From assembly GCF_030813715.1 (NCBI RefSeq), contig NZ_JAUSUZ010000001.1, positions 3,100,001-3,164,000 on the forward strand: 64,000 bases of DNA, given 5' to 3'. The stretch is from Catenuloplanes indicus (GTDB taxonomy: Bacteria; Actinomycetota; Actinomycetes; Mycobacteriales; Micromonosporaceae). The notes beneath the pieces are model-generated. The model was not told where the DNA came from. It saw only the letters and a program-made list of their open reading frames with translations, and did no database searches. Below, piece after piece: positions 1-64,000 of this stretch. The position numbers and the translations under genes were made by a program. The first letter of the stretch is position 1. Every line of letters starts with the position of its first letter.

Positions 1-1
1 G

Positions 2-733
2 ATCCCGGACAACTCGTTCACCGTGATCGTCGGCCCGAACGCATGCGGCAAGTCCACGCTGCTCCGCGCGCTCTCCCGGATGCTCAAGCCGCGCGCCGGA
101 TCGGTGCTGCTGGACGGCAAGGGCATCGGTTCGTACCCGGCCAAGGAGGTCGCCCGCCGCCTCGGCCTGCTCCCGCAGACCTCGATCGCCCCCGACGGCA
201 TCACGGTCGCCGACCTGGTCGGCCGCGGCCGGTTCCCGCACCAGCGCCTGCTTCGCCAGTGGTCCCGCGAGGACGAGCGGGTGGTCGCCGAGGCGATGGC
301 CGCGACCGGCGTCTCCGAGTTGTCCGGCCGCGTGGTCGACGAACTATCCGGCGGCCAGCGGCAGCGCGTGTGGCTGGCGATGGCGCTGGCCCAGCAGACC
401 GACATCCTGCTGCTGGACGAACCGACCACGTTCCTCGACATCACACACCAGATCGAGGTCCTCGACCTCTGCGCCGACCTTCAAGAGACCGGCCGCACCC
501 TGGTCGCCGTACTGCACGACCTCAACCAGGCCTGCCGCTACGCCACCCACCTGATCGCCATGCGCGACGGCGCGATCGTCGCCCAGGGCGCCCCCGCCGA
601 CATCATCACCGCCGACCTGGTCCACACCGTCTTCGACCTCCAGTGCCGCGTCGTCCCGGACCCCGAATCCGGCACCCCCCTGGTGGTGCCCGCCGCCCGC
701 CGCCGCCCCGCCCCCGTGCAGATCGCCGCCTGA
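2..733 (+). CDS. Iron-siderophore-type ABC transporter ATP-binding protein (5' end outside window)
   Basis: The reading frame is open from base 2, ahead of the first GTG at 23, so the gene starts upstream of the window. Visible motifs are Walker A (GPNACGKST), the ABC signature (LSGGQRQRVWLAMALAQ) and Walker B with the catalytic Glu (DILLLDEPTTFLD), followed by the switch His (LHDLNQACRY). The pattern matches FecE/FepC-type ATPases that power ferric-siderophore or haem import with a FecCD permease, which should lie just upstream. About 243 residues are visible and only the first N-terminal strands are missing. Function is secure at family level; the substrate is inferred. Confidence 0.9.
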   Translation: MPDNSFTVIVGPNACGKSTLLRALSRMLKPRAGSVLLDGKGIGSYPAKEVARRLGLLPQTSIAPDGITVADLVGRGRFPHQRLLRQWSREDERVVAEAMAATGVSELSGRVVDELSGGQRQRVWLAMALAQQTDILLLDEPTTFLDITHQIEVLDLCADLQETGRTLVAVLHDLNQACRYATHLIAMRDGAIVAQGAPADIITADLVHTVFDLQCRVVPDPESGTPLVVPAARRRPAPVQIAA

Positions 734-881
734 CCCACCGGCCCCGATCCGCTCAGCCCCGACGCCGGAACCCGGATCCGGAAACCGCAACGCCTTCGGA
801 ACCGCCGCGCGCTCGGGAACCGCAACACACCGTAACCGCGGCATATCTCGCCCGGCGGGTGCCGCCGGGTGGGGTGGCGTG

Positions 882-910
882 CCCGATGCCTCCCGGCGGG
901 AGGCATCGGG
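882..910. terminator. Bidirectional hairpin terminator
   Basis: A perfect 13-bp stem (CCCGATGCCTCCC paired with 898-910) closes on a GGC loop between two convergent genes. A second 8-bp hairpin sits just before it at 851-869. No U-tract follows, which is usual in high-GC actinomycetes. The rest of the 190-bp gap shows nothing else. Confidence 0.75.
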
Positions 911-922
911 GCGGCGTGAAGG

Positions 923-2245
923 TCAGGCGGGCAAGGGGGACTTCGGGGAGGTGGGCTCGTCGTCGAGGGACGTAAGGCGGGAGGTTTCCGGGGCGAAGGC
1001 GAGGGCGATCAGCGTGAGCAGCAGGGCCGCGGCGACGTAGAGGGAGACCGCGAACGCGCTGCCGGTGGCGCGGACCAGTTGGATGGCGACGATCGGGGCG
1101 AGGGCGCCACCGAAGATGCCGGCGATCTGGTAGCCCATGGAGGCGCCGGAGTAACGCAGGCGGGTGGAGAACAGTTCGGCGACGAAGGCGGCCTGGGGCC
1201 CGTACATGATGGCGTGGGTGGCCAGGGCGACCACCACGGTAAGCACGATGACCAGCGTGTTGCCGGTGTTCAGCAGCGGGAAGAAGGCGAACGCCCAGGC
1301 GGCGGCGAGGATTGCGCCGGCGGCGTAGACCGGGCGGCGGCCGTAGCGGTCGGAGAGTGCGCCGGCCAGCGGGATGAGCAGCAGCTGCAGGCCGGAGGCG
1401 ACCAGCACGCCGGTCAGCGCGACCGTGCGGGGCAGGCCGACCGTGCCGGTGACGTAGGTGAGCACGTACAGGCTGAAGGTGTAGAACGCGACGTCGGTGC
1501 CGATCCGGGCGGCCATCGCGACCAGCAGGCCGCGTGGGTGCCGGCGCAGCACCTCGACCAGCGGCAGCCGCGCCTTGGTGCCGTGCGCCTCGACGGCGGT
1601 GAACGCGGGGGACTCGGTGACCGACACCCGGATCCACAGGCCGACCAGCACCAGCAGGCCGGACAGCAGGAACGGGATGCGCCAGCCCCAGTCCAGGAAC
1701 GCGGCCTCGGACAGCGTCGCGGACAGTACCCAGAGGACGCCGGACGCGAGCAGGTTGCCGGCCGGCACGCCGACCTGTGGCCAGGACGCGGATAGGCCGC
1801 GGCGGGCCGGGTCGCCGTGTTCCAGTGACATCACGACCGCGCCGCCCCACTCGCCGCCGAGGCCGAGGCCTTGCAGGAATCGCATGGACACGAGGAGGAC
1901 CGGCGCGGCGACGCCGATGGTGGCGTAGGTCGGCAGCAGCCCGATGAGAAACGTGGCGCCGCCCATCAGGATGAGCGTGACGACCAGCACCCCCTTCCGG
2001 CCGACGCGGTCGCCGAAGTGGCCGAAGACGATGCCGCCGAGCGGGCGGGCGACGAAACCCACCGCGTACGTGGTGAAGGCCAGCAGCGTGCCGGTGAGCG
2101 GCTCGAACGTGGGGAAGAACAGCTTGCCGAAGACGAGGGCGGCGGCGGAGGCGTAGAGGAAGAAGTCGTACCACTCCAGCGAGGTACCGACGAGGCTGGC
2201 GATGATGACGCGTCGTGCTTCCTTCGGGTTGCGGGTCGTCGTCAT
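923..2245 (-). CDS. MFS transporter, metabolite:H+ symporter (MHS) family
   Basis: A 440-residue polytopic membrane protein with about 12 hydrophobic segments. The N-terminus (GTSLEWYDFFLYASAAAL), the loop 2-3 motif (GHFGDRVGRK) and RFLQGLGLGGEWGGAV are typical of the ProP/ShiA/KgtP branch, which takes up organic acids and osmolytes with protons. The start is an ATG with AGGAG upstream. It is transcribed divergently from pxpBC across a 118-bp gap that holds a palindromic operator. It may import 5-oxoproline or a related acid; that substrate is inferred from context only. Confidence 0.85.
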   Translation of the reverse strand: MTTTRNPKEARRVIIASLVGTSLEWYDFFLYASAAALVFGKLFFPTFEPLTGTLLAFTTYAVGFVARPLGGIVFGHFGDRVGRKGVLVVTLILMGGATFLIGLLPTYATIGVAAPVLLVSMRFLQGLGLGGEWGGAVVMSLEHGDPARRGLSASWPQVGVPAGNLLASGVLWVLSATLSEAAFLDWGWRIPFLLSGLLVLVGLWIRVSVTESPAFTAVEAHGTKARLPLVEVLRRHPRGLLVAMAARIGTDVAFYTFSLYVLTYVTGTVGLPRTVALTGVLVASGLQLLLIPLAGALSDRYGRRPVYAAGAILAAAWAFAFFPLLNTGNTLVIVLTVVVALATHAIMYGPQAAFVAELFSTRLRYSGASMGYQIAGIFGGALAPIVAIQLVRATGSAFAVSLYVAAALLLTLIALAFAPETSRLTSLDDEPTSPKSPLPA

Positions 2246-2297
2246 GACGGGCTCCTACGGATCGCGGATGCGTTGTGCCGTATGCCACACTGTAAGA

Positions 2298-2312
2298 AAT
2301 CGTAGAACGATT
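2298..2312. promoter_or_regulatory. Palindromic operator, probable GntR (FCD) site
   Basis: AATCGT-AGA-ACGATT is a perfect 6-bp inverted repeat with a 3-bp spacer, between the divergent MHS transporter and pxpB genes. A 13/15 match lies at 7942-7956 over the start of the GntR gene. A second inverted repeat, ATTGAG (2310-2315) and CTCAAT (2322-2327), abuts it. Half-site shape and spacing fit FadR/FCD-type GntR operators. Confidence 0.6.
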
Positions 2313-2363
2313 GAGCAATTCCTCAATATGAAGATGGTGTAAACCGACAGATGGGGCATCGCC

Positions 2364-2978
2364 ATGCACGCGCGCCGGGCCGGACCGTCGGCCATCCTGA
2401 TCGAGCTCCCCGGGGACGAGGCGGTCTCCGCCGCATATGAACTGCTCACCGGCCTGCGCGAGCGTGGCGAGCTGACCGCGGCGGAGATCGTGCCGGCCGC
2501 TCGGACCGTGCTGCTGGACGGTGTCCCCGACCCGGACCGGGTGTTCCGGCTGCTCCCCGAGGACCTGTCGACCGGCACCGGGACCCCGGCGAAACCCCAC
2601 CGGATCACGATTCCCACCCGGTACGACGGGGAGGACCTGGACGACGTCGCGCGCCTCTGGGGCACGGACCGGGCCGGGGTGATCGCGATACACACCGGCA
2701 CCGAGTTCCGCGTGGCGTTCTGCGGGTTCGCGCCCGGCTTCGCCTATCTGACCGGGCTCGGGCCGCGGCATCACGTGCCGCGCCGCGCGTCGCCGCGCAC
2801 CCGGGTGCCGGCCGGAACCGTGGCGCTGGCCGGGCCGTACAGCGGCGTCTACCCCACCGCGTCGCCCGGTGGCTGGCAGCTGATCGGCCGTACCCGGGAA
2901 ACGCTCTTCGATCTGGCGAACGACCCACCGGCACTGCTCGCCCCGGGCACGATCGTGCGTTTTGCCGAGGAGACATGA
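2364..2978 (+). CDS. pxpB: 5-oxoprolinase subunit B (PxpB/KipI family)
   Basis: This 204-residue protein carries the family motifs FCGFAPGFAYLTGL (about residues 117-130) and the VPAGTVALAGPYSGVYP segment near the C-terminus. PxpB and PxpC form the ATP-dependent part of prokaryotic 5-oxoprolinase and act with PxpA (LamB/YcsF) to open 5-oxoproline to glutamate. Its stop overlaps the pxpC start as ATGA, so the two are translationally coupled. No pxpA is present in this window. Older annotations call this family allophanate hydrolase subunit 1 or KipI. Confidence 0.9.
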   Translation: MHARRAGPSAILIELPGDEAVSAAYELLTGLRERGELTAAEIVPAARTVLLDGVPDPDRVFRLLPEDLSTGTGTPAKPHRITIPTRYDGEDLDDVARLWGTDRAGVIAIHTGTEFRVAFCGFAPGFAYLTGLGPRHHVPRRASPRTRVPAGTVALAGPYSGVYPTASPGGWQLIGRTRETLFDLANDPPALLAPGTIVRFAEET

Positions 2979-3847
2979 GCCTGGAGATCATCCGGGCGGG
3001 CGTCCGGACCACCGTGCAGGACCTGGGCCGGCCCGGTCTCGCGCACCTCGGCGTGCCGCGGTCCGGCGCGCTGGACGCGGGGGCGCTGCGGGCGGCGAAC
3101 CGGCTGGCCGGCAACCCGCCGGGCGCGGCCGGGCTGGAGATCACGCTCGGCGGGCTGCGGGCCCGCGCGACCCGGGCGATGACGCTCGCGGTCACCGGCA
3201 CGCCCGCGCCGATCGCGGTCGGCCGCCGGCCGGCCGACCCGGGCCTGCCGCTGGCGGTCCCGGCCGGTGCGGTGATCGACATCGGCCGTCCCGCCGCCGG
3301 CCTGCGCGTCTACCTGGCCGTAAACGGCGGCATCGCGGTGCCGCCGGTGCTGGGCAGCCGGTCCACGGACACGCTCTCCGGTCTCGGCCCGGAGCCGGTG
3401 CGCGACGGCGACGTGCTGCCGGTCGGCCCGGCTGCCGCGCCGCCGCCGGGCGTGGACGTGGCGCTCTGCCGGCCGCCGGCGGCCGCGCTGCGCCTGCGCG
3501 TCTGGCCCGGTCCGCGCGACGACTGGTTCACGGCGGACGCATGGCGCACGCTGCTCGGCGCGGGATACCGGGTGTCGCCGCAGACCGACCGGATCGGCGC
3601 CCGGCTGACCGGGCCGGCGCTGACCCGGGCGCGCGACGGCGAGCTGCCGAGCGAGGGTCTGGTGCTCGGCGCGATCCAGGTCCCGGCGGACGGCCAGCCG
3701 CTGATCTTCCTCGCCGACCACCCCACCACCGGCGGCTATCCGGTGATCGGCGTGGTCGACCCGTCCGACGTGGACGCGCTCGCCCAGGCCCGGCCCGGCA
3801 CGGCGATCCGGTTCACCCGGCCTCGCGAAGCAGCAGCGGCTCGGTGA
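2975..3847 (+). CDS. pxpC: 5-oxoprolinase subunit C (PxpC/KipA, biotin-dependent carboxyltransferase-like)
   Basis: A 290-residue protein beginning with the family signature TVQDLGRPGLAHLGVPRSGA and carrying LEITLGG and the late FLADHPTTGGYPVIGVV block. It pairs with PxpB as the second 5-oxoprolinase subunit. The last 35 bases overlap the 3' end of the convergent AraC gene. The partner pxpA must be elsewhere in the genome or absent; if absent, the physiological role is open. Confidence 0.9.
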   Translation: MSLEIIRAGVRTTVQDLGRPGLAHLGVPRSGALDAGALRAANRLAGNPPGAAGLEITLGGLRARATRAMTLAVTGTPAPIAVGRRPADPGLPLAVPAGAVIDIGRPAAGLRVYLAVNGGIAVPPVLGSRSTDTLSGLGPEPVRDGDVLPVGPAAAPPPGVDVALCRPPAAALRLRVWPGPRDDWFTADAWRTLLGAGYRVSPQTDRIGARLTGPALTRARDGELPSEGLVLGAIQVPADGQPLIFLADHPTTGGYPVIGVVDPSDVDALAQARPGTAIRFTRPREAAAAR

Positions 3848-4718
3848 GGCCGCGGAAACGGCCGGGCGGCAGGCCGAACTCGCGGCGGAACGCGCCGGCG
3901 AACGCGAACTCCGTGGCGTAGCCGACCCGGCGGGCGATCGCGGACAGCGGCGCGTCCGTCTCGCGCAGCAGCTGGGCGCCCCGGTGCAGGCGGCGGCCGA
4001 TCAGGTACGTCATCGGCGGCACGCCGACCAGCGCGGTGAACCGGCGGGTGAACGCGGTCCGCGACATCCCGGCCGTGCGGCTGAGCCGCTCCACGGTCCA
4101 CGGCGCCTCCGGGCTGGCGTGGATCTCGCGCAGCGCGGCCGCGATGCCCCGGTCGGTGAGCGCGTCCCACGGCGGGGCCGCGCCCCGGCACGCCGCCTGC
4201 CAGAGCCGCAGCGCGTGCACCAGCACCAGGTCGACCAGCGCGCGGTGGTTGACCAGCATGCCCTCCCGCGGCCGGCCCAGATCCTCGGTGAGCAGTTCGG
4301 CCAGCGCGGCCAGCCGGGCGTCCGACGCGATCAGCAGCACGTCCGGCAGCGAGCGGAGGAACGGGTGAACGCTGCCGCCGCGCTCCAGCCGGTAGATGCC
4401 GCAGATCATGTCCACCGGCATCGGCTCGGCCGGCGCGGCCGGTATGCCCATCGGCGCGGCCGGCAACTCGGCCAGCGTGCACGGCTGTGGGCCGAACCCG
4501 TGTGCGGCGCCGTGCGGGACCACCGCGACGTCACCGGCGCGCATGCGCATCGGCGCGGCCGACCCGGAGATCAGCCAGCCCTCGCCACGCAGCAGCACGT
4601 GGAACCCGACGCCCTCGCAGGCCTCGAACCGGCCGGCGAACGTGGCCGGCACCTCGGCCCGGCGCCCGTAGACCTGCCCGATCCGCAGGTCCTCGACCGC
4701 CTCGCTGATCACGTCCAT
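3813..4718 (-). CDS. AraC-family transcriptional regulator with N-terminal cupin
   Basis: About 301 residues from the ATG at 4718; an upstream in-frame start at 4757 gives a non-conserved leader. The N-terminal half is a cupin-like ligand domain (LLRGEGWLISG and RAGDVAVVPHGAAHGFG). The C-terminus carries two HTH motifs (WTVERLSRTAGMSRTAFTRR and the second helix pair near LSAIARRVGYATEFAFAGAF). It is divergent from the oxidoreductase starting near 4834, with a gap of about 115 bp, so that gene is its likely target. The inducer is unknown. Confidence 0.88.
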   Translation of the reverse strand: MDVISEAVEDLRIGQVYGRRAEVPATFAGRFEACEGVGFHVLLRGEGWLISGSAAPMRMRAGDVAVVPHGAAHGFGPQPCTLAELPAAPMGIPAAPAEPMPVDMICGIYRLERGGSVHPFLRSLPDVLLIASDARLAALAELLTEDLGRPREGMLVNHRALVDLVLVHALRLWQAACRGAAPPWDALTDRGIAAALREIHASPEAPWTVERLSRTAGMSRTAFTRRFTALVGVPPMTYLIGRRLHRGAQLLRETDAPLSAIARRVGYATEFAFAGAFRREFGLPPGRFRGLTEPLLLREAG

Positions 4719-4833
4719 CCCGCGAGCGTATCCGGCAACCGCGCGCATCCCGCCCACCGGAGCGCACAGACGCGTATCGCGCCGGTCCGATCACGCATGG
4801 CCGCCGCCGTACCGTCGCTGATTGGGTTTGATC

Positions 4834-5868
4834 GTGAGCAACGAACGCATTGCCGCGCAGGCGGCGGACGGTGAGACACGGGACCGGCTGACCCCGGAGG
4901 CGATCGGGGCGCTGCGCGCGAACGGCGACTTCGCGCTCGCGGTGCCGGCCGAGCACGGCGGGCCGGACGCGAGCGCGGAGACGATCCTGCGCCGGCTGAT
5001 CGACATCGGCCGCGCGGACCCGTCCGCCGCCTGGGTGACCGGCGTGACCGTGACCAGCAAGACGCTGGCGAAGCGGATGTCCGGCGAGACGGTGCGCAAG
5101 GAACTGTTCGCGGACCCGGACGCGATCTTCTGCGGCTCCGGCCGGCCGGGCTGCGGCACCGGCACGCGGGACGGGGACACGGTGGTCGTCACCGGCGCCT
5201 GGCCGAACGTCTCCGGCTGCGAGGACGCCACCTGGACCGGCGTGCTGCTGACGATCGACGGCGTGCCGCACTTCGCCCACATCCGGCGGGCCGACCTGCG
5301 CATCGACCGCACCTGGCAGGTGTCCGGCATGCGCGCGACCGGCAGCCACACCGTGGTCGCGGACGCGGTGGGCGTCCCGGACGGGCAGGTGTTCCCGTTC
5401 CGGCCGTTCGCGGTGAACGACCTGCTGCTGTTCGGGCTGTGCGTGCTCGGTCCGGTGATCGGCGGGGCATTCGGCGCGCTGGACACCGTGCGGGCCATGT
5501 TCGGGTCCGGCCGCAAGCCGTTCATGACGGCGTACGCGTCGATGGGCGAGTCGCCCGGCGCGCGGCACTGGCTGGCCGAGGCGACGCACCTGATCGAGCG
5601 GGCCGAGCGCACCGCGTTCGAGGTCGCCACCGCGGCGGACGGCCCGGAGGTCGCGCAGTCCGGCCTGCCGCGCCTGCACATGGCGGAGGCGACCGCCGCG
5701 CGCGACTGCCGGGCCGCCGTGGAGCTGCTGCTCGACCTGCACGGCGCGAGCGGCTTCGGCACGGCGAACCCGTTGCAGCGCTTCTGGCGGGACGTCGCGG
5801 TCGGCAGCCGGCACTCGCACCTCAACCCGTACCTGGCGGTGGAGAACCTCGGGAAGGCGCTGGTCTAG
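4834..5868 (+). CDS. Acyl-CoA dehydrogenase-fold flavin-dependent oxidoreductase/monooxygenase
   Basis: About 344 residues with the acyl-CoA dehydrogenase superfamily layout: helical N-terminus (LTPEAIGALRANGDFALAVP), mid-domain, and a helical C-terminus (ATAARDCRAAVELLLDLHGA, then NPLQRFWRDVAVGSRHSHLN). The C-terminal WRD...SRHSHLN pattern is typical of the HpaB/DszC-like two-component monooxygenase branch rather than true dehydrogenases. I chose the GTG at 4834; the TTG at 4822 is also open and no clear ribosome site decides. The stop codon lies inside the left arm of the inverted repeat that begins at 5864. The gene is divergent from the AraC regulator. The substrate is unknown. Confidence 0.75.
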   Translation: MSNERIAAQAADGETRDRLTPEAIGALRANGDFALAVPAEHGGPDASAETILRRLIDIGRADPSAAWVTGVTVTSKTLAKRMSGETVRKELFADPDAIFCGSGRPGCGTGTRDGDTVVVTGAWPNVSGCEDATWTGVLLTIDGVPHFAHIRRADLRIDRTWQVSGMRATGSHTVVADAVGVPDGQVFPFRPFAVNDLLLFGLCVLGPVIGGAFGALDTVRAMFGSGRKPFMTAYASMGESPGARHWLAEATHLIERAERTAFEVATAADGPEVAQSGLPRLHMAEATAARDCRAAVELLLDLHGASGFGTANPLQRFWRDVAVGSRHSHLNPYLAVENLGKALV

Positions 5869-6034
5869 AGCCTGTGCCGACGTGGGGCCGGAGCGAGGCG
5901 CGGTCCAGGTGTCGTTCGGGTGCGCGGCACGGAAGCCCGCATACCGGTGTTGCATGTGGGCTTGCGCGACGTGCGGCCAGTCGGCGCCCGGGCCTCGCCG
6001 TAGCCCGGCATCCCACGTCGGCACAGGCTCTAGA
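5864..6034. repeat. 171-bp MITE-like element with perfect 23-bp terminal inverted repeats
   Basis: Bases 5864-5886 and 6012-6034 are exact reverse complements over 23 bp (each includes CCTGTGCCGACGTGGG or its complement). The interior has its own smaller hairpin: AAGCCCGCA at 5933-5941 against TGTGGGCTT at 5955-5963. Each arm carries a CTAG, and these supply the TAG stops of both convergent flanking genes. It could be a non-autonomous transposable element or a large bidirectional terminator. No protein is encoded. Confidence 0.75.
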
Positions 6035-6443
6035 AGTCCTTCTCGTCGTCCGCGACCGGGCCGCCGAGTTCGCCGGTGCCGTACGCGTCGAGCATGCCGG
6101 TGACCCGCTTGCCCCACCGCTCGTGCGCGGCCTGCCGGCTGGTGCCGGCCACCTTGGCGATCATCTCCCAGGTGACGCCCCAGCGGCGCAGGCCCATCAC
6201 GATGAACACCGGATCGAGGTTCGCCGCCAGGCTCAGCCGCAGCTGGAGGAGCTGGTTGGCGACCTCCCACTCGGCCTCGGCGTCGCTGCCGGACCACTGC
6301 TCCCAACCCGGGTCGCCGGGCGCCTTGCGGCCACCGAGCAGCGCGTCGGCCTGGCGGGAGACCTCAAGGACGGCGGCCGAGGTGACGGCCGCGGTCGCCG
6401 CCGTCAGGTCGACGGACAGCGCCATGTCGGGTGCGTTCCTCAT
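6030..6443 (-). CDS. Small helix-turn-helix protein, function unknown
   Basis: About 137 residues from the ATG at 6443; the ATG at 6425 is an alternative. The C-terminal half holds a sigma-region-4-like HTH, WEMIAKVAGTSRQAAHERWG, preceded by a helical segment (ANQLLQLRLSLAANLDPVF). There is no recognisable effector domain. A perfect GTCAAGG/CCTTGAC palindrome begins 4 bp upstream of the start, so autoregulation is plausible. Its stop codon is provided by the inverted-repeat element at 5864-6034, which suggests that the original C-terminus was altered by insertion. Confidence 0.6.
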   Translation of the reverse strand: MRNAPDMALSVDLTAATAAVTSAAVLEVSRQADALLGGRKAPGDPGWEQWSGSDAEAEWEVANQLLQLRLSLAANLDPVFIVMGLRRWGVTWEMIAKVAGTSRQAAHERWGKRVTGMLDAYGTGELGGPVADDEKDF

Positions 6444-6446
6444 ACC

Positions 6447-6463
6447 GTCAAGGATGCCTTGAC
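6447..6463. promoter_or_regulatory. 17-bp palindrome upstream of small HTH gene
   Basis: GTCAAGG-ATG-CCTTGAC is a perfect 7-bp inverted repeat with a 3-bp spacer, immediately upstream of the start at 6443. A further GTCAAGG half-site lies at 6475-6481. Position and symmetry suggest an operator, possibly bound by the adjacent HTH protein. Confidence 0.5.
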
Positions 6464-6487
6464 GAACATGGCGCGTCAAGGCCGCCT

Positions 6488-7234
6488 TTACAGCACCTTC
6501 GTGACGCGCTCCGACTCCGCGCGCGCGGCCAGCTTCTCCTTGTCCGCGTTCGCCACCAGCACGATCGAGGCACCGGCGGCCAGCGGTGCCAGCAGCCACT
6601 GCACCGGCTGCTCGTACCGGCTTGCGTCGATCAGCACGCGGTCACCGGCGGTCAGGCCCATCTCGCCCGCGATGTGCCCGGCGATCGCGCCCCACTGGCC
6701 GAACGTGGTGCCGTCCGTGGTCGCCAGCGTGTCCGGCGCGGGCAGCGCGGCCGCGCGGAACACGTCGCCGAACACGCGCACCTCCGCGTTGAAGTCGCGG
6801 TAGCCGTCCGGCACCTCGCGCATCGGCATCGCGAACGGGTGCAGGCTCAGCACGAACCGCTCGTCCGCGTCCGGCACGTCCTCCAGCATGCTGCGCACCC
6901 GGTCGTGCGCCGCGAATACCACGTCCGGCACGCCGGCCGGTGCGGTGAGGCCCGCGGTCGACCACGGCCGGTACGCCACCGTCAGGCCCGCGGACCAGGA
7001 CGCCAGCAGGATCGCGGCGGTCTGCCAGTGCGCCGGCAGCAGCAGGTCCGCGCGGTCGCCCGGCCCCAGGCCGAGGCCGTCCACCAGCAGGTTCGCGGTC
7101 TTGGACACCCAGTTGCCGAGCGTCAGGCCGGACAGCTCGGTGCGCTCCCCGGTCGCGTCGTCGTAGAACGTGAGCAGCGGGCGGGCCGGATCGGCCGCCA
7201 CCGCCGCCGCGAAGATCGCCGGAACGTCGGACAC
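6488..7234 (-). CDS. TIGR03089-family protein (truncated AMP-synthetase-like)
   Basis: A 248-residue protein that resembles only the N-terminal part of acyl-adenylating enzymes (YDDATGERTELSGLTLGNWV, then LLPAHWQTAAILLASWSAGL). It lacks the AMP-binding P-loop and C-terminal lid. This is the normal form of the actinobacterial TIGR03089 family, so it is not a broken gene. The start is a GTG with GGGAG upstream. It follows the GntR gene by 12 bp on the same strand and is probably co-transcribed. No biochemical role is established to my knowledge. Confidence 0.75.
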   Translation of the reverse strand: MSDVPAIFAAAVAADPARPLLTFYDDATGERTELSGLTLGNWVSKTANLLVDGLGLGPGDRADLLLPAHWQTAAILLASWSAGLTVAYRPWSTAGLTAPAGVPDVVFAAHDRVRSMLEDVPDADERFVLSLHPFAMPMREVPDGYRDFNAEVRVFGDVFRAAALPAPDTLATTDGTTFGQWGAIAGHIAGEMGLTAGDRVLIDASRYEQPVQWLLAPLAAGASIVLVANADKEKLAARAESERVTKVL

Positions 7235-7246
7235 TGTGGACTCCCT

Positions 7247-7936
7247 CTATCGGTTCGCCGCGGCGTAGGCGGCGAGCAGTTGCTTCTCCGCGTCGTCGAA
7301 GTACCGCTGCAGCGCCTCCTCGGCCGCGCGCAGGTCGCCCGCGGCCAGCAGTTCGTAGAGCGCGCGGTTGCCGGCCACGTACGGCTCGTGCAGCGCACGC
7401 GGATCCGCCACCACCAGGAACACCAGGCGCAGCTCGGCCAGCAGCGCGCGCACCGACTCGGCCACCCGGCGACTGCCGGACAGGTCCGCGATCGCCTGGT
7501 GGAAGCGCATGTTCGCGGTGCCGACCGCACCCCAGTCCGCGCGCGCCGCGGCCTCGTCCGCGCTCTCGATCGCGGTCCGGAGCCGGCCGGCCGACTCCGG
7601 CGGCAGCGCGTCCAGGTTACGCAGCGCGCCGCACTCCAGGATCCGCCGTATCGCGTACAGGTCCCGGATGTCCGCGCTGGTCAGCAGCCGCACGAAGACG
7701 CCGCGGTTGAGCTGGTGCTCCAGCAGCCCCTCGTGCGCCAGAAGCCGGAACGCCTCGCGCAACGTGTTCCGCGAGACGCCGAGCGCCTCGCGCAGGCTCT
7801 CCTCGCTCAGCCGGGTCCCGGGCTTGAACACGCCCTCGGTGATCCGCTGCCGCAGGATGTCCGCCACCCGCTCCGCGGTGCTACCGCGATCGAGCAGCGC
7901 CCTGTCATCCGCGAGCCGTGCGCCCCACTCTTCCAC
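7247..7936 (-). CDS. GntR-family transcriptional regulator (FCD domain)
   Basis: About 229 residues. The N-terminal winged helix (ERVADILRQRITEGVFKPGT, then LSEESLREALGVSRNTLREA) is followed by an all-helical FCD ligand domain with metal-site-type histidines (NMRFHQAIADLSGSRR and YFDDAEKQL). I chose the GTG at 7936; the longer frame starts with TTG at 7954 inside a palindrome. That palindrome (7942-7956) then lies just upstream of the start, as expected for autoregulation. The same operator lies between the MHS transporter and pxpB genes 5.6 kb away. FCD regulators usually sense organic acids. Confidence 0.85.
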   Translation of the reverse strand: MEEWGARLADDRALLDRGSTAERVADILRQRITEGVFKPGTRLSEESLREALGVSRNTLREAFRLLAHEGLLEHQLNRGVFVRLLTSADIRDLYAIRRILECGALRNLDALPPESAGRLRTAIESADEAAARADWGAVGTANMRFHQAIADLSGSRRVAESVRALLAELRLVFLVVADPRALHEPYVAGNRALYELLAAGDLRAAEEALQRYFDDAEKQLLAAYAAANR

Positions 7937-7941
7937 GCGGA

Positions 7942-7956
7942 AATCGTAGAACAATC
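7942..7956. promoter_or_regulatory. GntR autoregulatory operator candidate
   Basis: AATCGTAGAACAATC matches 13 of 15 bases of the perfect palindrome at 2298-2312; counting the preceding GA, 15 of 17 bases agree. It is 6-20 bases upstream of the GTG chosen for the GntR gene. Confidence 0.6.
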
Positions 7957-8029
7957 TGTGGATATACCCGCTTCCGGCGTGGTCACCGCCCGCGGGCCGC
8001 CGGATCCGAGGGCCGTGGCGATCGAAACC

Positions 8030-8227
8030 CTACGGGCTCTCGATCTCCGCGTGCCGGGCGCGCAGCCGGTCCTTGATCTCGTCCGGGGTGTACGCGCGGC
8101 GGCGGCGCTCCGCGCGGGCGACCACGATGCCGGTCGCGGCCACACCGACCACACCGGCCACACCGAGGATCTTCCAGAAGGGGAGTGCCTTGCCGGTCTG
8201 CCGCACCTTTGACCACTGCATCCACAT
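8030..8227 (-). CDS. Small single-pass membrane protein, unknown function
   Basis: A 65-residue protein with a short N-terminus, one hydrophobic helix (FWKILGVAGVVGVAATGIVV) and a basic/acidic tail (RAERRRRAYTPDEIKDRLRA) that should face the cytosol. No domain is recognised. Its ATG is only 11 bases from the ATG of the divergent gene at 8239 and has no obvious ribosome site, so a leaderless transcript or a wrong start is possible. Confidence 0.6.
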   Translation of the reverse strand: MWMQWSKVRQTGKALPFWKILGVAGVVGVAATGIVVARAERRRRAYTPDEIKDRLRARHAEIESP

Positions 8228-8238
8228 AGAGTAGTTCG

Positions 8239-8901
8239 ATGGCCGAAGGGACGAGCATCACCCTGGACGAAGCAGTCGATCTCGCTCGTACGGGTGACAT
8301 GTGGGTGTTTCGCGGACGGAGCGCGGCCGACCGTGCCATCCAGACGCTGACCAACAGTCCGGTGAACCACGTGGGCATGTGCGTGGTCATCGACGACATG
8401 CCGCCCCTGATGTGGCACGCCGAGCTGGGCCGGTCGCTGCCCGACCTGTGGAGCGGCACGCACCAGCGCGGCGTGCAGCTGCACGACATGCGGCAGGCGG
8501 TGACGGTCTGGGGCATGCGGTACGGCCAGCGCGGCTGGCTGCGGCAGCTGGAGCCGGGCGTGACGCGTCAGATGGAGGACGCGGTGCTGAGGACGATCGC
8601 GCGCCTGGACGGCACGCCGTTCCCGTCGACCGCGCAGCTGGCCTGGCGGTGGGCGAAGGGCCGGGTGCCGAACATCCGTTTCCGCAAGGAGGAGGCGCAG
8701 GACAACGAGCTGGAGAAGGCGTACTGCGCCGAGGTCGTGGCCGTCACTTACGAGGCGATGGGCCTGCTTCCGCCCGGCAAGCGCCCGAACTGGTACGACC
8801 CGGGCAGCTTCTGGTCCGGTGACGACCTGGAGCTGCGTCTCGGCTACCGGCTCGGCAAGGAGATCGCGGTCAGCATCCCGCACGGTGAGGACGAGAACTG
8901 A
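8239..8901 (+). CDS. Permuted papain-like (YiiX/C92-type) amidase/peptidase
   Basis: A 220-residue cytosolic protein (no signal peptide). It has the circularly permuted NlpC/P60-like order, with the His first in NSPVNHVGMCVV and the Cys late in YCAEVVAVTYEAMGLL, as in the YiiX/YaeF group. FRGRSAADRAIQTLTNSP is the typical N-terminal segment of this group. Such enzymes cleave amide or acyl linkages of lipids or peptides; the substrate here is unknown. It is convergent with the GH74 gene through a shared terminator and divergent from the small membrane protein gene. Confidence 0.7.
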   Translation: MAEGTSITLDEAVDLARTGDMWVFRGRSAADRAIQTLTNSPVNHVGMCVVIDDMPPLMWHAELGRSLPDLWSGTHQRGVQLHDMRQAVTVWGMRYGQRGWLRQLEPGVTRQMEDAVLRTIARLDGTPFPSTAQLAWRWAKGRVPNIRFRKEEAQDNELEKAYCAEVVAVTYEAMGLLPPGKRPNWYDPGSFWSGDDLELRLGYRLGKEIAVSIPHGEDEN

Positions 8902-8907
8902 GCGGGT

Positions 8908-8935
8908 GGAGGGGACGCGCGGACGCGTCCCCTCC
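8908..8935. terminator. Bidirectional terminator
   Basis: GGAGGGGACGCG pairs perfectly with CGCGTCCCCTCC over 12 bp with a CGGA loop. It fills the 40-bp gap between the convergent amidase and GH74 genes. Confidence 0.8.
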
Positions 8936-8941
8936 GGCCCT

Positions 8942-11650
8942 TCACGACCGGGTGCAGGTCACCGCGGCCGGAATCGCGTTGGCGCCGGTCCAGGAGCCGA
9001 GAAAGCCGAACGCGGTGGACGCGCCCGGTGCCAGCGCGCCGTTCCACGACACGTTCCGCACGGACACGGCCGTGCCGCTCTGCGTGGCCGTACCGCCCCA
9101 GGCCTGGCTGATCGACTGCCCGTTCGCGAACGTCCAGTTCACGGTCCAGCCGGTGGTGGCCGCGGTGCCGGCGTTCGTCACCGTCACCTCGCCCTGGAAC
9201 CCGCCGGCCCACTGCCCGGTGATCCGGTAGGCCGCCGTGCAGCCGGCCGGCGCGGGGCTCCCCGTGGGGCTCGGGCTCGCGGTCGGGCTTGACGTCGGGG
9301 TGACCGTCGGGGTGGGCGAGGCGGTCGGGGACGACGTGGGCGTGACCGTGGCGGTCGGCGTGGTGGTCAGGGTGCGGTCCGCGTAGAGGATGCCGCGGCC
9401 GTTCGTACCCAGGTAGACGCGGCCGAAGATGCGCGGGTCACCGGTCAGCGCGTCGCCCATGTTCCCGTACTGGTGTGCGTCGTCGTTGATCCGCGTCCAG
9501 GCGCCGCCCGCGTTGTCCGAGCGGAACACGCCGGTCACGCCGTCGACCGTGCCGACCAGGTAGACCGCCTGGTACGACGCGCCCGGCGCCGCCTTGCCGA
9601 AGCCCACGTTGATCGCCGACGTGACCGTCGAGATCCTGGTGAACGACGCACCCGCGTTCGTGGACCGGAACAGCCCTTCGTCCCCGGTGATCCACACATC
9701 GCCCGCGGACCCGGCCACCGTCTTCACGTTGACCCGCCCGGTGGCGGGCACGGTCGCGGACGACGCGGTGAACGTGGCGCCGCCGTCCGTGCTGACGTAG
9801 AACCGGCCGGCCGACCAGCCGTAGAACGTCTTCGGGTCGGCCCGGTCCGCCTCCACCTTCGCCCCGGCCGGGATGCCGGTGGACTGCGCCCAGGAACTGC
9901 CGCGCGTGGTCGAGTAGTGCACGTTCGTGCCGTCCGGCGCCCACACCACCGCGCCGGCGTCCGCGCTGATCGCGACCTTGCCGCCGTTCGTCACGCCGGC
10001 CGGCTCCTGGCCCTGGTACCAGGTCTTGCCGCCGTCGGTGGAGATGCCGATCCGGTTGACGTTTGGGTAGTCGGTGCGGTTCACGTTGCCGACCCGGACC
10101 ATGACGGACGGGTTGCGCTCCGCGAAGTCCAGCCCGGTGCCGCTGCCCAGCGTGGGCGACAGGTGCATGTCGGCCGGCACCGCGTCCAGTGACGCGTGGT
10201 GGAAGCCGCCGATGTCGCCGAGCGCGGAGACCAGCGGCGCGCCGGCCGGCGGGCTGACCAGATCGAGCACCGCGGTCTCCTCCAGCCCCTTCACGAACGG
10301 CTTGATCGTGAACGTGCCGCCGGTGTCCCAGTTCCGCAGCTGCGTGGTGCCGTAGACGGTGGCCCCGGTGCCGTACAGCATGCGGTCGGGGTCGAACGGG
10401 TCGATCTCGATGGACTCGTTCATCCAGCCGAGCTTCGGCGCCTGGGCCGGCGGGCTCGGGTTCTCGCCGAAGTCGAGCCACGGCGCGGACGAGACGTCCA
10501 TCGTGTACTTGTTGACCCGGTTCGGGTAGCCGGCGTAGTCCCAGATCCGGCTCCAGGTCGCGCCGGCGTCCGTGGACCGCCAGAAGATCGCGTCCGGCCA
10601 CCAGGAGATCTGCGTGCCGACGATCAGCGTGCTCGGGTTCTGCCGGTCGACGGTCAGGCCGGAGTAGCCGAAATACTGGTCGGCCGAGGTGGCCGGGACC
10701 GGGGAGATGTCGGTCCAGAGGCCGGTCGCGGTGCCGTACCTCCAGACCTGGCCGTGCCCGCCGTCGTACGGGCCGCCGGTGTCACTGGTCGCCAGGTAGA
10801 GCCGGTCGTTCACGCTGTCCAGCACGCCCTTGTGCGCCAGGTAGCCGGTCGGCGTGCCGGGCAGGCGCTCCCAGCTCGTACCCCCGTCCGTGGTCCGGTA
10901 GACCGGGTTCTCCTTGTCGGCGACGCCGACGTAGATCGTCTGGGTGCGGTTGCCGCGGGTGCCGGTGTCCTCGTCGAACGTGACCCAGGTGACGCCCTGG
11001 TTGTGGTTCAGGTAGCCGTTCGGGTCGGCCGGGTCCTGCGCGTAGTTGCCCACGTTCGGGAAGTTGGCGACCTCGGCCCAGGTCACGCCCTGGTCGGTGG
11101 AGCGCCAGAGGCCGTTGCCGCCCTCCGCGCCGAAGTAGAGCACCCGGTTGTCGTTCGGGTCGATCGCCAGGCGCTCGCCCTGGCCGCGGCCCGGCATGTT
11201 GCCGCCGACCTTGAACGGCAGCGGCGTGACCTGCCAGGTGGCGCCGCGGTCGGACGAACGGATGATCGCGCCGTTGTTCGGGTCCCACGAGTTCGTGTAC
11301 ATGCCGACCGCGGCGTACACGCGGTTCGGATCGAGCGCGTCGGTGGCGATGCTGAGCACGCCGTTCCAGCCCCAGTTGCCCTGGCCGACCCAGTCCAGCA
11401 GCGGCACCCAGTTCTGCCCGGACTCGTTCCACCGGTACGCGCCGCCGATGTCGGTCCGCGCGTAGATCAGGTTCCGTTCCGTACGGTTGAAGACGATGCC
11501 GGGCACGAACCCACCGCCGTCGATCCGGACGTTCTTCCAGGTGTAAGGCTCGGCGACGGCCGCGTTCGCGGTGCCGGTGGCCTGCACGACCACGGCCGTC
11601 GTGCCGGCCGTGAGCAGGGCGGCGAGCGCGCCGGCGAGTTTCCTGCGCAT
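8942..11650 (-). CDS. Secreted GH74 xyloglucanase with C-terminal CBM2
   Basis: 902 residues from the ATG at 11650, which has GGAGG upstream; the longer frame from 11752 adds non-conserved residues. A Sec signal peptide (MRRKLAGALAALLTAG..ANA) precedes a two-propeller GH74 domain with many Asp-box-like repeats (STDGGKTW, STDQGVTW). Likely catalytic Asp residues are in YARTDIGGAYRW and SALGDIGGFHH. An SPT-rich linker (PTATVTPTSSPTASPTPTV) leads to a roughly 100-residue CBM2 with its conserved tryptophans (QWAGGFQGEVTVTNAG, WTVNWTFANGQ). It would hydrolyse xyloglucan outside the cell while bound to cellulose. Confidence 0.92.
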   Translation of the reverse strand: MRRKLAGALAALLTAGTTAVVVQATGTANAAVAEPYTWKNVRIDGGGFVPGIVFNRTERNLIYARTDIGGAYRWNESGQNWVPLLDWVGQGNWGWNGVLSIATDALDPNRVYAAVGMYTNSWDPNNGAIIRSSDRGATWQVTPLPFKVGGNMPGRGQGERLAIDPNDNRVLYFGAEGGNGLWRSTDQGVTWAEVANFPNVGNYAQDPADPNGYLNHNQGVTWVTFDEDTGTRGNRTQTIYVGVADKENPVYRTTDGGTSWERLPGTPTGYLAHKGVLDSVNDRLYLATSDTGGPYDGGHGQVWRYGTATGLWTDISPVPATSADQYFGYSGLTVDRQNPSTLIVGTQISWWPDAIFWRSTDAGATWSRIWDYAGYPNRVNKYTMDVSSAPWLDFGENPSPPAQAPKLGWMNESIEIDPFDPDRMLYGTGATVYGTTQLRNWDTGGTFTIKPFVKGLEETAVLDLVSPPAGAPLVSALGDIGGFHHASLDAVPADMHLSPTLGSGTGLDFAERNPSVMVRVGNVNRTDYPNVNRIGISTDGGKTWYQGQEPAGVTNGGKVAISADAGAVVWAPDGTNVHYSTTRGSSWAQSTGIPAGAKVEADRADPKTFYGWSAGRFYVSTDGGATFTASSATVPATGRVNVKTVAGSAGDVWITGDEGLFRSTNAGASFTRISTVTSAINVGFGKAAPGASYQAVYLVGTVDGVTGVFRSDNAGGAWTRINDDAHQYGNMGDALTGDPRIFGRVYLGTNGRGILYADRTLTTTPTATVTPTSSPTASPTPTVTPTSSPTASPSPTGSPAPAGCTAAYRITGQWAGGFQGEVTVTNAGTAATTGWTVNWTFANGQSISQAWGGTATQSGTAVSVRNVSWNGALAPGASTAFGFLGSWTGANAIPAAVTCTRS

Positions 11651-11766
11651 GAATGGGTCCTCCCTCACCCGCACCGCGGGTGACTGACGGATGCAGAAGC
11701 ACGGGGAAAGACACGGCGAGGCCTTGCCCGGGCCCGCCGATGGCTCCCGCACCGGTCAGAAGGAGA

Positions 11767-11795
11767 GATTCACACGCTCACGAAACGCCTGTCAA
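11767..11795 (-). promoter_or_regulatory. Candidate sigma-70-type promoter for GH74 gene
   Basis: Read on the minus strand, TTGACA (11790-11795) is separated by exactly 17 bp from TGAATC (11767-11772), about 117 bp upstream of the GH74 start. The -35 is perfect and the -10 is weak. No LacI-type AGCGCT palindrome is present here. Confidence 0.45.
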
Positions 11796-11836
11796 TAGTT
11801 TGCCGAATCAACAAAAGCGTTCGACGGCGTTTCGAC

Positions 11837-12259
11837 TCAGGCGCCGGACGGCACGTCCTCGCTCGGCTCCGGCGAGAACGTCGGCTCCGCGGTGTGCTCG
11901 ACCGGCGGACTGGCCGGCGGCGGCGTCGCGGTCTTCGACGGGCCCGGCGTGACCAGCGGCTTCCTCGTCGCGGACGGGCTCACGGACGGCGTCGGCGGGA
12001 CGGACGGGCTCACGGACGGCGACGCGGACGGGACGGCGGCCGGCGGCACCCACGCGTCGGCGATCTCCACGACCTCCGGCTCCGCGGACGGCTCGACCGC
12101 GACATAGACCGTGCTGACCGAGACGGACGGGACGGGTCGCGGTGACTCAACCGGCACCGCGTCGGCCTCGGCGGTCGCGAACGTGCCGCCGATCCAGACG
12201 GCCGGGCCGAGCCCGAAAGCCACGATGGCTCCGAAGAACATTGCCGGGCCGCGCCTCAT
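11837..12259 (-). CDS. Pro/Ser-rich exported or membrane-anchored hypothetical protein
   Basis: About 140 residues from the ATG at 12259, preceded by GGGGAGGGG. The N-terminus (MRRGPAMFFGAIVAFGLGPA) is a signal peptide or membrane anchor. The remainder is a low-complexity Pro/Ser/Val/Thr tail, including SASPSVSPSVPPTPSVSPSA. No enzymatic domain is present. It is a lone gene between the GH74 gene and the divergent hrpA. Confidence 0.6.
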   Translation of the reverse strand: MRRGPAMFFGAIVAFGLGPAVWIGGTFATAEADAVPVESPRPVPSVSVSTVYVAVEPSAEPEVVEIADAWVPPAAVPSASPSVSPSVPPTPSVSPSATRKPLVTPGPSKTATPPPASPPVEHTAEPTFSPEPSEDVPSGA

Positions 12260-12453
12260 GACCCCTCCCCCCACACGCGATCTTCAACAGCGTATGTACC
12301 GCGCGCCACGCTCGGCGAAGCATTTTTCAGTGATCTATGCCTGTGACGCGCATCGCGTTTCCTCTGTGTGACACGCACCGCAGGCATCCCCGGTTCGCCC
12401 CGGCCGTAAACGAGTCGGGAAAACGCCATGTCCGGCCTATCCTTGACGGCGGT

Positions 12454-15400
12454 ATGCAGACGAATCCCGCCGCCGCACTTGCGCAGCGCCTCCCCCACCT
12501 GATGCTCCGCGACGAGCGGCGGCTGCGCCGTCGGCTCGACGGTGTGCGCAAGGTCCGCGACCCGGAGTCCCGGGCGAAGGTCCTGGCCAACATCACCGCG
12601 GAGGTCGAGACCGCGGAGGCGCGGATAGCCGCACGCGCCGAGAGCCGGCCGGAGATCACCTACCCGGAGCAGCTGCCGGTCAGCGCGCTGCGCGACGAGA
12701 TCCGCGACGCGATCCGGGACCATCAGGTGGTGATCGTGGCCGGTGAGACCGGCTCCGGCAAGACCACCCAGCTGCCGAAGATCTGCATGGAGCTGGGCCG
12801 GGGCGTGCGCGGGCTGATCGGGCACACCCAGCCGCGCCGGCTCGCCGCCCGCACCGTGGCGGAGCGGATCGCGGAGGAGCTGAAGACCGGGCTCGGGCAG
12901 ACCGTCGGCTTCAAGGTCCGGTTCACCGACCAGGTCAGCGACGCCTCGATGGTGAAGCTGATGACGGACGGCATCCTGCTGGCCGAGATCCAGAACGACC
13001 GGAACCTGACGCAGTACGACACGCTGATCATCGACGAGGCGCACGAGCGCAGCCTCAACATCGACTTCATCCTGGGCTATCTCAAGCAGCTGCTGCCGCG
13101 CCGCCCCGACCTGAAGATCGTGATCACCTCCGCCACGATCGACCCGGAGCGCTTCGCCGCGCACTTCGCCGACGCCGCCGGGAAACCCGCGCCGATCGTC
13201 GAGGTGTCCGGCCGGACGTTCCCGGTCGAGGTGCGCTATCGCCCGGTCGTCGACCCGGACGACGAGGACTCCGACCCGGACCGCGACCAGACCACCGCGA
13301 TCCTCGACGCGGTGCGCGAGCTGCAGGGCGAGGGACCGGGCGACATCCTGGTCTTCCTCAGCGGCGAACGGGAGATCCGGGACACCGCGGACGCGCTCAC
13401 CAAGGCCGAGTTCAAGAACACCGAAATCCTGCCGCTGTACGCCCGGCTCTCCGTCGCCGAGCAGCACCGCGTGTTCGCGCCGCACCCGGGCCGGCGCGTG
13501 GTGCTCGCCACGAACGTCGCCGAGACGTCGCTGACCGTGCCCGGCATCAAGTACGTGATCGACCCGGGCACCGCGCGCATCTCCCGGTACAGCCACCGGC
13601 TGAAGGTGCAGCGGCTGCCGATCGAGCCGGTCTCGCAGGCCAGCGCGAACCAGCGCAAGGGCCGCTGCGGCCGCGTCTCCGAGGGCATCTGCATCCGGCT
13701 CTACACCGAGGAGGACTTCCTCTCCCGGCCCGAGTTCACCGACCCGGAGATCCTGCGCACCAACCTGGCCTCGGTGATCCTGCAGATGACCGCGCTCGGG
13801 CTCGGCGACCTGGCCGCGTTCCCGTTCGTGGAGCCGCCGGACAAGCGCAACGTCAAGGACGGCGTCAACCTGCTGGAGGAGCTGGGCGCGCTCGACCCGG
13901 TCACGTTCGACCCGGCGAAGCGCCTCACCCCGCTCGGCCGCCGGCTGGCCGCGCTGCCGGTCGACCCGCGCCTGGCCCGGATGGTGCTGGAGGCGGAGAA
14001 GAACGGCGTCGTGCACGAGGTCATGGTGATCGCGGCCGCACTGTCCATCCAGGACCCGCGCGAGCGACCGCAGGACGCGCAGCAGCAGGCCCAGCAGCAG
14101 CACGCCCGGTTCACCGACAAGGACTCGGACTTCCTGACGTACTGGAACCTGTGGCGTTACCTGCGGGACAAGCAGAAGGAGCTGTCCAGCAGCGCCTTCC
14201 GGCGGATGTGCAGGAAGGAGTACCTGAACTACCTGCGGGTGCGCGAATGGCAGGACATCTACGCGCAGCTGCGTGAGGCGATGGGCGTACCCCGTGGGGC
14301 TCTCGATGCCGAAGGTCTCGACTCGCAGAAGGTGCACACGTCGCTGCTGACCGGCCTGCTCTCGCAGATCGGGCTCAAGGACGTGGAGAAGCAGCAGGAG
14401 TACGTCGGCGCGCGCAACGCCCGGTTCGTGCTCTCGCCCGGCTCCGCGCTGTTCAAGAAGTCGCCGCGCTGGGTGATGGCCGCGGAGCTGGTCGAGACGA
14501 ACCGGCTGTGGGCCCGGGTCGCCGCCAAGATCGAGCCGGAGTGGGTCGAGCCGCTGGCCGCGCACCTGGTCAAGCGCTCCTACAGCGAGCCGCACTGGGA
14601 GAAGAAGCAGGGTGCCGTGATGGCGATGGAGAAGGTCACGCTGTACGGCGTGCCGCTCGTCGCGCAGCGGAAGGTCAACTACGGCCGGATCGACCCGGAG
14701 CTGAGCCGCGAGCTGTTCATCCGGCACGCCCTGGTCGAGGGCGACTGGCAGACGCACCACAAGTTCTTCCACGCCAACCGCCGGCTGATCGAGGACGTCG
14801 AGGAACTGGAGCAGAAAACCCGCCGCCGGGACATCGTGGTCGACGACGAGACGCTGTTCTCGCTCTACGACGCGCGCATCCCGGCCGACGTGGTCTCCGG
14901 GCGGCACTTCGACTCCTGGTGGAAGAAGGAGTCGCGGACCAACCCGTCGCTGCTGACCTTCGACCGGCAGATGCTGATCAACGCGGGCGCCGGCGGCGTG
15001 GACGAGGCCGACTACCCGGACGAGTGGGAGGTCGACGGGCTCACGCTGCCGCTCACCTACCAGTTCGAGCCCGGGACCGAGGCGGACGGCGTGACCGTGC
15101 GCATCCCGCTGCCGGTGCTCAACCAGGTGCCGGTGGACGCGTTCGACTGGCAGGTGCCGGGGTTGCGCGAGGAGCTGGTGACCGCGCTGATCCGCGGGCT
15201 GCCGAAGAACCTGCGCCGCAACTTCGTACCCGTGCCGGATCATGCCCGGGCCGTGCTGGACCGCGTCGGCCCCGGCGACGGCCCGCTGCTCGAGACGCTG
15301 GAACGCGAACTGCGCCGGATCACCGGCGTGCTCGTGCCGCCGGACGCGTGGGAGGTCGCGAAGCTCCCCGACCACCTGCGGATGACGTTCCGGATCGTGG

Positions 15401-16395
15401 ACGAGAAGGGCAAGACGGTCGGCGAGGGCAAGGACCTGCTCGCGCTGCGGTCCCGGCTGCGCCCCAGGACGCAGCAGGTGCTCGCCGCGTCCGCCGCCAC
15501 CGTCGAACGCACCGGGCTCACCACCTGGGACGTCGGCACGGTGCCGAAAACCTTCCAGAAGGAGTCGCGCGGGTACGTCGTGCGCGCGTTCCCGGCCCTG
15601 GTGGACGAGGGCGACACGGTCGGCCTGCGGTTGTTCGACACCGAGGCGGAGCAGCTGCGCGCGATGTGGGCCGGCAACCGGCGGCTGCTGCTGCTGGCGC
15701 TGCCCGCACCGGCGAAGTTCGTCGCGGACATGCCGAACTCGACGAAGCTCGCGCTGGCCCGCAGCCCGCACGGCAGCTTCGCCGCGCTGCTCGACGACAT
15801 CATGGCCTGCGCGGTCGACAAGGCGATGGCCGACTTCGGCGGCCCGGCCTGGGACGCGGCCGCGTTCACCACGCTGCTGACCAAGGTCCGGCAGGCCGTC
15901 GGCGACGTGGTCGGCGACACGATCTCCTGGGTGCAGCGCGTCCTCGGCGCGGCCTACGCGGCGGAACAGCGGATAGCCGCGACCGGCAAGGCCGCGTCCG
16001 GCGGCGGCATGGCCGCGATGGCCGTGGTCCCGGCGCTGAACGACGTCCGCGCGCAGCTGGCCGGCCTGATCCACAAGGGATTCGTCACCGAGACCGGCTG
16101 GCAGCGACTGCCCGACCTGGTGCGCTACCTGCAGGGCATCGAGAAACGCCTGGAGAAGTTGCCCGCGGGCGCCCAGCGCGACGGCCAGATGCTGAAGCAG
16201 CTGGCCGAGGTGCAGAAGGAATACCAGTGGCTGCTGGCCAACCAGCGCCCGGGCCGGCCCGCGGCCGCGGAGATCGCCGACGTCCGCTGGATGATCGAGG
16301 AACTCAGGATCAACTACTACGCCCCGTCCCTCGGCACCCCCTCCCCGGTCTCCGACGTCCGCATCTTCCGCGCCATGGACGCCATCCAGCCCTGA
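12454..16395 (+). CDS. hrpA: ATP-dependent RNA helicase HrpA (DEAH box)
   Basis: 1313 residues from the ATG at 12454, matching the usual length of about 1300; the frame extends upstream to 12337 but that leader is not conserved. Motifs in order are I (GETGSGKTTQLPK), II (DEAH), III (SATI), V (ATNVAETSLTVPG) and VI (QRKGRCGRVSEG). The HA2/OB region and the long C-terminal domain specific to bacterial HrpA (the DUF3418-type region) follow. HrpA unwinds structured RNA and helps to rescue stalled or collided ribosomes in E. coli. It stands alone. Confidence 0.93.
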   Translation: MQTNPAAALAQRLPHLMLRDERRLRRRLDGVRKVRDPESRAKVLANITAEVETAEARIAARAESRPEITYPEQLPVSALRDEIRDAIRDHQVVIVAGETGSGKTTQLPKICMELGRGVRGLIGHTQPRRLAARTVAERIAEELKTGLGQTVGFKVRFTDQVSDASMVKLMTDGILLAEIQNDRNLTQYDTLIIDEAHERSLNIDFILGYLKQLLPRRPDLKIVITSATIDPERFAAHFADAAGKPAPIVEVSGRTFPVEVRYRPVVDPDDEDSDPDRDQTTAILDAVRELQGEGPGDILVFLSGEREIRDTADALTKAEFKNTEILPLYARLSVAEQHRVFAPHPGRRVVLATNVAETSLTVPGIKYVIDPGTARISRYSHRLKVQRLPIEPVSQASANQRKGRCGRVSEGICIRLYTEEDFLSRPEFTDPEILRTNLASVILQMTALGLGDLAAFPFVEPPDKRNVKDGVNLLEELGALDPVTFDPAKRLTPLGRRLAALPVDPRLARMVLEAEKNGVVHEVMVIAAALSIQDPRERPQDAQQQAQQQHARFTDKDSDFLTYWNLWRYLRDKQKELSSSAFRRMCRKEYLNYLRVREWQDIYAQLREAMGVPRGALDAEGLDSQKVHTSLLTGLLSQIGLKDVEKQQEYVGARNARFVLSPGSALFKKSPRWVMAAELVETNRLWARVAAKIEPEWVEPLAAHLVKRSYSEPHWEKKQGAVMAMEKVTLYGVPLVAQRKVNYGRIDPELSRELFIRHALVEGDWQTHHKFFHANRRLIEDVEELEQKTRRRDIVVDDETLFSLYDARIPADVVSGRHFDSWWKKESRTNPSLLTFDRQMLINAGAGGVDEADYPDEWEVDGLTLPLTYQFEPGTEADGVTVRIPLPVLNQVPVDAFDWQVPGLREELVTALIRGLPKNLRRNFVPVPDHARAVLDRVGPGDGPLLETLERELRRITGVLVPPDAWEVAKLPDHLRMTFRIVDEKGKTVGEGKDLLALRSRLRPRTQQVLAASAATVERTGLTTWDVGTVPKTFQKESRGYVVRAFPALVDEGDTVGLRLFDTEAEQLRAMWAGNRRLLLLALPAPAKFVADMPNSTKLALARSPHGSFAALLDDIMACAVDKAMADFGGPAWDAAAFTTLLTKVRQAVGDVVGDTISWVQRVLGAAYAAEQRIAATGKAASGGGMAAMAVVPALNDVRAQLAGLIHKGFVTETGWQRLPDLVRYLQGIEKRLEKLPAGAQRDGQMLKQLAEVQKEYQWLLANQRPGRPAAAEIADVRWMIEELRINYYAPSLGTPSPVSDVRIFRAMDAIQP

Positions 16396-16440
16396 CCCCG
16401 AGTGGCCATGGCCCGCCCCGCACGCACCGCGGAACGATAC

Positions 16441-16704
16441 TCATTCAGGGTGATGGATGGGCTGGCCGCACTCGGCGCAGTGGTCGCGGTGCCGGGGCGG
16501 GCGGGAGCGGTGGCGGCGGGCCCATACGAGGATGAACGAGACGATGGCGAACGGAACCAGGCTGAGCAGCACCATGCTCATGAAATGGACCATGAAGTCG
16601 TACGGGATGGTGGCGCTCAGCAGGACGGTCCAGAGCGCGATGAGCGGTAGGCCCACGCCCGCGCCGATCGCGAGCCGACGTGCATTGAACTGCTCGAACA
16701 CCAC
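16441..16704 (-). CDS. Small two-helix membrane protein with C-terminal CxxC
   Basis: 87 residues with a GTG start and GAGGGGG upstream. Two hydrophobic helices (LAIGAGVGLPLIALWTVLL and MSMVLLSLVPFAIVSFILVW) are followed by a basic stretch and a possible metal knuckle, HCAECGQPIHH. I do not recognise the family. It lies downstream of the PurA-like gene on the same strand after a 32-bp gap, so it may be the last gene of that operon. Confidence 0.55.
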   Translation of the reverse strand: MVFEQFNARRLAIGAGVGLPLIALWTVLLSATIPYDFMVHFMSMVLLSLVPFAIVSFILVWARRHRSRPPRHRDHCAECGQPIHHPE

Positions 16705-16736
16705 GCTGCCCCCTCATGTGCGAGACCACCGCCAGG

Positions 16737-18110
16737 CTACGGCACCGGCACCCGGCCCCGATCTTCGCGGGTAGGGGAAAAGTCCATTGTGGGCGGATGT
16801 TTGTCGCCCGATCGAGGTCCCCAGGACGTCACCGCGACCGGCACGCCGAGCTCGCCGGAGAGCAGGCCGGGCCAGGACCGGCCGGGAGCGGTGAGGTCCG
16901 GCGTGGCGGCCAGCGCAAGATCGGTCAGGCGCCGCTGGTGTGCGAGGTCGGCAAACGGGCCGGGGCGGAGGCGGGTGATCCGGGTGCCACCGGCACGCCA
17001 GGCGGTGGCCACCTTCAGGCGGTCACCCGCGGCGGCCGCGGTGTCCAGGTGGGTCACCGCGAGCGCGTCCACGCCGCCGCAGACCTCCAGCGCGTAGCGG
17101 AGCAGCACCAGGTCCAGGTGGCCGACACGGAACGCGCCCTGCCAGCGCCCGGTGCCGTTGTGCGGTTCCGGCAGCAGCGGCGCCAGCGACGGATCCTCGG
17201 ACGGGAACGGCCCGGCGCCGTGCCGGGTCGCGTAGGTGCGGGTCACGCCGAGCCGGCACACGTCGCCGGTGTCCACGCCCGCCTCGGTCAGCAGCTCCAG
17301 CGCGTTCGCGAACGTGGTGGTCGACCACGTGGTGTGCGGGTGGAAGCCGCGCCACTCGTCGAGCAGCACGCCCTGTGCACCCTCGCAGACCAGCGGCCCG
17401 GCGGCGGCCAGCCGCGCGAGTTCGCCCGCACCGGTGAGCCGGACCCGGCGGGCGAACGCCCGATATGCCCGGATCAGCTCGTTGACGTCCGGCAACGGCA
17501 CGGCACCGCCCGCGCCCGGCAGGCCGGCGCCGGCCAGGGTCTGGATCGTGGTGGCCGCCCACTCGCGCAGTGCGAGCAGGCGGCGGCGCAGGCGGGACGG
17601 GGACTCGGTGTCGCCCGCGCGGAGCGCCAGGTCCGGGTGGTCGAGCGCGTAGGACATCGTCTCGCCGATGCCGATTCCGCAGCTGCCGTGCGCGGCGCCG
17701 CCGCGGGCCGCCTCGCGGGCGCGGTTGACGGCCGCGTGCAGCGGCGTGGTGAGCAGCGCGGCGCGGTCCACGGAGATCAGGTCGAGCGGGGCCGGGACAC
17801 CGAGTGCGGCCAGCGCCGCGGCCTCCCGGGCCAGCGCCAGCGGCTCGACCAGCGTGTGCCGGGTGAGCAGCGTCGGCACGCCGGCGAAGGTGCCGGCGCC
17901 GAACTGCGCGAACGTGTGCGACGTGCCGTCCGCCCGGACCACCGTGTGCGCGGCCTGCGCTCCCCCGTTGAAGCGCAGAACGGCGGCGGTACGGGCCGGG
18001 CGCGCTGTTGCCGCAGCGCGCCCGGCGAGCCAGTCGACGATCGTGCCCTTGCCGGCGTCGCCGAAGCCCAGGTCGGCCACGATCACGTGGCGTGCCTCCG
18101 CCGGGCTCAT
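16737..18110 (-). CDS. Divergent adenylosuccinate-synthetase homologue (PurA-like)
   Basis: 457 residues from the ATG at 18110, which overlaps the vWA gene stop as TGATG. It aligns by motif with PurA: DLGFGDAGKGTIVD for the WGDEGKGKIVD P-loop (the catalytic Asp is kept, the following Glu is Ala), RFNGGAQAAHTVV for the GGNNAGHT loop, and QGVLLDEWRGFHPHTT for the QGTLLDIDHGTYPFVT region. It is too divergent, and in the wrong context, to be the housekeeping purine enzyme. It may ligate an amino acid to a nucleotide using GTP. Clustering with Nudix and vWA genes suggests nucleotide or NAD-linked metabolism; this is inference. Confidence 0.7.
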   Translation of the reverse strand: MSPAEARHVIVADLGFGDAGKGTIVDWLAGRAAATARPARTAAVLRFNGGAQAAHTVVRADGTSHTFAQFGAGTFAGVPTLLTRHTLVEPLALAREAAALAALGVPAPLDLISVDRAALLTTPLHAAVNRAREAARGGAAHGSCGIGIGETMSYALDHPDLALRAGDTESPSRLRRRLLALREWAATTIQTLAGAGLPGAGGAVPLPDVNELIRAYRAFARRVRLTGAGELARLAAAGPLVCEGAQGVLLDEWRGFHPHTTWSTTTFANALELLTEAGVDTGDVCRLGVTRTYATRHGAGPFPSEDPSLAPLLPEPHNGTGRWQGAFRVGHLDLVLLRYALEVCGGVDALAVTHLDTAAAAGDRLKVATAWRAGGTRITRLRPGPFADLAHQRRLTDLALAATPDLTAPGRSWPGLLSGELGVPVAVTSWGPRSGDKHPPTMDFSPTREDRGRVPVP

Positions 18111-19213
18111 CAGACCCACCGCGCTCCGCGCGTGTTCCCGCGGCGGACCACGCTGCGCCGCGCGACCGGTACCCGGCCACCACGGTCGGCCCCGGAAGCC
18201 CGGGGAACCCGCGGGTCACGGGCATCACGCGGGTCACGCGCGTCGCGGGGCCCGCGCGCGACCGGGGCCAGTGCCCGCTCCACCGAGCGGCCGGCCGTGG
18301 AGCCCTGCTGCCGCAGGTCGGCGAGGCCGTCGTCGAGGCCGATGGTGCCCTCGCCGATGCCGATGGTGAGCGCGATCGTCTCGCTGACCGCGTCCAGGTC
18401 GTCCAGCTCGATGACGTTCTGCCCGAGCAGGTCGCGCCAGTGGTCGAGCACCTGGCGGTCGCCGGCGTACGACGTACCGGACGGCAGGATGTAGTAGACG
18501 TCGTACATCTCGCGCAGCTCCGCGTAGATGTCCCGGGTGTCGATGTCGTCCTGGAGGCGGTCGCCGATCACCTCCGCGACGCCCCGGCGGCCGCTCCGGT
18601 CGTAGCCGGTGACCGGCGCGTTCCCACCGCGGGCGTAGACCCTCGGGTAGTTCAGCTCGTCGCCGATGATGAACAGGTAGCCCCGCTTGCCGCGCTTCTC
18701 CCAGCAGTCGATCGAGGTGTGCCGGGCCATGAAGTACGCCGCGAGCTCGTAGCTCTCCGTCTTCTGCCCGCCGCCACCGCCCTCCAGCAGGATCCGGCCG
18801 AGCTGCTCGTCCATCCGGTTGTCGGACTCGAACTGGCCGATCTGCAGCGGCACCCGGTCGCAGGTGGCGTCGCCGATCGCGCCGAACAGCAGCTGCGGGT
18901 GGGCTACGTAGCCACGGTCGAGCAGCAGGTCGAACAGCTGGGGCAGCTTCTCCTGCAACCGGCGCGGCACGTAGCCCATCGAGCCGGTCACGTCGAACAG
19001 CACCGCGACGGCCAGGCTCTCCGGGTGTTCGGCGGAGTCACGCGACTCGCGGACGTCCACGCCGTACGGGTCGAGGTCGGGGTGTGCGGTCCAGTCCTGC
19101 CGGCGACGCGAGGCGCGGATGCCGGCGTCGTAGTCGAAGGCGTCCCGCCCGGTGCGGGCCCGGTAGGCCGCGGCGGCGTCGTAGGCGTCGTGCGACCAGC
19201 GTCCACTTCCCAT
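18110..19213 (-). CDS. Cytosolic von Willebrand factor A (vWA) domain protein
   Basis: 367 residues without a signal peptide or membrane segment. The MIDAS metal site is visible as DVTGSMG (about residue 74), and further vWA strands include LLFGAIGDATCD and YLFIIGDELNYP. The C-terminal 60 residues are basic and disordered, with a tandem RDARDP repeat. It starts 12 bp after the Nudix gene and its stop overlaps the PurA-like start, so the three genes form one coupled operon. In other systems cytosolic vWA proteins act as metal-dependent adaptors; the partner here is unknown. Confidence 0.75.
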   Translation of the reverse strand: MGSGRWSHDAYDAAAAYRARTGRDAFDYDAGIRASRRRQDWTAHPDLDPYGVDVRESRDSAEHPESLAVAVLFDVTGSMGYVPRRLQEKLPQLFDLLLDRGYVAHPQLLFGAIGDATCDRVPLQIGQFESDNRMDEQLGRILLEGGGGGQKTESYELAAYFMARHTSIDCWEKRGKRGYLFIIGDELNYPRVYARGGNAPVTGYDRSGRRGVAEVIGDRLQDDIDTRDIYAELREMYDVYYILPSGTSYAGDRQVLDHWRDLLGQNVIELDDLDAVSETIALTIGIGEGTIGLDDGLADLRQQGSTAGRSVERALAPVARGPRDARDPRDARDPRVPRASGADRGGRVPVARRSVVRRGNTRGARWV

Positions 19214-19225
19214 GATTCGTACCCC

Positions 19226-20059
19226 TTAGCGAATTTGTTCCTCGGTTACGGTCCGGAGCAGTGCCGGGTGCAGCAACGTCGCGTCACCGGCGCGGTAGAG
19301 CTGGGAGCGGGGGCCGCCGCGGGCACCGCCGCGCTCGGTGGTGGCGCCCACCGACTCGACGAACCCGGGGACGGAGAGGATCTTGCGGCGGAAGTTCGGC
19401 CCGTGCAGCTGCTCGCCCCAGACCGTCTCGTAGACCGCGCGCAGCTCCGCGATGGTGAACGTCTCGCCGACGAACGCGGTGGCCAGCGCCGTGTACTCCA
19501 GCTTGGCGCGGGCCCGTTCCAGCCCGTCGAAGAGGATCTGCGCGTGGTCGAACGCGAGCCGGCGGCTGGTGCCGGGCCGCTGCGACACGGTGCGGCCGGG
19601 GATCGCGTCCGGCCCCTCGGGCAGGCCGAGCTCCGCGACCGGCACCCAGGCGGCGGCGCGCGCGTCCGACCCGGGCTGCGGGTCGGGCATCTGCGGGCCG
19701 AAGCCGAGGTAGGCGACGCTGATCACGCGCATGCGCGGGTCGCGGCCCGGGTCACCGTAGCTGCCGAGCTGCTCCAGGTGCACCCGGTCGAGGCGCTCCG
19801 CGTCCAGGCCGGTCTCCTCGGCCAGCTCGCGGCCGGCCGCCTGCTCCAGCGTCTCGGCCCACGGCTCGCCCTCGTCGGTCTCCTGTTTGAGGAAGCCGCC
19901 GGGGAGGCTCCAGAAGCCCTCGAACGGCGGTGCGGCGCGCTCCACCAGCAGCACGCAGAGCCGGTCGTCGCGGATGGTCAGCGCCACCACGTCGACGGTC
20001 ACCGCGACGGCCGGGTAGTCCCGGGGGTCGTACGCGGCGAGGAACTCGGCCTCGGACAT
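19226..20059 (-). CDS. Nudix hydrolase fused to winged helix (NrtR-like)
   Basis: 277 residues from the ATG at 20059, with GGAG just upstream. The Nudix box is visible (the GFL...GREL.EETG block, ending RELAEETGLD), with FWSLPGGFLKQETDEGEPWA ahead of it. The C-terminal winged helix (FVGETFTIAELRAVYETVWG, NFRRKIL) is that of NrtR regulators, which bind ADP-ribose-like ligands and repress NAD genes. The Nudix Glu residues look intact, so it may be an enzyme, a sensor or both. Paired direct repeats at 20073-20099 sit just upstream. Confidence 0.8.
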   Translation of the reverse strand: MSEAEFLAAYDPRDYPAVAVTVDVVALTIRDDRLCVLLVERAAPPFEGFWSLPGGFLKQETDEGEPWAETLEQAAGRELAEETGLDAERLDRVHLEQLGSYGDPGRDPRMRVISVAYLGFGPQMPDPQPGSDARAAAWVPVAELGLPEGPDAIPGRTVSQRPGTSRRLAFDHAQILFDGLERARAKLEYTALATAFVGETFTIAELRAVYETVWGEQLHGPNFRRKILSVPGFVESVGATTERGGARGGPRSQLYRAGDATLLHPALLRTVTEEQIR

Positions 20060-20072
20060 CCCATGCTCCAAA

Positions 20073-20099
20073 CTCGCTCTGAGTCTATCTCTTTCTGAG
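20073..20099. promoter_or_regulatory. Tandem 11-bp direct repeats upstream of the Nudix gene
   Basis: CTCGCTCTGAG (20073-20083) and CTCTTTCTGAG (20089-20099) agree at 9 of 11 bases, with starts 16 bp apart. They lie 14-40 bases upstream of the Nudix start and are AT-rich for this genome. They are a candidate binding site for the Nudix/winged-helix protein. Confidence 0.4.
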
Positions 20100-20229
20100 A
20101 ACAACCATAGCGGCCACCGGGAGCCCACGCAACGCCGATCACACGGCGATGTCCTCAGAAGTCCGCACCGTCACGTCGATACGAAGACCACGGAGACCGA
20201 CGACCCGGCTGCGACAGGAGGGAGGCCCC

Positions 20230-22548
20230 GTGCGCCAGGCCCCCGCCGTCGTGCCGTGGCGCGACCCGGTCCTGCTCGGCATGGCCGGGCTCGTGTTGCT
20301 GGCGACCATCGGCTTCTACGCGCTGGCCGGGCACGTGGACGCGCAGGTGCAGGTCTTCTGGCTGGCCCAGGTGCCGTTGGACGCCGCGCTCGGCTGGTAC
20401 GCGTACCGGATGTTCCGGGTCACGTCCGCGCCGCGCCGCCGGTTCTGGGGCGTGGTCGCGTTCGCCGGCGCGCTGTTCACCGTCGCGGACTCGATCCAGG
20501 TGGCGCTCAGCGCCGTCGACCCGGACGCGCGGACGCTCAACGGCAGCCCGGTGCAGAGCACGATGTTCGCGCTCGGACTGGGCGGCGTCGTGATCGCGAT
20601 GCTGATCCACCCGCAGAACACGCGCACCCACAAGGAACGGCTGGCGCTGTGGCTGGACTCCGCGACCGTGCTGGTCGCGGGCGCGGTGCTGACCTGGTGC
20701 TTCGTGATCGAACCTGGTGCACCGGTGGACGCATCGCTGATCACCGCGATCGTGGCCGCCAGCGTGGTGATGGTCTCCGCGTTCGCGGCCGTGAAGCTGA
20801 TCCTGAGTGGCGGCCGGCCGATGAGCAAGCCGGCCGCGTGGCCGATGGCGGTCGCGGGCTGCATCCAGGGCATCGGCATCATGATCACGCCGGAGCCGCT
20901 GACCGCGGAGAGCAACCCGGGCCTGCTGGTGCTGCGGCTGCTGCCGTCGCTGCTGATCGCGACCGGCCCGCGCATCCAGGAGTTGCAGACCCGGCACAAC
21001 CCGGACGTGAACACGCCGCGTCGCCGCAAGCCCTACAGCCTGCTGCCGTACGGGATGGTCGCGCTGACGTTCGGCATCCTGATCACGGTGCTGCCGGCCG
21101 GCGCGGACCACCAGCTCTGGGGCGCGGTCGCCGGCGTCGCCATGATCACCGTGCTGGTCGCCGCGCGGCAGCTGATCACGTTCCACGACAACGCGACGCT
21201 GATCAACCGGCTGGACACCACGCTCGGCGAGCTGCGGCGGCACGAGTCCCGGCTGCGCGAGGCCGCGTCCGTGGACGGGCTGACCCAGCTGGCGAACCGC
21301 ACGTACTTCGGCGAGCAGGTGACCGAGACGCTGCGGACCACGACCGATCCGGGCAGCGTGGCGCTGCTGCTGATCGACCTGGACGACTTCAAGACGATCA
21401 ACGACACGCTCGGCCACCCGGCCGGCGACGCGCTGCTGGTCAGCGTGGCGGACCGGCTGCGCGCCGCGGTGCGCGAGCAGGACGTGGTGGCGCGGCTGGG
21501 CGGCGACGAGTTCGCGGTGCTGCTGCGCGACGCCGGCCCGGACGACGCCACGCAGACCGCGCAGCGCATCCTCACGCTGCTCGGCCGCCCGGTCCGGGTG
21601 CAGGACAACGACCTGATCGTGCGTGCCAGCATCGGCCTGGCCACCGCGGACGCCGAGGACGACCTGGACTCGCTGCTCCGCGACGCGGACATCGCGATGT
21701 ACGCGGCGAAGGACCGCGGCAAGAGCAACTGGGTCGCGTACACCCGGGAGATGGGCGTGCGCATCCGGGACGGCGCGGAGCTGGCCGGCCAGCTCCGCGA
21801 GGCGATCGACGAGGGCCAGCTGCACCTGGTCTACCAGCCGGTGGTCCGGCTCGGGACCGGGGAGATCGCCGGCTGCGAGGCCCTGGTCCGCTGGCGGCAC
21901 CCGGTCCGCGGCCAGGTGCACCCGACGGACTTCATCCCGATCGCGGAGTCGAGCGGCCTGATCGTGCCGCTCGGCCGGTTCGTGCTGCGCGAGTCGGTGC
22001 GGCAGGCCGCGCGCTGGCGGAAGCACGACCTGCGGATGAACGTGAACGTGGCCGGCCGCCAGCTGCGCGAGCCCGGCTTCGTGAACGAGGTCGCGGCCGT
22101 GCTGACCACCTCGCACTACCCGCCGGAACTGCTCACCATCGAGGTGACCGAGACCGCGGTGCTCTCCGACGACGAGGCGATCGAGGCGCTGCACGGGCTG
22201 CGCGCGATCGGCGTGAACCTGGCGCTGGACGACTTCGGCACCGCCGCGTCCTCGCTCGGGCTGCTGCTCACCTGCCCGATGACCACGCTCAAGCTGGACC
22301 GGTCGTTCGTCGAGGGCGTCACCACGGTCACCCGGCAGGCCGCGGTCGCCACCGCGGTCGCGCAGATGGCGAACGCGCTGGACCTGAACGCGGTCGCGGA
22401 GGGCATCGAGACACCGGAGCAGGCGCGGTTGCTGCGCGGCCTCGGCTACGAGTTCGGGCAGGGCTTCCTGTTCTCCCGCCCGCTCACTCCGGCCGACTTC
22501 GAGGAATTGCTGCTCAACGGCGTACCCGGGGAATTGATCTTTTCCTGA
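20230..22548 (+). CDS. Membrane GGDEF-EAL protein (c-di-GMP turnover)
   Basis: 772 residues from the GTG at 20230, which has GGAGG four bases upstream; the in-frame ATG at 20149 has no ribosome site. About eight hydrophobic segments fill the first 300 residues. The GGDEF domain has an intact RLGGDEF active site (near 21500). The EAL domain keeps the catalytic signature motifs EALVRW, EVTETAVL, DDFGTAASSLGLL, LKLDRSFVEG and EGIET. Both cyclase and phosphodiesterase activities are therefore possible. It is divergent from the Nudix operon. No soluble sensor domain such as PAS is seen; the membrane part is the likely sensor. Confidence 0.9.
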   Translation: MRQAPAVVPWRDPVLLGMAGLVLLATIGFYALAGHVDAQVQVFWLAQVPLDAALGWYAYRMFRVTSAPRRRFWGVVAFAGALFTVADSIQVALSAVDPDARTLNGSPVQSTMFALGLGGVVIAMLIHPQNTRTHKERLALWLDSATVLVAGAVLTWCFVIEPGAPVDASLITAIVAASVVMVSAFAAVKLILSGGRPMSKPAAWPMAVAGCIQGIGIMITPEPLTAESNPGLLVLRLLPSLLIATGPRIQELQTRHNPDVNTPRRRKPYSLLPYGMVALTFGILITVLPAGADHQLWGAVAGVAMITVLVAARQLITFHDNATLINRLDTTLGELRRHESRLREAASVDGLTQLANRTYFGEQVTETLRTTTDPGSVALLLIDLDDFKTINDTLGHPAGDALLVSVADRLRAAVREQDVVARLGGDEFAVLLRDAGPDDATQTAQRILTLLGRPVRVQDNDLIVRASIGLATADAEDDLDSLLRDADIAMYAAKDRGKSNWVAYTREMGVRIRDGAELAGQLREAIDEGQLHLVYQPVVRLGTGEIAGCEALVRWRHPVRGQVHPTDFIPIAESSGLIVPLGRFVLRESVRQAARWRKHDLRMNVNVAGRQLREPGFVNEVAAVLTTSHYPPELLTIEVTETAVLSDDEAIEALHGLRAIGVNLALDDFGTAASSLGLLLTCPMTTLKLDRSFVEGVTTVTRQAAVATAVAQMANALDLNAVAEGIETPEQARLLRGLGYEFGQGFLFSRPLTPADFEELLLNGVPGELIFS

Positions 22549-22591
22549 GGCGTCTTGCCATCGACGCGTGTACGCGGCGAGACTCGGCGGC

Positions 22592-24337
22592 ATGAGCTCA
22601 CTTTCCCGGCGAAACCTCATGAAGGTCACGGCAGCCACGGCCGTCGCCCCCGGAGCCGCGCACGCGCATGGGAAGACCACGTACGACCTGACTGTACTGG
22701 GCACGTCCGACATGCACGGCAACGTCTACAACTGGGACTACTTCAAGGACGCGGAGTACGACGACGCCGCGCACAACGACGTCGGCGTGGCGAAGCTGGC
22801 CGCGCTGGTCAACCGGATCCGCGGAGAGCGGCGCGGCCGCGCCACGCTGGTGCTGGACGCGGGCGACACGATCCAGGGCACGCCGCTGGCCTATTACTAC
22901 GCGGTCCAGGAGCCGATCACCAGCACCGGGCGCACGCACCCGATGGCGAAGGCGATGAACGTGCTGCGGTACGACGCCGTGACGCTGGGCAACCACGAGT
23001 TCAACTACGGCCTGCCGCTGCTGGCCACCTGGATCGGCCAGCTCGGCTTCCCGGCGCTGGCCGCGAACGCGGTCAACGCCAAGACCGGAAAACCCGCGTT
23101 CGCACCGTACGTGATCAAGCGGGTCTCGCTCGGGCCCGGTGCACCCGTGCTGCGCGTCGGCATCCTCGGCCTGACCAACCCCGGCACCGCGATCTGGGAC
23201 CGGGCGCACGTCGAGGGCAAGCTGGTCTTCGCGGACCTGGTGGAGACCGCGAACCGGTGGGTGCCGGAGATGAAGCGCAAGGGCGCGGACATCGTGATCG
23301 TCTCCGCGCACTCCGGCGACAGCGGCACCTCGTCGTACGGCCCGGAGCTGCCGGTCGAGAACGCGGCCGGCCTGGTCGCCACGAAGGTGCCGGACATCGA
23401 CGCGGTGCTGTTCGGCCACGCGCACGTGGAGATCGCGCAGAAGTTCTACACCAACGAGGTCACCGGCAAGCAGGTCCTCACCTCGGAGCCGTCCAAATGG
23501 GGCCAGCGGCTGACCAGGATGGACTTCACGCTCACCCGCGAGCGCGGAAAATGGGCCGTCTCACAGGCGCGGTCCGCCACGCTCAACACGAACACGGTGG
23601 ACGCGGACCCGGTCGTGCTGGCGGCCGTCCGGGAGCAGCACCGGACCACGGTCGCGTACGTCAACCAGGTGGTCGCCACGTCCACCGGAGAGCTGTCCGC
23701 GGCGGCGTCGCGCTACCGGGACACGCCGATCATCGACTTCATCAACCACGTGCAGACCGAGACGGTCACGGCCGCGCTCGGCACCGCGCTGCCGGTGCTG
23801 TCGATCGCGGCACCGTTCAGCCGGACCGCGGTGTTCCCGGCCGGGGACGTCAAGATCAGGGACGTGGCCGGGCTGTACGTCTTCGACAACACGCTCGAGG
23901 CGGTCGAGCTGACCGGCGCGGAGGTGCGGGCCTACCTGGAATACTCCGCGAAGTACTTCGTCACGCTAGCGCCCGGCGCACCGGTGGACCCGGCGACGAT
24001 CAGCGACCCGGCCGTGCCGGACTACAACTACGACATCCTCTCCGGCGTCGGCTACGACATCGACATCGCGCGGCCGGCCGGCTCCCGGATCACCCGCCTC
24101 ACGCACCCGGACGGCACCGCGGTCGCGGACACCGACCGGTTCGTGGTCGCGGTGAACAACTACCGGCGCTCCGGTGGCGGCAACTTCCCCGGCATCACCC
24201 GGGCGCAGGTCTACAACGAGCAGAAGGAGATCCGCCAGCTCCTCATCGACTGGGCCCAGGCCAAGGGCACGATCGACCCGGCGGACTTCTTCACGCCGAA
24301 CTGGCGGCTGGTGCGCGACGGCGTGCCCGTCTTCTGA
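22592..24337 (+). CDS. Tat-exported 5'-nucleotidase/metallophosphoesterase (UshA-like)
   Basis: 581 residues from the ATG at 22592. A twin-arginine signal (SRRNLMKVTAATAVAPGAAHA) precedes a calcineurin-like domain with all metal motifs: SDMHGN, LDAGDTIQG, TLGNHEFNYG and FGHAHVEI. A 5'-nucleotidase C-terminal domain follows, with YDILSGVGYDIDI and RRSGGGNFPG. The family hydrolyses extracellular nucleotides or cyclic nucleotides to scavenge phosphate and nucleosides. A strong terminator hairpin lies 5 bases after the stop. Confidence 0.88.
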   Translation: MSSLSRRNLMKVTAATAVAPGAAHAHGKTTYDLTVLGTSDMHGNVYNWDYFKDAEYDDAAHNDVGVAKLAALVNRIRGERRGRATLVLDAGDTIQGTPLAYYYAVQEPITSTGRTHPMAKAMNVLRYDAVTLGNHEFNYGLPLLATWIGQLGFPALAANAVNAKTGKPAFAPYVIKRVSLGPGAPVLRVGILGLTNPGTAIWDRAHVEGKLVFADLVETANRWVPEMKRKGADIVIVSAHSGDSGTSSYGPELPVENAAGLVATKVPDIDAVLFGHAHVEIAQKFYTNEVTGKQVLTSEPSKWGQRLTRMDFTLTRERGKWAVSQARSATLNTNTVDADPVVLAAVREQHRTTVAYVNQVVATSTGELSAAASRYRDTPIIDFINHVQTETVTAALGTALPVLSIAAPFSRTAVFPAGDVKIRDVAGLYVFDNTLEAVELTGAEVRAYLEYSAKYFVTLAPGAPVDPATISDPAVPDYNYDILSGVGYDIDIARPAGSRITRLTHPDGTAVADTDRFVVAVNNYRRSGGGNFPGITRAQVYNEQKEIRQLLIDWAQAKGTIDPADFFTPNWRLVRDGVPVF

Positions 24338-24342
24338 GTGAC

Positions 24343-24368
24343 GTCCGTCCCCTGTCCGGGGGACGGAC
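24343..24368 (+). terminator. Terminator after the 5'-nucleotidase gene
   Basis: GTCCGTCCCC pairs perfectly with GGGGACGGAC over 10 bp with a 6-base loop, just after the stop at 24337. Confidence 0.75.
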
Positions 24369-24455
24369 ACCACCCGGCCGGAGGAGCGCGTCCGTCCTGC
24401 CCGGCGAGAGAGCGGCTACCGTTGCGCGGCCGTTGCCCCCGAGCGTGAGGACGCC

Positions 24456-25532
24456 ATGGCCGCCACCCGCGAGCGCTACTTCGACCTGTTACGGGCCGTC
24501 GCCATCGCGCGCGTCGTCACCTACCACATGTTCCCGCTCACCGCGCTGGAGTTGATCTTCCCGTCGATGGGCGTGATGTTCGCGCTCGGCGGGTCGCTGA
24601 TGGCCCGCTCGCTGGACCGGGCGGCGCGCGACCGCACGGTGATCGTCAGCCGGCTGCGGCGGCTGCTGCCCGCGCTCTGGGTGCTCGGCCTGTTCGCGGT
24701 GCCGGCCATGCTGCTGCACGGCTGGGACGACCCGCCGTGGGCGCGGCTGCCGCTCTGGGTGCTGCCGGTCGCGGACCCGCCGGCGAACGAGTTCGGCGCG
24801 GAGGCGGCCGGGCCGCTGTGGTACCTGGTCACGTACCTCTGGCTGGTGGTGCTCTCCCCCGGCCTGCTGTGGCTCTACCGGCGCGCGCCGCTGCCCGCGC
24901 TGGCCGCGCCGCTGGTGCTGCTCGGCATCCTGCTGGCCGCGCCGGTGTCGCTGCCGGAGACGCCGGAGCGGACGCTGGTCAGCGTGCTCCAGTTCGCGAC
25001 GGCCTGGATGCTCGGCTTCGCGCACCGGGACGGCGGCCTGCGCCGGGTGCCCGGCCCGGCCACCGTGCTGATCGCGGCGGCGTGCGTGGCCGGTGCACTC
25101 GCATTCTGGTGGCGCGCCGGCGAGGACGGCATCTCCGGCCTGCCGCTCGCCTACGCGGTCTTCTCCGCCGGGTTCACGCTGATCCTGCTGCGCTGGACGC
25201 CGCCGACCGGCTGGCTGGCCCGCGCGCCGCTCCTGGACGGCGTGGTCACGCTGGTGAACGCGCGGGCGGTGACGATCTACCTGTGGCACAACGTGGCGAT
25301 CACGGCGGCGCTGGCCGTCAACGAGGTGCTGGAGCTGTGGAACTTCGGCACGGTGGTCGAGGAGGCCGGCACGTTCGCGATCGCGCTGGCGTTGCTGGCC
25401 GGTGCGGTACTGGCGCTCGGCTGGGTCGAGGACGTCTCCGCGCGCCGCCCGCCCCGCCTGCTGCCCTGGCCGCGCCGCACGGCACCGGACGGGAATCACC
25501 CCGGTCAACGGGAACTGACGCCCGCCCGGTGA
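24456..25532 (+). CDS. Acyltransferase-3-type integral membrane protein
   Basis: 358 residues with about ten hydrophobic helices. The start RYFDLLRAVAIARVVTYHMF is the family signature, including the conserved Arg and the catalytic-type His. A late helix carries TIYLWHNVAI. The family moves acyl groups onto carbohydrate or lipid acceptors at the cell surface. The acceptor is unknown and no polysaccharide cluster surrounds it. It is convergent with the sigma/GH128 gene over a 7-bp gap. Confidence 0.8.
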   Translation: MAATRERYFDLLRAVAIARVVTYHMFPLTALELIFPSMGVMFALGGSLMARSLDRAARDRTVIVSRLRRLLPALWVLGLFAVPAMLLHGWDDPPWARLPLWVLPVADPPANEFGAEAAGPLWYLVTYLWLVVLSPGLLWLYRRAPLPALAAPLVLLGILLAAPVSLPETPERTLVSVLQFATAWMLGFAHRDGGLRRVPGPATVLIAAACVAGALAFWWRAGEDGISGLPLAYAVFSAGFTLILLRWTPPTGWLARAPLLDGVVTLVNARAVTIYLWHNVAITAALAVNEVLELWNFGTVVEEAGTFAIALALLAGAVLALGWVEDVSARRPPRLLPWPRRTAPDGNHPGQRELTPAR

Positions 25533-25539
25533 CGGGTGC

Positions 25540-27588
25540 TCAGCCGGCCTCGGCGTAGGCGCGGCCACCGTCGGTGAGCGACTTCGTGTTCGGGTCGTAC
25601 AGGCCGTTGCCGAAGTCCGCCTCGACCGGCAGCGAGAACCACGCGTACCGCTCGACGTACGGCAGGCCCTCCATCATCGCGGTGGATCCGTCGATGAACG
25701 CGGCCTGCTGCGCGCCGCTCGGGAACTTCGGCGAGCCGGAGAAGTTGATCAGGCCGTACTCGGTGACCCAGATCGGTAGCTTGTACCGGTTGTACACCGC
25801 CTTGATGTAGCCCTCCAGGTGCCCGACCGCGGCCGGGCTGAAGTCCGATCCGTACCAGTGCAGCGTGATGAAGTCGATCTTGTAGCCCTTGGCCTTGGCG
25901 CCGGTCATGAACCGGTCCAGCCACCCACCGGCGGTGTCGCCGCCGTAGGCCACGGCCGGGCTGCCCAGCCGCATGCCGGTCGCCTGCAGCTGCGGCCACA
26001 GCTCCAGCGCCTGCTCCACGGTCATGTTCGCCTGCTCGCCCAGGTCCGGCTCGTTGAAGCCGAGCAGCGTCCGTCCGTTCGCCTTGGCCTGCGCCAGCGT
26101 GCCCGAGTTGACCGAGTCCTTACCCCAGATCATCGGTACGAACTCGATGCCGGACGGCGCCTTGACCTGGTCCGGCCCGGAACCCCAGGTGTAGTACCAG
26201 GACGCGCCGACCGCGGTCATCCCCGGCCCGACGCCGGGCACCTGCCAGGTGCTGACGCCCTTCTTCGACGACGCCTCCACCACCGCGGGCGCGGCCGGCT
26301 TCGGCGCGGCCGAGGTCGCGACCGGTGTCGGGCTCGCGCTGGGCGACGGTGACGGGCTCGGCGACGCGGACGGCGACGGACTCGGGCTCGCGCTCTCCGA
26401 CGTCACCGGCACGACCGCGGCGGGCGGCGGTTCCTGCGCGGCGGGCACCGGGTCATCCTGACCGGTCAGCGCGAACACGCCGCCCGCGGTGATCACCGCG
26501 GCCGTGGCGATCGCGGCCGCGATCGGCTTCAGGCCCAGAAGACCACCGAGACCAGCCTTCGCCGGTACGACGTGCGCGCCGGCCTGCCCGGCGGAGGCGA
26601 TCTCGGGGCGGGCCAGCACGTGGGTGGCCGCGTTGCCCGGGTCGGCGCCGACCGCGTTCAGGTGCGCGGTCGTGTCCCCGGCCGGCGTCGCGTCGTAGTG
26701 ATGCGGCGCGGTGTCGTAGCTTGACGGGGTGTCGTAGCCGGACGCGGCGTCGTAACCGTGTGCGGCCTCGTGCGCCGCGGCCGCGCCGTGCAGCGCCGGC
26801 TCCAGCAGGTAGCCCGGGATCGGCACCAGCGCGAGCCCGGCCAGCAGCTTCTCCGCGTCGACCATCTCGTGCCAGGCGCGGGCGCACTGCTCGCACTCGC
26901 GGGTGTGCCGAGCGAACCGCTTGCGCCACACCGGCTCCGGCCGGCCGTCCCAGCCGATCGCCAGCAGCGTCAGGTCCGGGCAGGCCGGGTGCGCCCGGAA
27001 CGCGCGGACCACCACGCGCGCGGCCTCCAGCTGCGCCTTCATCCGCTGCACGCGGACCGCGGTGTGCTGCTTGGTGAGCCCGAGCGCGGCCGAGACGTCG
27101 TCCCGGTCCAGCTCGCCGGCGGCCTCCAGCCACCAGAGCGAGAGCAGCTCGCGGTCGTCCGGGTCGAGCCAGCGGGTGGCCTGCGCGACCTCCTGCCGCT
27201 GGCCGGAGAGGCCGAGCCGGACGATGGTCAGGTCGACGAAGTCCGCACCCGGGTCGGCCACGTCGTCCGGCGTGGCGTCCGCCGGGTAGCCGCGGGTGAG
27301 GTCGCGGTGCCGGTCGCGGACCAGCCGCATCGCGATCGCCACCACCCAGGAACGGAACGCGGCCGGGTCGCGTAGCTCCGGCAGGTTGTGCACGACGCGC
27401 AGCATCGTCTCCTGCACCACGTCGTCGACGTCGGCGTGCCCCTGCAGCGCCCGGCCGACGACGTTGTAGACGAGCGGCAGGTAGGCCGCGACCACGCGGT
27501 CCAGCGCCGCCGCGTTCCCCGCCCGGGCCGCGTGCACGGTCGCCGGGTCGACGCCGCCCACGGGGCCCCTACCGTCTGGAGTCCACAT
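25540..27588 (-). CDS. ECF sigma factor fused via zinc finger and TM helix to extracellular GH128 glycosidase domain
   Basis: 682 residues from the ATG at 27588. Order: sigma region 2 (about 30-95, DVDDVVQETMLRVVHNLPEL), region 4 (about 140-195, LGLTKQHTAVRVQRMKAQLE), an anti-sigma-like zinc motif (HTRECEQC, about 228-235), a Tyr-Asp-rich disordered repeat, one TM helix (about 355-375, AAAIATAAVITAGGVFAL), a Ser-Pro linker, then a GH128/Asl1-type (beta/alpha) barrel. The barrel keeps the GFNEPD and WVTEYG glutamates. It resembles the actinobacterial ECF53-type sigma group with carbohydrate-related C-terminal extensions. One polypeptide thus joins an outside beta-glucan-binding or cleaving domain to a cytosolic transcription factor. 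Release is presumably by proteolysis. Confidence 0.88.
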   Translation of the reverse strand: MWTPDGRGPVGGVDPATVHAARAGNAAALDRVVAAYLPLVYNVVGRALQGHADVDDVVQETMLRVVHNLPELRDPAAFRSWVVAIAMRLVRDRHRDLTRGYPADATPDDVADPGADFVDLTIVRLGLSGQRQEVAQATRWLDPDDRELLSLWWLEAAGELDRDDVSAALGLTKQHTAVRVQRMKAQLEAARVVVRAFRAHPACPDLTLLAIGWDGRPEPVWRKRFARHTRECEQCARAWHEMVDAEKLLAGLALVPIPGYLLEPALHGAAAAHEAAHGYDAASGYDTPSSYDTAPHHYDATPAGDTTAHLNAVGADPGNAATHVLARPEIASAGQAGAHVVPAKAGLGGLLGLKPIAAAIATAAVITAGGVFALTGQDDPVPAAQEPPPAAVVPVTSESASPSPSPSASPSPSPSPSASPTPVATSAAPKPAAPAVVEASSKKGVSTWQVPGVGPGMTAVGASWYYTWGSGPDQVKAPSGIEFVPMIWGKDSVNSGTLAQAKANGRTLLGFNEPDLGEQANMTVEQALELWPQLQATGMRLGSPAVAYGGDTAGGWLDRFMTGAKAKGYKIDFITLHWYGSDFSPAAVGHLEGYIKAVYNRYKLPIWVTEYGLINFSGSPKFPSGAQQAAFIDGSTAMMEGLPYVERYAWFSLPVEADFGNGLYDPNTKSLTDGGRAYAEAG

Positions 27589-27711
27589 CCCGCACCCTCT
27601 CCTCGGTTGGCCATCCTGACGCAACCCGACGGGTCTGACCAGGGCCGCGCAGACAGGAGACGGGTCACCCGGGCACCGATAACAGGAAACTGCCCGAGAT
27701 TTTTCCGCGAA

Positions 27712-27736
27712 GGCCGCCCCGAGCCTAGGGACGGCC
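27712..27736 (-). terminator. Imperfect hairpin downstream of the amylase gene
   Basis: GGCCGCCCC (27712-27720) pairs with GGGACGGCC (27728-27736) with one C-A mismatch and a 7-base loop, about 20 bp after the amylase stop. A T-run at 27700-27704 lies outside the stem. Confidence 0.4.
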
Positions 27737-27756
27737 TCCTACCAGCGGGTTTTCCC

Positions 27757-29589
27757 TTACTTCCAGGTTTCGTTCCGCGTCGTCGTGCCGCCCGGGCCGG
27801 TGGTGAACGTCCGGTTGCCGCCGGACTCCCACGTGACGGATCCGTTCGCGTCCTTCTTGAGGTACTTGTACTCGATCGCGGTGTTCGGCGGCAGCGACAC
27901 GGACCCGGACCAGACCGGGTAGCCGGCCGAGGACAGCGGCATCGCCGCGGCCGGGTTCCACGAGCCGAGCGCGGGCACGCTGCCGGCCACGAACACGTTC
28001 GTGCCCCAGGTGGTGGTCACGGTCGCGTTGAAGGTCACCGCCACGTTCCCGGTCGGGTTCGGCGTCGGCGTGCCGGTGCCACCGCCGGGCCGGGACCCGG
28101 CGTGGATGGCGAACGCGCCGTTCGCCGGGATCGTCACGGTCGCGTTCCCGGCGGAGACAGCCACGGACGCGCCGGTACAGCCGCTGCCGGTCGCGACGCC
28201 GGAGATCACGTCGCAGTAGACGCCGTCCGGCAGCCCGGTGCGGTACGTCGCGGTGGACGCGCCGCCGGAGGCGTTCAGCCCGACCCAGCCGAGCGCGCCG
28301 CGCCGGAACCCGATCACGTTGCTCGCGGTCGCGGTGAAGTCGGAGACCGTGGTGGCGGCCGCGGTCGCGTTGCGCCAGCCGACCATGCCCCGCACGCCGG
28401 TGGACCGGTGCAGGCACTGCCACTGGCCGGTGCCGCAGTTCACGTCCGTGACGAAGCCGTTGGCATCCGCGGGCGGGGACGCGCCGGTGTTCGACGTGCT
28501 GAACGCGAACCCGTCGTAGACGAACGGCTGCCCGTACGGGTACGCCAGCATGAAATAGTTCGCCAGCGTGTACCGTGCGCCGTCCTGGTAGCGCAGCGTC
28601 GTACCGTCGCGCTCCAGGTCGTGGTTGGTGATCATCGCGGCGGTCTGGTCGCTGGCCGCGTCCAGGTTCCACGACGGGATGCCGGCCAGGTTGCTCAGCG
28701 TGCCGTTGACGAACTGGGTGCGCAGTCCCTGCGCGTAGGAGAAGCCGAGCACGTCACCGTTCGAGGTGAACGCGGCCGGTTGCAGCTCCGGGTCGGTCGC
28801 ACCGGTGAAGATCTCCTGCGCGATGTACGGCGCCCGCCCCTCCGCCGTGGTCGGGTTCAGCAGCGCCCGGATCGCGGCGAAGTCGGCGCGCGCGACGTGC
28901 TTGGCCGCGTCCACCCGGAAACCGTCCACGCCCAGCCCGATCAGATCGTTCAGGTAGCCGGCGATCTTCGACCGTACCGTGGCGTCCTGGGTCTTCAGGT
29001 CCGACAGCGACAGCAGCATGCAGTTCTGCACCTCGGCGACGTTGTTCCAGTCGTCGATCACCGCGTCGTCGTCCGCGCAGTAGCCGTCGTCGGCGTGGTG
29101 GAAGTCGTCGTAGCCGTACGGCACCGCCGGGTACGAGTAGCCGGACGGGTTGACCACGGAGCCGCCGTACGTGGTGGTCAGCGTGTTGTTCGCACCGGCC
29201 ATGTGGTTGATCACCGCGTCCACGTAGACGCGCACGCCCGCGGTGTGGCAGGCGGTGACCATGGCGGCGAACTCCGCGCGGGTGCCGAGCCGGCTGGTCA
29301 GCTTGTACGACACCGGCTGATACACCTCCCACCACGGGTGCGCGCCGCTGTCGCTGGTCGCCAGGCTGATCGACTCCGCCGGCGGCGCGACCTGGACCGC
29401 GCCGTAGCCGGCCGGGCCGAGGTGGTCGCGGCAGGCGGCGCCGATCGACCGCCAGTTCCACTCCCAGAGGTTCGCGGTGACGTCGCTGTTGTTGAGGGAG
29501 ACGGCGGCCTGGGCGTTGACCGTCACCCCGGCGAGACCAGCCGCGGCCACCGCGACCGGCACGAGTGCTCGTGCGATGAGTTTCTTCAT
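27757..29589 (-). CDS. Secreted GH13 alpha-amylase with CBM20 starch-binding domain
   Basis: 610 residues from the ATG at 29589, with AGGAAG upstream. A Sec signal (MKKLIARALVPVAVAAAGLA..QAA) precedes a GH13 barrel with region I (DAVINHM), region II (GFRVDAAKH, nucleophile Asp), region III (AQEIFTG, acid/base Glu) and region IV (ITNHD). The all-beta C domain is followed by a short PTPNPT linker and a CBM20 (VPALGSWNPAAAMPL, YKYLKKDANGSVTWESGGNR). It is an extracellular endo-acting starch hydrolase close to Streptomyces amylases. Upstream sequence holds a MalR-like operator. Confidence 0.95.
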   Translation of the reverse strand: MKKLIARALVPVAVAAAGLAGVTVNAQAAVSLNNSDVTANLWEWNWRSIGAACRDHLGPAGYGAVQVAPPAESISLATSDSGAHPWWEVYQPVSYKLTSRLGTRAEFAAMVTACHTAGVRVYVDAVINHMAGANNTLTTTYGGSVVNPSGYSYPAVPYGYDDFHHADDGYCADDDAVIDDWNNVAEVQNCMLLSLSDLKTQDATVRSKIAGYLNDLIGLGVDGFRVDAAKHVARADFAAIRALLNPTTAEGRAPYIAQEIFTGATDPELQPAAFTSNGDVLGFSYAQGLRTQFVNGTLSNLAGIPSWNLDAASDQTAAMITNHDLERDGTTLRYQDGARYTLANYFMLAYPYGQPFVYDGFAFSTSNTGASPPADANGFVTDVNCGTGQWQCLHRSTGVRGMVGWRNATAAATTVSDFTATASNVIGFRRGALGWVGLNASGGASTATYRTGLPDGVYCDVISGVATGSGCTGASVAVSAGNATVTIPANGAFAIHAGSRPGGGTGTPTPNPTGNVAVTFNATVTTTWGTNVFVAGSVPALGSWNPAAAMPLSSAGYPVWSGSVSLPPNTAIEYKYLKKDANGSVTWESGGNRTFTTGPGGTTTRNETWK

Positions 29590-29616
29590 GTCAGGACTTC
29601 CTGTCCACGAGACCGT

Positions 29617-29649
29617 TGAAACTTTTTGCAGCACCTTGCAAGGGTTTCA
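29617..29649. promoter_or_regulatory. MalR-like operator region for amylase
   Basis: Two TTGCA motifs at 29626 and 29636 are exactly 10 bp apart, and the second is inside the perfect palindrome CCTTGCAAGG (29634-29643). An outer inverted repeat TGAAAC (29617-29622) and GTTTCA (29644-29649) encloses them. TTGCA-type repeats are known upstream of Streptomyces amylase genes and bound by the LacI-family regulator MalR. No malR is in this window. Confidence 0.5.
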
Positions 29650-29727
29650 GCAAGGTATCAAGCTGTTACCGGCTCGTAAAGATGTCCGTCCATGCGAAAG
29701 GCCCCGCCGTGGGGGCGGATTCCAGGG

Positions 29728-30997
29728 GTCGTCGCAACACAGTGGTCAGCTGGTTTCGGCCAGGAGTTTAGCGAAGCGCTCGGCTGGGGTGTCCCAGCCG
29801 AGCGTTTTGCGTGGGCGTCCGTTGAGTTCGGCGGCGACAGTGTCGAGATGGTCGCGGTCGTGGACGGACAGGTCGGTGCTTTTCGGGAAGTATTGGCGTA
29901 GCAGGCCGTTGGTGTTCTCGTTGCTGCCGCGTTGCCAGGGTGAGTGCGGGTCGCAGAAGTAGACCGGGGTGTCGGTGGCGATGGTGAACTGCTGGTGCAG
30001 GCTCATCTCGATGCCTTGATCCCAGGTCAGCGAACGGCGTAGGTGCGTGGGCAGGCGGCCGATGGTGGCGGTCAGGGCGTCACGGACGAGGTCTGCGGTG
30101 CGGCCGGCCGGCAGGTGCACGAGCATGACGTAGCGGGTGTGGCGTTCGACCAGGGTGCCGATCGCGGAGCGGTTGTCCTTACCGATGATCAGGTCGCCTT
30201 CCCAGTGACCTGGCACGGCTCGATCCTCGATCTCGGCGGGGCGTTCGCTGATCATGACCATCTCGGTGGCCATCCGGGGTGTGCGCTGCTGCGTCTGACG
30301 GCGAGGGCGACGCATCGCGCGGCCGGTACGCAGCGCCTTGGTCAGCTCGCGACGCAGTTCACCGCGGCCTTGGACGTAGAGGGCCTGGTAGATCGTCTCG
30401 TGCGTCACGTGCAGCTCCGGGCGCTCAGGAAAGTCCCGCCGCAAGCGTCGCACGATCTGTTCAGGGCTCCACCTGAGGTCCAGCCCGTCCTGAACGGCCT
30501 GGCGCAGTGCAGGATTAGCAGCGATCTTGCTGATCTTCGGACGCGAACGGCGCGCCTCGGCACGCGCCTGCGCCGCATGGGGCCGGTAGTCCCCACTGAC
30601 CGGATGCGCGTTACGTCGTAGCTCACGGCTGATCGTCGCCGGGTCACGGTCCAGTTCGACGGCGATCTGCCGGACCGTGACCTGCTCACGATGCCGATCG
30701 GCGATATACACACGCTCGTCCTCGTTGAGGAACCGGCCTCGCACCGACGGCGCCGTCACGGCCGTGATCGGCGCCGCGCCGACGTTTCGGCCGGTCGGGT
30801 TCCGGCCGTTACGCCACCGCCGGCCGGTCCGGATGTTGATCCCGACGATCCTGCACGCTTCCGCTGTTCCGACACCCTGACCCACGAGCGCAAGATAAAC
30901 CTCACGCTCGCGGGTCAGACGCCGACGGCCCTGAACAACCGACCGATCCCGGATCTCGAAGTCCATCGCATCCCCTGAACTGGGGTGTTGCGACGAC
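29728..30997 (-). mobile_element. IS30-family insertion sequence
   Basis: A single transposase gene is bounded by inverted ends: GTCGTCGCAACAC at 29728-29740 and its exact complement at 30985-30997, with looser similarity further in (AGTGGTCAG against CAGTTCAG). Length is about 1.27 kb. I could not identify a target duplication. The element lies in the loop of a terminator hairpin between the amylase promoter region and ptsI. Confidence 0.8.
29746..30966 (-). CDS. IS30-family DDE transposase
   Basis: 406 residues with an N-terminal HTH pair (LTREREVYLALVGQGVGTAE, then VRQIAVELDRDPATISRELR) and an IS30-type DDE catalytic core: WEGDLIIG (first D), LTWDQGIEM (second D) and GSNENTNGLLRQYFPK (E). 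The frame is intact, so the element may be active. The ATG at 30966 lies 31 bp inside the right end. Confidence 0.92.
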   Translation of the reverse strand: MDFEIRDRSVVQGRRRLTREREVYLALVGQGVGTAEACRIVGINIRTGRRWRNGRNPTGRNVGAAPITAVTAPSVRGRFLNEDERVYIADRHREQVTVRQIAVELDRDPATISRELRRNAHPVSGDYRPHAAQARAEARRSRPKISKIAANPALRQAVQDGLDLRWSPEQIVRRLRRDFPERPELHVTHETIYQALYVQGRGELRRELTKALRTGRAMRRPRRQTQQRTPRMATEMVMISERPAEIEDRAVPGHWEGDLIIGKDNRSAIGTLVERHTRYVMLVHLPAGRTADLVRDALTATIGRLPTHLRRSLTWDQGIEMSLHQQFTIATDTPVYFCDPHSPWQRGSNENTNGLLRQYFPKSTDLSVHDRDHLDTVAAELNGRPRKTLGWDTPAERFAKLLAETS

Positions 30998-31043
30998 TGC
31001 TAGAACCCAAGGGGGTCGGCGGGGCCTTTCTGGGGGGGTGGTG

Positions 31044-32678
31044 CTAGGAGACGAGCTTGCGGGCCTGAGCCGGGTCCTCCGCGTCGAGCACCGCGGCGGC
31101 CAGCCGCTCGCACTCGGCCAGCGTGTGCGCGGCCAGCGACGCGCGGACCGCGGGCAGCGCACGCGCGGACATGCTCAGGCTGGTGACGCCGAGACCGGCC
31201 AGCACCGGCGCGAGCGCCGGGTCGGACGCGGCCTCGCCGCAGACGCCGACGGACTTGCCGGTCGCCTTGCCCGCGGCACCGCAGGCCGCGATGAGCTGCA
31301 ACAGCGCGGGCTGCCACGGGTCGAGCAGCTCGGCGAGCGTGCCCACCTGCCGGTCCGCGGCGAACGTGTACTGGCTCAGGTCGTTCGTGCCGATGCTGAG
31401 GAAGTCGACCACGCCGAGCAGCTTCTCGGCCCGCAGCGCCGCGGCCGGCACCTCGATCATCACGCCGGCCTTCGGCAGCCCGGCGGCGTGCACCGCGGCC
31501 GCGAACTCCGCGGCCTCGGCGACGGTGGAGACCATCGGGGCCATCACCCACACGTCCGCGTCCGTCTGGATCGCTGCCTGGGCGATCGCGGCCAGCTGCG
31601 TGGTGAGCACGTCCGGGCGCTGGCGAGCGATGCGCAGGCCGCGCACGCCGAGCGCCGGGTTCGGCTCGCCGTCCTGGTGCAGGAACGGCAGCGGCTTGTC
31701 CGCGCCCGCGTCCAGCGTACGGATCACCACGCGCCGGCCGGCCATCGCGGCGAACACCTCGCGGTACGCCGCGACCTGCTCGTCCAGGCCCGGCTCGCGG
31801 GTGCGGTCCAGGAACAGCAGCTCGGTGCGGAACAGGCCGACACCCTCGGCCTCGGTGGCCGCGACCGCGTCCTTGCCACTGCCCACGTTCGCCAGCAGCG
31901 CGACCGCGTGGCCGTCGGAGGTCCGGCCCGGACCCGACGAGTCCGCGATCGCCTTCGCGGCCTCGGACGCCTTCGCCCGGACGGCGTCGACCGCCTCGGC
32001 GGAGACGCCGGTCTCGATCACGCCGGTGGTGCCGTCCAGCGTGACCAGCGTGCCGTCCTCGACGTCCAGGATGCCCTTGCAGGACACCACGGCCGGCAGA
32101 CCGAGCGCGCGAGCCAGGATCGCGGTGTGGCTGGTCGGGCCGCCGTCCGCGGTGACCAGGCCGACGACCTGCTCCGGGTCGAGGTCCGCGGTGTCCGCCG
32201 GGGCCAGGTCGCGGGCGGCCAGCACGTACGGGTGGCCCGGCTGCGGCACGCCCGGCATCGGCCGGCCGAGGCAGACCGCGACCGCGCGGTCGCGCAGGTC
32301 GTCCAGGTCCGCGACGCGCTCGGCGAGGTAGCCGCCGGCCGCCTCGAACGCGGCGCGGTGGGTGGCGAACGCGGCGTCGATCGCGTGCACCGCGTCCGTG
32401 CCGCCCTCGATGCCCTCCTGCACGGCCTCGCGCAGCATCGGGTCGTCCGCCATCATCGCCTCGGCGCGCAGCACCTCCGCGACCGTGGCGTCGGTGGCCC
32501 GGTCGGCCCGCCGGCCGAGGTCGGCGACGACCTCGGCCAGCGCGGCGAACGCCTTCTCCACCTCGGCCGCGGCGTCCGCGACCGGAGCCGGCTCGGGCAG
32601 CGCCGGTACGGCGGCGATCCGCAGCAGCGGACCGCCGGCCAGGCCCGTGCTGACCCCGATGCCGGTCAGCTCAGCCAT
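31044..32678 (-). CDS. ptsI: PTS enzyme I (phosphoenolpyruvate-protein phosphotransferase)
   Basis: 544 residues from the ATG at 32678; its first 8 bases overlap the ptsH stop. The phospho-His motif is GGPTSHTAILARALGLPAVV, followed by the PEP-binding barrel (GLFRTELLFLDR, DAGADKPLPFL, MIEVPAAAL, GTNDLSQYTFAADR) and the catalytic-Cys region (GVCGEAA). It takes phosphate from PEP and passes it to HPr. It is the last gene of the PTS operon, and its original terminator is interrupted by the IS30-type element. Confidence 0.95.
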   Translation of the reverse strand: MAELTGIGVSTGLAGGPLLRIAAVPALPEPAPVADAAAEVEKAFAALAEVVADLGRRADRATDATVAEVLRAEAMMADDPMLREAVQEGIEGGTDAVHAIDAAFATHRAAFEAAGGYLAERVADLDDLRDRAVAVCLGRPMPGVPQPGHPYVLAARDLAPADTADLDPEQVVGLVTADGGPTSHTAILARALGLPAVVSCKGILDVEDGTLVTLDGTTGVIETGVSAEAVDAVRAKASEAAKAIADSSGPGRTSDGHAVALLANVGSGKDAVAATEAEGVGLFRTELLFLDRTREPGLDEQVAAYREVFAAMAGRRVVIRTLDAGADKPLPFLHQDGEPNPALGVRGLRIARQRPDVLTTQLAAIAQAAIQTDADVWVMAPMVSTVAEAAEFAAAVHAAGLPKAGVMIEVPAAALRAEKLLGVVDFLSIGTNDLSQYTFAADRQVGTLAELLDPWQPALLQLIAACGAAGKATGKSVGVCGEAASDPALAPVLAGLGVTSLSMSARALPAVRASLAAHTLAECERLAAAVLDAEDPAQARKLVS

Positions 32679-32955
32679 TGGCCGGCTCCTCGGCGTCGAG
32701 GTCGCGGGCGAGCAGGTCGGCGAGGCCGTCCAGCGCCTCGTCGGCGCCGTCGCCCTCGGCCGCGAGGACCACCTCGGTGCCCTTCTTGGCACCGAGCGAG
32801 AGGACGGAGAGCATGCTGTTCGCCGGGACGGCGCGCTTCTCCCCCACCTGGATCGTCACCTTGACCGGCGCCGCCGCGGCGGCCTGGACGAAGAGCGCGG
32901 CCGGGCGGGCGTGCAGGCCGCTCGCGGACCCGACGGTAACGGTGCGCGTAGGCAT
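32671..32955 (-). CDS. ptsH: PTS phosphocarrier protein HPr
   Basis: 94 residues with the active His in SGLHARPAALF (about residue 15) and the regulatory-Ser helix region NSMLSVLSLGAKKG. It carries phosphate from enzyme I to the IIA protein encoded upstream. Having general PTS genes inside a sugar-specific operon suggests that this operon supplies a dedicated set. Confidence 0.95.
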   Translation of the reverse strand: MPTRTVTVGSASGLHARPAALFVQAAAAAPVKVTIQVGEKRAVPANSMLSVLSLGAKKGTEVVLAAEGDGADEALDGLADLLARDLDAEEPANG

Positions 32956-32990
32956 CGGTGCCTCCTTATGTGTCTGTGGACGTCAGCCGG

Positions 32991-34031
32991 TCAGGGCTCG
33001 ATCGTGACCTTGATGGCCTCGCCGCGCGCGACGATGCCGAACGCGTCGATCGCCGAGTCGAGCGGCAGCCGGTGCGTGATCAGGTCGGCGACCGGGACCG
33101 CGCCGGTGGCGATCAGGCGCAGCGCCTCCGCGTTGTGCGCCGGGCTGGAGCCGTTCGCGCCGACGATGGTCAGCTCGCGGTAGTGCACCAGGTTGGAGTC
33201 GACCGTGACGGTCGGCTTGTCCTTGGGCAGGCCGCCGAAGAAGCTGACCCGGCCCTGACGGGCGACCATCTGCAGCGCCTGCTCCTGGGCGGCGCCGGAG
33301 GCGGCGGCCGTGATGATCACGTCGGCGCCGCGGCCGTCGGTGGCGTCGAGCACGGCCTGGACCACGTCGACCTCCTCACCGGCGATCGCCAGGTCCGGCT
33401 TGACCAGGTCGGCGGCCATGTCCAGGCGCTTGCGGTTCAGGTCGACCAGGAAGACGCGGTTCGCGCCGCGCGCCTTGGCCAGCCGGACGTGCAGGCAGCC
33501 GATCGGGCCGGAGCCCACGACCACCACGTCGTCGCCCTCGCCCACCCGGGCCAGCTCCTGGCCGTTGAGCACGCAGGCCAGCGGCTCGGCCACGGACGCC
33601 TCGGCGAAGCTGACGCCCTCCGGGATCCGGTTCAGGCCGTTCACGGCCAGGACCTTCGCCGGTACGACCATGAACTGCGCGAAGCCACCCTCGTAGTGGT
33701 AGCCCATCGACTCCTGGTTCGGGCAGATGGTCATCCGGCCGCGCTTGCACTCGTCGCACGTACCGCACGGGATCGCGGCGATGACCTGCACGCGGTCGCC
33801 CTCAACCCAGCCCTCGACGCCCTCACCCAGCGCGACGATCTCACCGGCGATCTCGTGGCCCATCACCCGCGGCGGGTGGATGTGGTGGTGGCCGAACTTG
33901 GAGATCTTGACGTCGGTGCCGCAGGTGGAACAGTTGCGCACCCGGATCTTGACCTCGCCCGGGCCGGCCTCCGGCTCCGGCATGTCCTCGAAGCGGACGT
34001 CGCCCGGGGCGTGGAAACGCACGACCTTCAT
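32991..34031 (-). CDS. Zinc-dependent medium-chain (sugar alcohol) dehydrogenase
   Basis: 346 residues with the MDR layout: catalytic zinc ligands Cys (NCSTCGTDVKI) and GHE (VMGHEIAGEIV), a structural zinc loop (PCGTCDECKRGRMTIC, four Cys), and the NAD-binding VVVVGSGPIGCLHVRLAKARG. It is closest in pattern to sorbitol/threonine-type dehydrogenases. Its position between PTS IIA and HPr genes suggests that it oxidises the hexitol phosphate delivered by the PTS to a ketose phosphate. No MtlD-type mannitol-1-phosphate dehydrogenase is present in the operon. Start and stop overlap the IIA gene as TAATG. Confidence 0.85.
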   Translation of the reverse strand: MKVVRFHAPGDVRFEDMPEPEAGPGEVKIRVRNCSTCGTDVKISKFGHHHIHPPRVMGHEIAGEIVALGEGVEGWVEGDRVQVIAAIPCGTCDECKRGRMTICPNQESMGYHYEGGFAQFMVVPAKVLAVNGLNRIPEGVSFAEASVAEPLACVLNGQELARVGEGDDVVVVGSGPIGCLHVRLAKARGANRVFLVDLNRKRLDMAADLVKPDLAIAGEEVDVVQAVLDATDGRGADVIITAAASGAAQEQALQMVARQGRVSFFGGLPKDKPTVTVDSNLVHYRELTIVGANGSSPAHNAEALRLIATGAVPVADLITHRLPLDSAIDAFGIVARGEAIKVTIEP

Positions 34032-34471
34032 TACTGTTCCCCTCCAACCGGCTTGAGCAGCCGGAGCACATCGTCGATTTCGGTGGCCTCGCGCAGTTCG
34101 CGGGCCTGGTCCGGGTCGAGCAGGATCTCGGCCAGCGCGGACAGCAGCTCGACGTGCCCGTCGCCCTTGGCCGCGATCGCCACGCAGACGGAGACGGGGT
34201 TGCCGTCCCAGTCCACGGCCTCCGGGAAGCGCAGCACGGCCAGCGCGTCCCGGTTCACCAGCTCCTTGCCGCCGAGCGTGCCGTGCGGGATGGCCACGCC
34301 CTCGCCGACGTACGTGGAGACGGACTGTTCACGGGCCAGCATCGTGTCGATGTAGCCGGCCTCGGCCGCGCCGATCGCGACCAGTGTCTCGCCGCACAGG
34401 CGGATCGCCGCGTCCCGGTCGGCCGCGGCCGCGTCGAGCCGGATGGCCCGCTTCTCCAGCAGCTCAGGCAT
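34031..34471 (-). CDS. PTS hexitol/mannitol-type EIIA
   Basis: 146 residues of the mannitol/fructose EIIA family, with the phospho-His in GEGVAIPHGTLGGK and the flanking DRDAAIRLCGETLV helix. It receives phosphate from HPr and passes it to the separate IIB protein. It overlaps the IIB stop by 8 bases. In E. coli the three mannitol domains are fused in MtlA; here they are three genes. Confidence 0.9.
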   Translation of the reverse strand: MPELLEKRAIRLDAAAADRDAAIRLCGETLVAIGAAEAGYIDTMLAREQSVSTYVGEGVAIPHGTLGGKELVNRDALAVLRFPEAVDWDGNPVSVCVAIAAKGDGHVELLSALAEILLDPDQARELREATEIDDVLRLLKPVGGEQ

Positions 34472-34772
34472 TGATGTCCTCGCCGGTCTGGATGGCCTTG
34501 ACGACCTTGGTGACGGCCGGGTCGCCCAGGAACACCTGGAACGGCACGACCGGCTTGCCGGGCGCGCTGGCCCGCGCGCGAGCGGCCAGCCCGTTGTGGC
34601 AGACCACCAGGTCGGCGTCGGCGGGGATCGAGTTCACCGGGGTGTGCTCGACGGTCACGCCGTTCTTCACGAGCTGCTTGCGCAGCGTGCTGGCGAGCAT
34701 GACGCTGCTGCCCATGCCCGCGTCGCAGGCCACGACGAGCTTCTTGACGTCACTGCCGTTGATGGTTGCCAT
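34464..34772 (-). CDS. PTS mannitol-type EIIB
   Basis: 102 residues with the phospho-Cys loop VVACDAGMGSSVMLAS, the mannitol IIB signature. It phosphorylates the substrate bound in IIC. It is separated from the IIC gene by a 92-bp gap that holds a 15-bp hairpin. Confidence 0.92.
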   Translation of the reverse strand: MATINGSDVKKLVVACDAGMGSSVMLASTLRKQLVKNGVTVEHTPVNSIPADADLVVCHNGLAARARASAPGKPVVPFQVFLGDPAVTKVVKAIQTGEDINA

Positions 34773-34804
34773 CGGTCAAGCCTTCCGATCGAAGTTCATG
34801 GGGG

Positions 34805-34854
34805 CGCCGGTCCGCTCCCTGCTCCAATGCTCCGTCGCGGGGAGCGGACCGGCG
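34805..34854 (-). promoter_or_regulatory. Intercistronic hairpin between PTS IIC and IIB genes
   Basis: CGCCGGTCCGCTCCC (34805-34819) pairs perfectly with 34840-34854 over 15 bp with a 20-base loop. No U-tract follows on the minus strand, so it looks like an mRNA-stability or processing element, or a leaky attenuator, rather than a plain terminator. Confidence 0.6.
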
Positions 34855-34864
34855 GTGTGAGCTG

Positions 34865-36031
34865 TCAGGCAGTGCCGGGCTCGGCGGTGCGGGCCACGGC
34901 CGGGTTGCTCGCCTTGACCGAGTCGTCCGCGGTCTCGGCGCCCAGCGCCTCGGCCGAGGCCTCGTCGACCTCCTGGTCCTCCTTCAGCCGGCCGAAGCCG
35001 AGCAGCACGGAGGCGACCGCGAACGTGACCGCGGCGGCGATCAGGATTCCGGCGATCATGCCGATCCAGTTGCCGGCGCCGCGCGGGGTGACGGCGGCGT
35101 AGGCGAAGATCGAGCCCGGCGACGGGCTGGCGACCAGGCCGGCACCAGTGATCATGAAGGTGGTGACGCCGGCCGCGCCGCCCGCGATCATGGCCAGGAT
35201 CAGGCGCGGCTTCATCAGCACGTACGGGAAGTAGATCTCGTGGATGCCGCCGAAGAAGTGGATGATCATCGCGGCCGGGGTGGACGGGCGCAGCAGCTTC
35301 GGGCCGAAGAAGAAGAACGCCAGCAGCAGGCCGAGCCCCGGGCCGGGGTTCGACTCGATCATGAACATGATCGACTTGCCGTTCTCCGTGACCTGCTGGA
35401 CACCGAGCGGGGTGAACACGCCGTGGTTGATGGCGTTGTTCAGGAACAGGATCTTGGCCGGCTCGACCAGGATCGACACCGCGGGCAGCACGCCCAGGTC
35501 GACCAGCCAGTCGACGCCGTTGCCCAGCATTCGCATGATCCACTCGGTGGCCGGGCCGATGCGCCACGCCGCCAGCAGCGCGAACGCGCCACCGACGATG
35601 CCGGCCGAGAAGTTGTCGATCAGCATCTCGAAGCCGGGACGGACCTTGCCCTCGATCGCCTGGTCGAACAGCTTGATGATGAAGGCGGCCAGCGGGCCGA
35701 TGATCATCGCGCCGAGGAACATCGGCATGTCCGCGCCGACGATGACGCCCATGGTCGCGACGGCGCCGACGACGGCACCGCGCTGCCCGTGCACGATCCG
35801 GCCACCGGTGTAACCGATGAGGATCGGCAGCAGGAACTTGATCATCGGGTCGACGAGCTTGGCGAAGTCCTCGTTCGGGATCCAGCCCGTCGGGATGAAC
35901 AGCGCCGTGATCAGGCCCCACGCGATGAACGCGCCGATGTTGGGCATGACCATGCCGGCCAGGTGGCCGCCGAGACGCTGAATGGTGGCTCGTATACCCG
36001 AGCCTTCAGCTTGGGGGGTGTATGTGCTCAT
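34865..36031 (-). CDS. PTS mannitol-type EIIC permease
   Basis: 388 residues, multi-pass membrane protein with IIC-mannitol motifs: MVMPNIGAFIAWGLITALFI, FLNNAINHGVFTPLG and FGGIHEIYFPYVLM (GIHE active motif). The C-terminal 50 residues are a soluble acidic tail without a IIB domain. It translocates a hexitol, probably mannitol or a related polyol, with phosphorylation by the IIB partner. A GC-rich hairpin (36058-36075) lies in the gap to fruK. Confidence 0.92.
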   Translation of the reverse strand: MSTYTPQAEGSGIRATIQRLGGHLAGMVMPNIGAFIAWGLITALFIPTGWIPNEDFAKLVDPMIKFLLPILIGYTGGRIVHGQRGAVVGAVATMGVIVGADMPMFLGAMIIGPLAAFIIKLFDQAIEGKVRPGFEMLIDNFSAGIVGGAFALLAAWRIGPATEWIMRMLGNGVDWLVDLGVLPAVSILVEPAKILFLNNAINHGVFTPLGVQQVTENGKSIMFMIESNPGPGLGLLLAFFFFGPKLLRPSTPAAMIIHFFGGIHEIYFPYVLMKPRLILAMIAGGAAGVTTFMITGAGLVASPSPGSIFAYAAVTPRGAGNWIGMIAGILIAAAVTFAVASVLLGFGRLKEDQEVDEASAEALGAETADDSVKASNPAVARTAEPGTA

Positions 36032-36147
36032 GGAGGGGGACTCCGTTTCTGGAGGGACCGCGCGGTGCCGCGCGGGGGCGATGCGTTAAGGCGTTTCCCC
36101 GTGATGCAGTTGTGTGTGAAGCGGCTGGGGCTGGATGGTGCTGGGGG

Positions 36148-37092
36148 TCAGCCCCGGGGGTGAAGCCGCCGGCCCAGGTCGGGCCGGGGATCGAGGTGAA
36201 CGGTCTCCCGTTCCATGTCGGCCGGGCCCGGCATGCGGCTGCCCGGCTGGCGGACCGCCGCCGCGCCCCAGGCCAGGCCCTCCGCCAGTGCGGCCTCGCC
36301 GGTCGCGCCCGCGGACAGGAACCCGGCCAGCAGCGCGTCACCGGCGCCGACCGTGCTCCGCGGCGCGCTCACCGGCGACCTGCCGATGACCACGCCTGAG
36401 TCCTCGATCAGGACCGCGCCGTCCGCGCCGAGGCTGGCCAGGACCGTACCAGCGCCGGCCTTACGCAGTGCATTGGCCGCTTCGACAACATCGCCGAGCG
36501 TCTGCAGCTCGGAGCCGACGGCCTCGGCCAGCTCCTCGCGGTTCGGCTTGACCAGCGCGGCACCGGCCGCGGCCGCGACGCCGAGCGCCGGGCCGCTGGT
36601 GTCCACCGCGAGCCGGGCGCCGGCCGCCACGAGCCGGGCGCAGAGCTCGCCGAACGCCTCGACGGACGGGCCGGGCGGGAGACTGCCGCAGAGCACCACC
36701 CAGTCCGCGGTGCGCGCGGCGTCCAGCACGGCCTCGATGACCGCGGCGAACTCCGCCGGCGCGAGGACCGGGCCGGTTTCGTTGATCTTCGTAACGGTGC
36801 CGTCCGGCTCGGCGATCGTGATGTTGGAGCGGGTGCGGCCGGCGATCGGCACCGCGACCATCGCGACGCCCTCCGCCTCCAGCATCCGCACCAGCTGCGC
36901 GCCCTCCTCGCCGCCGCACGGCACCACGGCCGTGGAGGCGACGCCGTTGGCCAGCAGCGCGCGGGAGACGTTGACGCCCTTGCCACCCGGGTCGATGTGC
37001 GCGTTCGTGGCGCGCAGCACCTCGCCGCGGGTGAGCGTGTCGATCTCCACGGCCCGGTCCAGGCTCGGGTTCAGCGTGACCGTGAGGATCAT
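36148..37092 (-). CDS. fruK: 1-phosphofructokinase (PfkB family)
   Basis: 314 residues with PfkB signatures: NPSLDRAVEI, DPGGKGVNVSRALLANG (N-terminal) and STVGAGDALLAGFLSAG (catalytic Asp and anion hole). The N-terminus fits FruK/LacC-type hexose-1-phosphate kinases. It would convert fructose-1-phosphate to fructose-1,6-bisphosphate. Its ATG overlaps the DeoR stop as ATGA. Presence with a hexitol-type IIC implies that the pathway passes through fructose-1-phosphate, or that the transporter also handles fructose. Confidence 0.9.
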   Translation of the reverse strand: MILTVTLNPSLDRAVEIDTLTRGEVLRATNAHIDPGGKGVNVSRALLANGVASTAVVPCGGEEGAQLVRMLEAEGVAMVAVPIAGRTRSNITIAEPDGTVTKINETGPVLAPAEFAAVIEAVLDAARTADWVVLCGSLPPGPSVEAFGELCARLVAAGARLAVDTSGPALGVAAAAGAALVKPNREELAEAVGSELQTLGDVVEAANALRKAGAGTVLASLGADGAVLIEDSGVVIGRSPVSAPRSTVGAGDALLAGFLSAGATGEAALAEGLAWGAAAVRQPGSRMPGPADMERETVHLDPRPDLGRRLHPRG

Positions 37093-37850
37093 GCCCGCAC
37101 CACCCGGACGCCCGCGGCCTCGACCTCGTCGGCCAGGTCCGCGTCGAGCCCGTTGTCCGTGATCAGCAGGTCGAGGTCGGACATCGACCCGAACCGGGCC
37201 AGGTAGTCGTTGCCCACCTTGGTGTGGTCGGCGAGCAGCACGACCCGGCGGGACGCGTTGATCATCGCGCGCTTGACCGCGGCCTCGGCCGGGTCGGGTG
37301 TCGTCATTCCGCGCTCCGTGGAGAGCCCGTTTGTGCCCATGAAGGCGACGTCCACGTACATCTCCTCGAGAGGACGTAGCGCCCAGTCGTCGACGGTCGC
37401 CAGGGTCTTGCCCCGGAGACGACCGCCGAGCAGCAGCACGCTGAGGTTGGACTTGAGGCCGAGCGAAGCGGCGATGACCGGGGAGTTGACCACGACGGTC
37501 AGCTCCCGGTCGGTGGGGAGAAGCTGAGCCAGCCGCGCCGTGGTGGTGCCGGCGTCGAGGATGATCGCGCCCTCGGCGGGCACCTCCGCGAGCGCGGCCT
37601 TCGCGATCCGCTCCTTCTCACTGATCAGGACCGAGTCGCGGGTGGCCAGCGCCGGCTCGAAACCGATCCGCTCGACCGGGATGGCCCCGCCGTGCACCCG
37701 GCGCAGCACGCCGGCCCGCTCCAGGACCGTGAGGTCGCGCCGGATCGTCTCAGCCGTTACGTTGAGCGCGTCGGCGAGCGCCACGACGTCGACACGCGCG
37801 TTGGCGCGTGCGAGCCGCAGGATCTCCTGCTGGCGCTCTTCGGGGTACAT
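37089..37850 (-). CDS. DeoR-family repressor (FruR-like)
   Basis: 253 residues. The N-terminal HTH (VVALADALNVTAETIRRDLT) is followed by a sugar-phosphate-isomerase-like effector domain (ILDAGTTTARLAQLLPTD, VDVAFMGTNGLSTERGMTTP). It is the first gene of the PTS operon and so probably controls the whole operon from a repeat cluster just upstream at 37870-37893. The likely inducer is a sugar phosphate such as fructose-1-phosphate. Confidence 0.9.
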   Translation of the reverse strand: MYPEERQQEILRLARANARVDVVALADALNVTAETIRRDLTVLERAGVLRRVHGGAIPVERIGFEPALATRDSVLISEKERIAKAALAEVPAEGAIILDAGTTTARLAQLLPTDRELTVVVNSPVIAASLGLKSNLSVLLLGGRLRGKTLATVDDWALRPLEEMYVDVAFMGTNGLSTERGMTTPDPAEAAVKRAMINASRRVVLLADHTKVGNDYLARFGSMSDLDLLITDNGLDADLADEVEAAGVRVVRA

Positions 37851-37869
37851 CTCGTTACCACCGCCCCGC

Positions 37870-37893
37870 TTCGTTTTGGCTTTGCTTTTGTTT
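37870..37893 (-). promoter_or_regulatory. CAAA-repeat operator candidate for DeoR
   Basis: Read on the minus strand, this AT-rich island contains CAAAAGCAAAGCCAAAACGA, i.e. CAAA-type units repeated every 6-7 bases, 20-43 bases upstream of the DeoR start. Tandem AT-rich hexamers of this kind are common DeoR-family sites. The remaining 160 bp up to 38055 shows nothing recognisable. Confidence 0.5.
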
Positions 37894-38055
37894 ACGCCCG
37901 ACTGTGTGGGAAGTCAACACCGCTACGTAACTTCTCTGACATCTACGGGTTGCAGGGCCAGTGATCTCGGACATATAGGTCACCCTTCACCAGCGTGAAT
38001 CCGCAGCAGGTGGCCGGACTCACGCCGTACCCGCGGATTTTTGAGTCTGTGGTTT

Positions 38056-38856
38056 TCAGGGCTGGGTGAAGCAGGCCCGCAACATCTCCGCCCGGTCCGC
38101 GATCTTCGCTCGGGCACGGCCCCGCAGGATGTCCACCGCGCTCGCCCGCACGGCCGCGCCCTCGCCGGCGCCCGCCGGCACGGCCACGTCGGCCGGGTCG
38201 ACCAGCAGGTCCACGCCCGGGAGACGGCCGAGGTGGCGCAGCTCCGGCGGGGTGAACCGGACCGCCTCCGGACCGCGGCGGACCACCACGAACACGTCGG
38301 TGACGGTGCGGGCCCGCAGCACCGGGACGACGTCGTCCGGCACGTCCGTACGTACCAGTTCGGTCACGTCCTTGACCAGCATGCGCACCACGTCCAGCGC
38401 CATGTTGCCGGCGCCGATCACCGCGACCCGGTGCCTGCCGAGGTCGATCGCCGGCGGCCGGTCCGGATTCCCGTTGTACCAGGCGACGAAGTCACCCGCG
38501 GGCCGGCTGCCGGGCAGGTCCGCGCCCGGTACGTCCAGCCGCCGGCTCTCCGGCGCACCCGTGGCGACCAGCACCGCGTCGTAGTGGCGGCGCAGCTCCG
38601 GCACGGTGAGGTGCACGCCGGCCGAGACGTTGCCGAGGAACCGGACCTCCGGCCGGGCCAGCGTCCGGCCGAGCACCGCGGCCACCGACTTGATCTTCTG
38701 GTCCGGTGCGACGCCGTAGCGGACCAGCCCGAACGGTGCCGGCAACGCGTCGAGCACGTCGATCGACAGGTCCACGCCGCTACGGCACAGCGCGTCCGCC
38801 GCGTAGATACCGGCCGGTCCCGCGCCCACGATCGCGATGCGTCGCACGTCATTCAT
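38056..38856 (-). pseudogene. C-terminally truncated ferredoxin-NADP reductase (FprA/adrenodoxin-reductase type)
   Basis: 266 residues match the first 60% of FprA-type reductases, usually about 450 residues. Present are the FAD motif (IAIVGAGPAGIYAADALC), LPAPFGLVRYGVAPDQKIKS, the NADP-site GAGNMALDVVRMLVKD, and RRGPEAVRFTPPELRHL. The reading frame ends after MLRACFTQP, and the C-terminal FAD-sealing half (the GWIKRGPTGVIG region of full-length proteins) is missing. No downstream frame restores it. The rest reads as an intact gene, so the truncation may be recent. The product is probably inactive. Confidence 0.75.
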
Positions 38857-38944
38857 GGATCAGTCTCCATGCGAAGGTGACGCTGCCGACCCTAGACGCA
38901 TTAACCGATGGCGGCGACCGTCCCGGCCAGGTGGGATGTGGTCC

Positions 38945-40126
38945 ATGGAGATTCGCCAGATCAACGCGGACGAGGCCGGCGTCGTCATGCCGGTCCGGGC
39001 CTACGCGTTCGAGGCCACACCGCTCACCCCGCAGCGGATCGAGGAACTCACCCGGTTCATGAGCTTCCGGCTGCAGAACACCACGCTGGTCGCGGAGGAG
39101 GACGGCGAGGTACTGGCCAGCGTCTCCGGGATCCCGATGCGGCAGAACGTGCGCGGCGTGGTGCACCCGATGCTCGGCGTGGCCGGCGTGGTCAGCAACC
39201 CGCTCGCCCGGCGGCGCGGGCACGTCCGCACGCTGATGCTCGACCTGCTGCGCCGCGGCCGCGAGCAGGAACGGCCGGTCAGCGTGCTGCACCCGTTCCG
39301 GGCCGCGTTCTACGCCCGGCTCGGCTACCTGGGGCTGCCCGCGCCGAAGACGGTGACGACGCGGCCCGAGGCGCTGTCCTCGCTGCTCGGCCTGGACCTG
39401 CCCGGCGAGGTGCGGTTCCGCCGGATCGCGGAGGGCTGGGACGACGTGCTCGCGCTCCAGGACCGGTTCCTCGGCACCCGGCACGGGTTCACCGAGTTCC
39501 CGGACTATCGCCGGCACCAGCCGCGGGACGACAACGAGCAGTGGCTGGCCACCGCGCACCGGGACGGCCGGGTGATCGGCGCGCTCCCCTACCGGATCAC
39601 CGACTACGGCGGCGAGCTGACCGGCGGCGTGCTGCTGCACGACGGCGCGCTCGGGCGCGCGCTGATCCTGCGGTTCCTGGCCGGGCACGCGGACCAGGTC
39701 CGGTCGATCACGCTGAGCGCCGCGCCCGCGGACCGCCCGGAGCTGTGGAGCACCGACTTCGCCGGCACGATCACCAGCACCGTGACCGTGCCGCACCCGG
39801 CACCGCCGATGGCCCGGGTGGTCGACCTGCCCGCCCTGGCCGGGCTGCCGGCCGGCGAGGCGCGGGCGGCGATCACCGTGGTGGACGACCCGTTCCTCGG
39901 CGGCGGCTGGGACCTCGACGGCGCGGGCGGCGCGCTGACCGTCAAGCCCGGCTCGTCCACCGCCGACGTGCGGCTCACCGTGGCCGGGCTGACCGGCCTG
40001 GTCTACGGCGTGCTCGGGCCGGACGAGATCGAGGCACGCGGGCTCGGCACCGTACCGGACGCCGCCCGGGACGCGCTGGCCACGCTGTTCCCGCCCGCGG
40101 ACCCGTGGGTGTACCTGGACTTCTGA
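38945..40126 (+). CDS. Eis-type GNAT N-acetyltransferase with SCP2-like C-terminal domain
   Basis: 393 residues from the ATG at 38945. The N-terminal GNAT half has the acetyl-CoA loop VVSNPLARRRGHVRTLMLDL and HPFRAAFYARLGYLG. A second degenerate GNAT-like region and a C-terminal sterol-carrier-like domain (GLVYGVLGPDEIEARGLGTV) complete the Eis architecture. Eis enzymes acetylate lysines or aminoglycosides. It is divergent from the truncated reductase and overlaps the convergent gene by 124 bp. Confidence 0.85.
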   Translation: MEIRQINADEAGVVMPVRAYAFEATPLTPQRIEELTRFMSFRLQNTTLVAEEDGEVLASVSGIPMRQNVRGVVHPMLGVAGVVSNPLARRRGHVRTLMLDLLRRGREQERPVSVLHPFRAAFYARLGYLGLPAPKTVTTRPEALSSLLGLDLPGEVRFRRIAEGWDDVLALQDRFLGTRHGFTEFPDYRRHQPRDDNEQWLATAHRDGRVIGALPYRITDYGGELTGGVLLHDGALGRALILRFLAGHADQVRSITLSAAPADRPELWSTDFAGTITSTVTVPHPAPPMARVVDLPALAGLPAGEARAAITVVDDPFLGGGWDLDGAGGALTVKPGSSTADVRLTVAGLTGLVYGVLGPDEIEARGLGTVPDAARDALATLFPPADPWVYLDF

Positions 40127-41052
40127 GCCGCGAGCAGCGCCCGCATCGACCGGACCGTCGAGCGGATCTCCTGCAGGTACCGGTCGGGTGCGGTCGGCCC
40201 GACCGGTGGCAGCGCGGTCGACCGGGTCACGTCGAACCCCACGGTGTCGATCCGGCAGCCGAGCATCCGGATCGCCTCGCAGTGCTGGAACGGCACGTAG
40301 ATCGGCGAGGTCACGATCAGGACCCGGTCGTCCGGGCGCAGCCTCACCCGCTCGGCCCAGAACCGGTACGTGTCCGCCGTGTTCGCCCGGCGCAGCTCCG
40401 GCTCGCTGGACGGCGCGGCCAGCACGTGCACGCCGCGCCCTGCACCGGTGTAGTGATGGACGGCGCCGTCCGGGACCTCCTCCGGCACGCACGCGGTGAC
40501 ACCGAACGCGCGGCGGATGCCGGCGTGCATCGCGTCCATCTCGTCGTGCGCGCCGGCCAGGCCGGGCAGCGCCCGCTCGGCCGCGGTCAGCGGCCGGAAA
40601 CTGCCGAGCGCGGTGACCTCCGGCGCGGTCACGCCGGTGTCGCGGTCTCCCAGCAGGAAGGCGGCGTAGTGCGTGCGTTGCAGGCAGGCACGGCCCAGCC
40701 CGCCCGGGACCAGCACGTGGTCGTACGCCGGCAGCAGCGGCGGGACCGGCGTCACCAGCCGCAGCGCCGTGGCCGCGTCCATCACCAGGCCGGCCGTCGC
40801 GTCGTCGAACGCCGGTGGCGGCACCTCGTACCGTTCGGCCCGGCCGCGGCGGAAGTCCCAGTGGACGGCGGAGAAGTCGTCCAGCCAGTCGAGCAGGTCA
40901 CCGGCACCGGCGTCGGGCAACCGCCCGCCGAACGCGGCGACCAGCGCCCGCATCGGGGCGGACGACACCCAGGCCGCGACGTCCGCAGCGATCCGCCCCG
41001 GTTCGCGATCGTCGTGGCATCGAGGAACCGGAACGGGCGCGAAGCGGGCCAT
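40003..41052 (-). CDS. Hypothetical protein, weakly DUF218/YdcF-like
   Basis: 349 residues from the ATG at 41052, which has GGAGG five bases upstream; the frame is open further to 41214. A Rossmann-like pattern (AYDHVLVPGGLGRACLQRTH, VTALGSFRPL, DDRVLIVTSPIYVPFQHCEA) recalls the DUF218/YdcF fold, but I am not sure of the family. The last 124 bp are antisense to the 3' end of the acetyltransferase gene, and that tail (SVASASRAASGTVPSPRASI) is low complexity. It may be co-transcribed with the two genes upstream. Confidence 0.55.
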   Translation of the reverse strand: MARFAPVPVPRCHDDREPGRIAADVAAWVSSAPMRALVAAFGGRLPDAGAGDLLDWLDDFSAVHWDFRRGRAERYEVPPPAFDDATAGLVMDAATALRLVTPVPPLLPAYDHVLVPGGLGRACLQRTHYAAFLLGDRDTGVTAPEVTALGSFRPLTAAERALPGLAGAHDEMDAMHAGIRRAFGVTACVPEEVPDGAVHHYTGAGRGVHVLAAPSSEPELRRANTADTYRFWAERVRLRPDDRVLIVTSPIYVPFQHCEAIRMLGCRIDTVGFDVTRSTALPPVGPTAPDRYLQEIRSTVRSMRALLAAQKSRYTHGSAGGNSVASASRAASGTVPSPRASISSGPSTP

Positions 41053-41125
41053 GCACGACCTCCACAGTGGTCCGGAGCCGACCTCGACTTTAATACTCAT
41101 CGATGGCCGGCTGCGGCCCGCGGGG

Positions 41126-41752
41126 TCAGATGTGCACGGTCGCGAGCGTGAACGGCACGCCCCCGGTCTCCGCCTCCAGCCGCTCCAGCCCGTCCGCCCA
41201 CGCCGGCACCGCACCGGACGTGTCCACCGTGCGCGCGATCGTCAGCGTCAGCCCGCCCGCCGTGATCACCGTGGGGTCACCGTCCTTGACCGACGGCCGC
41301 GCGTGGACCACCGGTGCCTGACTCGCCGTACCGGTCCCCCGCGCCCGGCAGTCCGGCTCACGCCGCACACCCTCGATCACCTCGTCCGCGCTGCGCGCAC
41401 CGGTCAGGATCGCGTGCGCCAGCGCGGTCGCGTAGACCGGATCCCCGGCCGCGTCGTAGATCCACCGGGTGCCCAGCACCGAGTGCTCGGACGTACCCAG
41501 CAGATACTCGTCCGCTCCGGCCAGCGGCGCACCTCGATAGGTCAGTGGCACGTGATGCAGTTGCCGGTCCTCCCGGTGCCGCACCAGCAACGTCTCGACA
41601 CCCACCACCCCCGCCGGATCATCGAACCGGAAGGCCGCCACCCGCTCGACCCCCGGACTCGGATAACCGGCGAACCAGGACCGCCCCGGCAGCCATTCAT
41701 TCAACAGCTCGAGCTTCGTCGGTACGAGCTGCGCCTTGTGCAGGATCGCCAT
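41126..41752 (-). CDS. Stand-alone maltokinase N-terminal cap-like domain protein
   Basis: 208 residues that match the N-terminal cap domain of actinobacterial maltokinases (RSWFAGYPSPGVERVAAFRF, then HVPLTYRGAPLAGADEYLLG and RWIYDAAGDPVYATAL) without the following kinase domain. Such free-standing cap proteins exist in actinomycetes and may regulate or resemble the trehalose-maltokinase pathway. It starts 2 bp after the HEAT-repeat gene stop, so the two are coupled. Confidence 0.75.
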   Translation of the reverse strand: MAILHKAQLVPTKLELLNEWLPGRSWFAGYPSPGVERVAAFRFDDPAGVVGVETLLVRHREDRQLHHVPLTYRGAPLAGADEYLLGTSEHSVLGTRWIYDAAGDPVYATALAHAILTGARSADEVIEGVRREPDCRARGTGTASQAPVVHARPSVKDGDPTVITAGGLTLTIARTVDTSGAVPAWADGLERLEAETGGVPFTLATVHI

Positions 41753-41754
41753 AC

Positions 41755-43758
41755 CTAGACCCTAGAGAGAATCGCCCCCCGCGCCAGCACCGCGTCCGCG
41801 ACCAGTTCCTCGTCCGCCAGCACCGGCTGCATGCCCAGCCCGGTCCGGTACCCGAACACCGGATCATCGGCGTAGCGGCTGATGATCCGTTCCGGCCGGG
41901 CCAGGATCGCGTCCAGCGCCGGGAGCGCGGCCGGCGTGGCGATCCGGCCCAGATGGCGGACCGCACGGTGGCCGGTCGCGGACGGCCGGCCGTCCGCGAC
42001 CGCGCGGAGCGCGTCGAGCAGGACCGGCACGGCCGGCGCCGGATCGCCGGTCAGCCGCCACCACGCGTGAGCGGCCTCCACCCGGCCCCACTCACCCGGG
42101 CCGGTCAGCAGCGCACGGACGTCGTCCCGGTGCGCGGCCGCGAGCGGGCCCAGGTCCGCCAGCCGGGCCAGGTCGGCCCGGCCCGGACCGCGGGTCACCG
42201 CCCGGCCCAGCACGGCCAGCGCCAGGGCCGGATCGCCGGTGACCCGCCAGTGTGCCCACGCCGCCACCTGCGTGCCGGGCCAGGGCAGTGCGGTGCCGAC
42301 GCCGCCGACCCGGGTCGGCCGCAGCCCGCCGGTCGCGAGCGCGCGCAGCGTCTCCGCCGCCGGGGCCGCCGCCACGCCGATCCGGCCGAGGACCACGCAG
42401 GCGCGGTACGCGTGCTCGGTCGCCAGCAGCGGCAGCAGGTCCGGCAGCGCACCGGCCGCGTCCGGGCCCCACTCGGCCAGCACCGGGAGCACCATGGCGG
42501 CTCCGGAGCCGGCCGCCCGGATCGTCGCGCGCACGCTGGGCAGCAGCACCGCCGCGTGCACGCGCATCGGTCCCAGCACGGTCACCGGGGGCATGAAGCT
42601 GCCCACGTTCGTCCCGGCCAGCGACCGCTCCCGCAGCACGGGCAGCACCCGCGGGTCGTCGAGCCGGGTGAGCGCGAGCACTGCGCCGTCCGTATCGCGC
42701 TCCAGCGCCCGGACCAGCGCGCCGGCGTGCGGGCGGGCCGCCTCACCCGCCACCGCGAGCAGCTCCGCGGCGGCCCGGCGGACCGCATGGTCGGCGTGCT
42801 CCAGACCGTCGGCCGCGGTCGCCCAGAGCGCGGTCCAGGACTCGGGCGGCAGCACGACCGGGCCGCCGGGCCGGGGTACCCGGTATCGCCACACGACCGC
42901 CACCGCGGCGCCCACCGCGAGCGCAGCGGTTTCCGGCGTACCCGCACGCCGGGCCGCGGCGGCGAATCGCGCGGCCCGCTCCGGGCGCACGCCGAGGCGT
43001 CCGGCCAGCCAGTCGAGACGCCCGCTCCGGGGCGACGCGAAGCGCGGCGAGTCCGGCAGCCGCGACAGGCCCGGCACCGCGAGCAGGCCGGCGGCCACGT
43101 CGTCGGCCTCATCGGGCCCGCGCGCACCGCCCTCCGCCGGCGGCACGGCATCGGCGGGCGGGACACGCTCGCCGGTCGGACCGGCCGCACCGTCGGCGTT
43201 CACCCCGGCACGGCCGGAACGGCGGGCCAGCGCGGCGACCGCGGCGAGCCGGACCGGTGGTTCGGGATGGGACAGCCAGGAGCGGAACCAGCCGGGCAGG
43301 GCCGCGGCCAGGTCGTCGAGCGCGTGCAACAGGTCGGCGAGCGCGGCCGGATCGGATTCGGACCGGGTACGGGCCAGCAGCGCCGCCGCCACACCGGGGT
43401 CCGTGGGAGCGACCGCGACCAGCGTCTGCATGACGTGCTGGCGGACGCGCGGGCCGGGGTCGTCGAGCAGCACGAGCAGGTCGGGCACCGCGGTCGCCAG
43501 CGCCGCCCGGGCCGCGGCCCGCGTGGACGGTGGCCACGCCTCGCCGATGTGCCGGACGCCGGCGGCCAGCAGGTCCGCGACCGCGGTCCGGCGCGGATCA
43601 TCGGGGGTCAGGTGCCGGCGCAGGCCGGTGACCAGGTCGTGCAGGACCGGTTGCGGCACCGTCCACCACAGCCGCCTGCCGATCTGATCGACGGCGGCCC
43701 GCCCGTCGTGCTCGTGCCTCAACCGCTCCAGCAACGCCGCGACCGTCGCATGATCCAC
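41755..43758 (-). CDS. HEAT-repeat protein
   Basis: 667 residues made almost entirely of helical pairs of HEAT type, e.g. LVLLDDPGPRVRQHVMQTLV, HPEPPVRLAAVAALARRSG and DDPRVLPVLRERSLAG. There is no signal peptide and no enzymatic motif. It is probably a scaffolding or protein-binding repeat protein. It heads a likely operon with the maltokinase-cap gene (2-bp gap) and the DUF218-like gene. Confidence 0.8.
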   Translation of the reverse strand: MDHATVAALLERLRHEHDGRAAVDQIGRRLWWTVPQPVLHDLVTGLRRHLTPDDPRRTAVADLLAAGVRHIGEAWPPSTRAAARAALATAVPDLLVLLDDPGPRVRQHVMQTLVAVAPTDPGVAAALLARTRSESDPAALADLLHALDDLAAALPGWFRSWLSHPEPPVRLAAVAALARRSGRAGVNADGAAGPTGERVPPADAVPPAEGGARGPDEADDVAAGLLAVPGLSRLPDSPRFASPRSGRLDWLAGRLGVRPERAARFAAAARRAGTPETAALAVGAAVAVVWRYRVPRPGGPVVLPPESWTALWATAADGLEHADHAVRRAAAELLAVAGEAARPHAGALVRALERDTDGAVLALTRLDDPRVLPVLRERSLAGTNVGSFMPPVTVLGPMRVHAAVLLPSVRATIRAAGSGAAMVLPVLAEWGPDAAGALPDLLPLLATEHAYRACVVLGRIGVAAAPAAETLRALATGGLRPTRVGGVGTALPWPGTQVAAWAHWRVTGDPALALAVLGRAVTRGPGRADLARLADLGPLAAAHRDDVRALLTGPGEWGRVEAAHAWWRLTGDPAPAVPVLLDALRAVADGRPSATGHRAVRHLGRIATPAALPALDAILARPERIISRYADDPVFGYRTGLGMQPVLADEELVADAVLARGAILSRV

Positions 43759-43939
43759 GGCCGCTCACGCTACCGCCGCAGATGCCGGACCGAGCGGAAC
43801 GCCCGCCCCGCGAGGAACGGGGATGGTTTCGACCTGGCGACCACAGACCGGCAGGGAGGAGCGCCAGCGACGACCGGTGCCCGCGCCGAGCATGCGGAAC
43901 CCGGCCCGCCGGAAGCGGGAACATCCGCTTTTGCGGGGT

Positions 43940-44965
43940 TCAGGCGGACTCGCGGACGATCAATTCGGTGGGCAGCAGGACCGCGGGGCTGACCGGCTCG
44001 CCGGCCAGGATGATGAGCATCTGGCGGGCCAGCTGGCGGCCGAGGTCGACGATGGGCTGGCGGACGGTGGTCAGCGGCGGGTCGGTGAACTGGGCGATCT
44101 CGATGTCGTCGAAGCCGACCACGGCGACGTCGTCCGGAACGCGGCGGCCGGAGGCGCGCAGTGTGCGCAGGGCGCCGTGGGCCATCAGGTCGGAGGCGAT
44201 GAAGACGGCGTCGAGGTCGGGGTCGGCGTCGAGGAGCGTGCGCATGGCGGCGGCGCCGGACTCGCGGGTGAAGTCGCCGTAGGCGATGCGCGGGAGCTGG
44301 CCGTCGGCCTCGACGGCGTCGCGGTACGCGGTGAGGCGGTCGACGCCGGCGATCATGTCCTGCGGGCCGGCGATGGTGGCGATCCGCCGGCGTCCGCCGG
44401 CGAGCAGGTGACGCATGGCGGAGGAGACGCCGGCGATGTGGTCGACGTCGACGTACGGCACGCCGCCGTGATTCTGCATGGGACGGCCGCTGCACACGAC
44501 CGGGATGCCGAGCGCGGACAGTGCGGCCGGGAGCGGGTCGGCGCCGTGCATCGAGGCGAACATGACGCCGTCGACGTGGCCGGCCATCGCGTAGCGCTCG
44601 ACGCGGCTGTGCCCGGCGGTGGAACCGGCCAGCATCAGGACCAGCTGGCGGTCCGCGGCCTCCAGCTCCTGGCTGACGCCGCGGATGATGCCGGGGAAGA
44701 ACTGGTCGTCGGAGAAGACGCGGTTCGGCATCTCCGGCAGGATCAGCGCGATCGAGTCGGTGCGCTGGGTGACCAGGCTGCGGGCGGCCTGGTTGGGCAC
44801 GTAGCCCATCTCGCGGACGGCGATCCTGACCTTCTCCTGAATGTCCTCGGCGACCGTGGTCGAGCCGTTGACCACCCGGGACACGGTCGCCCGTGACACG
44901 CCCGCCCGGCGGGCGACGGCCTCCAACGTGGGACGCTCCCGAGCCGCCGTCACGTGCGCACCCAC
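43940..44965 (-). CDS. LacI-family transcriptional regulator
   Basis: 341 residues with a GTG start. The N-terminal HTH and hinge (TLEAVARRAGVSRATVSRVV, GYVPNQAARSLVTQRTD) precede a periplasmic-binding-like effector domain (LILPEMPNRVFSDDQFFPGI, DAVFIASDLMAHGAL, VVGFDDIEIAQFTDPPLTTV). It lies immediately downstream of the GH81 glucanase gene, separated by a terminator. Two AGCGCT-centred palindromes in front of the glucanase and the divergent lipoprotein gene are its probable operators. The inducer would be a beta-glucan oligosaccharide (inference). Confidence 0.92.
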   Translation of the reverse strand: MGAHVTAARERPTLEAVARRAGVSRATVSRVVNGSTTVAEDIQEKVRIAVREMGYVPNQAARSLVTQRTDSIALILPEMPNRVFSDDQFFPGIIRGVSQELEAADRQLVLMLAGSTAGHSRVERYAMAGHVDGVMFASMHGADPLPAALSALGIPVVCSGRPMQNHGGVPYVDVDHIAGVSSAMRHLLAGGRRRIATIAGPQDMIAGVDRLTAYRDAVEADGQLPRIAYGDFTRESGAAAMRTLLDADPDLDAVFIASDLMAHGALRTLRASGRRVPDDVAVVGFDDIEIAQFTDPPLTTVRQPIVDLGRQLARQMLIILAGEPVSPAVLLPTELIVRESA

Positions 44966-45026
44966 TCTCTGCGGAAGGATCGTTGTCAGCGCTGCCCGTG
45001 CAGCCTACCGGCCCGGCGCTCGCGCG

Positions 45027-45059
45027 GAGGTCCCGCCGGGGCGTGCCCGGCGGGACCTC
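45027..45059 (-). terminator. Strong hairpin terminator after the GH81 gene
   Basis: GAGGTCCCGCCGGG pairs perfectly with CCCGGCGGGACCTC over 14 bp with a 5-base loop, 11 bases after the glucanase stop. Confidence 0.85.
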
Positions 45060-45069
45060 GGGGACAACG

Positions 45070-47958
45070 TCAGGACAGCGGCAACCGGATGATCGACTGG
45101 TTGCCGACGCCGAGCGTGGTGGGGCCGTTGCCGATCGCGCTCCACACCTCGACCCTGATCGTGCCGTTGCGCAGGTTGCCGAGCGTCCCGGTGGACGACG
45201 CCAGGCCGGCCGCCTGTGTGTAGTGCTCGTAGCCGCCGACCGGGTCGGTGGCGAAGTACCGGTAGGTCTCCACCCGGTCGAACGAGCCGTCGCCGGTGAG
45301 GTCGTAGGAGACCCGCAGCTGCGTGCCGTTGCCGACGTTCGTGCCCGCGTCCAGGAACAGATCAAAAGCGGTGCTGCCGCCGGTGTACGTGTTGGTGACG
45401 CCGGTCGCGGTGAACGTGACCGGATTCCGCGGCGTGCCGTCGTGGTTGCCGCCACCGGCCGAGCCGATCGACACCGTGCCCGCGCCCGCGGCCGTGCCGC
45501 TGAGCCCGCCGCCGGCCATCAGGTACCGGTTGGCCGCGCCCGTGGGCGGCGGCGTGGTCGGCGGCGGCGTGGTCGGGCCGCCGGTGGTCGGCTGCGGGGT
45601 GCCGCCCCCGCCGCTGCCGCCGGTCCACGACCAGGCACCGGTGGTCACGGTCTTGCCGGCCGGCACGGTGATCGTCGTACCGGTGGAGAAGGTGACCGTG
45701 ACCGGGCTCGAGTTGATGTTCGAGGCCACGTACGTGCGCGCCCCGTTCTTGACGAACGTCGCGGTCAGCGGGTGGTTCGCGGAGACGGACGTGTCCACCG
45801 TGCCGAGCGCGGCCAGGCTGCGCAGCCAGTGGAACGTGTGCGCCTTGCTCTCCCCCTCCTCCGAGGTGAAGCCGCTGTTCGCCCGGAAGTTCGCCAGCGC
45901 GGTGTCCGGGCTGCCGAGCGCCTGGAACTCCCAGAGGATGTCCTGCCACACGGTCGGCGCACCGCCGTTGTTCCGGACCAGTTCCGCGTAGTTGGTGTTC
46001 ACGTAGGACGGCTGGTATCCCAGGTAGAGGTGCCCACCGGTGATCGGCAGCATGTTGATGCCCTGGATCATCTCCGGCTCCGCGCTGAACCAGGTGGCGT
46101 ACGCGCCGCCGCTGCCCCACACCATGCCGACCGTGCTGTGCCCGAACGCGGCCGGGAAGTTCGTGTCCGACGAGTCGAACCAATACTCCTGGATCGCGGC
46201 CGCCTGTGTGGTGTAGAGGAACACGCCCGCGTCCCGGACCGCGGTGTTGCCGGTCACCTGGCCCCACTGGATCAGCGCGCTGGCGAAGTTCATGCCCTCG
46301 GAGCTGGACTCCTGGTTGTTGCCGGAACCGAACGAGCCGTGCCCGGACGCCCAGTCGTGACCCGCGTAGATGTCGAAATCGCGCAAGTACGGGAAGCGCG
46401 TGTCGTTCCGGTCGTAGTTGTTCGCGTCCCGGATCAGCAGGTCGATCATGCCGCCGTACTGCCCGGTGGACGCCCAGGCCGGCTCGAAGCGGGCGAGCGT
46501 GGCCGCGGCCGCGACGTAGTAGCCGTAGTGGAAGTGGTGGTCGTTGAGCTCCTGGTCGGAGCCGTACGACGCGGGGTAGCCGATCAGCGTGCCCCAGTTC
46601 GCGTTGTAGTAGAAGAGCGACTGCGATTCGCCGGACGACGCGGTCAGCCAGTTCGTCAGCCGAGACTTGATCGCGGCGAGCGCGCTGTTCCGCACGGCCG
46701 TGTTGCCCACCTGGTCCGCGATCTCCGCGATCCGGGCCGCGCGGCCGAGGCCCTTGCCGGTCCAGTACGTGTCCGGCCCCCGGTTGTCCTCCGGGTTCGC
46801 CTGCGTCGCGTTCAGGTAGCCGGTCAGCGTGGTCAGGTCCGCGCCGGAGTTCGCGACGCCGGGAATCTCCGGCAGCACGCCGCGGAACGTCATCGCGGTC
46901 CGGAAGCTCGCCGCACCCGTGATCACCTTCATCGCGCCGCGTGCGGAGACGTAGGTGTCCGTGATCGGCGCCGACCCGCTCAGGTACTTCCACTGGTGCG
47001 GGTAGAGCGCGACCACGGTTCCGCTCGCGCTGCCCTCCCGCGCCGTGGTGGTGAACGCGTACGTGGTGCTCAGCGCGTTGTTGCCGGCCGGGCTGTAGGT
47101 GTACGAGATCCGGGTGCCGGTCACGTGCGCGTGCGCGTACGTGCCGTAGCTGTTCGCCAGCGCCTGCTTCGCCGCGGTGGACGTGGACGACGTGGTCGGC
47201 AGCACCGCCACCGAGAAGTAGCCGCGGCCGGCCAGCGACGACGTGATCGACGTGCCGTTCACCGCCCAGGTCGCGCCGGACGGCGCGTACCCCACGTAGT
47301 CGCTGCCACCGGCCGTGAAGCCGAGGACGCCGCCGCTGTTCGACCAGACGCTCGGGGTGCCCGCGGTGGTCAGCTGTGCGTTGCCGCCGGTGACCTGGAA
47401 GTACGCGAACGGCAGCCCGTGCCCGATGGTGGCCTTGAGCGTGCGCGCGCCGTCGCTCCAGTACGGAGTGACGGTCCAGTCGCTCCAGCCGTCCACCTTG
47501 ACGTCCGGCGAGTTGAGCCCGGTCACGCCGACCTGCAGGTCCTGCTGGTAGTGGTAGTGGTATTCGCCCACGCCGGTCGCGGTGCCGCTGATCGACGGCG
47601 TGGTGGTGTAGGACAGGCCGAGCCCGCCGGCGAACGTGTCGAACGAGAGCGGGTGCGCGTGCAGCGGCTCGCTGTAGGCGCAGTCGGTGCGCTTGAACAG
47701 CAGCGACGACCACCAGTCGTTGGTGGGCACGGCACCGGACGGCGCGTTGCCGGTCACGTACTGCCGGGGGTTGGTGGTGAGCGCGCCGCAGCCGCTGGGC
47801 AGCGCCGCACCGGCCGGTGGCGTCTCGGCGTAGCTGCCGGCGCCGACCACCGCGGCGTCCGCGTTCGTCGTGACCACGAACGTGAGCAGGCCGGACATGA
47901 GCGCGAGGGCGGCACCGGCGGCGATCGACCGGCGGCGGGGTCTCTTCGGGACGGGCAT
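45070..47958 (-). CDS. Secreted GH81 endo-beta-1,3-glucanase with C-terminal beta-glucan-binding module
   Basis: 962 residues from the ATG at 47958, with GAGG upstream. A signal peptide (RRRSIAAGAALALMSGLLTF..ADA) leads into a GH81 domain (WWSSLLFKRTD, PLSFDTFAGGLGLSYTT). The catalytic block is near FDIYAGHDWASGHGSFG (Asp) and NNQESSSEGMNFASALIQWG (Glu residues). A Gly-rich and Pro-Thr linker (TTGGPTTPPPTTPPP) separates a roughly 150-residue C-terminal module that resembles CBM56 (YRYFATDPVGGYEHYTQAAG). The enzyme would degrade fungal or algal beta-1,3-glucan outside the cell. LacI-type operators precede it. Confidence 0.92.
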   Translation of the reverse strand: MPVPKRPRRRSIAAGAALALMSGLLTFVVTTNADAAVVGAGSYAETPPAGAALPSGCGALTTNPRQYVTGNAPSGAVPTNDWWSSLLFKRTDCAYSEPLHAHPLSFDTFAGGLGLSYTTTPSISGTATGVGEYHYHYQQDLQVGVTGLNSPDVKVDGWSDWTVTPYWSDGARTLKATIGHGLPFAYFQVTGGNAQLTTAGTPSVWSNSGGVLGFTAGGSDYVGYAPSGATWAVNGTSITSSLAGRGYFSVAVLPTTSSTSTAAKQALANSYGTYAHAHVTGTRISYTYSPAGNNALSTTYAFTTTAREGSASGTVVALYPHQWKYLSGSAPITDTYVSARGAMKVITGAASFRTAMTFRGVLPEIPGVANSGADLTTLTGYLNATQANPEDNRGPDTYWTGKGLGRAARIAEIADQVGNTAVRNSALAAIKSRLTNWLTASSGESQSLFYYNANWGTLIGYPASYGSDQELNDHHFHYGYYVAAAATLARFEPAWASTGQYGGMIDLLIRDANNYDRNDTRFPYLRDFDIYAGHDWASGHGSFGSGNNQESSSEGMNFASALIQWGQVTGNTAVRDAGVFLYTTQAAAIQEYWFDSSDTNFPAAFGHSTVGMVWGSGGAYATWFSAEPEMIQGINMLPITGGHLYLGYQPSYVNTNYAELVRNNGGAPTVWQDILWEFQALGSPDTALANFRANSGFTSEEGESKAHTFHWLRSLAALGTVDTSVSANHPLTATFVKNGARTYVASNINSSPVTVTFSTGTTITVPAGKTVTTGAWSWTGGSGGGGTPQPTTGGPTTPPPTTPPPTGAANRYLMAGGGLSGTAAGAGTVSIGSAGGGNHDGTPRNPVTFTATGVTNTYTGGSTAFDLFLDAGTNVGNGTQLRVSYDLTGDGSFDRVETYRYFATDPVGGYEHYTQAAGLASSTGTLGNLRNGTIRVEVWSAIGNGPTTLGVGNQSIIRLPLS

Positions 47959-48002
47959 GGGGCACCTCTTCCTGAGCGGGCGACCGGGGAGCGCCGGTGC
48001 CA

Positions 48003-48023
48003 CGCTCTCTGAGAGCGCTTTCA
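48003..48023. promoter_or_regulatory. LacI-type operator, proximal to GH81 gene
   Basis: Two overlapping palindromes: CGCTCTC-T-GAGAGCG (48003-48017) and TGAGAGCGCTTTCA (48010-48023, two mirrored mismatches), centred on AGCGCT. They lie 45-65 bases upstream of the glucanase start. Confidence 0.65.
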
Positions 48024-48065
48024 CAGGGTGCGCACAAGAGTGACGGTCATCGCTGCCCATGTCAA

Positions 48066-48077
48066 GAGAGCGCTCTC
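48066..48077. promoter_or_regulatory. LacI-type operator, perfect 12-bp palindrome
   Basis: GAGAGCGCTCTC is a perfect palindrome, centred 55 bp from the AGCGCT of the first site, i.e. close to a whole number of helical turns. It lies 56-67 bases upstream of the lipoprotein start, so it can serve both divergent genes. Confidence 0.65.
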
Positions 48078-48132
48078 AATGTTGTGCATCGCCAGACTTC
48101 GATATGGTGGACGCTGTCGAAAGGGGGCGCGC

Positions 48133-48900
48133 GTGCGCAGTCGTACCGTCGCGGGTCTTGCTCTGGCCCTCGTCCTGTCCGGATGTTCCGGCGAGCCGGA
48201 CCCGGTCGCCACCGAGGACCCCGCCCGGCGGGCCGCGATGACCGCGCTCGCCCGCTCCGACGACCACCTGCAGACCGAGAGCTTCACGGTCGAGGTCACG
48301 TCCGGCGACGCGATGCGCACCACGAGCCGGATGGACGTGCCGAACCGGCGCGCCGAGTCCGCGCTGCGCCAGGCGACCGGCGAGGAGCAGTCCATGACGG
48401 TACGCACGCGGCTGCTCGGCGACGCGGTCTTCATGCAGATCGACGGCGTGCCGATCCCGGGCGTGGACGCCCGCTGGATGCGCATCGACCCGGCGCGGAT
48501 CCCACCCGGCCAGGAGGTCAGCTTCGCGCCCGGCCGCAACGACGCGGGCGGCGCCGACCGGGTGCTCGCCGCGATCACGGACGCGAGCCGGCTGCCGGAC
48601 GGCCGCTACCGGGGCACACTCGACCTCGCCCAGGTGGGCACCGGCACCGGCCTGTCGTTCAGCACGTCCGACATCTCCGGCCTCGGGGACGCGGCCCGCG
48701 CGGTCCCGTTCCTGGCCACGCTGGACGAACGCGGCCGCCTGACCCACCTGCAGATAGACCTTCCCGCGATAACCGCCGGCAAGGCACCCATGGTGGAGAC
48801 CCGCTACTCCGCGTTCGGCGAGCCGTTCACGGTGCAGGCCCCACCCGCGGACGAGGTGGTCACCCCGCCCGACTCGGTCTATCAGCACTTCGGGCGATAG
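48133..48900 (+). CDS. Secreted lipoprotein, unknown function
   Basis: 255 residues from the GTG at 48133 (GGGGG upstream); the frame is open from 48028 but that would place coding sequence over the operator. The signal ends in a lipobox, ALALVLSGC, with Cys about residue 18. The mature part has alternating strands (FTVEVTSGDAMRTTSRMD, YRGTLDLAQVGTGTGLSF, VETRYSAFGEPFTVQAPPAD) that recall LppX/LprG-type lipid- or glycolipid-binding lipoproteins, but I am not certain. It is divergent from the GH81 glucanase and shares its operators, so it may bind glucan or act in the same response. Confidence 0.75.
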   Translation: MRSRTVAGLALALVLSGCSGEPDPVATEDPARRAAMTALARSDDHLQTESFTVEVTSGDAMRTTSRMDVPNRRAESALRQATGEEQSMTVRTRLLGDAVFMQIDGVPIPGVDARWMRIDPARIPPGQEVSFAPGRNDAGGADRVLAAITDASRLPDGRYRGTLDLAQVGTGTGLSFSTSDISGLGDAARAVPFLATLDERGRLTHLQIDLPAITAGKAPMVETRYSAFGEPFTVQAPPADEVVTPPDSVYQHFGR

Positions 48901-48998
48901 CCGGTCACTCACCCGGGCGACCGGCTTGAACGGCGCCGGACCGCGCTCGAACACTGGACGTGAGTGAACCGGTGAGGGCGTGAGTGAGGGGTGCGGTC

Positions 48999-49088
48999 AT
49001 GGAATATGACGTGCCGGGCTGGCTGGGCTGGGTGATCGCGGGCGTGGGGGTGCTGGTGCTGACGGCGAGCGCGATATTGCTGGCGTGA
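48999..49088 (+). CDS. 29-residue single-helix membrane peptide
   Basis: ATG at 48999 with GAGGGG seven bases upstream, ending at TGA 49086-49088. The peptide is an amphipathic start (MEYDVPGWLGW) followed by one hydrophobic helix (VIAGVGVLVLTASAILLA). There is no family match. The sequence that follows, up to about 49195, is open in another frame (AVTFAREQANTFEVTDGK is readable), so this may be the front of a frameshifted gene rather than a true micro-protein. Confidence 0.4.
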   Translation: MEYDVPGWLGWVIAGVGVLVLTASAILLA

Positions 49089-49194
49089 GAAGCTGCAGCA
49101 GGCGGTGACGTTCGCCCGCGAGCAGGCGAACACGTTCGAGGTCACCGACGGGAAGGCCGGGGAGGCCGTCTTCGGCTATCTGTTCGCGCGATAA

Positions 49195-49253
49195 CTCGAG
49201 GACTCCCCGCTGTGGAGCGGCGGGGTGGGGTGCCCGATGCGGCGCCCGGACAA
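49195..49253 (+). ncRNA. Degenerate permuted tRNA-like module (weak)
   Basis: A CTCGAGG T-loop-like sequence is followed by CCCCGCT, a GTGG spacer, AGCGG-c-GGGG (complement with one inserted base), and then a long D-arm-like hairpin (GGGTGCC/GGCGCCC). The order repeats that of the clearer modules downstream, but there is no T-stem. Treat it as a possible decayed copy. Confidence 0.2.
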
Positions 49254-49296
49254 GCTGAGACCGAACGGATCAGACTGAACGCTCGATGGTGACAGT

Positions 49297-49353
49297 GAAG
49301 GCTCGAGTCCTTCCCCCGCGACCACACCGCGGGGTAGCCCAACCGGCAGAGGC
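49297..49353 (+). ncRNA. tRNA-like module in permuted order (T-arm, acceptor, CCA, acceptor, D-arm)
   Basis: T-arm GAAGG-CTCGAGT-CCTTC (perfect 5-bp stem, 7-base loop with C56-R57-A58 pattern) is followed by acceptor 3' strand CCCCGCG, then A-CCA. After CAC comes the exact complement CGCGGGG, then TA and a D-arm, GCC-CAACCGGCAGA-GGC. The acceptor 5' strand therefore lies downstream of its own 3' strand and CCA. A standard tRNA in either direction is not possible, because the next T-arm's acceptor strand (TCGCGCC) does not pair with CGCGGGG. The anticodon arm cannot be assigned with confidence. Confidence 0.4.
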
Positions 49354-49423
49354 AGCTTTCGGCGACTCAAGGTCAGACTCTCGCTCCAGGCTCAGCATTC
49401 GCCACCGATCGCCAGATCGAACG

Positions 49424-49507
49424 GTCGCGGAGTGACGCCACGTGATACCGGTTCGAGCCCGGTTCGCGCCTCCAACACGGCGCGGTAGCTCAATGGCAGA
49501 GCGCGAC
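49424..49507 (+). ncRNA. Second permuted tRNA-like module, complete cloverleaf
   Basis: Order along the plus strand: GTCGC (49424-49428); a variable-arm hairpin GTG-ACGC-CAC (49432-49441); T-arm ACCGG-TTCGAGC-CCGGT (49447-49463); acceptor TCGCGCC; T-CCA (49471-49474); ACAC; acceptor GGCGCGG (49479-49485, six pairs plus one G-T); TA; D-arm GCTC-AATGGCA-GAGC (49488-49502); and GCGAC (49503-49507), which pairs with the first GTCGC. Folded, this is a cloverleaf whose ends are at the anticodon loop and whose acceptor is closed by a CCA-bearing loop. The T-loop and D-arm are fully canonical. Confidence 0.45.
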
Positions 49508-49567
49508 GGCTTTAGCCTCATCCGCGGTCTTGAACGCCACTGGCGTGCGCAATTGGGTGGTCGACGT

Positions 49568-49597
49568 GGGGCCCCGGGTAGGGTAACCCGGGGCCCC
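49568..49597. terminator. Strong terminator between tRNA-like region and cutinase
   Basis: GGGGCCCCGGGT pairs perfectly with ACCCGGGGCCCC over 12 bp with a 6-base loop. It lies 60 bp after the second tRNA-like module on the plus strand and 8 bp after the cutinase stop on the minus strand. Confidence 0.85.
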
Positions 49598-49604
49598 GCC
49601 ATCT

Positions 49605-50264
49605 CTACAGCTGTCCGGCCGTGAAGCCGATCGCGTCGTCCCGGAAGCCGGCGTAGTTGATGTGCGCGGCCAGGCTGGTGCCCGACTGGCAGAACCGGTC
49701 GTTGCGGTTGCAGTACGACTGGATCCGGTCGGCGAACCCGTCCAGTGCACCGGCGCCGCGCGGGAACACGCCCTGCCGGGTGCCGTCCGTGACGTTGAAG
49801 TCCTCGCCGCGGGTGAATGTGGGGTCCCCGAAGAGCAGCACGGACGCGACGTTGCCGGCCAGGTCGCCGTCGAGCCGGGCCAGCGTGTCGCCGACCACGT
49901 CCGCGCCCTGGGAGTAGCCCATCAGCACGAATCGCGTCTCCGGGCACTCGGCCACGGTGTCCGCGATGTCCTCCTGGAGCTGCGTCACACCGGCCCGGAC
50001 GCTGGCCGCGTAGTTGAAGTTCGCCGGGTAGTCCAGCGCGGTGGTGCGTACCGTCTGTGGCAGCTCCCGGGTCATCTGCTGCGCCAGCGGCGTCAGCACG
50101 ACGCCGAGTCCGGGCCGTTCCGTGGTGCCGCGGGCGCCGATGATCTCGATGTCGGCGCAGTCGTTCGCCGGTGCGGTGGCGGCGAACGCCATCGGCGCCG
50201 CGATCACGCCGCCGCCGACGGCCAGCGCGCCCGCGAGGACCACGGCCAGCTTCTTGCCCTTCAT
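49605..50264 (-). CDS. Secreted cutinase-family esterase
   Basis: 219 residues from the ATG at 50264, with GGGAG upstream; the longer frame from 50396 is not conserved. The signal peptide is KKLAVVLAGALAVGGGVIAA..AFA. The mature domain starts DCADIEIIGARGTTERPG and has the nucleophile Ser in LMGYSQGADVVGDTL, the Asp/Cys region FADRIQSYCNRNDRFCQSG and the His in SLAAHINYAG. Disulphide cysteines (DCAD, ECPE, SYC, FCQ) are present. It would cleave cutin, polyesters or lipid esters outside the cell. Confidence 0.92.
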   Translation of the reverse strand: MKGKKLAVVLAGALAVGGGVIAAPMAFAATAPANDCADIEIIGARGTTERPGLGVVLTPLAQQMTRELPQTVRTTALDYPANFNYAASVRAGVTQLQEDIADTVAECPETRFVLMGYSQGADVVGDTLARLDGDLAGNVASVLLFGDPTFTRGEDFNVTDGTRQGVFPRGAGALDGFADRIQSYCNRNDRFCQSGTSLAAHINYAGFRDDAIGFTAGQL

Positions 50265-50432
50265 TGCGATCTCCCATCCACCGGAAGTTATGTGAGCGCC
50301 GGTGCACAAAGATTCACGCAGCGGAGCCGGGACGCGGTTCACACCGAACGGGTGATACTGCGGTTTTCCGCAGGTCGACTGGGCGGTCCACCCCATTCTG
50401 CGCGGGCTGTCGGATACCTACGGTTAGTCACC

Positions 50433-51089
50433 ATGGCCATAACCAACGAACCGCCGATGGACGGAATCGCCGGCTGGGCGGTCTCGATCATGGAGACGCT
50501 CGGTGCACCCGGTGCCGGCCTCCTCATCGCGCTGGAGAACCTCTTCCCGCCGCTCCCGAGCGAGGTGATCCTGCCGCTCGCCGGGTTCGCCGCGTCGCGC
50601 GGCGACCTCAGTCTCGCCTCGGCGCTGTTCTGGACCACCGCCGGTTCCGTGATCGGCGCCGTGATCCTCTACTGGATCGGCGCGGCGATCGGGCGGGACC
50701 GGCTCCGGGCCGTCGCCGACCGGCTCCCGTTGATCAAGCTCTCGGACATCGACCGGACCGAGGCGTGGTTCGCCAAGCACGGCGGCAAGGCGGTCTTCTT
50801 CGGCCGCATGATCCCGATCTTCCGCAGCCTGATCTCGGTGCCGGCCGGCGTACAGCGGATGAGCTTCGGCCTGTTCCTGCTCTACACCACGCTCGGCAGC
50901 GCGATCTGGAACACCGTGTTCGTGGTCGCCGGTTACGTGCTGGGCGAGAACTGGCAGGTCGTCGAGGAGACCGTCGGCGTCTACTCCAAGGGCGTGCTCG
51001 CGGTGTGCGCGGTCGTCGCGGTGGTGTTCGTGCTCTACCGCATCCGTAAGCACTACTCGACCCGGACCCCTACTCGCCCAGGTATCTGA
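50433..51089 (+). CDS. DedA-family (VTT domain) membrane protein
   Basis: 218 residues. The DedA signature is clear: ENLFPPLPSEVILPLAGFAA, then GSVIGAVILYWIGAAIGRDR and FFGRMIPIFRSLISVPAGVQ. DedA proteins act as flippases or scramblases for polyprenyl-phosphate or phospholipid carriers. It stands alone on the plus strand and overlaps the convergent response regulator gene by 20 bp. Confidence 0.92.
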   Translation: MAITNEPPMDGIAGWAVSIMETLGAPGAGLLIALENLFPPLPSEVILPLAGFAASRGDLSLASALFWTTAGSVIGAVILYWIGAAIGRDRLRAVADRLPLIKLSDIDRTEAWFAKHGGKAVFFGRMIPIFRSLISVPAGVQRMSFGLFLLYTTLGSAIWNTVFVVAGYVLGENWQVVEETVGVYSKGVLAVCAVVAVVFVLYRIRKHYSTRTPTRPGI

Positions 51090-51714
51090 GGACGGCCAGG
51101 ACGCGGCGGCTGTACCCCTCCGCGTCCGCCAGGCCGAGCTTGTCGAAGATCGACCGGACGTGCTTCTCCACCGCGCTCTGCGACACGTGCAGGCGCGTCG
51201 CGATGGACGCGTTGTTGTGCCCCTGCGCCATCGCGTCCAGCACGTCCCTCTCCCGGCCGGTCAGCCGGGTCAGCGGGTCCGCGTGCGTGGTCCGGCGCAG
51301 CAGCTGCCGGACCACCTCCGGGTCGAACGCGGTGCCGCCCGCACCCACCCGGGCCAGCGCCTCCAGGAACTCCCCCACGTCCGCCACCCGGTCCTTGAGC
51401 AGGTAGCCGACCCGGGTGCCGTGGCCGGTGAGCAGGTCCACGGCGTAGCGCTGCTCGACGTACTGGGACAGCATCAGCACGCCGATCGACGGCCAGCGCC
51501 GGCGGATCTCCACGGCCGCGCGCAGCCCTTCGTCCGAGTGCGTCGGTGGCATGCGGACGTCCGCCACCACCAGGTCCGGCAGGTGCCGGGAGACGGACTC
51601 CACCAGCGCGGCGCCGTCGCCGACCGCGTCCACCACGGTGTAGCCCTCGTCCACCAGCAGCCGGCGCAGGCCGTCCCGGAGCAGCGCGGAGTCCTCCGCC
51701 ACGATCACCCGCAC
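51070..51714 (-). CDS. NarL/LuxR-type response regulator
   Basis: 214 residues, GTG start. The receiver domain has the acidic pocket (VIVAEDSALLRDGL), the phospho-Asp in PDLVVADVRMPP and the Lys in YLLKDRVADV. The C-terminal LuxR HTH is LTGRERDVLDAMAQGHNNAS with VHKH-like VEKHVRSIFDKLGL. It overlaps the histidine kinase stop by 10 bases and is its partner. Confidence 0.95.
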   Translation of the reverse strand: MRVIVAEDSALLRDGLRRLLVDEGYTVVDAVGDGAALVESVSRHLPDLVVADVRMPPTHSDEGLRAAVEIRRRWPSIGVLMLSQYVEQRYAVDLLTGHGTRVGYLLKDRVADVGEFLEALARVGAGGTAFDPEVVRQLLRRTTHADPLTRLTGRERDVLDAMAQGHNNASIATRLHVSQSAVEKHVRSIFDKLGLADAEGYSRRVLAVLRYLGE

Positions 51715-52883
51715 GGGAGCACCACCCGCACCTCGGTCGGGCCGCCGACCGGGCTGATCACGGCGAACCGCCCGTCCAGCGCGGCCACCCGCCGGGCCAG
51801 GCCGGTCAGCCCCGCACCGGCCGGATCCGCGCCACCGCCGCCGTCGTCCGACACCCGGACCGTCATGGTCTTTCGCTCCCTCGTCACCACGATCTCGATG
51901 CGGGACGCGGACGCGTGCTTCACCGCGTTCGTCACCGCCTCGGACACCACGAAGTACGCCGCGGTCACCACCGGGGCCGGCGGCGCGTCCGGCACGTCGT
52001 AGCGCACCGTCACCGGGATCGGCGCGCGCTCCGCCACTCCGGCCAGCGCGTCCTTCAGGCCCAGCGTGTCCAGCGCGGCCGGATAGACGCGCCAGGCGAC
52101 CTCGCGCAGCTCGTCCAGGATCTCCCGCGACTCCGCGTGCGCCTGGGCCAGCAGGTCCGCGGACTTGGCGCCGTCACCGGCCGCGCCGCTGCGCCGGGCC
52201 CGCCCGAGCAGCATGCCGAGCGCGACCAGGCGCTGCTGGACGCCGTCGTGCAGGTCCCGCTCAATCCGGCGGCGCTCCGCGTCGACCGCGGCGACCACGT
52301 CCGCGCGGGTGGCCGAGAGCTGCTCGATCCGCATGCGCAGCAGGTCGGCCGGGGTCGGGCCGAGGAAGCGGCGGGCGACGTTGCGCTCCAGCCGAACCAC
52401 GCCGATCAGCCCCTGCACACCGAGAAAGAGCGCGAAACCACAGGCCACCGCGAGGTACGTGATGATCCACGGGCTGGGCGGGATGTTGTCCGGGTAGCGG
52501 CCGGTCAGCCAGTACCAGACGAAGAACACGATCGTGCCGGCGCCGTAGAGGAACAGCAGCAGGATGCCGCCGCCGAGCAGTCCGACCGGCCAGCGCACGC
52601 CGAGGTACGCCAGCGCGCGCTCCGGGCCGTACCCCCGATAGGTCTTGGCCTCGGTGTCGCCGAACAGGCGGTAGAGCCGGTGCCGCTCGAACTCGGCCAG
52701 CCGCAGCACGGTGCGGGCCAGCCGGTGCATGGATGCCTCGCGCGCGGACGGCCAGGCCAGCGCCGGCGCCAGCACGATGCCGCCCGCGGCCAGCCCGGCC
52801 AGCGTGGCGACCGCGGTCAGCGCGCCGACCGCCAGGCCCCAGACCAGGCGCGCACTCGCGACGACCGCGCTCCAGATCCGCAC
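51705..52883 (-). CDS. NarL-type (HisKA_3) membrane sensor histidine kinase
   Basis: 392 residues, GTG start. Two pairs of hydrophobic segments (VVASARLVWGLAVGALTAVA and the region LLGGGILLLFLYGAGTIVFF to WIITYLAVACGFALFLGVQG) anchor a sensor without a large extracellular loop, so it may sense within the membrane. The phospho-His is in ERRRIERDLHDGVQQRLVAL. The ATPase has VSEAVTNAVKHASASRIEI and VSDDGGGGADPAGAGLTGLA. The signal is unknown. Confidence 0.92.
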   Translation of the reverse strand: MRIWSAVVASARLVWGLAVGALTAVATLAGLAAGGIVLAPALAWPSAREASMHRLARTVLRLAEFERHRLYRLFGDTEAKTYRGYGPERALAYLGVRWPVGLLGGGILLLFLYGAGTIVFFVWYWLTGRYPDNIPPSPWIITYLAVACGFALFLGVQGLIGVVRLERNVARRFLGPTPADLLRMRIEQLSATRADVVAAVDAERRRIERDLHDGVQQRLVALGMLLGRARRSGAAGDGAKSADLLAQAHAESREILDELREVAWRVYPAALDTLGLKDALAGVAERAPIPVTVRYDVPDAPPAPVVTAAYFVVSEAVTNAVKHASASRIEIVVTRERKTMTVRVSDDGGGGADPAGAGLTGLARRVAALDGRFAVISPVGGPTEVRVVLPCG

Positions 52884-52915
52884 TCATACAGGCTAATGGG
52901 TGCGGTTTTCCGCAG

Positions 52916-53461
52916 TTACCGCTTCTTCCCGTCGGCGCTGGGCAGGTCACCGAGTGCCAGCAGCACCTCACGCAACGCGTCCGCCGCGGCACGGGCCGCC
53001 TCCGGACTGACCCGGGCCAGCACCGCGTGCTGCGCCTCGGCCTGCGCGCGCACTGCGGCCTCGGCCGTCTCCATGCCCTGCGCGGTGAGCCGGACCCAGG
53101 TGGAACGCGCGTCGCGATCGTCCGCCTCCTTGACCACCAGCCCGTCCTCGACCAGGCGGCGCAGCAGGTTGCTGGTGCCGCCGGAGGAGAAGCGCAGCCG
53201 GTCGATCAGGTCGACGGGCCGTAGCCGGTAGGGCTCGCCGGCCGCACGCAGCACGGAGAGCACCTCGTGCTCCGCCTTGGTCAGCCCGAGCGCGGCCAGG
53301 CTGGCGTTCGTCGCCTCGTGGATCAGGATGCTCAGCCGGGAGGCGCGCTTGCACAGCTCCAGCTCGACGCCGGCGAACGTGGGCAGGTCCGCCCGCCACG
53401 CCTCGACGAGCGCGTCGACGGCGTCCCGGCGTGCGGTGGCCTCGTTCACGAGGTCAAGCAT
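52916..53461 (-). CDS. MarR-family transcriptional regulator
   Basis: 181 residues. The winged helix includes LGLTKAEHEVLSVLRAAGEP, VDLIDRLRFSSGGTSNLLRR and the wing VVKEADDRDARSTWVRLTAQ, flanked by dimerisation helices. It is divergent from the shortened amidohydrolase gene, with palindromic AGCTTT-type sites between the two. It probably controlled that gene, whose catalytic part is now lost. Confidence 0.9.
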   Translation of the reverse strand: MLDLVNEATARRDAVDALVEAWRADLPTFAGVELELCKRASRLSILIHEATNASLAALGLTKAEHEVLSVLRAAGEPYRLRPVDLIDRLRFSSGGTSNLLRRLVEDGLVVKEADDRDARSTWVRLTAQGMETAEAAVRAQAEAQHAVLARVSPEAARAAADALREVLLALGDLPSADGKKR

Positions 53462-53481
53462 ACATTTCCTCTTGCATCGCG

Positions 53482-53511
53482 AAAGCTTTGCCGATAGCTT
53501 TTTGAAAAGCT
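53482..53511. promoter_or_regulatory. MarR operator candidate
   Basis: AAAGCTTT (53482-53489) is a perfect palindrome, and AGCTTTT-TG-AAAAGCT (53496-53511) is a perfect 7-bp inverted repeat. The whole gap is AT-rich for this genome. The sites sit 21-50 bases upstream of the MarR start and 31-60 upstream of the divergent gene. Confidence 0.55.
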
Positions 53512-53541
53512 TTCCGGGTTCACCTGAGGGAGGGGTAGCAC

Positions 53542-54024
53542 ATGATCGTCCTCCGCAACGGCCACGTCATCACCATGGATCCGCAGCTCGGCGAGCTGCC
53601 CGCGACCGACGTGCTCATCTCCGGCGGCCGGATCGAGGCGATCGGTCCCGAGCTTCCCGCCGAGGGCGCCACCGAGATCGACGTCCGCGGTGAGGTGGTG
53701 CTCCCCGGCTTCACCGCCGGCCCGGACACGTTCCGCCGCCTCCGCGCCGCCCTGCGCGTCGAACGCGCCGCCCGCACCCCCGACACCGGCACGCCGCCGG
53801 TCACCGAGGCCGCCACCGAGACGCTGCGCACGGCCACCTCCGGCTCCCTGAACGTCGGCGAACGCGCCGACATCGTCACACTCGCCGGCCTCGAACACGT
53901 CACCGACGTCTCCCGCCTGGCCGGCGCGGTCATCACCTCCCTCGGCCCCGACGACGTCCGCACCGTCCTGATCGGCGGCCGCATCGTCCGCGGTGGTCCG
54001 GCCCCGGCGACCACGGCCGCCTGA
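53542..54024 (+). pseudogene. Internally deleted amidohydrolase (catalytic barrel missing)
   Basis: 160 residues that join the N-terminal strand domain of a metal-dependent amidohydrolase (MIVLRNGHVITMDPQLGELP, DVRGEVVLPGF) to its C-terminal strand domain (SLNVGERADIVTLAG, DDVRTVLIGGRIVRGG). The roughly 300-residue TIM barrel with the HxH, Lys, His, His and Asp metal ligands should lie between them but is absent: LPGF is followed by TAGPDTFRRL instead of a (V)D(T/C)H-type motif. The deletion preserved the frame. It is most likely a remnant without hydrolase activity. Confidence 0.75.
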
Positions 54025-54142
54025 AGAATCACGGTCAGCCGCCCACTTCGCCATTTCCGTACGGTTTCGCTCGGGCCGGTGATCCGTCGCCCGTTGCCGC
54101 GATCGTCCGGAATGGTCGAGCAAGGTCATCGACCGATCGACC

Positions 54143-54164
54143 GGCGGGCGGGCACCCACCCGCC
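54143..54164. terminator. Hairpin between convergent genes
   Basis: GGCGGGCGGG pairs with CCCACCCGCC with one C-A mismatch and a 2-base loop, between the amidohydrolase remnant and the SWIM gene. Nothing else is seen in this 172-bp gap. Confidence 0.45.
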
Positions 54165-54196
54165 CACCGCGCCCCCAATCCGTCGGGACAGCACAT

Positions 54197-54748
54197 CTAG
54201 GAGCTTTTGACGATGTGGGCGGTGGGGAGGCCGGCGGCGGTGAGCAGCGCGGATTCCAGGCGTGGGTCGACGGCGGCGTGCTGGGCGAGCAGGAGGGCCA
54301 GCGTCGCCGGGGGAAGGGTGGAGGCTACGCCGACGAGGCGGCGGATCGTGGACTCCGGCGATTCTGGCGGCCGGGCCGCGCCCCCGGCGGTCGCGGCGGT
54401 GCCGGGCGGTGGCGCGGTGACCGGGCCGTCCAGCGTGTCCGGCAGCGTTGCGGTGGGCGACCACGGGAAGGCCTCGTTGAGTGCGGCCACGACGACGGCG
54501 ACCAAGTGGACGCAGAAGTTCTCCGGGCCGGTGGTGACCGTGCCGCACTCGCAGCGGCCGGTCAGGGTGCCGTCGACGAAGCCGGCCCAGGCGCGCTGCG
54601 GGGCCGGGCTGTCCTGGCCGACGGTGCCGAGCGCGCCGCCGGAGTGCGGGCGCAGGTCGTCAACGTCCTCCGCGACCGGGTAGGCCGCGTCCAGGATCTC
54701 CGGGGCCACGCTGCCGTGCAGGGAGTCAAAGTCGATCAAGACGGCCAT
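54197..54748 (-). CDS. SWIM zinc-finger protein in the jetD position
   Basis: 183 residues from the ATG at 54748. The zinc motif is CECGTVTTGPENFCVHLVAV (CxC followed by CxH), typical of SWIM domains that bind nucleic acid or protein. The C-terminus (STIRRLVGVASTLPPATLAL) is helical, and the linker is Pro/Ala-rich. It starts 30 bp after the jetC stop on the same strand, so it is probably in the same operon. It is too short and of the wrong family to be the JetD nuclease. Confidence 0.65.
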   Translation of the reverse strand: MAVLIDFDSLHGSVAPEILDAAYPVAEDVDDLRPHSGGALGTVGQDSPAPQRAWAGFVDGTLTGRCECGTVTTGPENFCVHLVAVVVAALNEAFPWSPTATLPDTLDGPVTAPPPGTAATAGGAARPPESPESTIRRLVGVASTLPPATLALLLAQHAAVDPRLESALLTAAGLPTAHIVKSS

Positions 54749-54778
54749 GTGGCCCAACGTACCCGCTCAAACTTGATG

Positions 54779-57700
54779 TCAAGGCTGCCTGGGCTCGTCG
54801 GCGGGCAGGAAGTCCTGGCCGGTCCAGACGAAGCGGGCGGTGGTGACCGCCTCGTCGCCGTCCACGTCGCCCGCGATGAGCTGGTGGATCGCGATGCCGT
54901 CGACCTCGGAGTACGTGCACCACTCCTGGTCGGAGGTGAGCATCAGGTCCAGGTCCAGGCCGGTCAGCACCTCCATCAGCTGACCGCGGTTCATCTGGTC
55001 CACGCCGACGAAGACCTCGTCCAGCAGGATCAGCCGCGGTGCCTCCGGCGCGGCCCGGTAGTGCGCGGCCGCGGCGGCGAACAGCGGCAGGTGCAGCACG
55101 ATCGCCTTCTCCCCGCCGGACTTCGCGCCGTGCTGCTTGCGGGTGACCGGCGCCCACTCCTCGCCGCCGGAGCGCATCTGGACCACGAACCGGTGCCAGC
55201 GCCGGTAGTCGAGCACCTCGCTGAGCTGCTGGTCCCAGCCGGTCGCGGCGCCGGTGGTACGCAGCTCGTCGATCCGGGCGCGGAAGAAGTCGTGCAGCAC
55301 CGCGCGCTCGTCGTCGGAGAGCGTGGACGGGTCGGCCAGCAGCAGGTCACGGGCCTGCTTGAGGCCCGGGCCGAGGTCCGGGTTGACCTCCCAGACCAGG
55401 CGCACGCCCAGGCCGGAGACGGTGCGCACCTGCTCCAGCTGCGCGCTGACCTGGCGGACCAGGCCGGTCGCCTGCCGGATCCGCTCGGCCACGTGCCGCC
55501 GGGTGTCGCCGATCAGCGTGCGGTCGAAGAGCGCGGCCTCCTCCTCGCCGAGGCGGGCGCGGGTCTCGTCGCGTTCGCCCGTGACCCGCGCGGCCAGCTG
55601 GCCGGGGCTGATCCGCAGGCCGTCCACGGTGGCCGAGACCACCTGCACGTCGCACTGCTCGTCGGCCTCCATGGCCAGGTCGGCGTACCCGGTCAGCGAC
55701 TCGCGGATGGTGTGCAGCACGTCGGCCAGCGCGCTCTCGTCCTGGCGCAGGTGCCGCGGGCCGTGCGGCAGCCTGCCGCACTCCTCCGCGATCGCGCGCG
55801 CGGCCTGCAGCGTGGCGGTGACCGCGCCGAGCCCGGTCAGTCGCGTCTCCAGCCCGGCGTCCGGGCCGAGCAGCCCGGCCAGCCGGGCCAGCCGGGCTAC
55901 CGCCTCGTCACGGTCGGCCGTGGCCGCGTCCCGGGCGCGCTCGGCGGCCTCGGCGCGCGCGTTCAGGTCGCTGATCCGGCTGATCAGCTCGTCGTGGCGG
56001 GGGCGCAGCGCGCGCTCGTCCCGGCGCAGGCCCTCGGCCCGCGCGCGCAGCACGTCGACCTGGTCCAGGACCGCGCCGAAGTCGCTGCCGACCGCGCCCT
56101 CGACCGACTCCAGGCGGGTCTGCGCGGCCTCCACCTTCTCCCGCGCGGCCGTCAGCGTCTCCTCGGCCTCGGTCGCGGCGGCCGTGGACCGGGCCGCCGC
56201 CTCCTCCGCGTCGGCCAGCCGGTCGGCCGCGGCGTCCCGGCGGGCGCGGTCGGCCAGCCAGCCCTCGCCGGCCTGGCGTAGTGCGCGCAGCGAGTCCGCG
56301 AGCTGGTCCAGGTCACCGGCCGTGGTCGGCAGGCTCTGCCGGGAGCCGGTCAGCGTGAGTTCGCGGAGCGTGGCGCGGGCGGTCTCGTCCGCCGCGGTCA
56401 GGTCCGACTCCGCGTCGGTGAGCTGGTCCTGGAGCGCGGCCAGCCGCAGTTCGGCGCGCTGCACCGCCTCGAGTGCGCGGGCGCCGTCGGCCAGGGACGG
56501 GCGGGCGGCCGCCTCCGCGTCCAGCGTGGCGCGTTCGGTACGCAGGCCGGCGATCGCGACCGCGACCTTCTCCCGGGCCGCGTCCAGCGTGGCCAGCTCG
56601 CCGGCCAGCTCGGCCAGGCGGCGCTGGCGGGCCCGCTCGCGTGCATCCGCGCCGAGGAACTCGGCCTCCGGCTTGGCCCAGCTGCCGTACGCCGGGCCGA
56701 GCCGCCAGGTGCCGTCCGCGCCGACGCCGGCGCCGAGCCGGGGCGCGGTCTCGCCGTACCCGATCGCGTTCAGGATCTGCCGGACCACGGTGGGCGCGAC
56801 CGGTGCCGCCTCGCCGCGTTCGACCGGCGCCACGTCCAACACGGACAGCAGCGAATCACCGGCGGCCGGGACCGCGCCCATCGAGGCGACGAACGAGTCG
56901 TGGCCGTCCGCGGCCAGCCCGATCGAGCCGTCCGGGCGGATCCACGCGTCCAGCAGCCCGGACGCCTGTAGCGCGGCCTCCACCGCGGCCTGGGTGGCCG
57001 GTGGCACGCCGTCGTGCCAGGCGACCACGCGCCAGAGCGGCGCACCGGGACGGTTCGCGTCGCGGGCCGCGGTGCGCTGCGGCGGCGCGGCCGGGTCGCC
57101 GGGCGGGCGGCGGGTCAGCGCGGCGTACTCCGCGGAGAGCGGTGTGCGGGTGGCCAGCAGTTCGCGGTCGCGGGCCATGCCGGCGGTATGGTCGGCCGCG
57201 ATCCGCTCCCGGACCTCCGCGACCACGTCGCCCATCAGCGCGGCCAGCGCGACCTCGTCGCCGCCCAGGTCGGCCAGGACCGGCGCGACCGGCGCGACCG
57301 GGAGCACGGTGCAGGCGGCCGCCCAGGCGGCGATGCTCTCCCGGTGCGCGGCGACTCGCTCCTCGTACGCCCGGCGGGCCGCGGTGAGCGTGGCCTGCAC
57401 CTCGTCGCGGTCGGCCGCTCGGGCCTCCCGGCGCGCGGCGGCCCGTTCCCGCTCCGCGGCGGCGCGGGCGTGCGCCACGATCGCGGCGCGCACCTCCTCG
57501 ACCTGGCCCTCGCGGCCGAGCAGCACGCCGCGCAGCAGCGCCCGCGCCTGGTCGATCGGCTCGTCGGCGAGCGGTTCGACCAGCCCGGCCAGGCCCGCGC
57601 GCCGGGCGAGCGCGCTGGTCTCGTGCCAGGACCGTTCGACGGCCGCGGACGCGGACGCCAGCTCGGCGCGGCGCGTCTCGGCCCGCTCGGCGTCGCCGGT

Positions 57701-58885
57701 CGCGTCCGCGCGCCGGGCCTCGCCGGACGCCTCGGCCGCGGTCTCCGCACGCTTCGCCTCGCGCAGCGCGGCCCGGAACCCGTCCAGCTGCTGGCCGTCG
57801 CGGTAGGCGGCGCTGTCCCGCAGGCCGCCGATCGCCTCCTCGGTCAGCGCGACGTCGCGCTCCAGCTCCTCGCGCCGCTCGGTCACCTCGGCCAGCTCCG
57901 CGACCGCGGCCGCGTGCGCGTCCCGCTGCCGGGCCGCCTCGCCCGCGACCTCGTCCAGCTCCGCGTCCGCGTTGATCAGGTCGGCGGCGCCACGGCGCAA
58001 CGCGCGGCGGGCGTATTGCTGCTGGCGCTCGGCCAGCCGGGTGGCCGCGTCGACCTCCGCGTCCAGCGCACTGAGCCGTTCCCGGCTGCGGTCCAGCCGC
58101 TCGAAGCCCTCGGCGATCTCGGCGAGTCCGGCCGGGTCGAGCGGCGGCAGTGCCCGGGAGAGCACCTCGGAGAGCGCGTCCGGGTTCAGGTGCTCGGAGA
58201 GCTTCGGCGTGCGCAGCTGGAGCAGCGTGGCGATCAGCGCCTCGTACTGCGCGTCGGACAGGCCGCGGAAGACCGCCTCGCGGACCGCCCGCCGGTACGG
58301 CTCGGCACCGGTGTGCACCGTGCCGTGGCCGTCCAGCGCGGTCGCCAGGTCGGCCTTGGTGAGCGGCACGTTGCCGGCCTTGACCAGCGAGAATCCGCCG
58401 GGCACGCCGACCCGGGAGCCGGTGGTGAAGAACGTCGCGTCCACGGTACGGGTGTTCGACGACGCCGCGAGCCGGGCCCCGCAGGTGAACCACTCGGCCG
58501 CGCCGTCCGGCCCGGTGCGGCCGAACTCCAGCCACACGTAGCCGACCCGGGTGGTGTGCGGGTAGCCGTCGCCCATCAGGTTCCAGTGCATGGTGCGCTC
58601 GGAACCGCCGAACGTGGACAGCCGGGACGGGCGCAGCGACGCGTCGAACAGGAACGGCAGCAGCAGCTCCAGCGCCTTGGACTTGCCGGTCCCGTTCGGC
58701 CCGCGCAGCAGCAGCCGCCCGTGGTGGAACGTGAACACCTCGTCGAAGTAGCGCCACACGTTCAGCACGCCGGCCCGGGTCGGCGCCCAGCGGTCCGAGC
58801 GCAGCTGGCCGGCCAGCTGCCGCGCGACCGCGACCGCGAACGGGTCGTCGGACGGCTGCTGCTGGGGCAGGGTCAGCAGGGTCAT
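54779..58885 (-). CDS. jetC: Wadjet-like SMC-family ATPase JetC (TIGR02680 type)
   Basis: 1368 residues. Walker A is RGPNGTGKSKALELLLPFLF (about 62-69). Two long coiled-coil arms (about 270-480 and 780-1100, rich in Ala, Arg and Glu) flank a hinge-like middle. The C-terminal head has the signature GAKSGGEKAIVLHLPLFAAA and Walker B LILLDEVFVGVDQMNRGQLM. This is the SMC motor of Wadjet/MksBEF-like systems, which extrude and then cut circular plasmid DNA. The ATG overlaps the jetB stop (ATGA). Nothing suggests that a nuclease domain is fused at the C-terminus. Confidence 0.85.
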   Translation of the reverse strand: MTLLTLPQQQPSDDPFAVAVARQLAGQLRSDRWAPTRAGVLNVWRYFDEVFTFHHGRLLLRGPNGTGKSKALELLLPFLFDASLRPSRLSTFGGSERTMHWNLMGDGYPHTTRVGYVWLEFGRTGPDGAAEWFTCGARLAASSNTRTVDATFFTTGSRVGVPGGFSLVKAGNVPLTKADLATALDGHGTVHTGAEPYRRAVREAVFRGLSDAQYEALIATLLQLRTPKLSEHLNPDALSEVLSRALPPLDPAGLAEIAEGFERLDRSRERLSALDAEVDAATRLAERQQQYARRALRRGAADLINADAELDEVAGEAARQRDAHAAAVAELAEVTERREELERDVALTEEAIGGLRDSAAYRDGQQLDGFRAALREAKRAETAAEASGEARRADATGDAERAETRRAELASASAAVERSWHETSALARRAGLAGLVEPLADEPIDQARALLRGVLLGREGQVEEVRAAIVAHARAAAERERAAARREARAADRDEVQATLTAARRAYEERVAAHRESIAAWAAACTVLPVAPVAPVLADLGGDEVALAALMGDVVAEVRERIAADHTAGMARDRELLATRTPLSAEYAALTRRPPGDPAAPPQRTAARDANRPGAPLWRVVAWHDGVPPATQAAVEAALQASGLLDAWIRPDGSIGLAADGHDSFVASMGAVPAAGDSLLSVLDVAPVERGEAAPVAPTVVRQILNAIGYGETAPRLGAGVGADGTWRLGPAYGSWAKPEAEFLGADARERARQRRLAELAGELATLDAAREKVAVAIAGLRTERATLDAEAAARPSLADGARALEAVQRAELRLAALQDQLTDAESDLTAADETARATLRELTLTGSRQSLPTTAGDLDQLADSLRALRQAGEGWLADRARRDAAADRLADAEEAAARSTAAATEAEETLTAAREKVEAAQTRLESVEGAVGSDFGAVLDQVDVLRARAEGLRRDERALRPRHDELISRISDLNARAEAAERARDAATADRDEAVARLARLAGLLGPDAGLETRLTGLGAVTATLQAARAIAEECGRLPHGPRHLRQDESALADVLHTIRESLTGYADLAMEADEQCDVQVVSATVDGLRISPGQLAARVTGERDETRARLGEEEAALFDRTLIGDTRRHVAERIRQATGLVRQVSAQLEQVRTVSGLGVRLVWEVNPDLGPGLKQARDLLLADPSTLSDDERAVLHDFFRARIDELRTTGAATGWDQQLSEVLDYRRWHRFVVQMRSGGEEWAPVTRKQHGAKSGGEKAIVLHLPLFAAAAAHYRAAPEAPRLILLDEVFVGVDQMNRGQLMEVLTGLDLDLMLTSDQEWCTYSEVDGIAIHQLIAGDVDGDEAVTTARFVWTGQDFLPADEPRQP

Positions 58886-60063
58886 CGCGCCCTCCGGGGC
58901 CTCGGGGTCTTCGCGCTCGTGGTGGGCGCCGCGTAGCGTGCGGCGGCCGGGCGGGCGCGGATCACCTCGTCATTAAAGATCAACTTGAACCGCTCCAGCA
59001 CACCCAGGGCCTCGGTGAGCAGCCGCTGCGGGCCGCCGTCCGAGCGGTAGGTGCGCGCCCACGCGGGCAGCTCCGCGAACCGGGCCGCGATCTGCTCGGC
59101 CAGCGCGGCGCGCGGCACCGGCTCCGGGTGCGCGGCCAGGATCGAGTCGAGCAGCAGCAGCGCGGTCTGGCCGGGCACGCTGTTCTCCGCCGGGAAGCGT
59201 TCGTCCGTGGCGACCGCGTCCGGGTCTATCGCGAGCAGACCCTCGGCGCGCTCCTCCAGCTGCAGCCCGGCCTCCTCGATCGCGGCCCGGATCGCCCGGC
59301 GGCCGGGGACACCGGTCGCGTACGCCCGCTCGGCCTCGGGCAGTTCGTCGAAGTAGACCACCGGGTCGTCGAGCAGGCGGCGGACCAGCGAGTGCCGCAG
59401 CCGGTCCGGGTCGTCGTCCGCGCGGTCCTCGCGGACCAGCGCGGACAGGTCCGGTCCGGGCAGCCGGGACGGGGACTGCGGCGCCGCGAGCAGCCGGGCC
59501 AGCCGCGTCGCGTCCACCCGGTAGAGCACCTTCGCGTCCGTGTGCTCCAGGTAGGCGTCGGTGCTGCCGTCGGTCGCGGTGAGCACGCCGAACCGCTCGA
59601 GCAGCAGCAGCGCGTCCACGTACGCGCGCCGGTCCTCACGGCTGGCGCTGTCGAACGTGGGTATCGCCGGCTCGACCACGGTGGCCTGGGTCAGCCGGCC
59701 GGCCAGGATGCCGATCGTGGTGACCTGGCCGGTGAGCAGCTCCGCGGCGAGCACGCAGAACAACGCGTACCGCCGGCGGTCGAACGGGTCCCGGTTGCCG
59801 CGCAGGCGGCGGGCCGGCCGGGTGCCGTCCGGGCGCGCGGAGACCTTGGCCAGCCGGGCGTAGCCCTGCCGGGCCTCGACGGACAGCCGCCAGCCGGTGT
59901 GCTCGTCGAACCACGGCACCAGCTCGGCCGCGTGCCGCGCGACCAGGAAGAAGTCCTCCGGGTCGGCGGCGCGGGTGAGCAGCGGCCGGGCCAGCAGCGC
60001 GCGGATCGCCTGCGCCCGCTCGGTGCCGCGCTGCCGGTCGAGCTCCGATCGCAGATCGGTCAC
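58882..60063 (-). CDS. jetB: Wadjet-like subunit JetB (TIGR02678/DUF2398 type)
   Basis: 393 residues from the GTG at 60063, which overlaps the jetA stop as GTGA. Winged-helix segments are visible (DRRRYALFCVLAAELLTGQV, RAYVDALLLLERFGVLTATD, LLTEALGVLERFKLIFND). It matches the family that accompanies TIGR02680 ATPases in actinomycetes and corresponds to a kleisin-associated (KITE/MksE-like) subunit. The order A-B-C with 4-base overlaps is the standard one. Confidence 0.82.
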   Translation of the reverse strand: MTDLRSELDRQRGTERAQAIRALLARPLLTRAADPEDFFLVARHAAELVPWFDEHTGWRLSVEARQGYARLAKVSARPDGTRPARRLRGNRDPFDRRRYALFCVLAAELLTGQVTTIGILAGRLTQATVVEPAIPTFDSASREDRRAYVDALLLLERFGVLTATDGSTDAYLEHTDAKVLYRVDATRLARLLAAPQSPSRLPGPDLSALVREDRADDDPDRLRHSLVRRLLDDPVVYFDELPEAERAYATGVPGRRAIRAAIEEAGLQLEERAEGLLAIDPDAVATDERFPAENSVPGQTALLLLDSILAAHPEPVPRAALAEQIAARFAELPAWARTYRSDGGPQRLLTEALGVLERFKLIFNDEVIRARPAAARYAAPTTSAKTPRPRRAR

Positions 60064-61640
60064 GCGGTCGCCTCGCGGCGGAAGTCGGTGCGCAGTGGAA
60101 CCGGTGCGGCCTGGCCCGGGCGGGACTCGCTGATCGAGACGATGAAGTCCGGCGCGACCAGCACGCCGCGCGCGGTGCGCAGGTAGGCCAGGTGGTGGTC
60201 GGGCGGCGGGAGCAGCACCACCACCAGCCGGCCGTCCGCCGTGGACGCGCGCCGCTCGCCGTCCCGGGCCGGCACGGTCAGCGCGCGGGCCAGCAGCTCC
60301 AGCAGACGCGAGAAGCTGCCCTGGTCGAGCCGGGCGAACGCGGACAGCCGCACCGGGCCGGGCGTGGCCAGCCGCGACCACGCCTCCTCCAGCTCCAGCC
60401 GCTCGCGCAGCGCACGCTGCCGGCGCTGCTCGCGGATCTCCGTGGTGTCCCGCACCCGCGCGGTACGCGAGACGCGGTCGGACTGCCCGTGCGTGCGCAA
60501 CAGCGGTGAGACGTGCACGCCGGGCGCACGGAACCAGGACGTGCCCGGCCCGACCGCGGTCGGATCGTCCGGCGCCAGGTGGGTGTGCCGCGCGGACCAC
60601 AGCCCGGTCGCGGCCGCCCACAGCTCGTGCGCGGCCTCGTCCGTCTCCGCGGCGGAGAACCAGCGGGCCAGCGTGCGGAAGTCCGCGGCCGTGCTGGACC
60701 CGCGCCGGCGACTGTCGCTGAACCGCTCCAGCGCGCGCATCAGCGCCACGATCGCGGCGCGCGCGGTGTCGGCCAGCTCCTCCACTCGCGCGCGCCCACC
60801 GCCGGCCGGCCGGAACCACTCGCGCAGCGCGGCCCACCGAGCGGCACGCCGCTCCAGGAAGTGCGGTGCCGGGTCCGGCCGGCCGGGCAGCACCGGCAGA
60901 TCCGCGCCGCGCAGCGCCCGGACGTGCAGCACCTCGACGCCGCGCTCCTCGATCCGGGCCACCGCGTCGGCCACGGTGAGCCGGCGGGTGTCCAGGTCTG
61001 TCACGAAGTCCGTCAGGTACGCGATCGTGGCCTGCTTCAGCTCCTGGAACACGGCCGGGTCAGCGCCCTCGTCGCGCAGCAGGCGCTGCAGCCGGCCGTT
61101 GAACCGGACCACGCCGGACCGCAGCGCGGTGAGGTGACCCTCCAGCTCGGTCAGTGCGGTGTGGATCCGCCGGTCGTCCGCGCCCTCGTCGCCGAGCAGC
61201 GCGTCCAGCTCGCCGAGCCGGGCCGCGATCGCGTCGAGCACCGAGGTCTGCAGCGCGCCGGAGCCGTCCAGCAGGTCGAGCGCGAGCAGCAGGCCCTGGT
61301 ACGCCGCCTCGCCCTTGCGGCTCAGCGAGTAGTGCAGGTTGCGCCGCTCGTACTCCGCGGCGGAGGCGTAGTGGGCGGCGTGGTTCTGGGCGCGGTCGAC
61401 CAGGCCGTGCTTGTGCAGCGCGCCGAGCGTGTACTCCAGGGACTCGTCGGAGACCGGCTCGTACCACCCGGTCTCGGGCAGGCCGGCCAGCACCTCGTCG
61501 AACGTCAGCGCGGCGCGGAGCCGCTCGGCGGCCTCGCCGAACACCTGCATGACCGCGGTGTGCAGGTCGGCCCGCTCGGTGGTGGTGAAGGCGAACATGT
61601 CCGCCGGCACGCGCCGGAAGGCAGGGCGTGCGTCGCTCAC
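60060..61640 (-). CDS. jetA: Wadjet-like subunit JetA (TIGR02677/DUF2397 type)
   Basis: 526 residues from the GTG at 61640, with GGAGGGG six bases upstream; the longer frame to 61844 is a non-conserved leader. It begins FRRVPADMFAFTTTERADLH and has the winged-helix region LEYTLGALHKHGLVDRAQNH, then long helices, as in kleisin-like (MksF-type) partners of the SMC ATPase. It is the first gene of the operon. The 234-bp gap upstream should hold the promoter; I see only a weak hairpin (61752-61765) there. Confidence 0.82.
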   Translation of the reverse strand: MSDARPAFRRVPADMFAFTTTERADLHTAVMQVFGEAAERLRAALTFDEVLAGLPETGWYEPVSDESLEYTLGALHKHGLVDRAQNHAAHYASAAEYERRNLHYSLSRKGEAAYQGLLLALDLLDGSGALQTSVLDAIAARLGELDALLGDEGADDRRIHTALTELEGHLTALRSGVVRFNGRLQRLLRDEGADPAVFQELKQATIAYLTDFVTDLDTRRLTVADAVARIEERGVEVLHVRALRGADLPVLPGRPDPAPHFLERRAARWAALREWFRPAGGGRARVEELADTARAAIVALMRALERFSDSRRRGSSTAADFRTLARWFSAAETDEAAHELWAAATGLWSARHTHLAPDDPTAVGPGTSWFRAPGVHVSPLLRTHGQSDRVSRTARVRDTTEIREQRRQRALRERLELEEAWSRLATPGPVRLSAFARLDQGSFSRLLELLARALTVPARDGERRASTADGRLVVVLLPPPDHHLAYLRTARGVLVAPDFIVSISESRPGQAAPVPLRTDFRREATA

Positions 61641-61874
61641 CCGCGTCCCCTCCTCCGCCGGTGCCTGGAAAGTGTGCCGGGACCGATCGCGGACCCCATG
61701 GCAGGCTACAGGTCCGGCCCGGCTCGCGCTTTTCCCCGCATCACCCGAAACCCGGACATTTCCGGCTTTTCCTAGTCCGGCGGACGGGAGAAACATCCAC
61801 GACCACGACTTGACCCGCCGCGTACGCTCTGTGACGCCGGTCATAGCCGCGCGGCGCGATCGCGGTGCACGGCC

Positions 61875-63194
61875 TCAGCGCGGCGCGATCACCCGGTGCG
61901 CGGTGAGGTGAGCCAGGATCGAGTGGTTGGCCTCCCAGCCGTCCGGGAACCTGACCGGCACGTTGAGGTGCACCGGATCGGTCGACGGATGCGCGTCCAG
62001 CAGGTCCGGGATGCCGGCCCGGGCCACCACGATGCAAGCGTGCCGGTGGCGGGACGTGAGCACGCACAACCGGCCGGACTCCAGGTGGAACGCGGTGGCG
62101 TCGCGGCGGCCGGAGAGCGGGTGCAGCACCACGGTCACGTCGTACTCCCGGCCCTGCAGCCGGTTCGCGGTGTCCACCGTGATGGTCTCGCCGGGCGTGC
62201 CGCGCAGCAGGTTGCGGATCACCGCGGCCTGGTCGCGGTGCGCGGTGCCGATCGCGATCCGGGTCGCGTCCACCGGGGCGCCGTCCCGGGAGCGTTCGGA
62301 GACCGCGACCGCACCGGCCTCCAGCACGCGCAGCGCGAGCGCGGCGCACGCGGCCGCAGCCTCGCCGTCGGTGCGCAGCGTGTGCCGGGCCGGCAGTTCG
62401 TAGAGCGCCCAGCCGGTCGCGGCGGCCTGCGCCACGGCCGCGCCGATCGGGTCCGCGCCGGATCCGGTGTCCAGCACCAGCGAGCGGTCACCCGGCGACG
62501 TGCCGGCGCGGAAGCCGGTGAACGGGTAGAACGCGGGCGCGACCACCTCGGCCGCGGACGGGGGCAGCCGCCAGGAGACCGGCAGCCGGTGCACCGGCAG
62601 GTCCGGGTTGTGGCGGAGCAGCACGGAGACCGCGCTGAGCATCGGGTCCCAGGTCAGGCCGGTCCAGCGGGCCGACTCCACGGTGGAGAACGGGTCGAGC
62701 TGGCCGGGGTCGCCGACGAACAGCGCGCGGGAGAACCGGGACGCCACACGCAGCAGCGCGTCCGAGCGCATCTGGTACGCCTCGTCCACGATCGCCCAGC
62801 CCCAGGAGCCGTCGCCGACCGTGGCCCACTTCGCGGCCGTGGCGATGATCACCGACCCCTGGCTCACATCGCCGATCTTGGCGCCGACCGTGACCGACCG
62901 GTGCTGCGCCACGCGCTCGGACGCCCGGTAGTCACCGGCCGACAGGCGACCGATCGGCAGCTCCGGCGCCGCGGTGGCGAGCCGGTCGATCAGGTCGTCG
63001 ACCTGCTCGTTAGTCTGCGCGATGACGATCAGCTGCTCACCGGCCCTCGCCAGCACCTGCGCGGCCTTGACCACCAGCGTGGACTTGCCGGCGCCGGGCG
63101 GCGAGTCGACCACCACGCCACGGTGCGAGCCGGTGCCGAGGTCGGCCAGGACCGCGTCGACGACCGCGTTGGCGGCCTTGCCCGGCGAGGTCAC
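61875..63194 (-). CDS. Superfamily-1 helicase-like ATPase
   Basis: 439 residues from the GTG at 63194, which overlaps the upstream stop as GTGA. Motifs: Walker A DSPPGAGKSTLVVKAAQVLA (about 27-34), Ia IVIAQTNEQVDDLIDRLA, II AIVDEAYQM (DEAY instead of DEAQ/DEAD), III FVGDPGQLDP, IV-V DTANRLQGREYDVTVVLHPL and VI LTSRHRHACIVV. This is the compact UPF1/RecD2-like core without nuclease or accessory domains. Its position beside the Wadjet-like operon suggests a DNA- or RNA-handling or defence role; this is inference. Confidence 0.8.
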   Translation of the reverse strand: MTSPGKAANAVVDAVLADLGTGSHRGVVVDSPPGAGKSTLVVKAAQVLARAGEQLIVIAQTNEQVDDLIDRLATAAPELPIGRLSAGDYRASERVAQHRSVTVGAKIGDVSQGSVIIATAAKWATVGDGSWGWAIVDEAYQMRSDALLRVASRFSRALFVGDPGQLDPFSTVESARWTGLTWDPMLSAVSVLLRHNPDLPVHRLPVSWRLPPSAAEVVAPAFYPFTGFRAGTSPGDRSLVLDTGSGADPIGAAVAQAAATGWALYELPARHTLRTDGEAAAACAALALRVLEAGAVAVSERSRDGAPVDATRIAIGTAHRDQAAVIRNLLRGTPGETITVDTANRLQGREYDVTVVLHPLSGRRDATAFHLESGRLCVLTSRHRHACIVVARAGIPDLLDAHPSTDPVHLNVPVRFPDGWEANHSILAHLTAHRVIAPR

Positions 63195-64000
63195 GACCAG
63201 TCCTCCGCGGCCGCGTGGTCGCCCTGGTCCAGCGGGTCGTCCGCGATCGAGTACTGCGGCGGGCCGCCGTGCGTCCACGGCGTCTCCTCGCGCGACGGGA
63301 ACGTGCCCGGCGGCGCGTATCCGAGGCTGAGGCTGGTGTAGCAGATCCGCTCCCCCACCTCGGGCACGCTGCCGGGCGGCGCGGTCAGCCCGCGGCCCAT
63401 GCCGCCGGACAGCTCCAGCACCACCTCGGTCTTGTCGCCCTCCTCGACCGGCGTCACGAACACCACGCGGGCCCGCTGCGCCTGCCGGGACGGCGAGACC
63501 AGCGTGGTGCCCTCGGTGAACAGCACCGGGTCCGTGGTGACCACCTGGATCCGCGGGCGCAGCACCGGGCGCTTGCCGGTGTCGTCGACCCGGGCCGGCG
63601 CGGACAGCGTGACCTCACCGACGAACGCCTCGCCGCCCAGCCGGTGCTCCGCCATGATCAGCGGGTCGTCGAACGCGCGCTCGATCGCGTACGACTGGCC
63701 GGCGCGCTCCAGCTTGTGCAGCCGGGTGGCGGCCGCGACCGCACCGTCCCGCCGGGCCTGCGGTGCGCCGCCGCCCTGCACGTAGAGCGAGAAGTCGCTG
63801 AACACGTCGCGGTCCTGGGCCCAGCGGCCGTCCACCGACGCGCCGGGCGGCATCGCCCGCATCACCCGCAGCCCGCGCCACATCAGGTCCCAGGTCGACG
63901 CGAGTTGGCCACGCAGCAGGTCCTCCAGCTGCCGGTACGCCGCACGCTCCGCCTCCGGATCGTCCGCCTCGGTGGCGGCCCGGTAGACGTCCATCGCGGG
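63191..64000 (-). CDS. Hypothetical partner of the helicase (5' end probably outside window)
   Basis: At least 267 residues. The frame is open to the window edge; an ATG at 63994 is available but the true start may lie beyond. No family is recognised. The visible part has a beta-rich middle (GEAFVGEVTLSAPARVDDTG, PRIQVVTTDPVLFTEGTTLV, RVVFVTPVEEGDKTEVVLEL) that looks like an OB- or barrel-type domain. The 4-base overlap with the helicase gene shows tight coupling, so the two products probably work together. Confidence 0.55.
   Translation of the reverse strand, partial: PAMDVYRAATEADDPEAERAAYRQLEDLLRGQLASTWDLMWRGLRVMRAMPPGASVDGRWAQDRDVFSDFSLYVQGGGAPQARRDGAVAAATRLHKLERAGQSYAIERAFDDPLIMAEHRLGGEAFVGEVTLSAPARVDDTGKRPVLRPRIQVVTTDPVLFTEGTTLVSPSRQAQRARVVFVTPVEEGDKTEVVLELSGGMGRGLTAPPGSVPEVGERICYTSLSLGYAPPGTFPSREETPWTHGGPPQYSIADDPLDQGDHAAAEDWS

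What the first reader, a model, noticed from the sequence alone, without database searches (positions are those of the whole stretch)
49195..49510. Tandem tRNA-like modules in circularly permuted order
Two clear modules (about 49297-49353 and 49424-49507), and perhaps a decayed third, run T-arm, acceptor 3' strand, CCA, 3-4 base spacer, acceptor 5' strand, TA, D-arm. The acceptor strands complement each other within each module (7/7 and 6/7 plus G-T), not between neighbours, so a row of ordinary tRNAs does not explain them. Module 2 also has a pairable anticodon-stem base (GTCGC/GCGAC) at its two ends and a small variable hairpin. Permuted tRNA genes are known in some algae and archaea; I know of no established case in actinobacteria. 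A strong terminator follows at 49568. Degenerate pseudo-tRNAs are the main alternative.
Basis: partly seen in the sequence, partly recalled or inferred. Interest (0 to 1): 0.82.

Follow-up and report, generated by a model that had tools for sequence, protein, structure and literature searches.

The report
Twin-headed tRNA-mimic RNA beside DUF7873
The odd sequence is real: it looks like a noncoding RNA with two heads shaped like tRNAs read in rotated order, which elsewhere lies next to an unstudied protein gene (DUF7873) in soil bacteria and large phages, although this bacterium has lost most of that gene.

Summary
Both modules have paired T and D arms and 7/7 acceptor pairing. By comparison with relatives they cap two long conserved stems of one RNA of about 310 nt. 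There is no consistent anticodon. Rfam's nearest family is YrlA, the tRNA-mimicking bacterial Y RNA: E 2e-5 for module 2, below the gathering score. No Ro/TROVE match was found in this genome. Instead the RNA lies just downstream of DUF7873 (PF25283, unknown function). Modules follow 122 of 125 DUF7873 loci within 700 nt; none lies within 1200 nt upstream. In 300 family genomes all 114 listed RNA hits of 60 bits or more lie downstream of a DUF7873 gene or, here, its remnant; 105 of 107 full genes have one. The pair also occurs in large phages, some of them inside tRNA arrays. In the window a deletion of about 656 nt left only the last ~35 codons of DUF7873. Most likely this is the orphaned RNA half of a Ro-independent, Y-RNA-like ribonucleoprotein. 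Pairing with the gene is well supported; function is inferred and no transcript was seen.

The parts
48999..49088 (+). 29-aa small ORF upstream; its stop lies at the left edge of the deletion that removed most of DUF7873
   Evidence: sequence; blastn against four congeners breaks at 49083-49094 and resumes about 656 nt further on in them (size reckoned by hand); coding not tested
49087..49194 (+). remnant of DUF7873 (PF25283): the last ~35 codons of a ~244-codon gene
   Evidence: PF25283 match residues 210-243, E 5e-9; full-length match in four congeners, e.g. L062:7108-7842, 365.9 bits
49201..49230 (+). G+C-rich hairpin at the 5' side of the RNA region
   Evidence: sequence; kept in four congeners
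49252..49279 (+). stem A, 5' strand (AAGCTGA.ACTGA... motif)
   Evidence: consensus structure of 29 relatives, window not among them; mapped to the window by motif
49297..49353 (+). module 1: T arm 49297-49313, acceptor 3' strand 49314-49320, loop 49321-49327 (begins ACCA), acceptor 5' strand 49328-49334, TA, D arm 49337-49353
   Evidence: T loop begins CTCGA where 90 of 91 two-module relatives have TTCGA
49373..49399 (+). stem A, 3' strand (TCAGACTCTCGCTCCAGGCTCAGCATT)
49401..49431 (+). stem B, 5' strand
   Evidence: window CGCCAG/CTGGCG against CGCCGG/CCGGCG in G047 is a compensatory change
49447..49502 (+). module 2: T arm 49447-49463, acceptor 3' strand 49464-49470, loop 49471-49478, acceptor 5' strand 49479-49485, TA, D arm 49488-49502
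   Evidence: RF02553 (YrlA) 33.7 bits over 49425-49530; model R1, which includes this row, 106.8 bits
49518..49561 (+). stem B, 3' strand, with the common CTTAAACG motif (CTTGAACG here)
49568..49597 (+). conserved 3' hairpin (possible terminator; no U-tract)
   Evidence: terminator scan negative

Best explanation
The feature is the RNA half of a conserved two-part unit: a gene for DUF7873, followed on the same strand by one structured RNA of about 310 nt. The RNA has two long irregular stems in tandem. Each is capped by a tRNA-like head made of T arm, D arm and a 7-bp acceptor stem closed by a short loop, with the anticodon arm replaced by the stem. Each half is built like a bacterial YrlA Y RNA, but the linked protein is DUF7873, not Ro60/Rsr. 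Shown by comparison: structure conservation, compensatory change, linkage to DUF7873, spread in actinobacteria and phages, and loss of most of DUF7873 in this genome. Inferred: DUF7873 binds the conserved stems as Ro60 binds Y RNA stems, and the heads are handles for proteins that read the tRNA elbow or acceptor (pseudouridine or dihydrouridine synthases, RNase P, EF-Tu, exonucleases or tRNA nucleases), so that the particle tethers or sequesters them. In this bacterium the RNA is an orphan and perhaps beginning to decay. I put about 0.9 on the DUF7873-RNA unit, 0.8 on the Y-RNA-like architecture, and 0.35 on tethering or sequestering through the heads.
For: Modules follow 122 of 125 DUF7873 loci within 700 nt, none of 125 lies within 1200 nt upstream, and 2 of 125 occur on the reverse strand (many loci are close kin and some are duplicates). 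Conversely, in 300 family genomes all 114 listed R1 hits of 60 bits or more are within 700 nt downstream of a DUF7873 gene or its remnant, and 105 of 107 full-length genes have one (from; about 12 candidates were scored per genome). The other two, G007 and G092, have hits of 58.6 and 57.1 bits in place. Covariation: module 1 score 0.403 against 0.135 shuffled, module 2 0.558 against 0.180; stem B, not used in choosing rows, 0.444 against 0.210, 94.7% paired. YrlA is the best Rfam match, over the full model. The unit is found in 9 of 10 fetched phage records. Of 33 IMG/VR loci with DUF7873, 32 have a module and 10 have five or more tRNA genes within the roughly 10 kb held. AlphaFold2 gives a confident DUF7873 model (pLDDT 92.4) with no PDB match at E 1e-3 or better. 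In the window the RNA has 12 private changes in 394 sites against 77 in 6525 sites of neighbouring genes; the other four congeners pooled have 50 against 731 (Fisher p 0.026).
Against: No transcript, binding or function data exist here. YrlA's gathering score (69 bits) is not reached here or in any of 300 family genomes. The single-sequence fold of the window RNA is no more stable than shuffles (z 0.16, 58 of 100 shuffles as good) and does not recover the two-stem model. Stem A is mostly invariant, with weak covariation (0.155 against 0.119). The helix joining each head to its stem is poorly paired: 55% for both on the MAFFT alignments (one flanking pair of module 2 36%), 64% for module 1 on the segment alignment. 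33 of 125 loci show one strict module and 3 show none, so two heads are not obligatory. Rows of A4, A5 and one search were chosen by the descriptor, so the T, acceptor and D percentages are conditioned; stems A and B were predicted on the same rows on which they were scored. In the three viral records that have both TROVE and DUF7873, the genes lie about 2.7, 4.2 and 6.4 kb apart, so a functional tie to Ro is possible there. Congener G006 also has faster RNA than genes and G047 about equal, so the decay argument is weak.
Confidence: 0.75

Rival explanations
1. Ordinary Y RNAs (YrlA) that serve a Ro60/Rsr protein; DUF7873 is only a neighbour, or an accessory of the Ro system.
For: YrlA is the best Rfam match. 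TROVE is commoner in DUF7873 genomes: 46 of 109 against 38 of 191 (not corrected for kinship). TROVE-linked YrlA hits exist in the same family. In the three viral records with both, TROVE lies 2.7-6.4 kb from DUF7873.
Against: No TROVE match in this genome, in three of four congeners that have the RNA, in 63 of 109 DUF7873 genomes, or in 30 of 39 records tested (the 24 viral ones may be fragments). In the 46 family genomes with both, 14 have them on one contig and the nearest are 159 kb apart. All R1 hits of 60 bits or more are DUF7873-linked; the TROVE-linked ones I noted reach 58.5, though the weakest DUF7873-linked ones overlap that range (57.1).
Confidence: 0.1
2. Circularly permuted tRNA genes, processed to working tRNAs.
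For: Permuted order, intact elbow and acceptor, CCA encoded in 34 of 91 (module 1) and 23 of 91 (module 2) loci; ARAGORN calls a tRNA body after rotation.
Against: No anticodon shared across relatives; the outer ends pair on into long conserved stems; close link to a protein gene.
Confidence: 0.03
3. Decayed remains of a tRNA gene array or mobile element.
For: tRNA arrays occur near the related systems; the window copy has lost most of its protein gene.
Against: Acceptors pair within modules; orthologous RNA in all four congeners held and covarying relatives in other genera and in phages.
Confidence: 0.02
4. A cis-acting 3' UTR element of DUF7873 mRNA (stability or autoregulation) rather than a free RNA.
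For: Same strand, median distance from gene to R1 hit 212.5 nt; no promoter-like site found in the window (sigma-70 only).
Against: Two tRNA-like heads on long stems exceed the usual needs of a UTR element (judgement); the RNA persists in this window without the gene.
Confidence: 0.1

Closest known systems
Bacterial Y RNA YrlA (Rfam RF02553)
   Same: Permuted T arm, acceptor stem and D arm as a tRNA-like module on a stem formed by the two ends; full-length alignment to the model. YrlA traits as in passages of PMC8394870.
   Different: Two such units in one RNA of about 310 nt against 90-150 nt; linked to DUF7873 instead of Rsr/Ro60; below the gathering score.
TROVE-linked YrlA-like RNAs of the same bacterial family
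   Same: tRNA-like modules next to an RNA-binding protein gene, some with tRNA arrays nearby.
   Different: Linked to TROVE, not DUF7873; R1 scores noted up to 58.5 bits.
Permuted tRNA genes of algae and archaea (recalled)
   Same: 3' half before 5' half.
   Different: No shared anticodon; the ends run into long stems.
tmRNA (recalled; one passage in PMC8394870)
   Same: A tRNA-like domain in a larger RNA.
   Different: Two permuted modules; no tag-coding part was looked for; Rfam gave no tmRNA match.

Membership tests
YrlA / bacterial Y RNA (RF02553) | Rfam gathering score of 69 bits | tested here: not met
   33.7 and 20.6 bits; 0 of 300 family genomes reach it, TROVE-bearing ones included
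YrlA / bacterial Y RNA (RF02553) | tRNA-like module with D, T and acceptor arms in permuted order | tested here: met
YrlA / bacterial Y RNA (RF02553) | stem formed by 5' and 3' parts of the unit | tested here: met
   in relatives: stem B strongly, stem A weakly; not seen in the window's own minimum free energy fold
YrlA / bacterial Y RNA (RF02553) | Ro60/Rsr (TROVE) partner | tested here: not met
   no PF05731 match in own genome; 63 of 109 DUF7873 genomes lack one
YrlA / bacterial Y RNA (RF02553) | binding to Ro60 and PNPase | not testable with these tools
   needs biochemistry
permuted tRNA gene | 3' half before 5' half with matching acceptor strands | tested here: met
permuted tRNA gene | anticodon arm with a conserved anticodon after rejoining | tested here: not met
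   anticodon calls vary between loci and, for the window's module 2, between cut points
permuted tRNA gene | splicing of the ends to a linear tRNA | not testable with these tools
   needs RNA sequencing
ordinary tRNA gene array | tRNA genes called in normal order | tested here: not met
   0 tRNAs in the window
DUF7873-linked RNA (defined here) | lies within 700 nt downstream of a DUF7873 gene | tested here: met
   only a remnant in the window (49087-49194); full-length gene in four congeners

The most novel reading that the evidence does not exclude
DUF7873 and its twin-headed RNA form a ribonucleoprotein of phage origin that manages tRNA-acting enzymes during infection: a decoy or tether with two tRNA-mimic heads that shields phage-coded tRNAs from, or recruits, tRNA nucleases, repair or processing enzymes. 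Actinobacteria have taken it over as a chromosomal system, in parallel with Ro60/Y RNA.
Probability: 0.25. Interest if true: 0.88.

Novelty: new variant of a known kind. Interest (0 to 1): 0.72.

Why it matters
Bacterial Y RNAs are known as RNAs of Ro60-like proteins. A widespread relative in build, with two tRNA-like heads and a different, unstudied protein, would suggest that tRNA-mimicking tether RNAs are a more general design, and gives DUF7873 a first testable role. Its place inside some phage tRNA arrays links it to the open question of why large phages carry many tRNAs. It also explains at least one likely misannotation, a 'suppressor tRNA' in Klebsiella phage vB_KpM_FBKp24.

Tried and rejected
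Row of ordinary or decayed tRNAs: rejected on acceptor pairing and the array control. Permuted tRNA gene: rejected for lack of a shared anticodon. Sub-threshold Twister-sister, sX12, BjrC68 and other Rfam matches: taken as chance, as each lies far below its gathering score. Coding in the conserved motifs (AAG CTG AAA CTG...) was weighed by eye and dropped, since several relatives carry stops in that frame. First AlphaFold2 run with 7 sequences was poor (pLDDT 51.8) and was not used. Fold searches gave nothing at E 1e-3 or better (PDB best Pur-alpha, E 0.054; BFVD best E 0.012). Sequence search of PDB gave nothing better than E 0.12. NCBIfam gave only a weak match far below its cut-off and PHROGs none. 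Literature: 0 papers hold the word DUF7873. Searches listed no title on this RNA; I read passages of six listed papers and the rest only as listings. The key Y RNA papers are not held, so prior description cannot be excluded.

mis-trimmed one congener (G006) and its counts were dropped; one search replaced it and counted 10 private changes in the window RNA, against 12 in the differently trimmed alignment, which I used. Alignment A1 held one row on the wrong strand and was replaced by A2. Rows dropped before counts: A4/A5 use 39 loci left after dereplication from 78 with short spacers, out of 89 with two or more modules, plus the window; one search uses 29 of those 39 and not the window; one search uses the 91 two-module loci of 132 loaded (125 plus 7 phage records); one search uses 88 two-module loci including the window; TROVE was sought in 39 records, of the 113 loci.

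Full report
WHAT IS THERE. The window (G000:C1:3100001-3164000 of a 9.25-Mb genome) has no tRNA by ARAGORN and no Rfam match at gathering scores. A descriptor scan finds two modules on the + strand, at 49297 and 49447, and none on the other strand; 20 Markov sequences of 64 kb gave 5 matches in total. Each module reads T arm, acceptor 3' strand, short loop, acceptor 5' strand, TA, D arm, with the acceptor paired 7 of 7 within the module and 5 of 7 between modules. With permissive thresholds Rfam's best match for both modules is YrlA, the bacterial Y RNA: module 2 33.7 bits, E 2e-5, model 1-114; module 1 20.6 bits, E 0.12; gathering score 69. A caution: the YrlA model also rings on tandem tRNA genes, for instance an array of 10 tRNAs elsewhere in this genome and in 13 of 14 control genomes at E up to 1. 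The evidence below therefore does not lean on YrlA scores.

CONTEXT. All four congeners held have the same RNA at the same place. Upstream of it they have a full-length DUF7873 gene of about 244 codons (PF25283; 365.9 bits for L062:7108-7839). In the window only its last ~35 codons remain (49087-49194; PF25283 residues 210-243, E 5e-9). By the blastn coordinates about 656 nt are missing, with GCGTG shared at both breakpoints in L062. No other DUF7873 match is in the genome, and no TROVE/Ro match.

THE UNIT. At least one module lies within 700 nt downstream in 122 of 125 loci (two in 87, three in 2, one in 33, none in 3: L154, L158, L177), within 1200 nt upstream in 0 of 125, and on the reverse strand downstream in 2 of 125. 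Many of these are close kin, and three pairs of viral loci look like duplicates. The converse test used model R1, built from module 2 of 40 rows including the window. Over 300 genomes of the family, with about 12 candidates scored per genome, 114 of 114 listed hits of 60 bits or more lie within 700 nt downstream of a DUF7873 gene or, in the window, its remnant; 105 of 107 full-length genes have such a hit (data). The window's hit scores 106.8 bits, tenth in the list, but it is one of the model's own rows. At lower scores R1 also finds TROVE-linked RNAs (up to 58.5 bits among those I noted) and, presumably, tRNA arrays: 228 of 300 genomes have some hit at E 1e-3.

STRUCTURE. On 40 rows each, T, acceptor and D stems are 98-100% paired with many compensatory changes: covariation 0.403 against 0.135 shuffled and 0.07-0.13 slid for module 1; 0.558 against 0.180 and 0.09-0.15 for module 2. 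These scores include the short helix that joins head to stem, which is only about 55% paired in both alignments. The rows were selected by the descriptor, so the percentages are conditioned; the controls show the descriptor rarely fires by chance and not at 7/7 on the tRNA arrays tested. Independent of that selection, RNAalifold on 29 rows gives two long irregular stems. Stem B, under module 2, is 94.7% paired with covariation 0.444 against 0.210 shuffled and 0.05-0.20 slid. Stem A, under module 1, is 87.7% paired, with only weak covariation (0.155 against 0.119), since it is nearly invariant in sequence. The stems were scored on the rows from which they were predicted. So the RNA appears to be two YrlA-like units in series. 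Over 91 two-module loci the T loop begins TTCGA or TTCAA, the discriminator is A in 80 (module 1) and T in 67 (module 2), and CCA is encoded in 34 and 23. Against this picture: the minimum free energy fold of the window RNA alone is no better than shuffles (z 0.16) and does not show it.

NOT A tRNA. Rotated modules are called tRNA-like by ARAGORN at one or more of three cut points in 58 of 88 (module 1) and 88 of 88 (module 2) loci, with anticodons that differ between loci. The window gives Pro(cgg) for module 1 at two of three cuts and nothing at the third; module 2 gives Val(gac), Val(cac) and an undefined call.

PHAGES. DUF7873 occurs in 73 of 50,697 phage records, as 'hypothetical protein' or unannotated in the rows listed, in phages of Vibrio, Gordonia, Rhizobium, Klebsiella, Serratia, Arthrobacter, Pseudanabaena, Rhodococcus and Microcoleus, and in 4 plasmid records. 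Of ten fetched, nine have a strict module downstream, four of them two; Microcoleus phage has none. The unit sits within tRNA arrays in some, for example Gordonia phage Phendrix and six IMG/VR loci with 16-36 tRNAs in the stretch held; 10 of 33 IMG/VR loci have five or more tRNAs, 16 have none. In Klebsiella phage vB_KpM_FBKp24 part of the RNA is annotated as a suppressor tRNA. TROVE is present in 6 of 15 bacterial genomes and 3 of 24 viral records with DUF7873. In those three viral records the two genes lie 2.7, 4.2 and 6.4 kb apart; in the 46 family genomes with both, the nearest are 159 kb apart. 46 of 109 DUF7873 genomes of the family have TROVE against 38 of 191 without (not corrected for kinship).

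THE PROTEIN. AlphaFold2 with 53 sequences gives pLDDT 92.4, pTM 0.67: long helices and, as I read the strand order, two beta-beta-helix repeats. No PDB or viral match reaches E 1e-3; Pur-alpha, a nucleic-acid-binding fold (recalled), is the top PDB row at E 0.054 and probability 0.44, too weak to use. Invariant or nearly invariant basic and polar residues (R40, K116, K158, N162, H163, H172, R220) would suit RNA binding; this is inference.

STATE OF THE WINDOW COPY. The window lineage has 12 private substitutions in 394 RNA sites against 77 in 6525 sites of neighbouring genes (seven gene stretches summed by hand); G067 3:73, G084 2:132, G047 11:172, G006 34:354. Fisher p is 0.026 against all four pooled, 0.0004 against G067 and G084. 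Changes include T54 to C in module 1, CTGAGACTGA to CTGAGACCGA, and CTTAAACG to CTTGAACG, where the outgroup L080 agrees with the congeners. This fits early decay after loss of the protein, but G006, with intact DUF7873, also shows faster RNA than genes and G047 about equal rates, so it is only suggestive.

HOW IT MAY WORK. By analogy with passages read on Ro60/Rsr and YrlA (PMC8394870, PMC7790460, PMC8058203: the Y RNA stem holds Rsr, the tRNA-like part is modified by DusA and TruB and tethers PNPase), I infer that DUF7873 binds the stems and the two heads engage tRNA-reading proteins. The phage setting suggests protection or management of tRNAs. PMC7824862 (passage) notes TROVE proteins in some jumbo phages as a platform for RNA repair; PMC7765460 and PMC12282133 (passages) report Ro-like proteins in Vibrio and Listeria phages. 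None of these passages mentions DUF7873. The founding YrlA papers (Chen 2014; Sim and Wolin 2018; Wang 2018; Sim 2020) are not held, so I saw nothing of them beyond citations.

VERDICT. Observation confirmed; interpretation as permuted tRNA genes replaced by a Y-RNA-like, twin-headed RNA linked to DUF7873 rather than Ro, orphaned in this genome. It resembles YrlA in build but fails YrlA's score and partner tests, so it is not filed as a member.

Noticed in passing
L022, L023, L025, L030, L034, L035 (family genomes): TROVE genes and YrlA-like RNAs in this bacterial family sit beside arrays of 4-16 tRNA genes in these loci, suggesting mobile elements.
   Followed up: partly
L182:5001-8635 (IMG/VR contig): DUF7873 with its RNA lies about 2.7 kb before a TROVE gene, with three further 7/7 modules between them; L181 and L191 also have both genes within 6.4 kb.
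   Followed up: partly
L201:4018-4097 (Klebsiella phage vB_KpM_FBKp24): Annotated 'tRNA-Sup-TTA' overlaps the linker and module 2 of the DUF7873 RNA, probably a misannotation.
   Followed up: partly
L002 (G000:C1:945395-945504): Sub-threshold YrlA match inside an array of 10 tRNA genes of the same genome: Rfam's YrlA model fires on tandem tRNAs.
   Followed up: yes
L068:6736 and L070: Two loci of another genus carry a third, weaker module (acceptor 6/7) after module 2.
   Followed up: no
G297:C1:30919-31617: A second DUF7873 copy appears broken into four pieces, besides a full-length copy on C2.
   Followed up: no
window 49568-49597 and relatives: The 3' hairpin is conserved, with a GGATA/GGGTA-like loop and a following GCCA(T/C)GTCC in many relatives; a loop-tail pairing is conceivable.
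   Followed up: no
family genomes: TROVE and DUF7873 co-occur more than expected (46 of 300 against 30.5), though far apart in the genomes where both are on one contig.
   Followed up: partly
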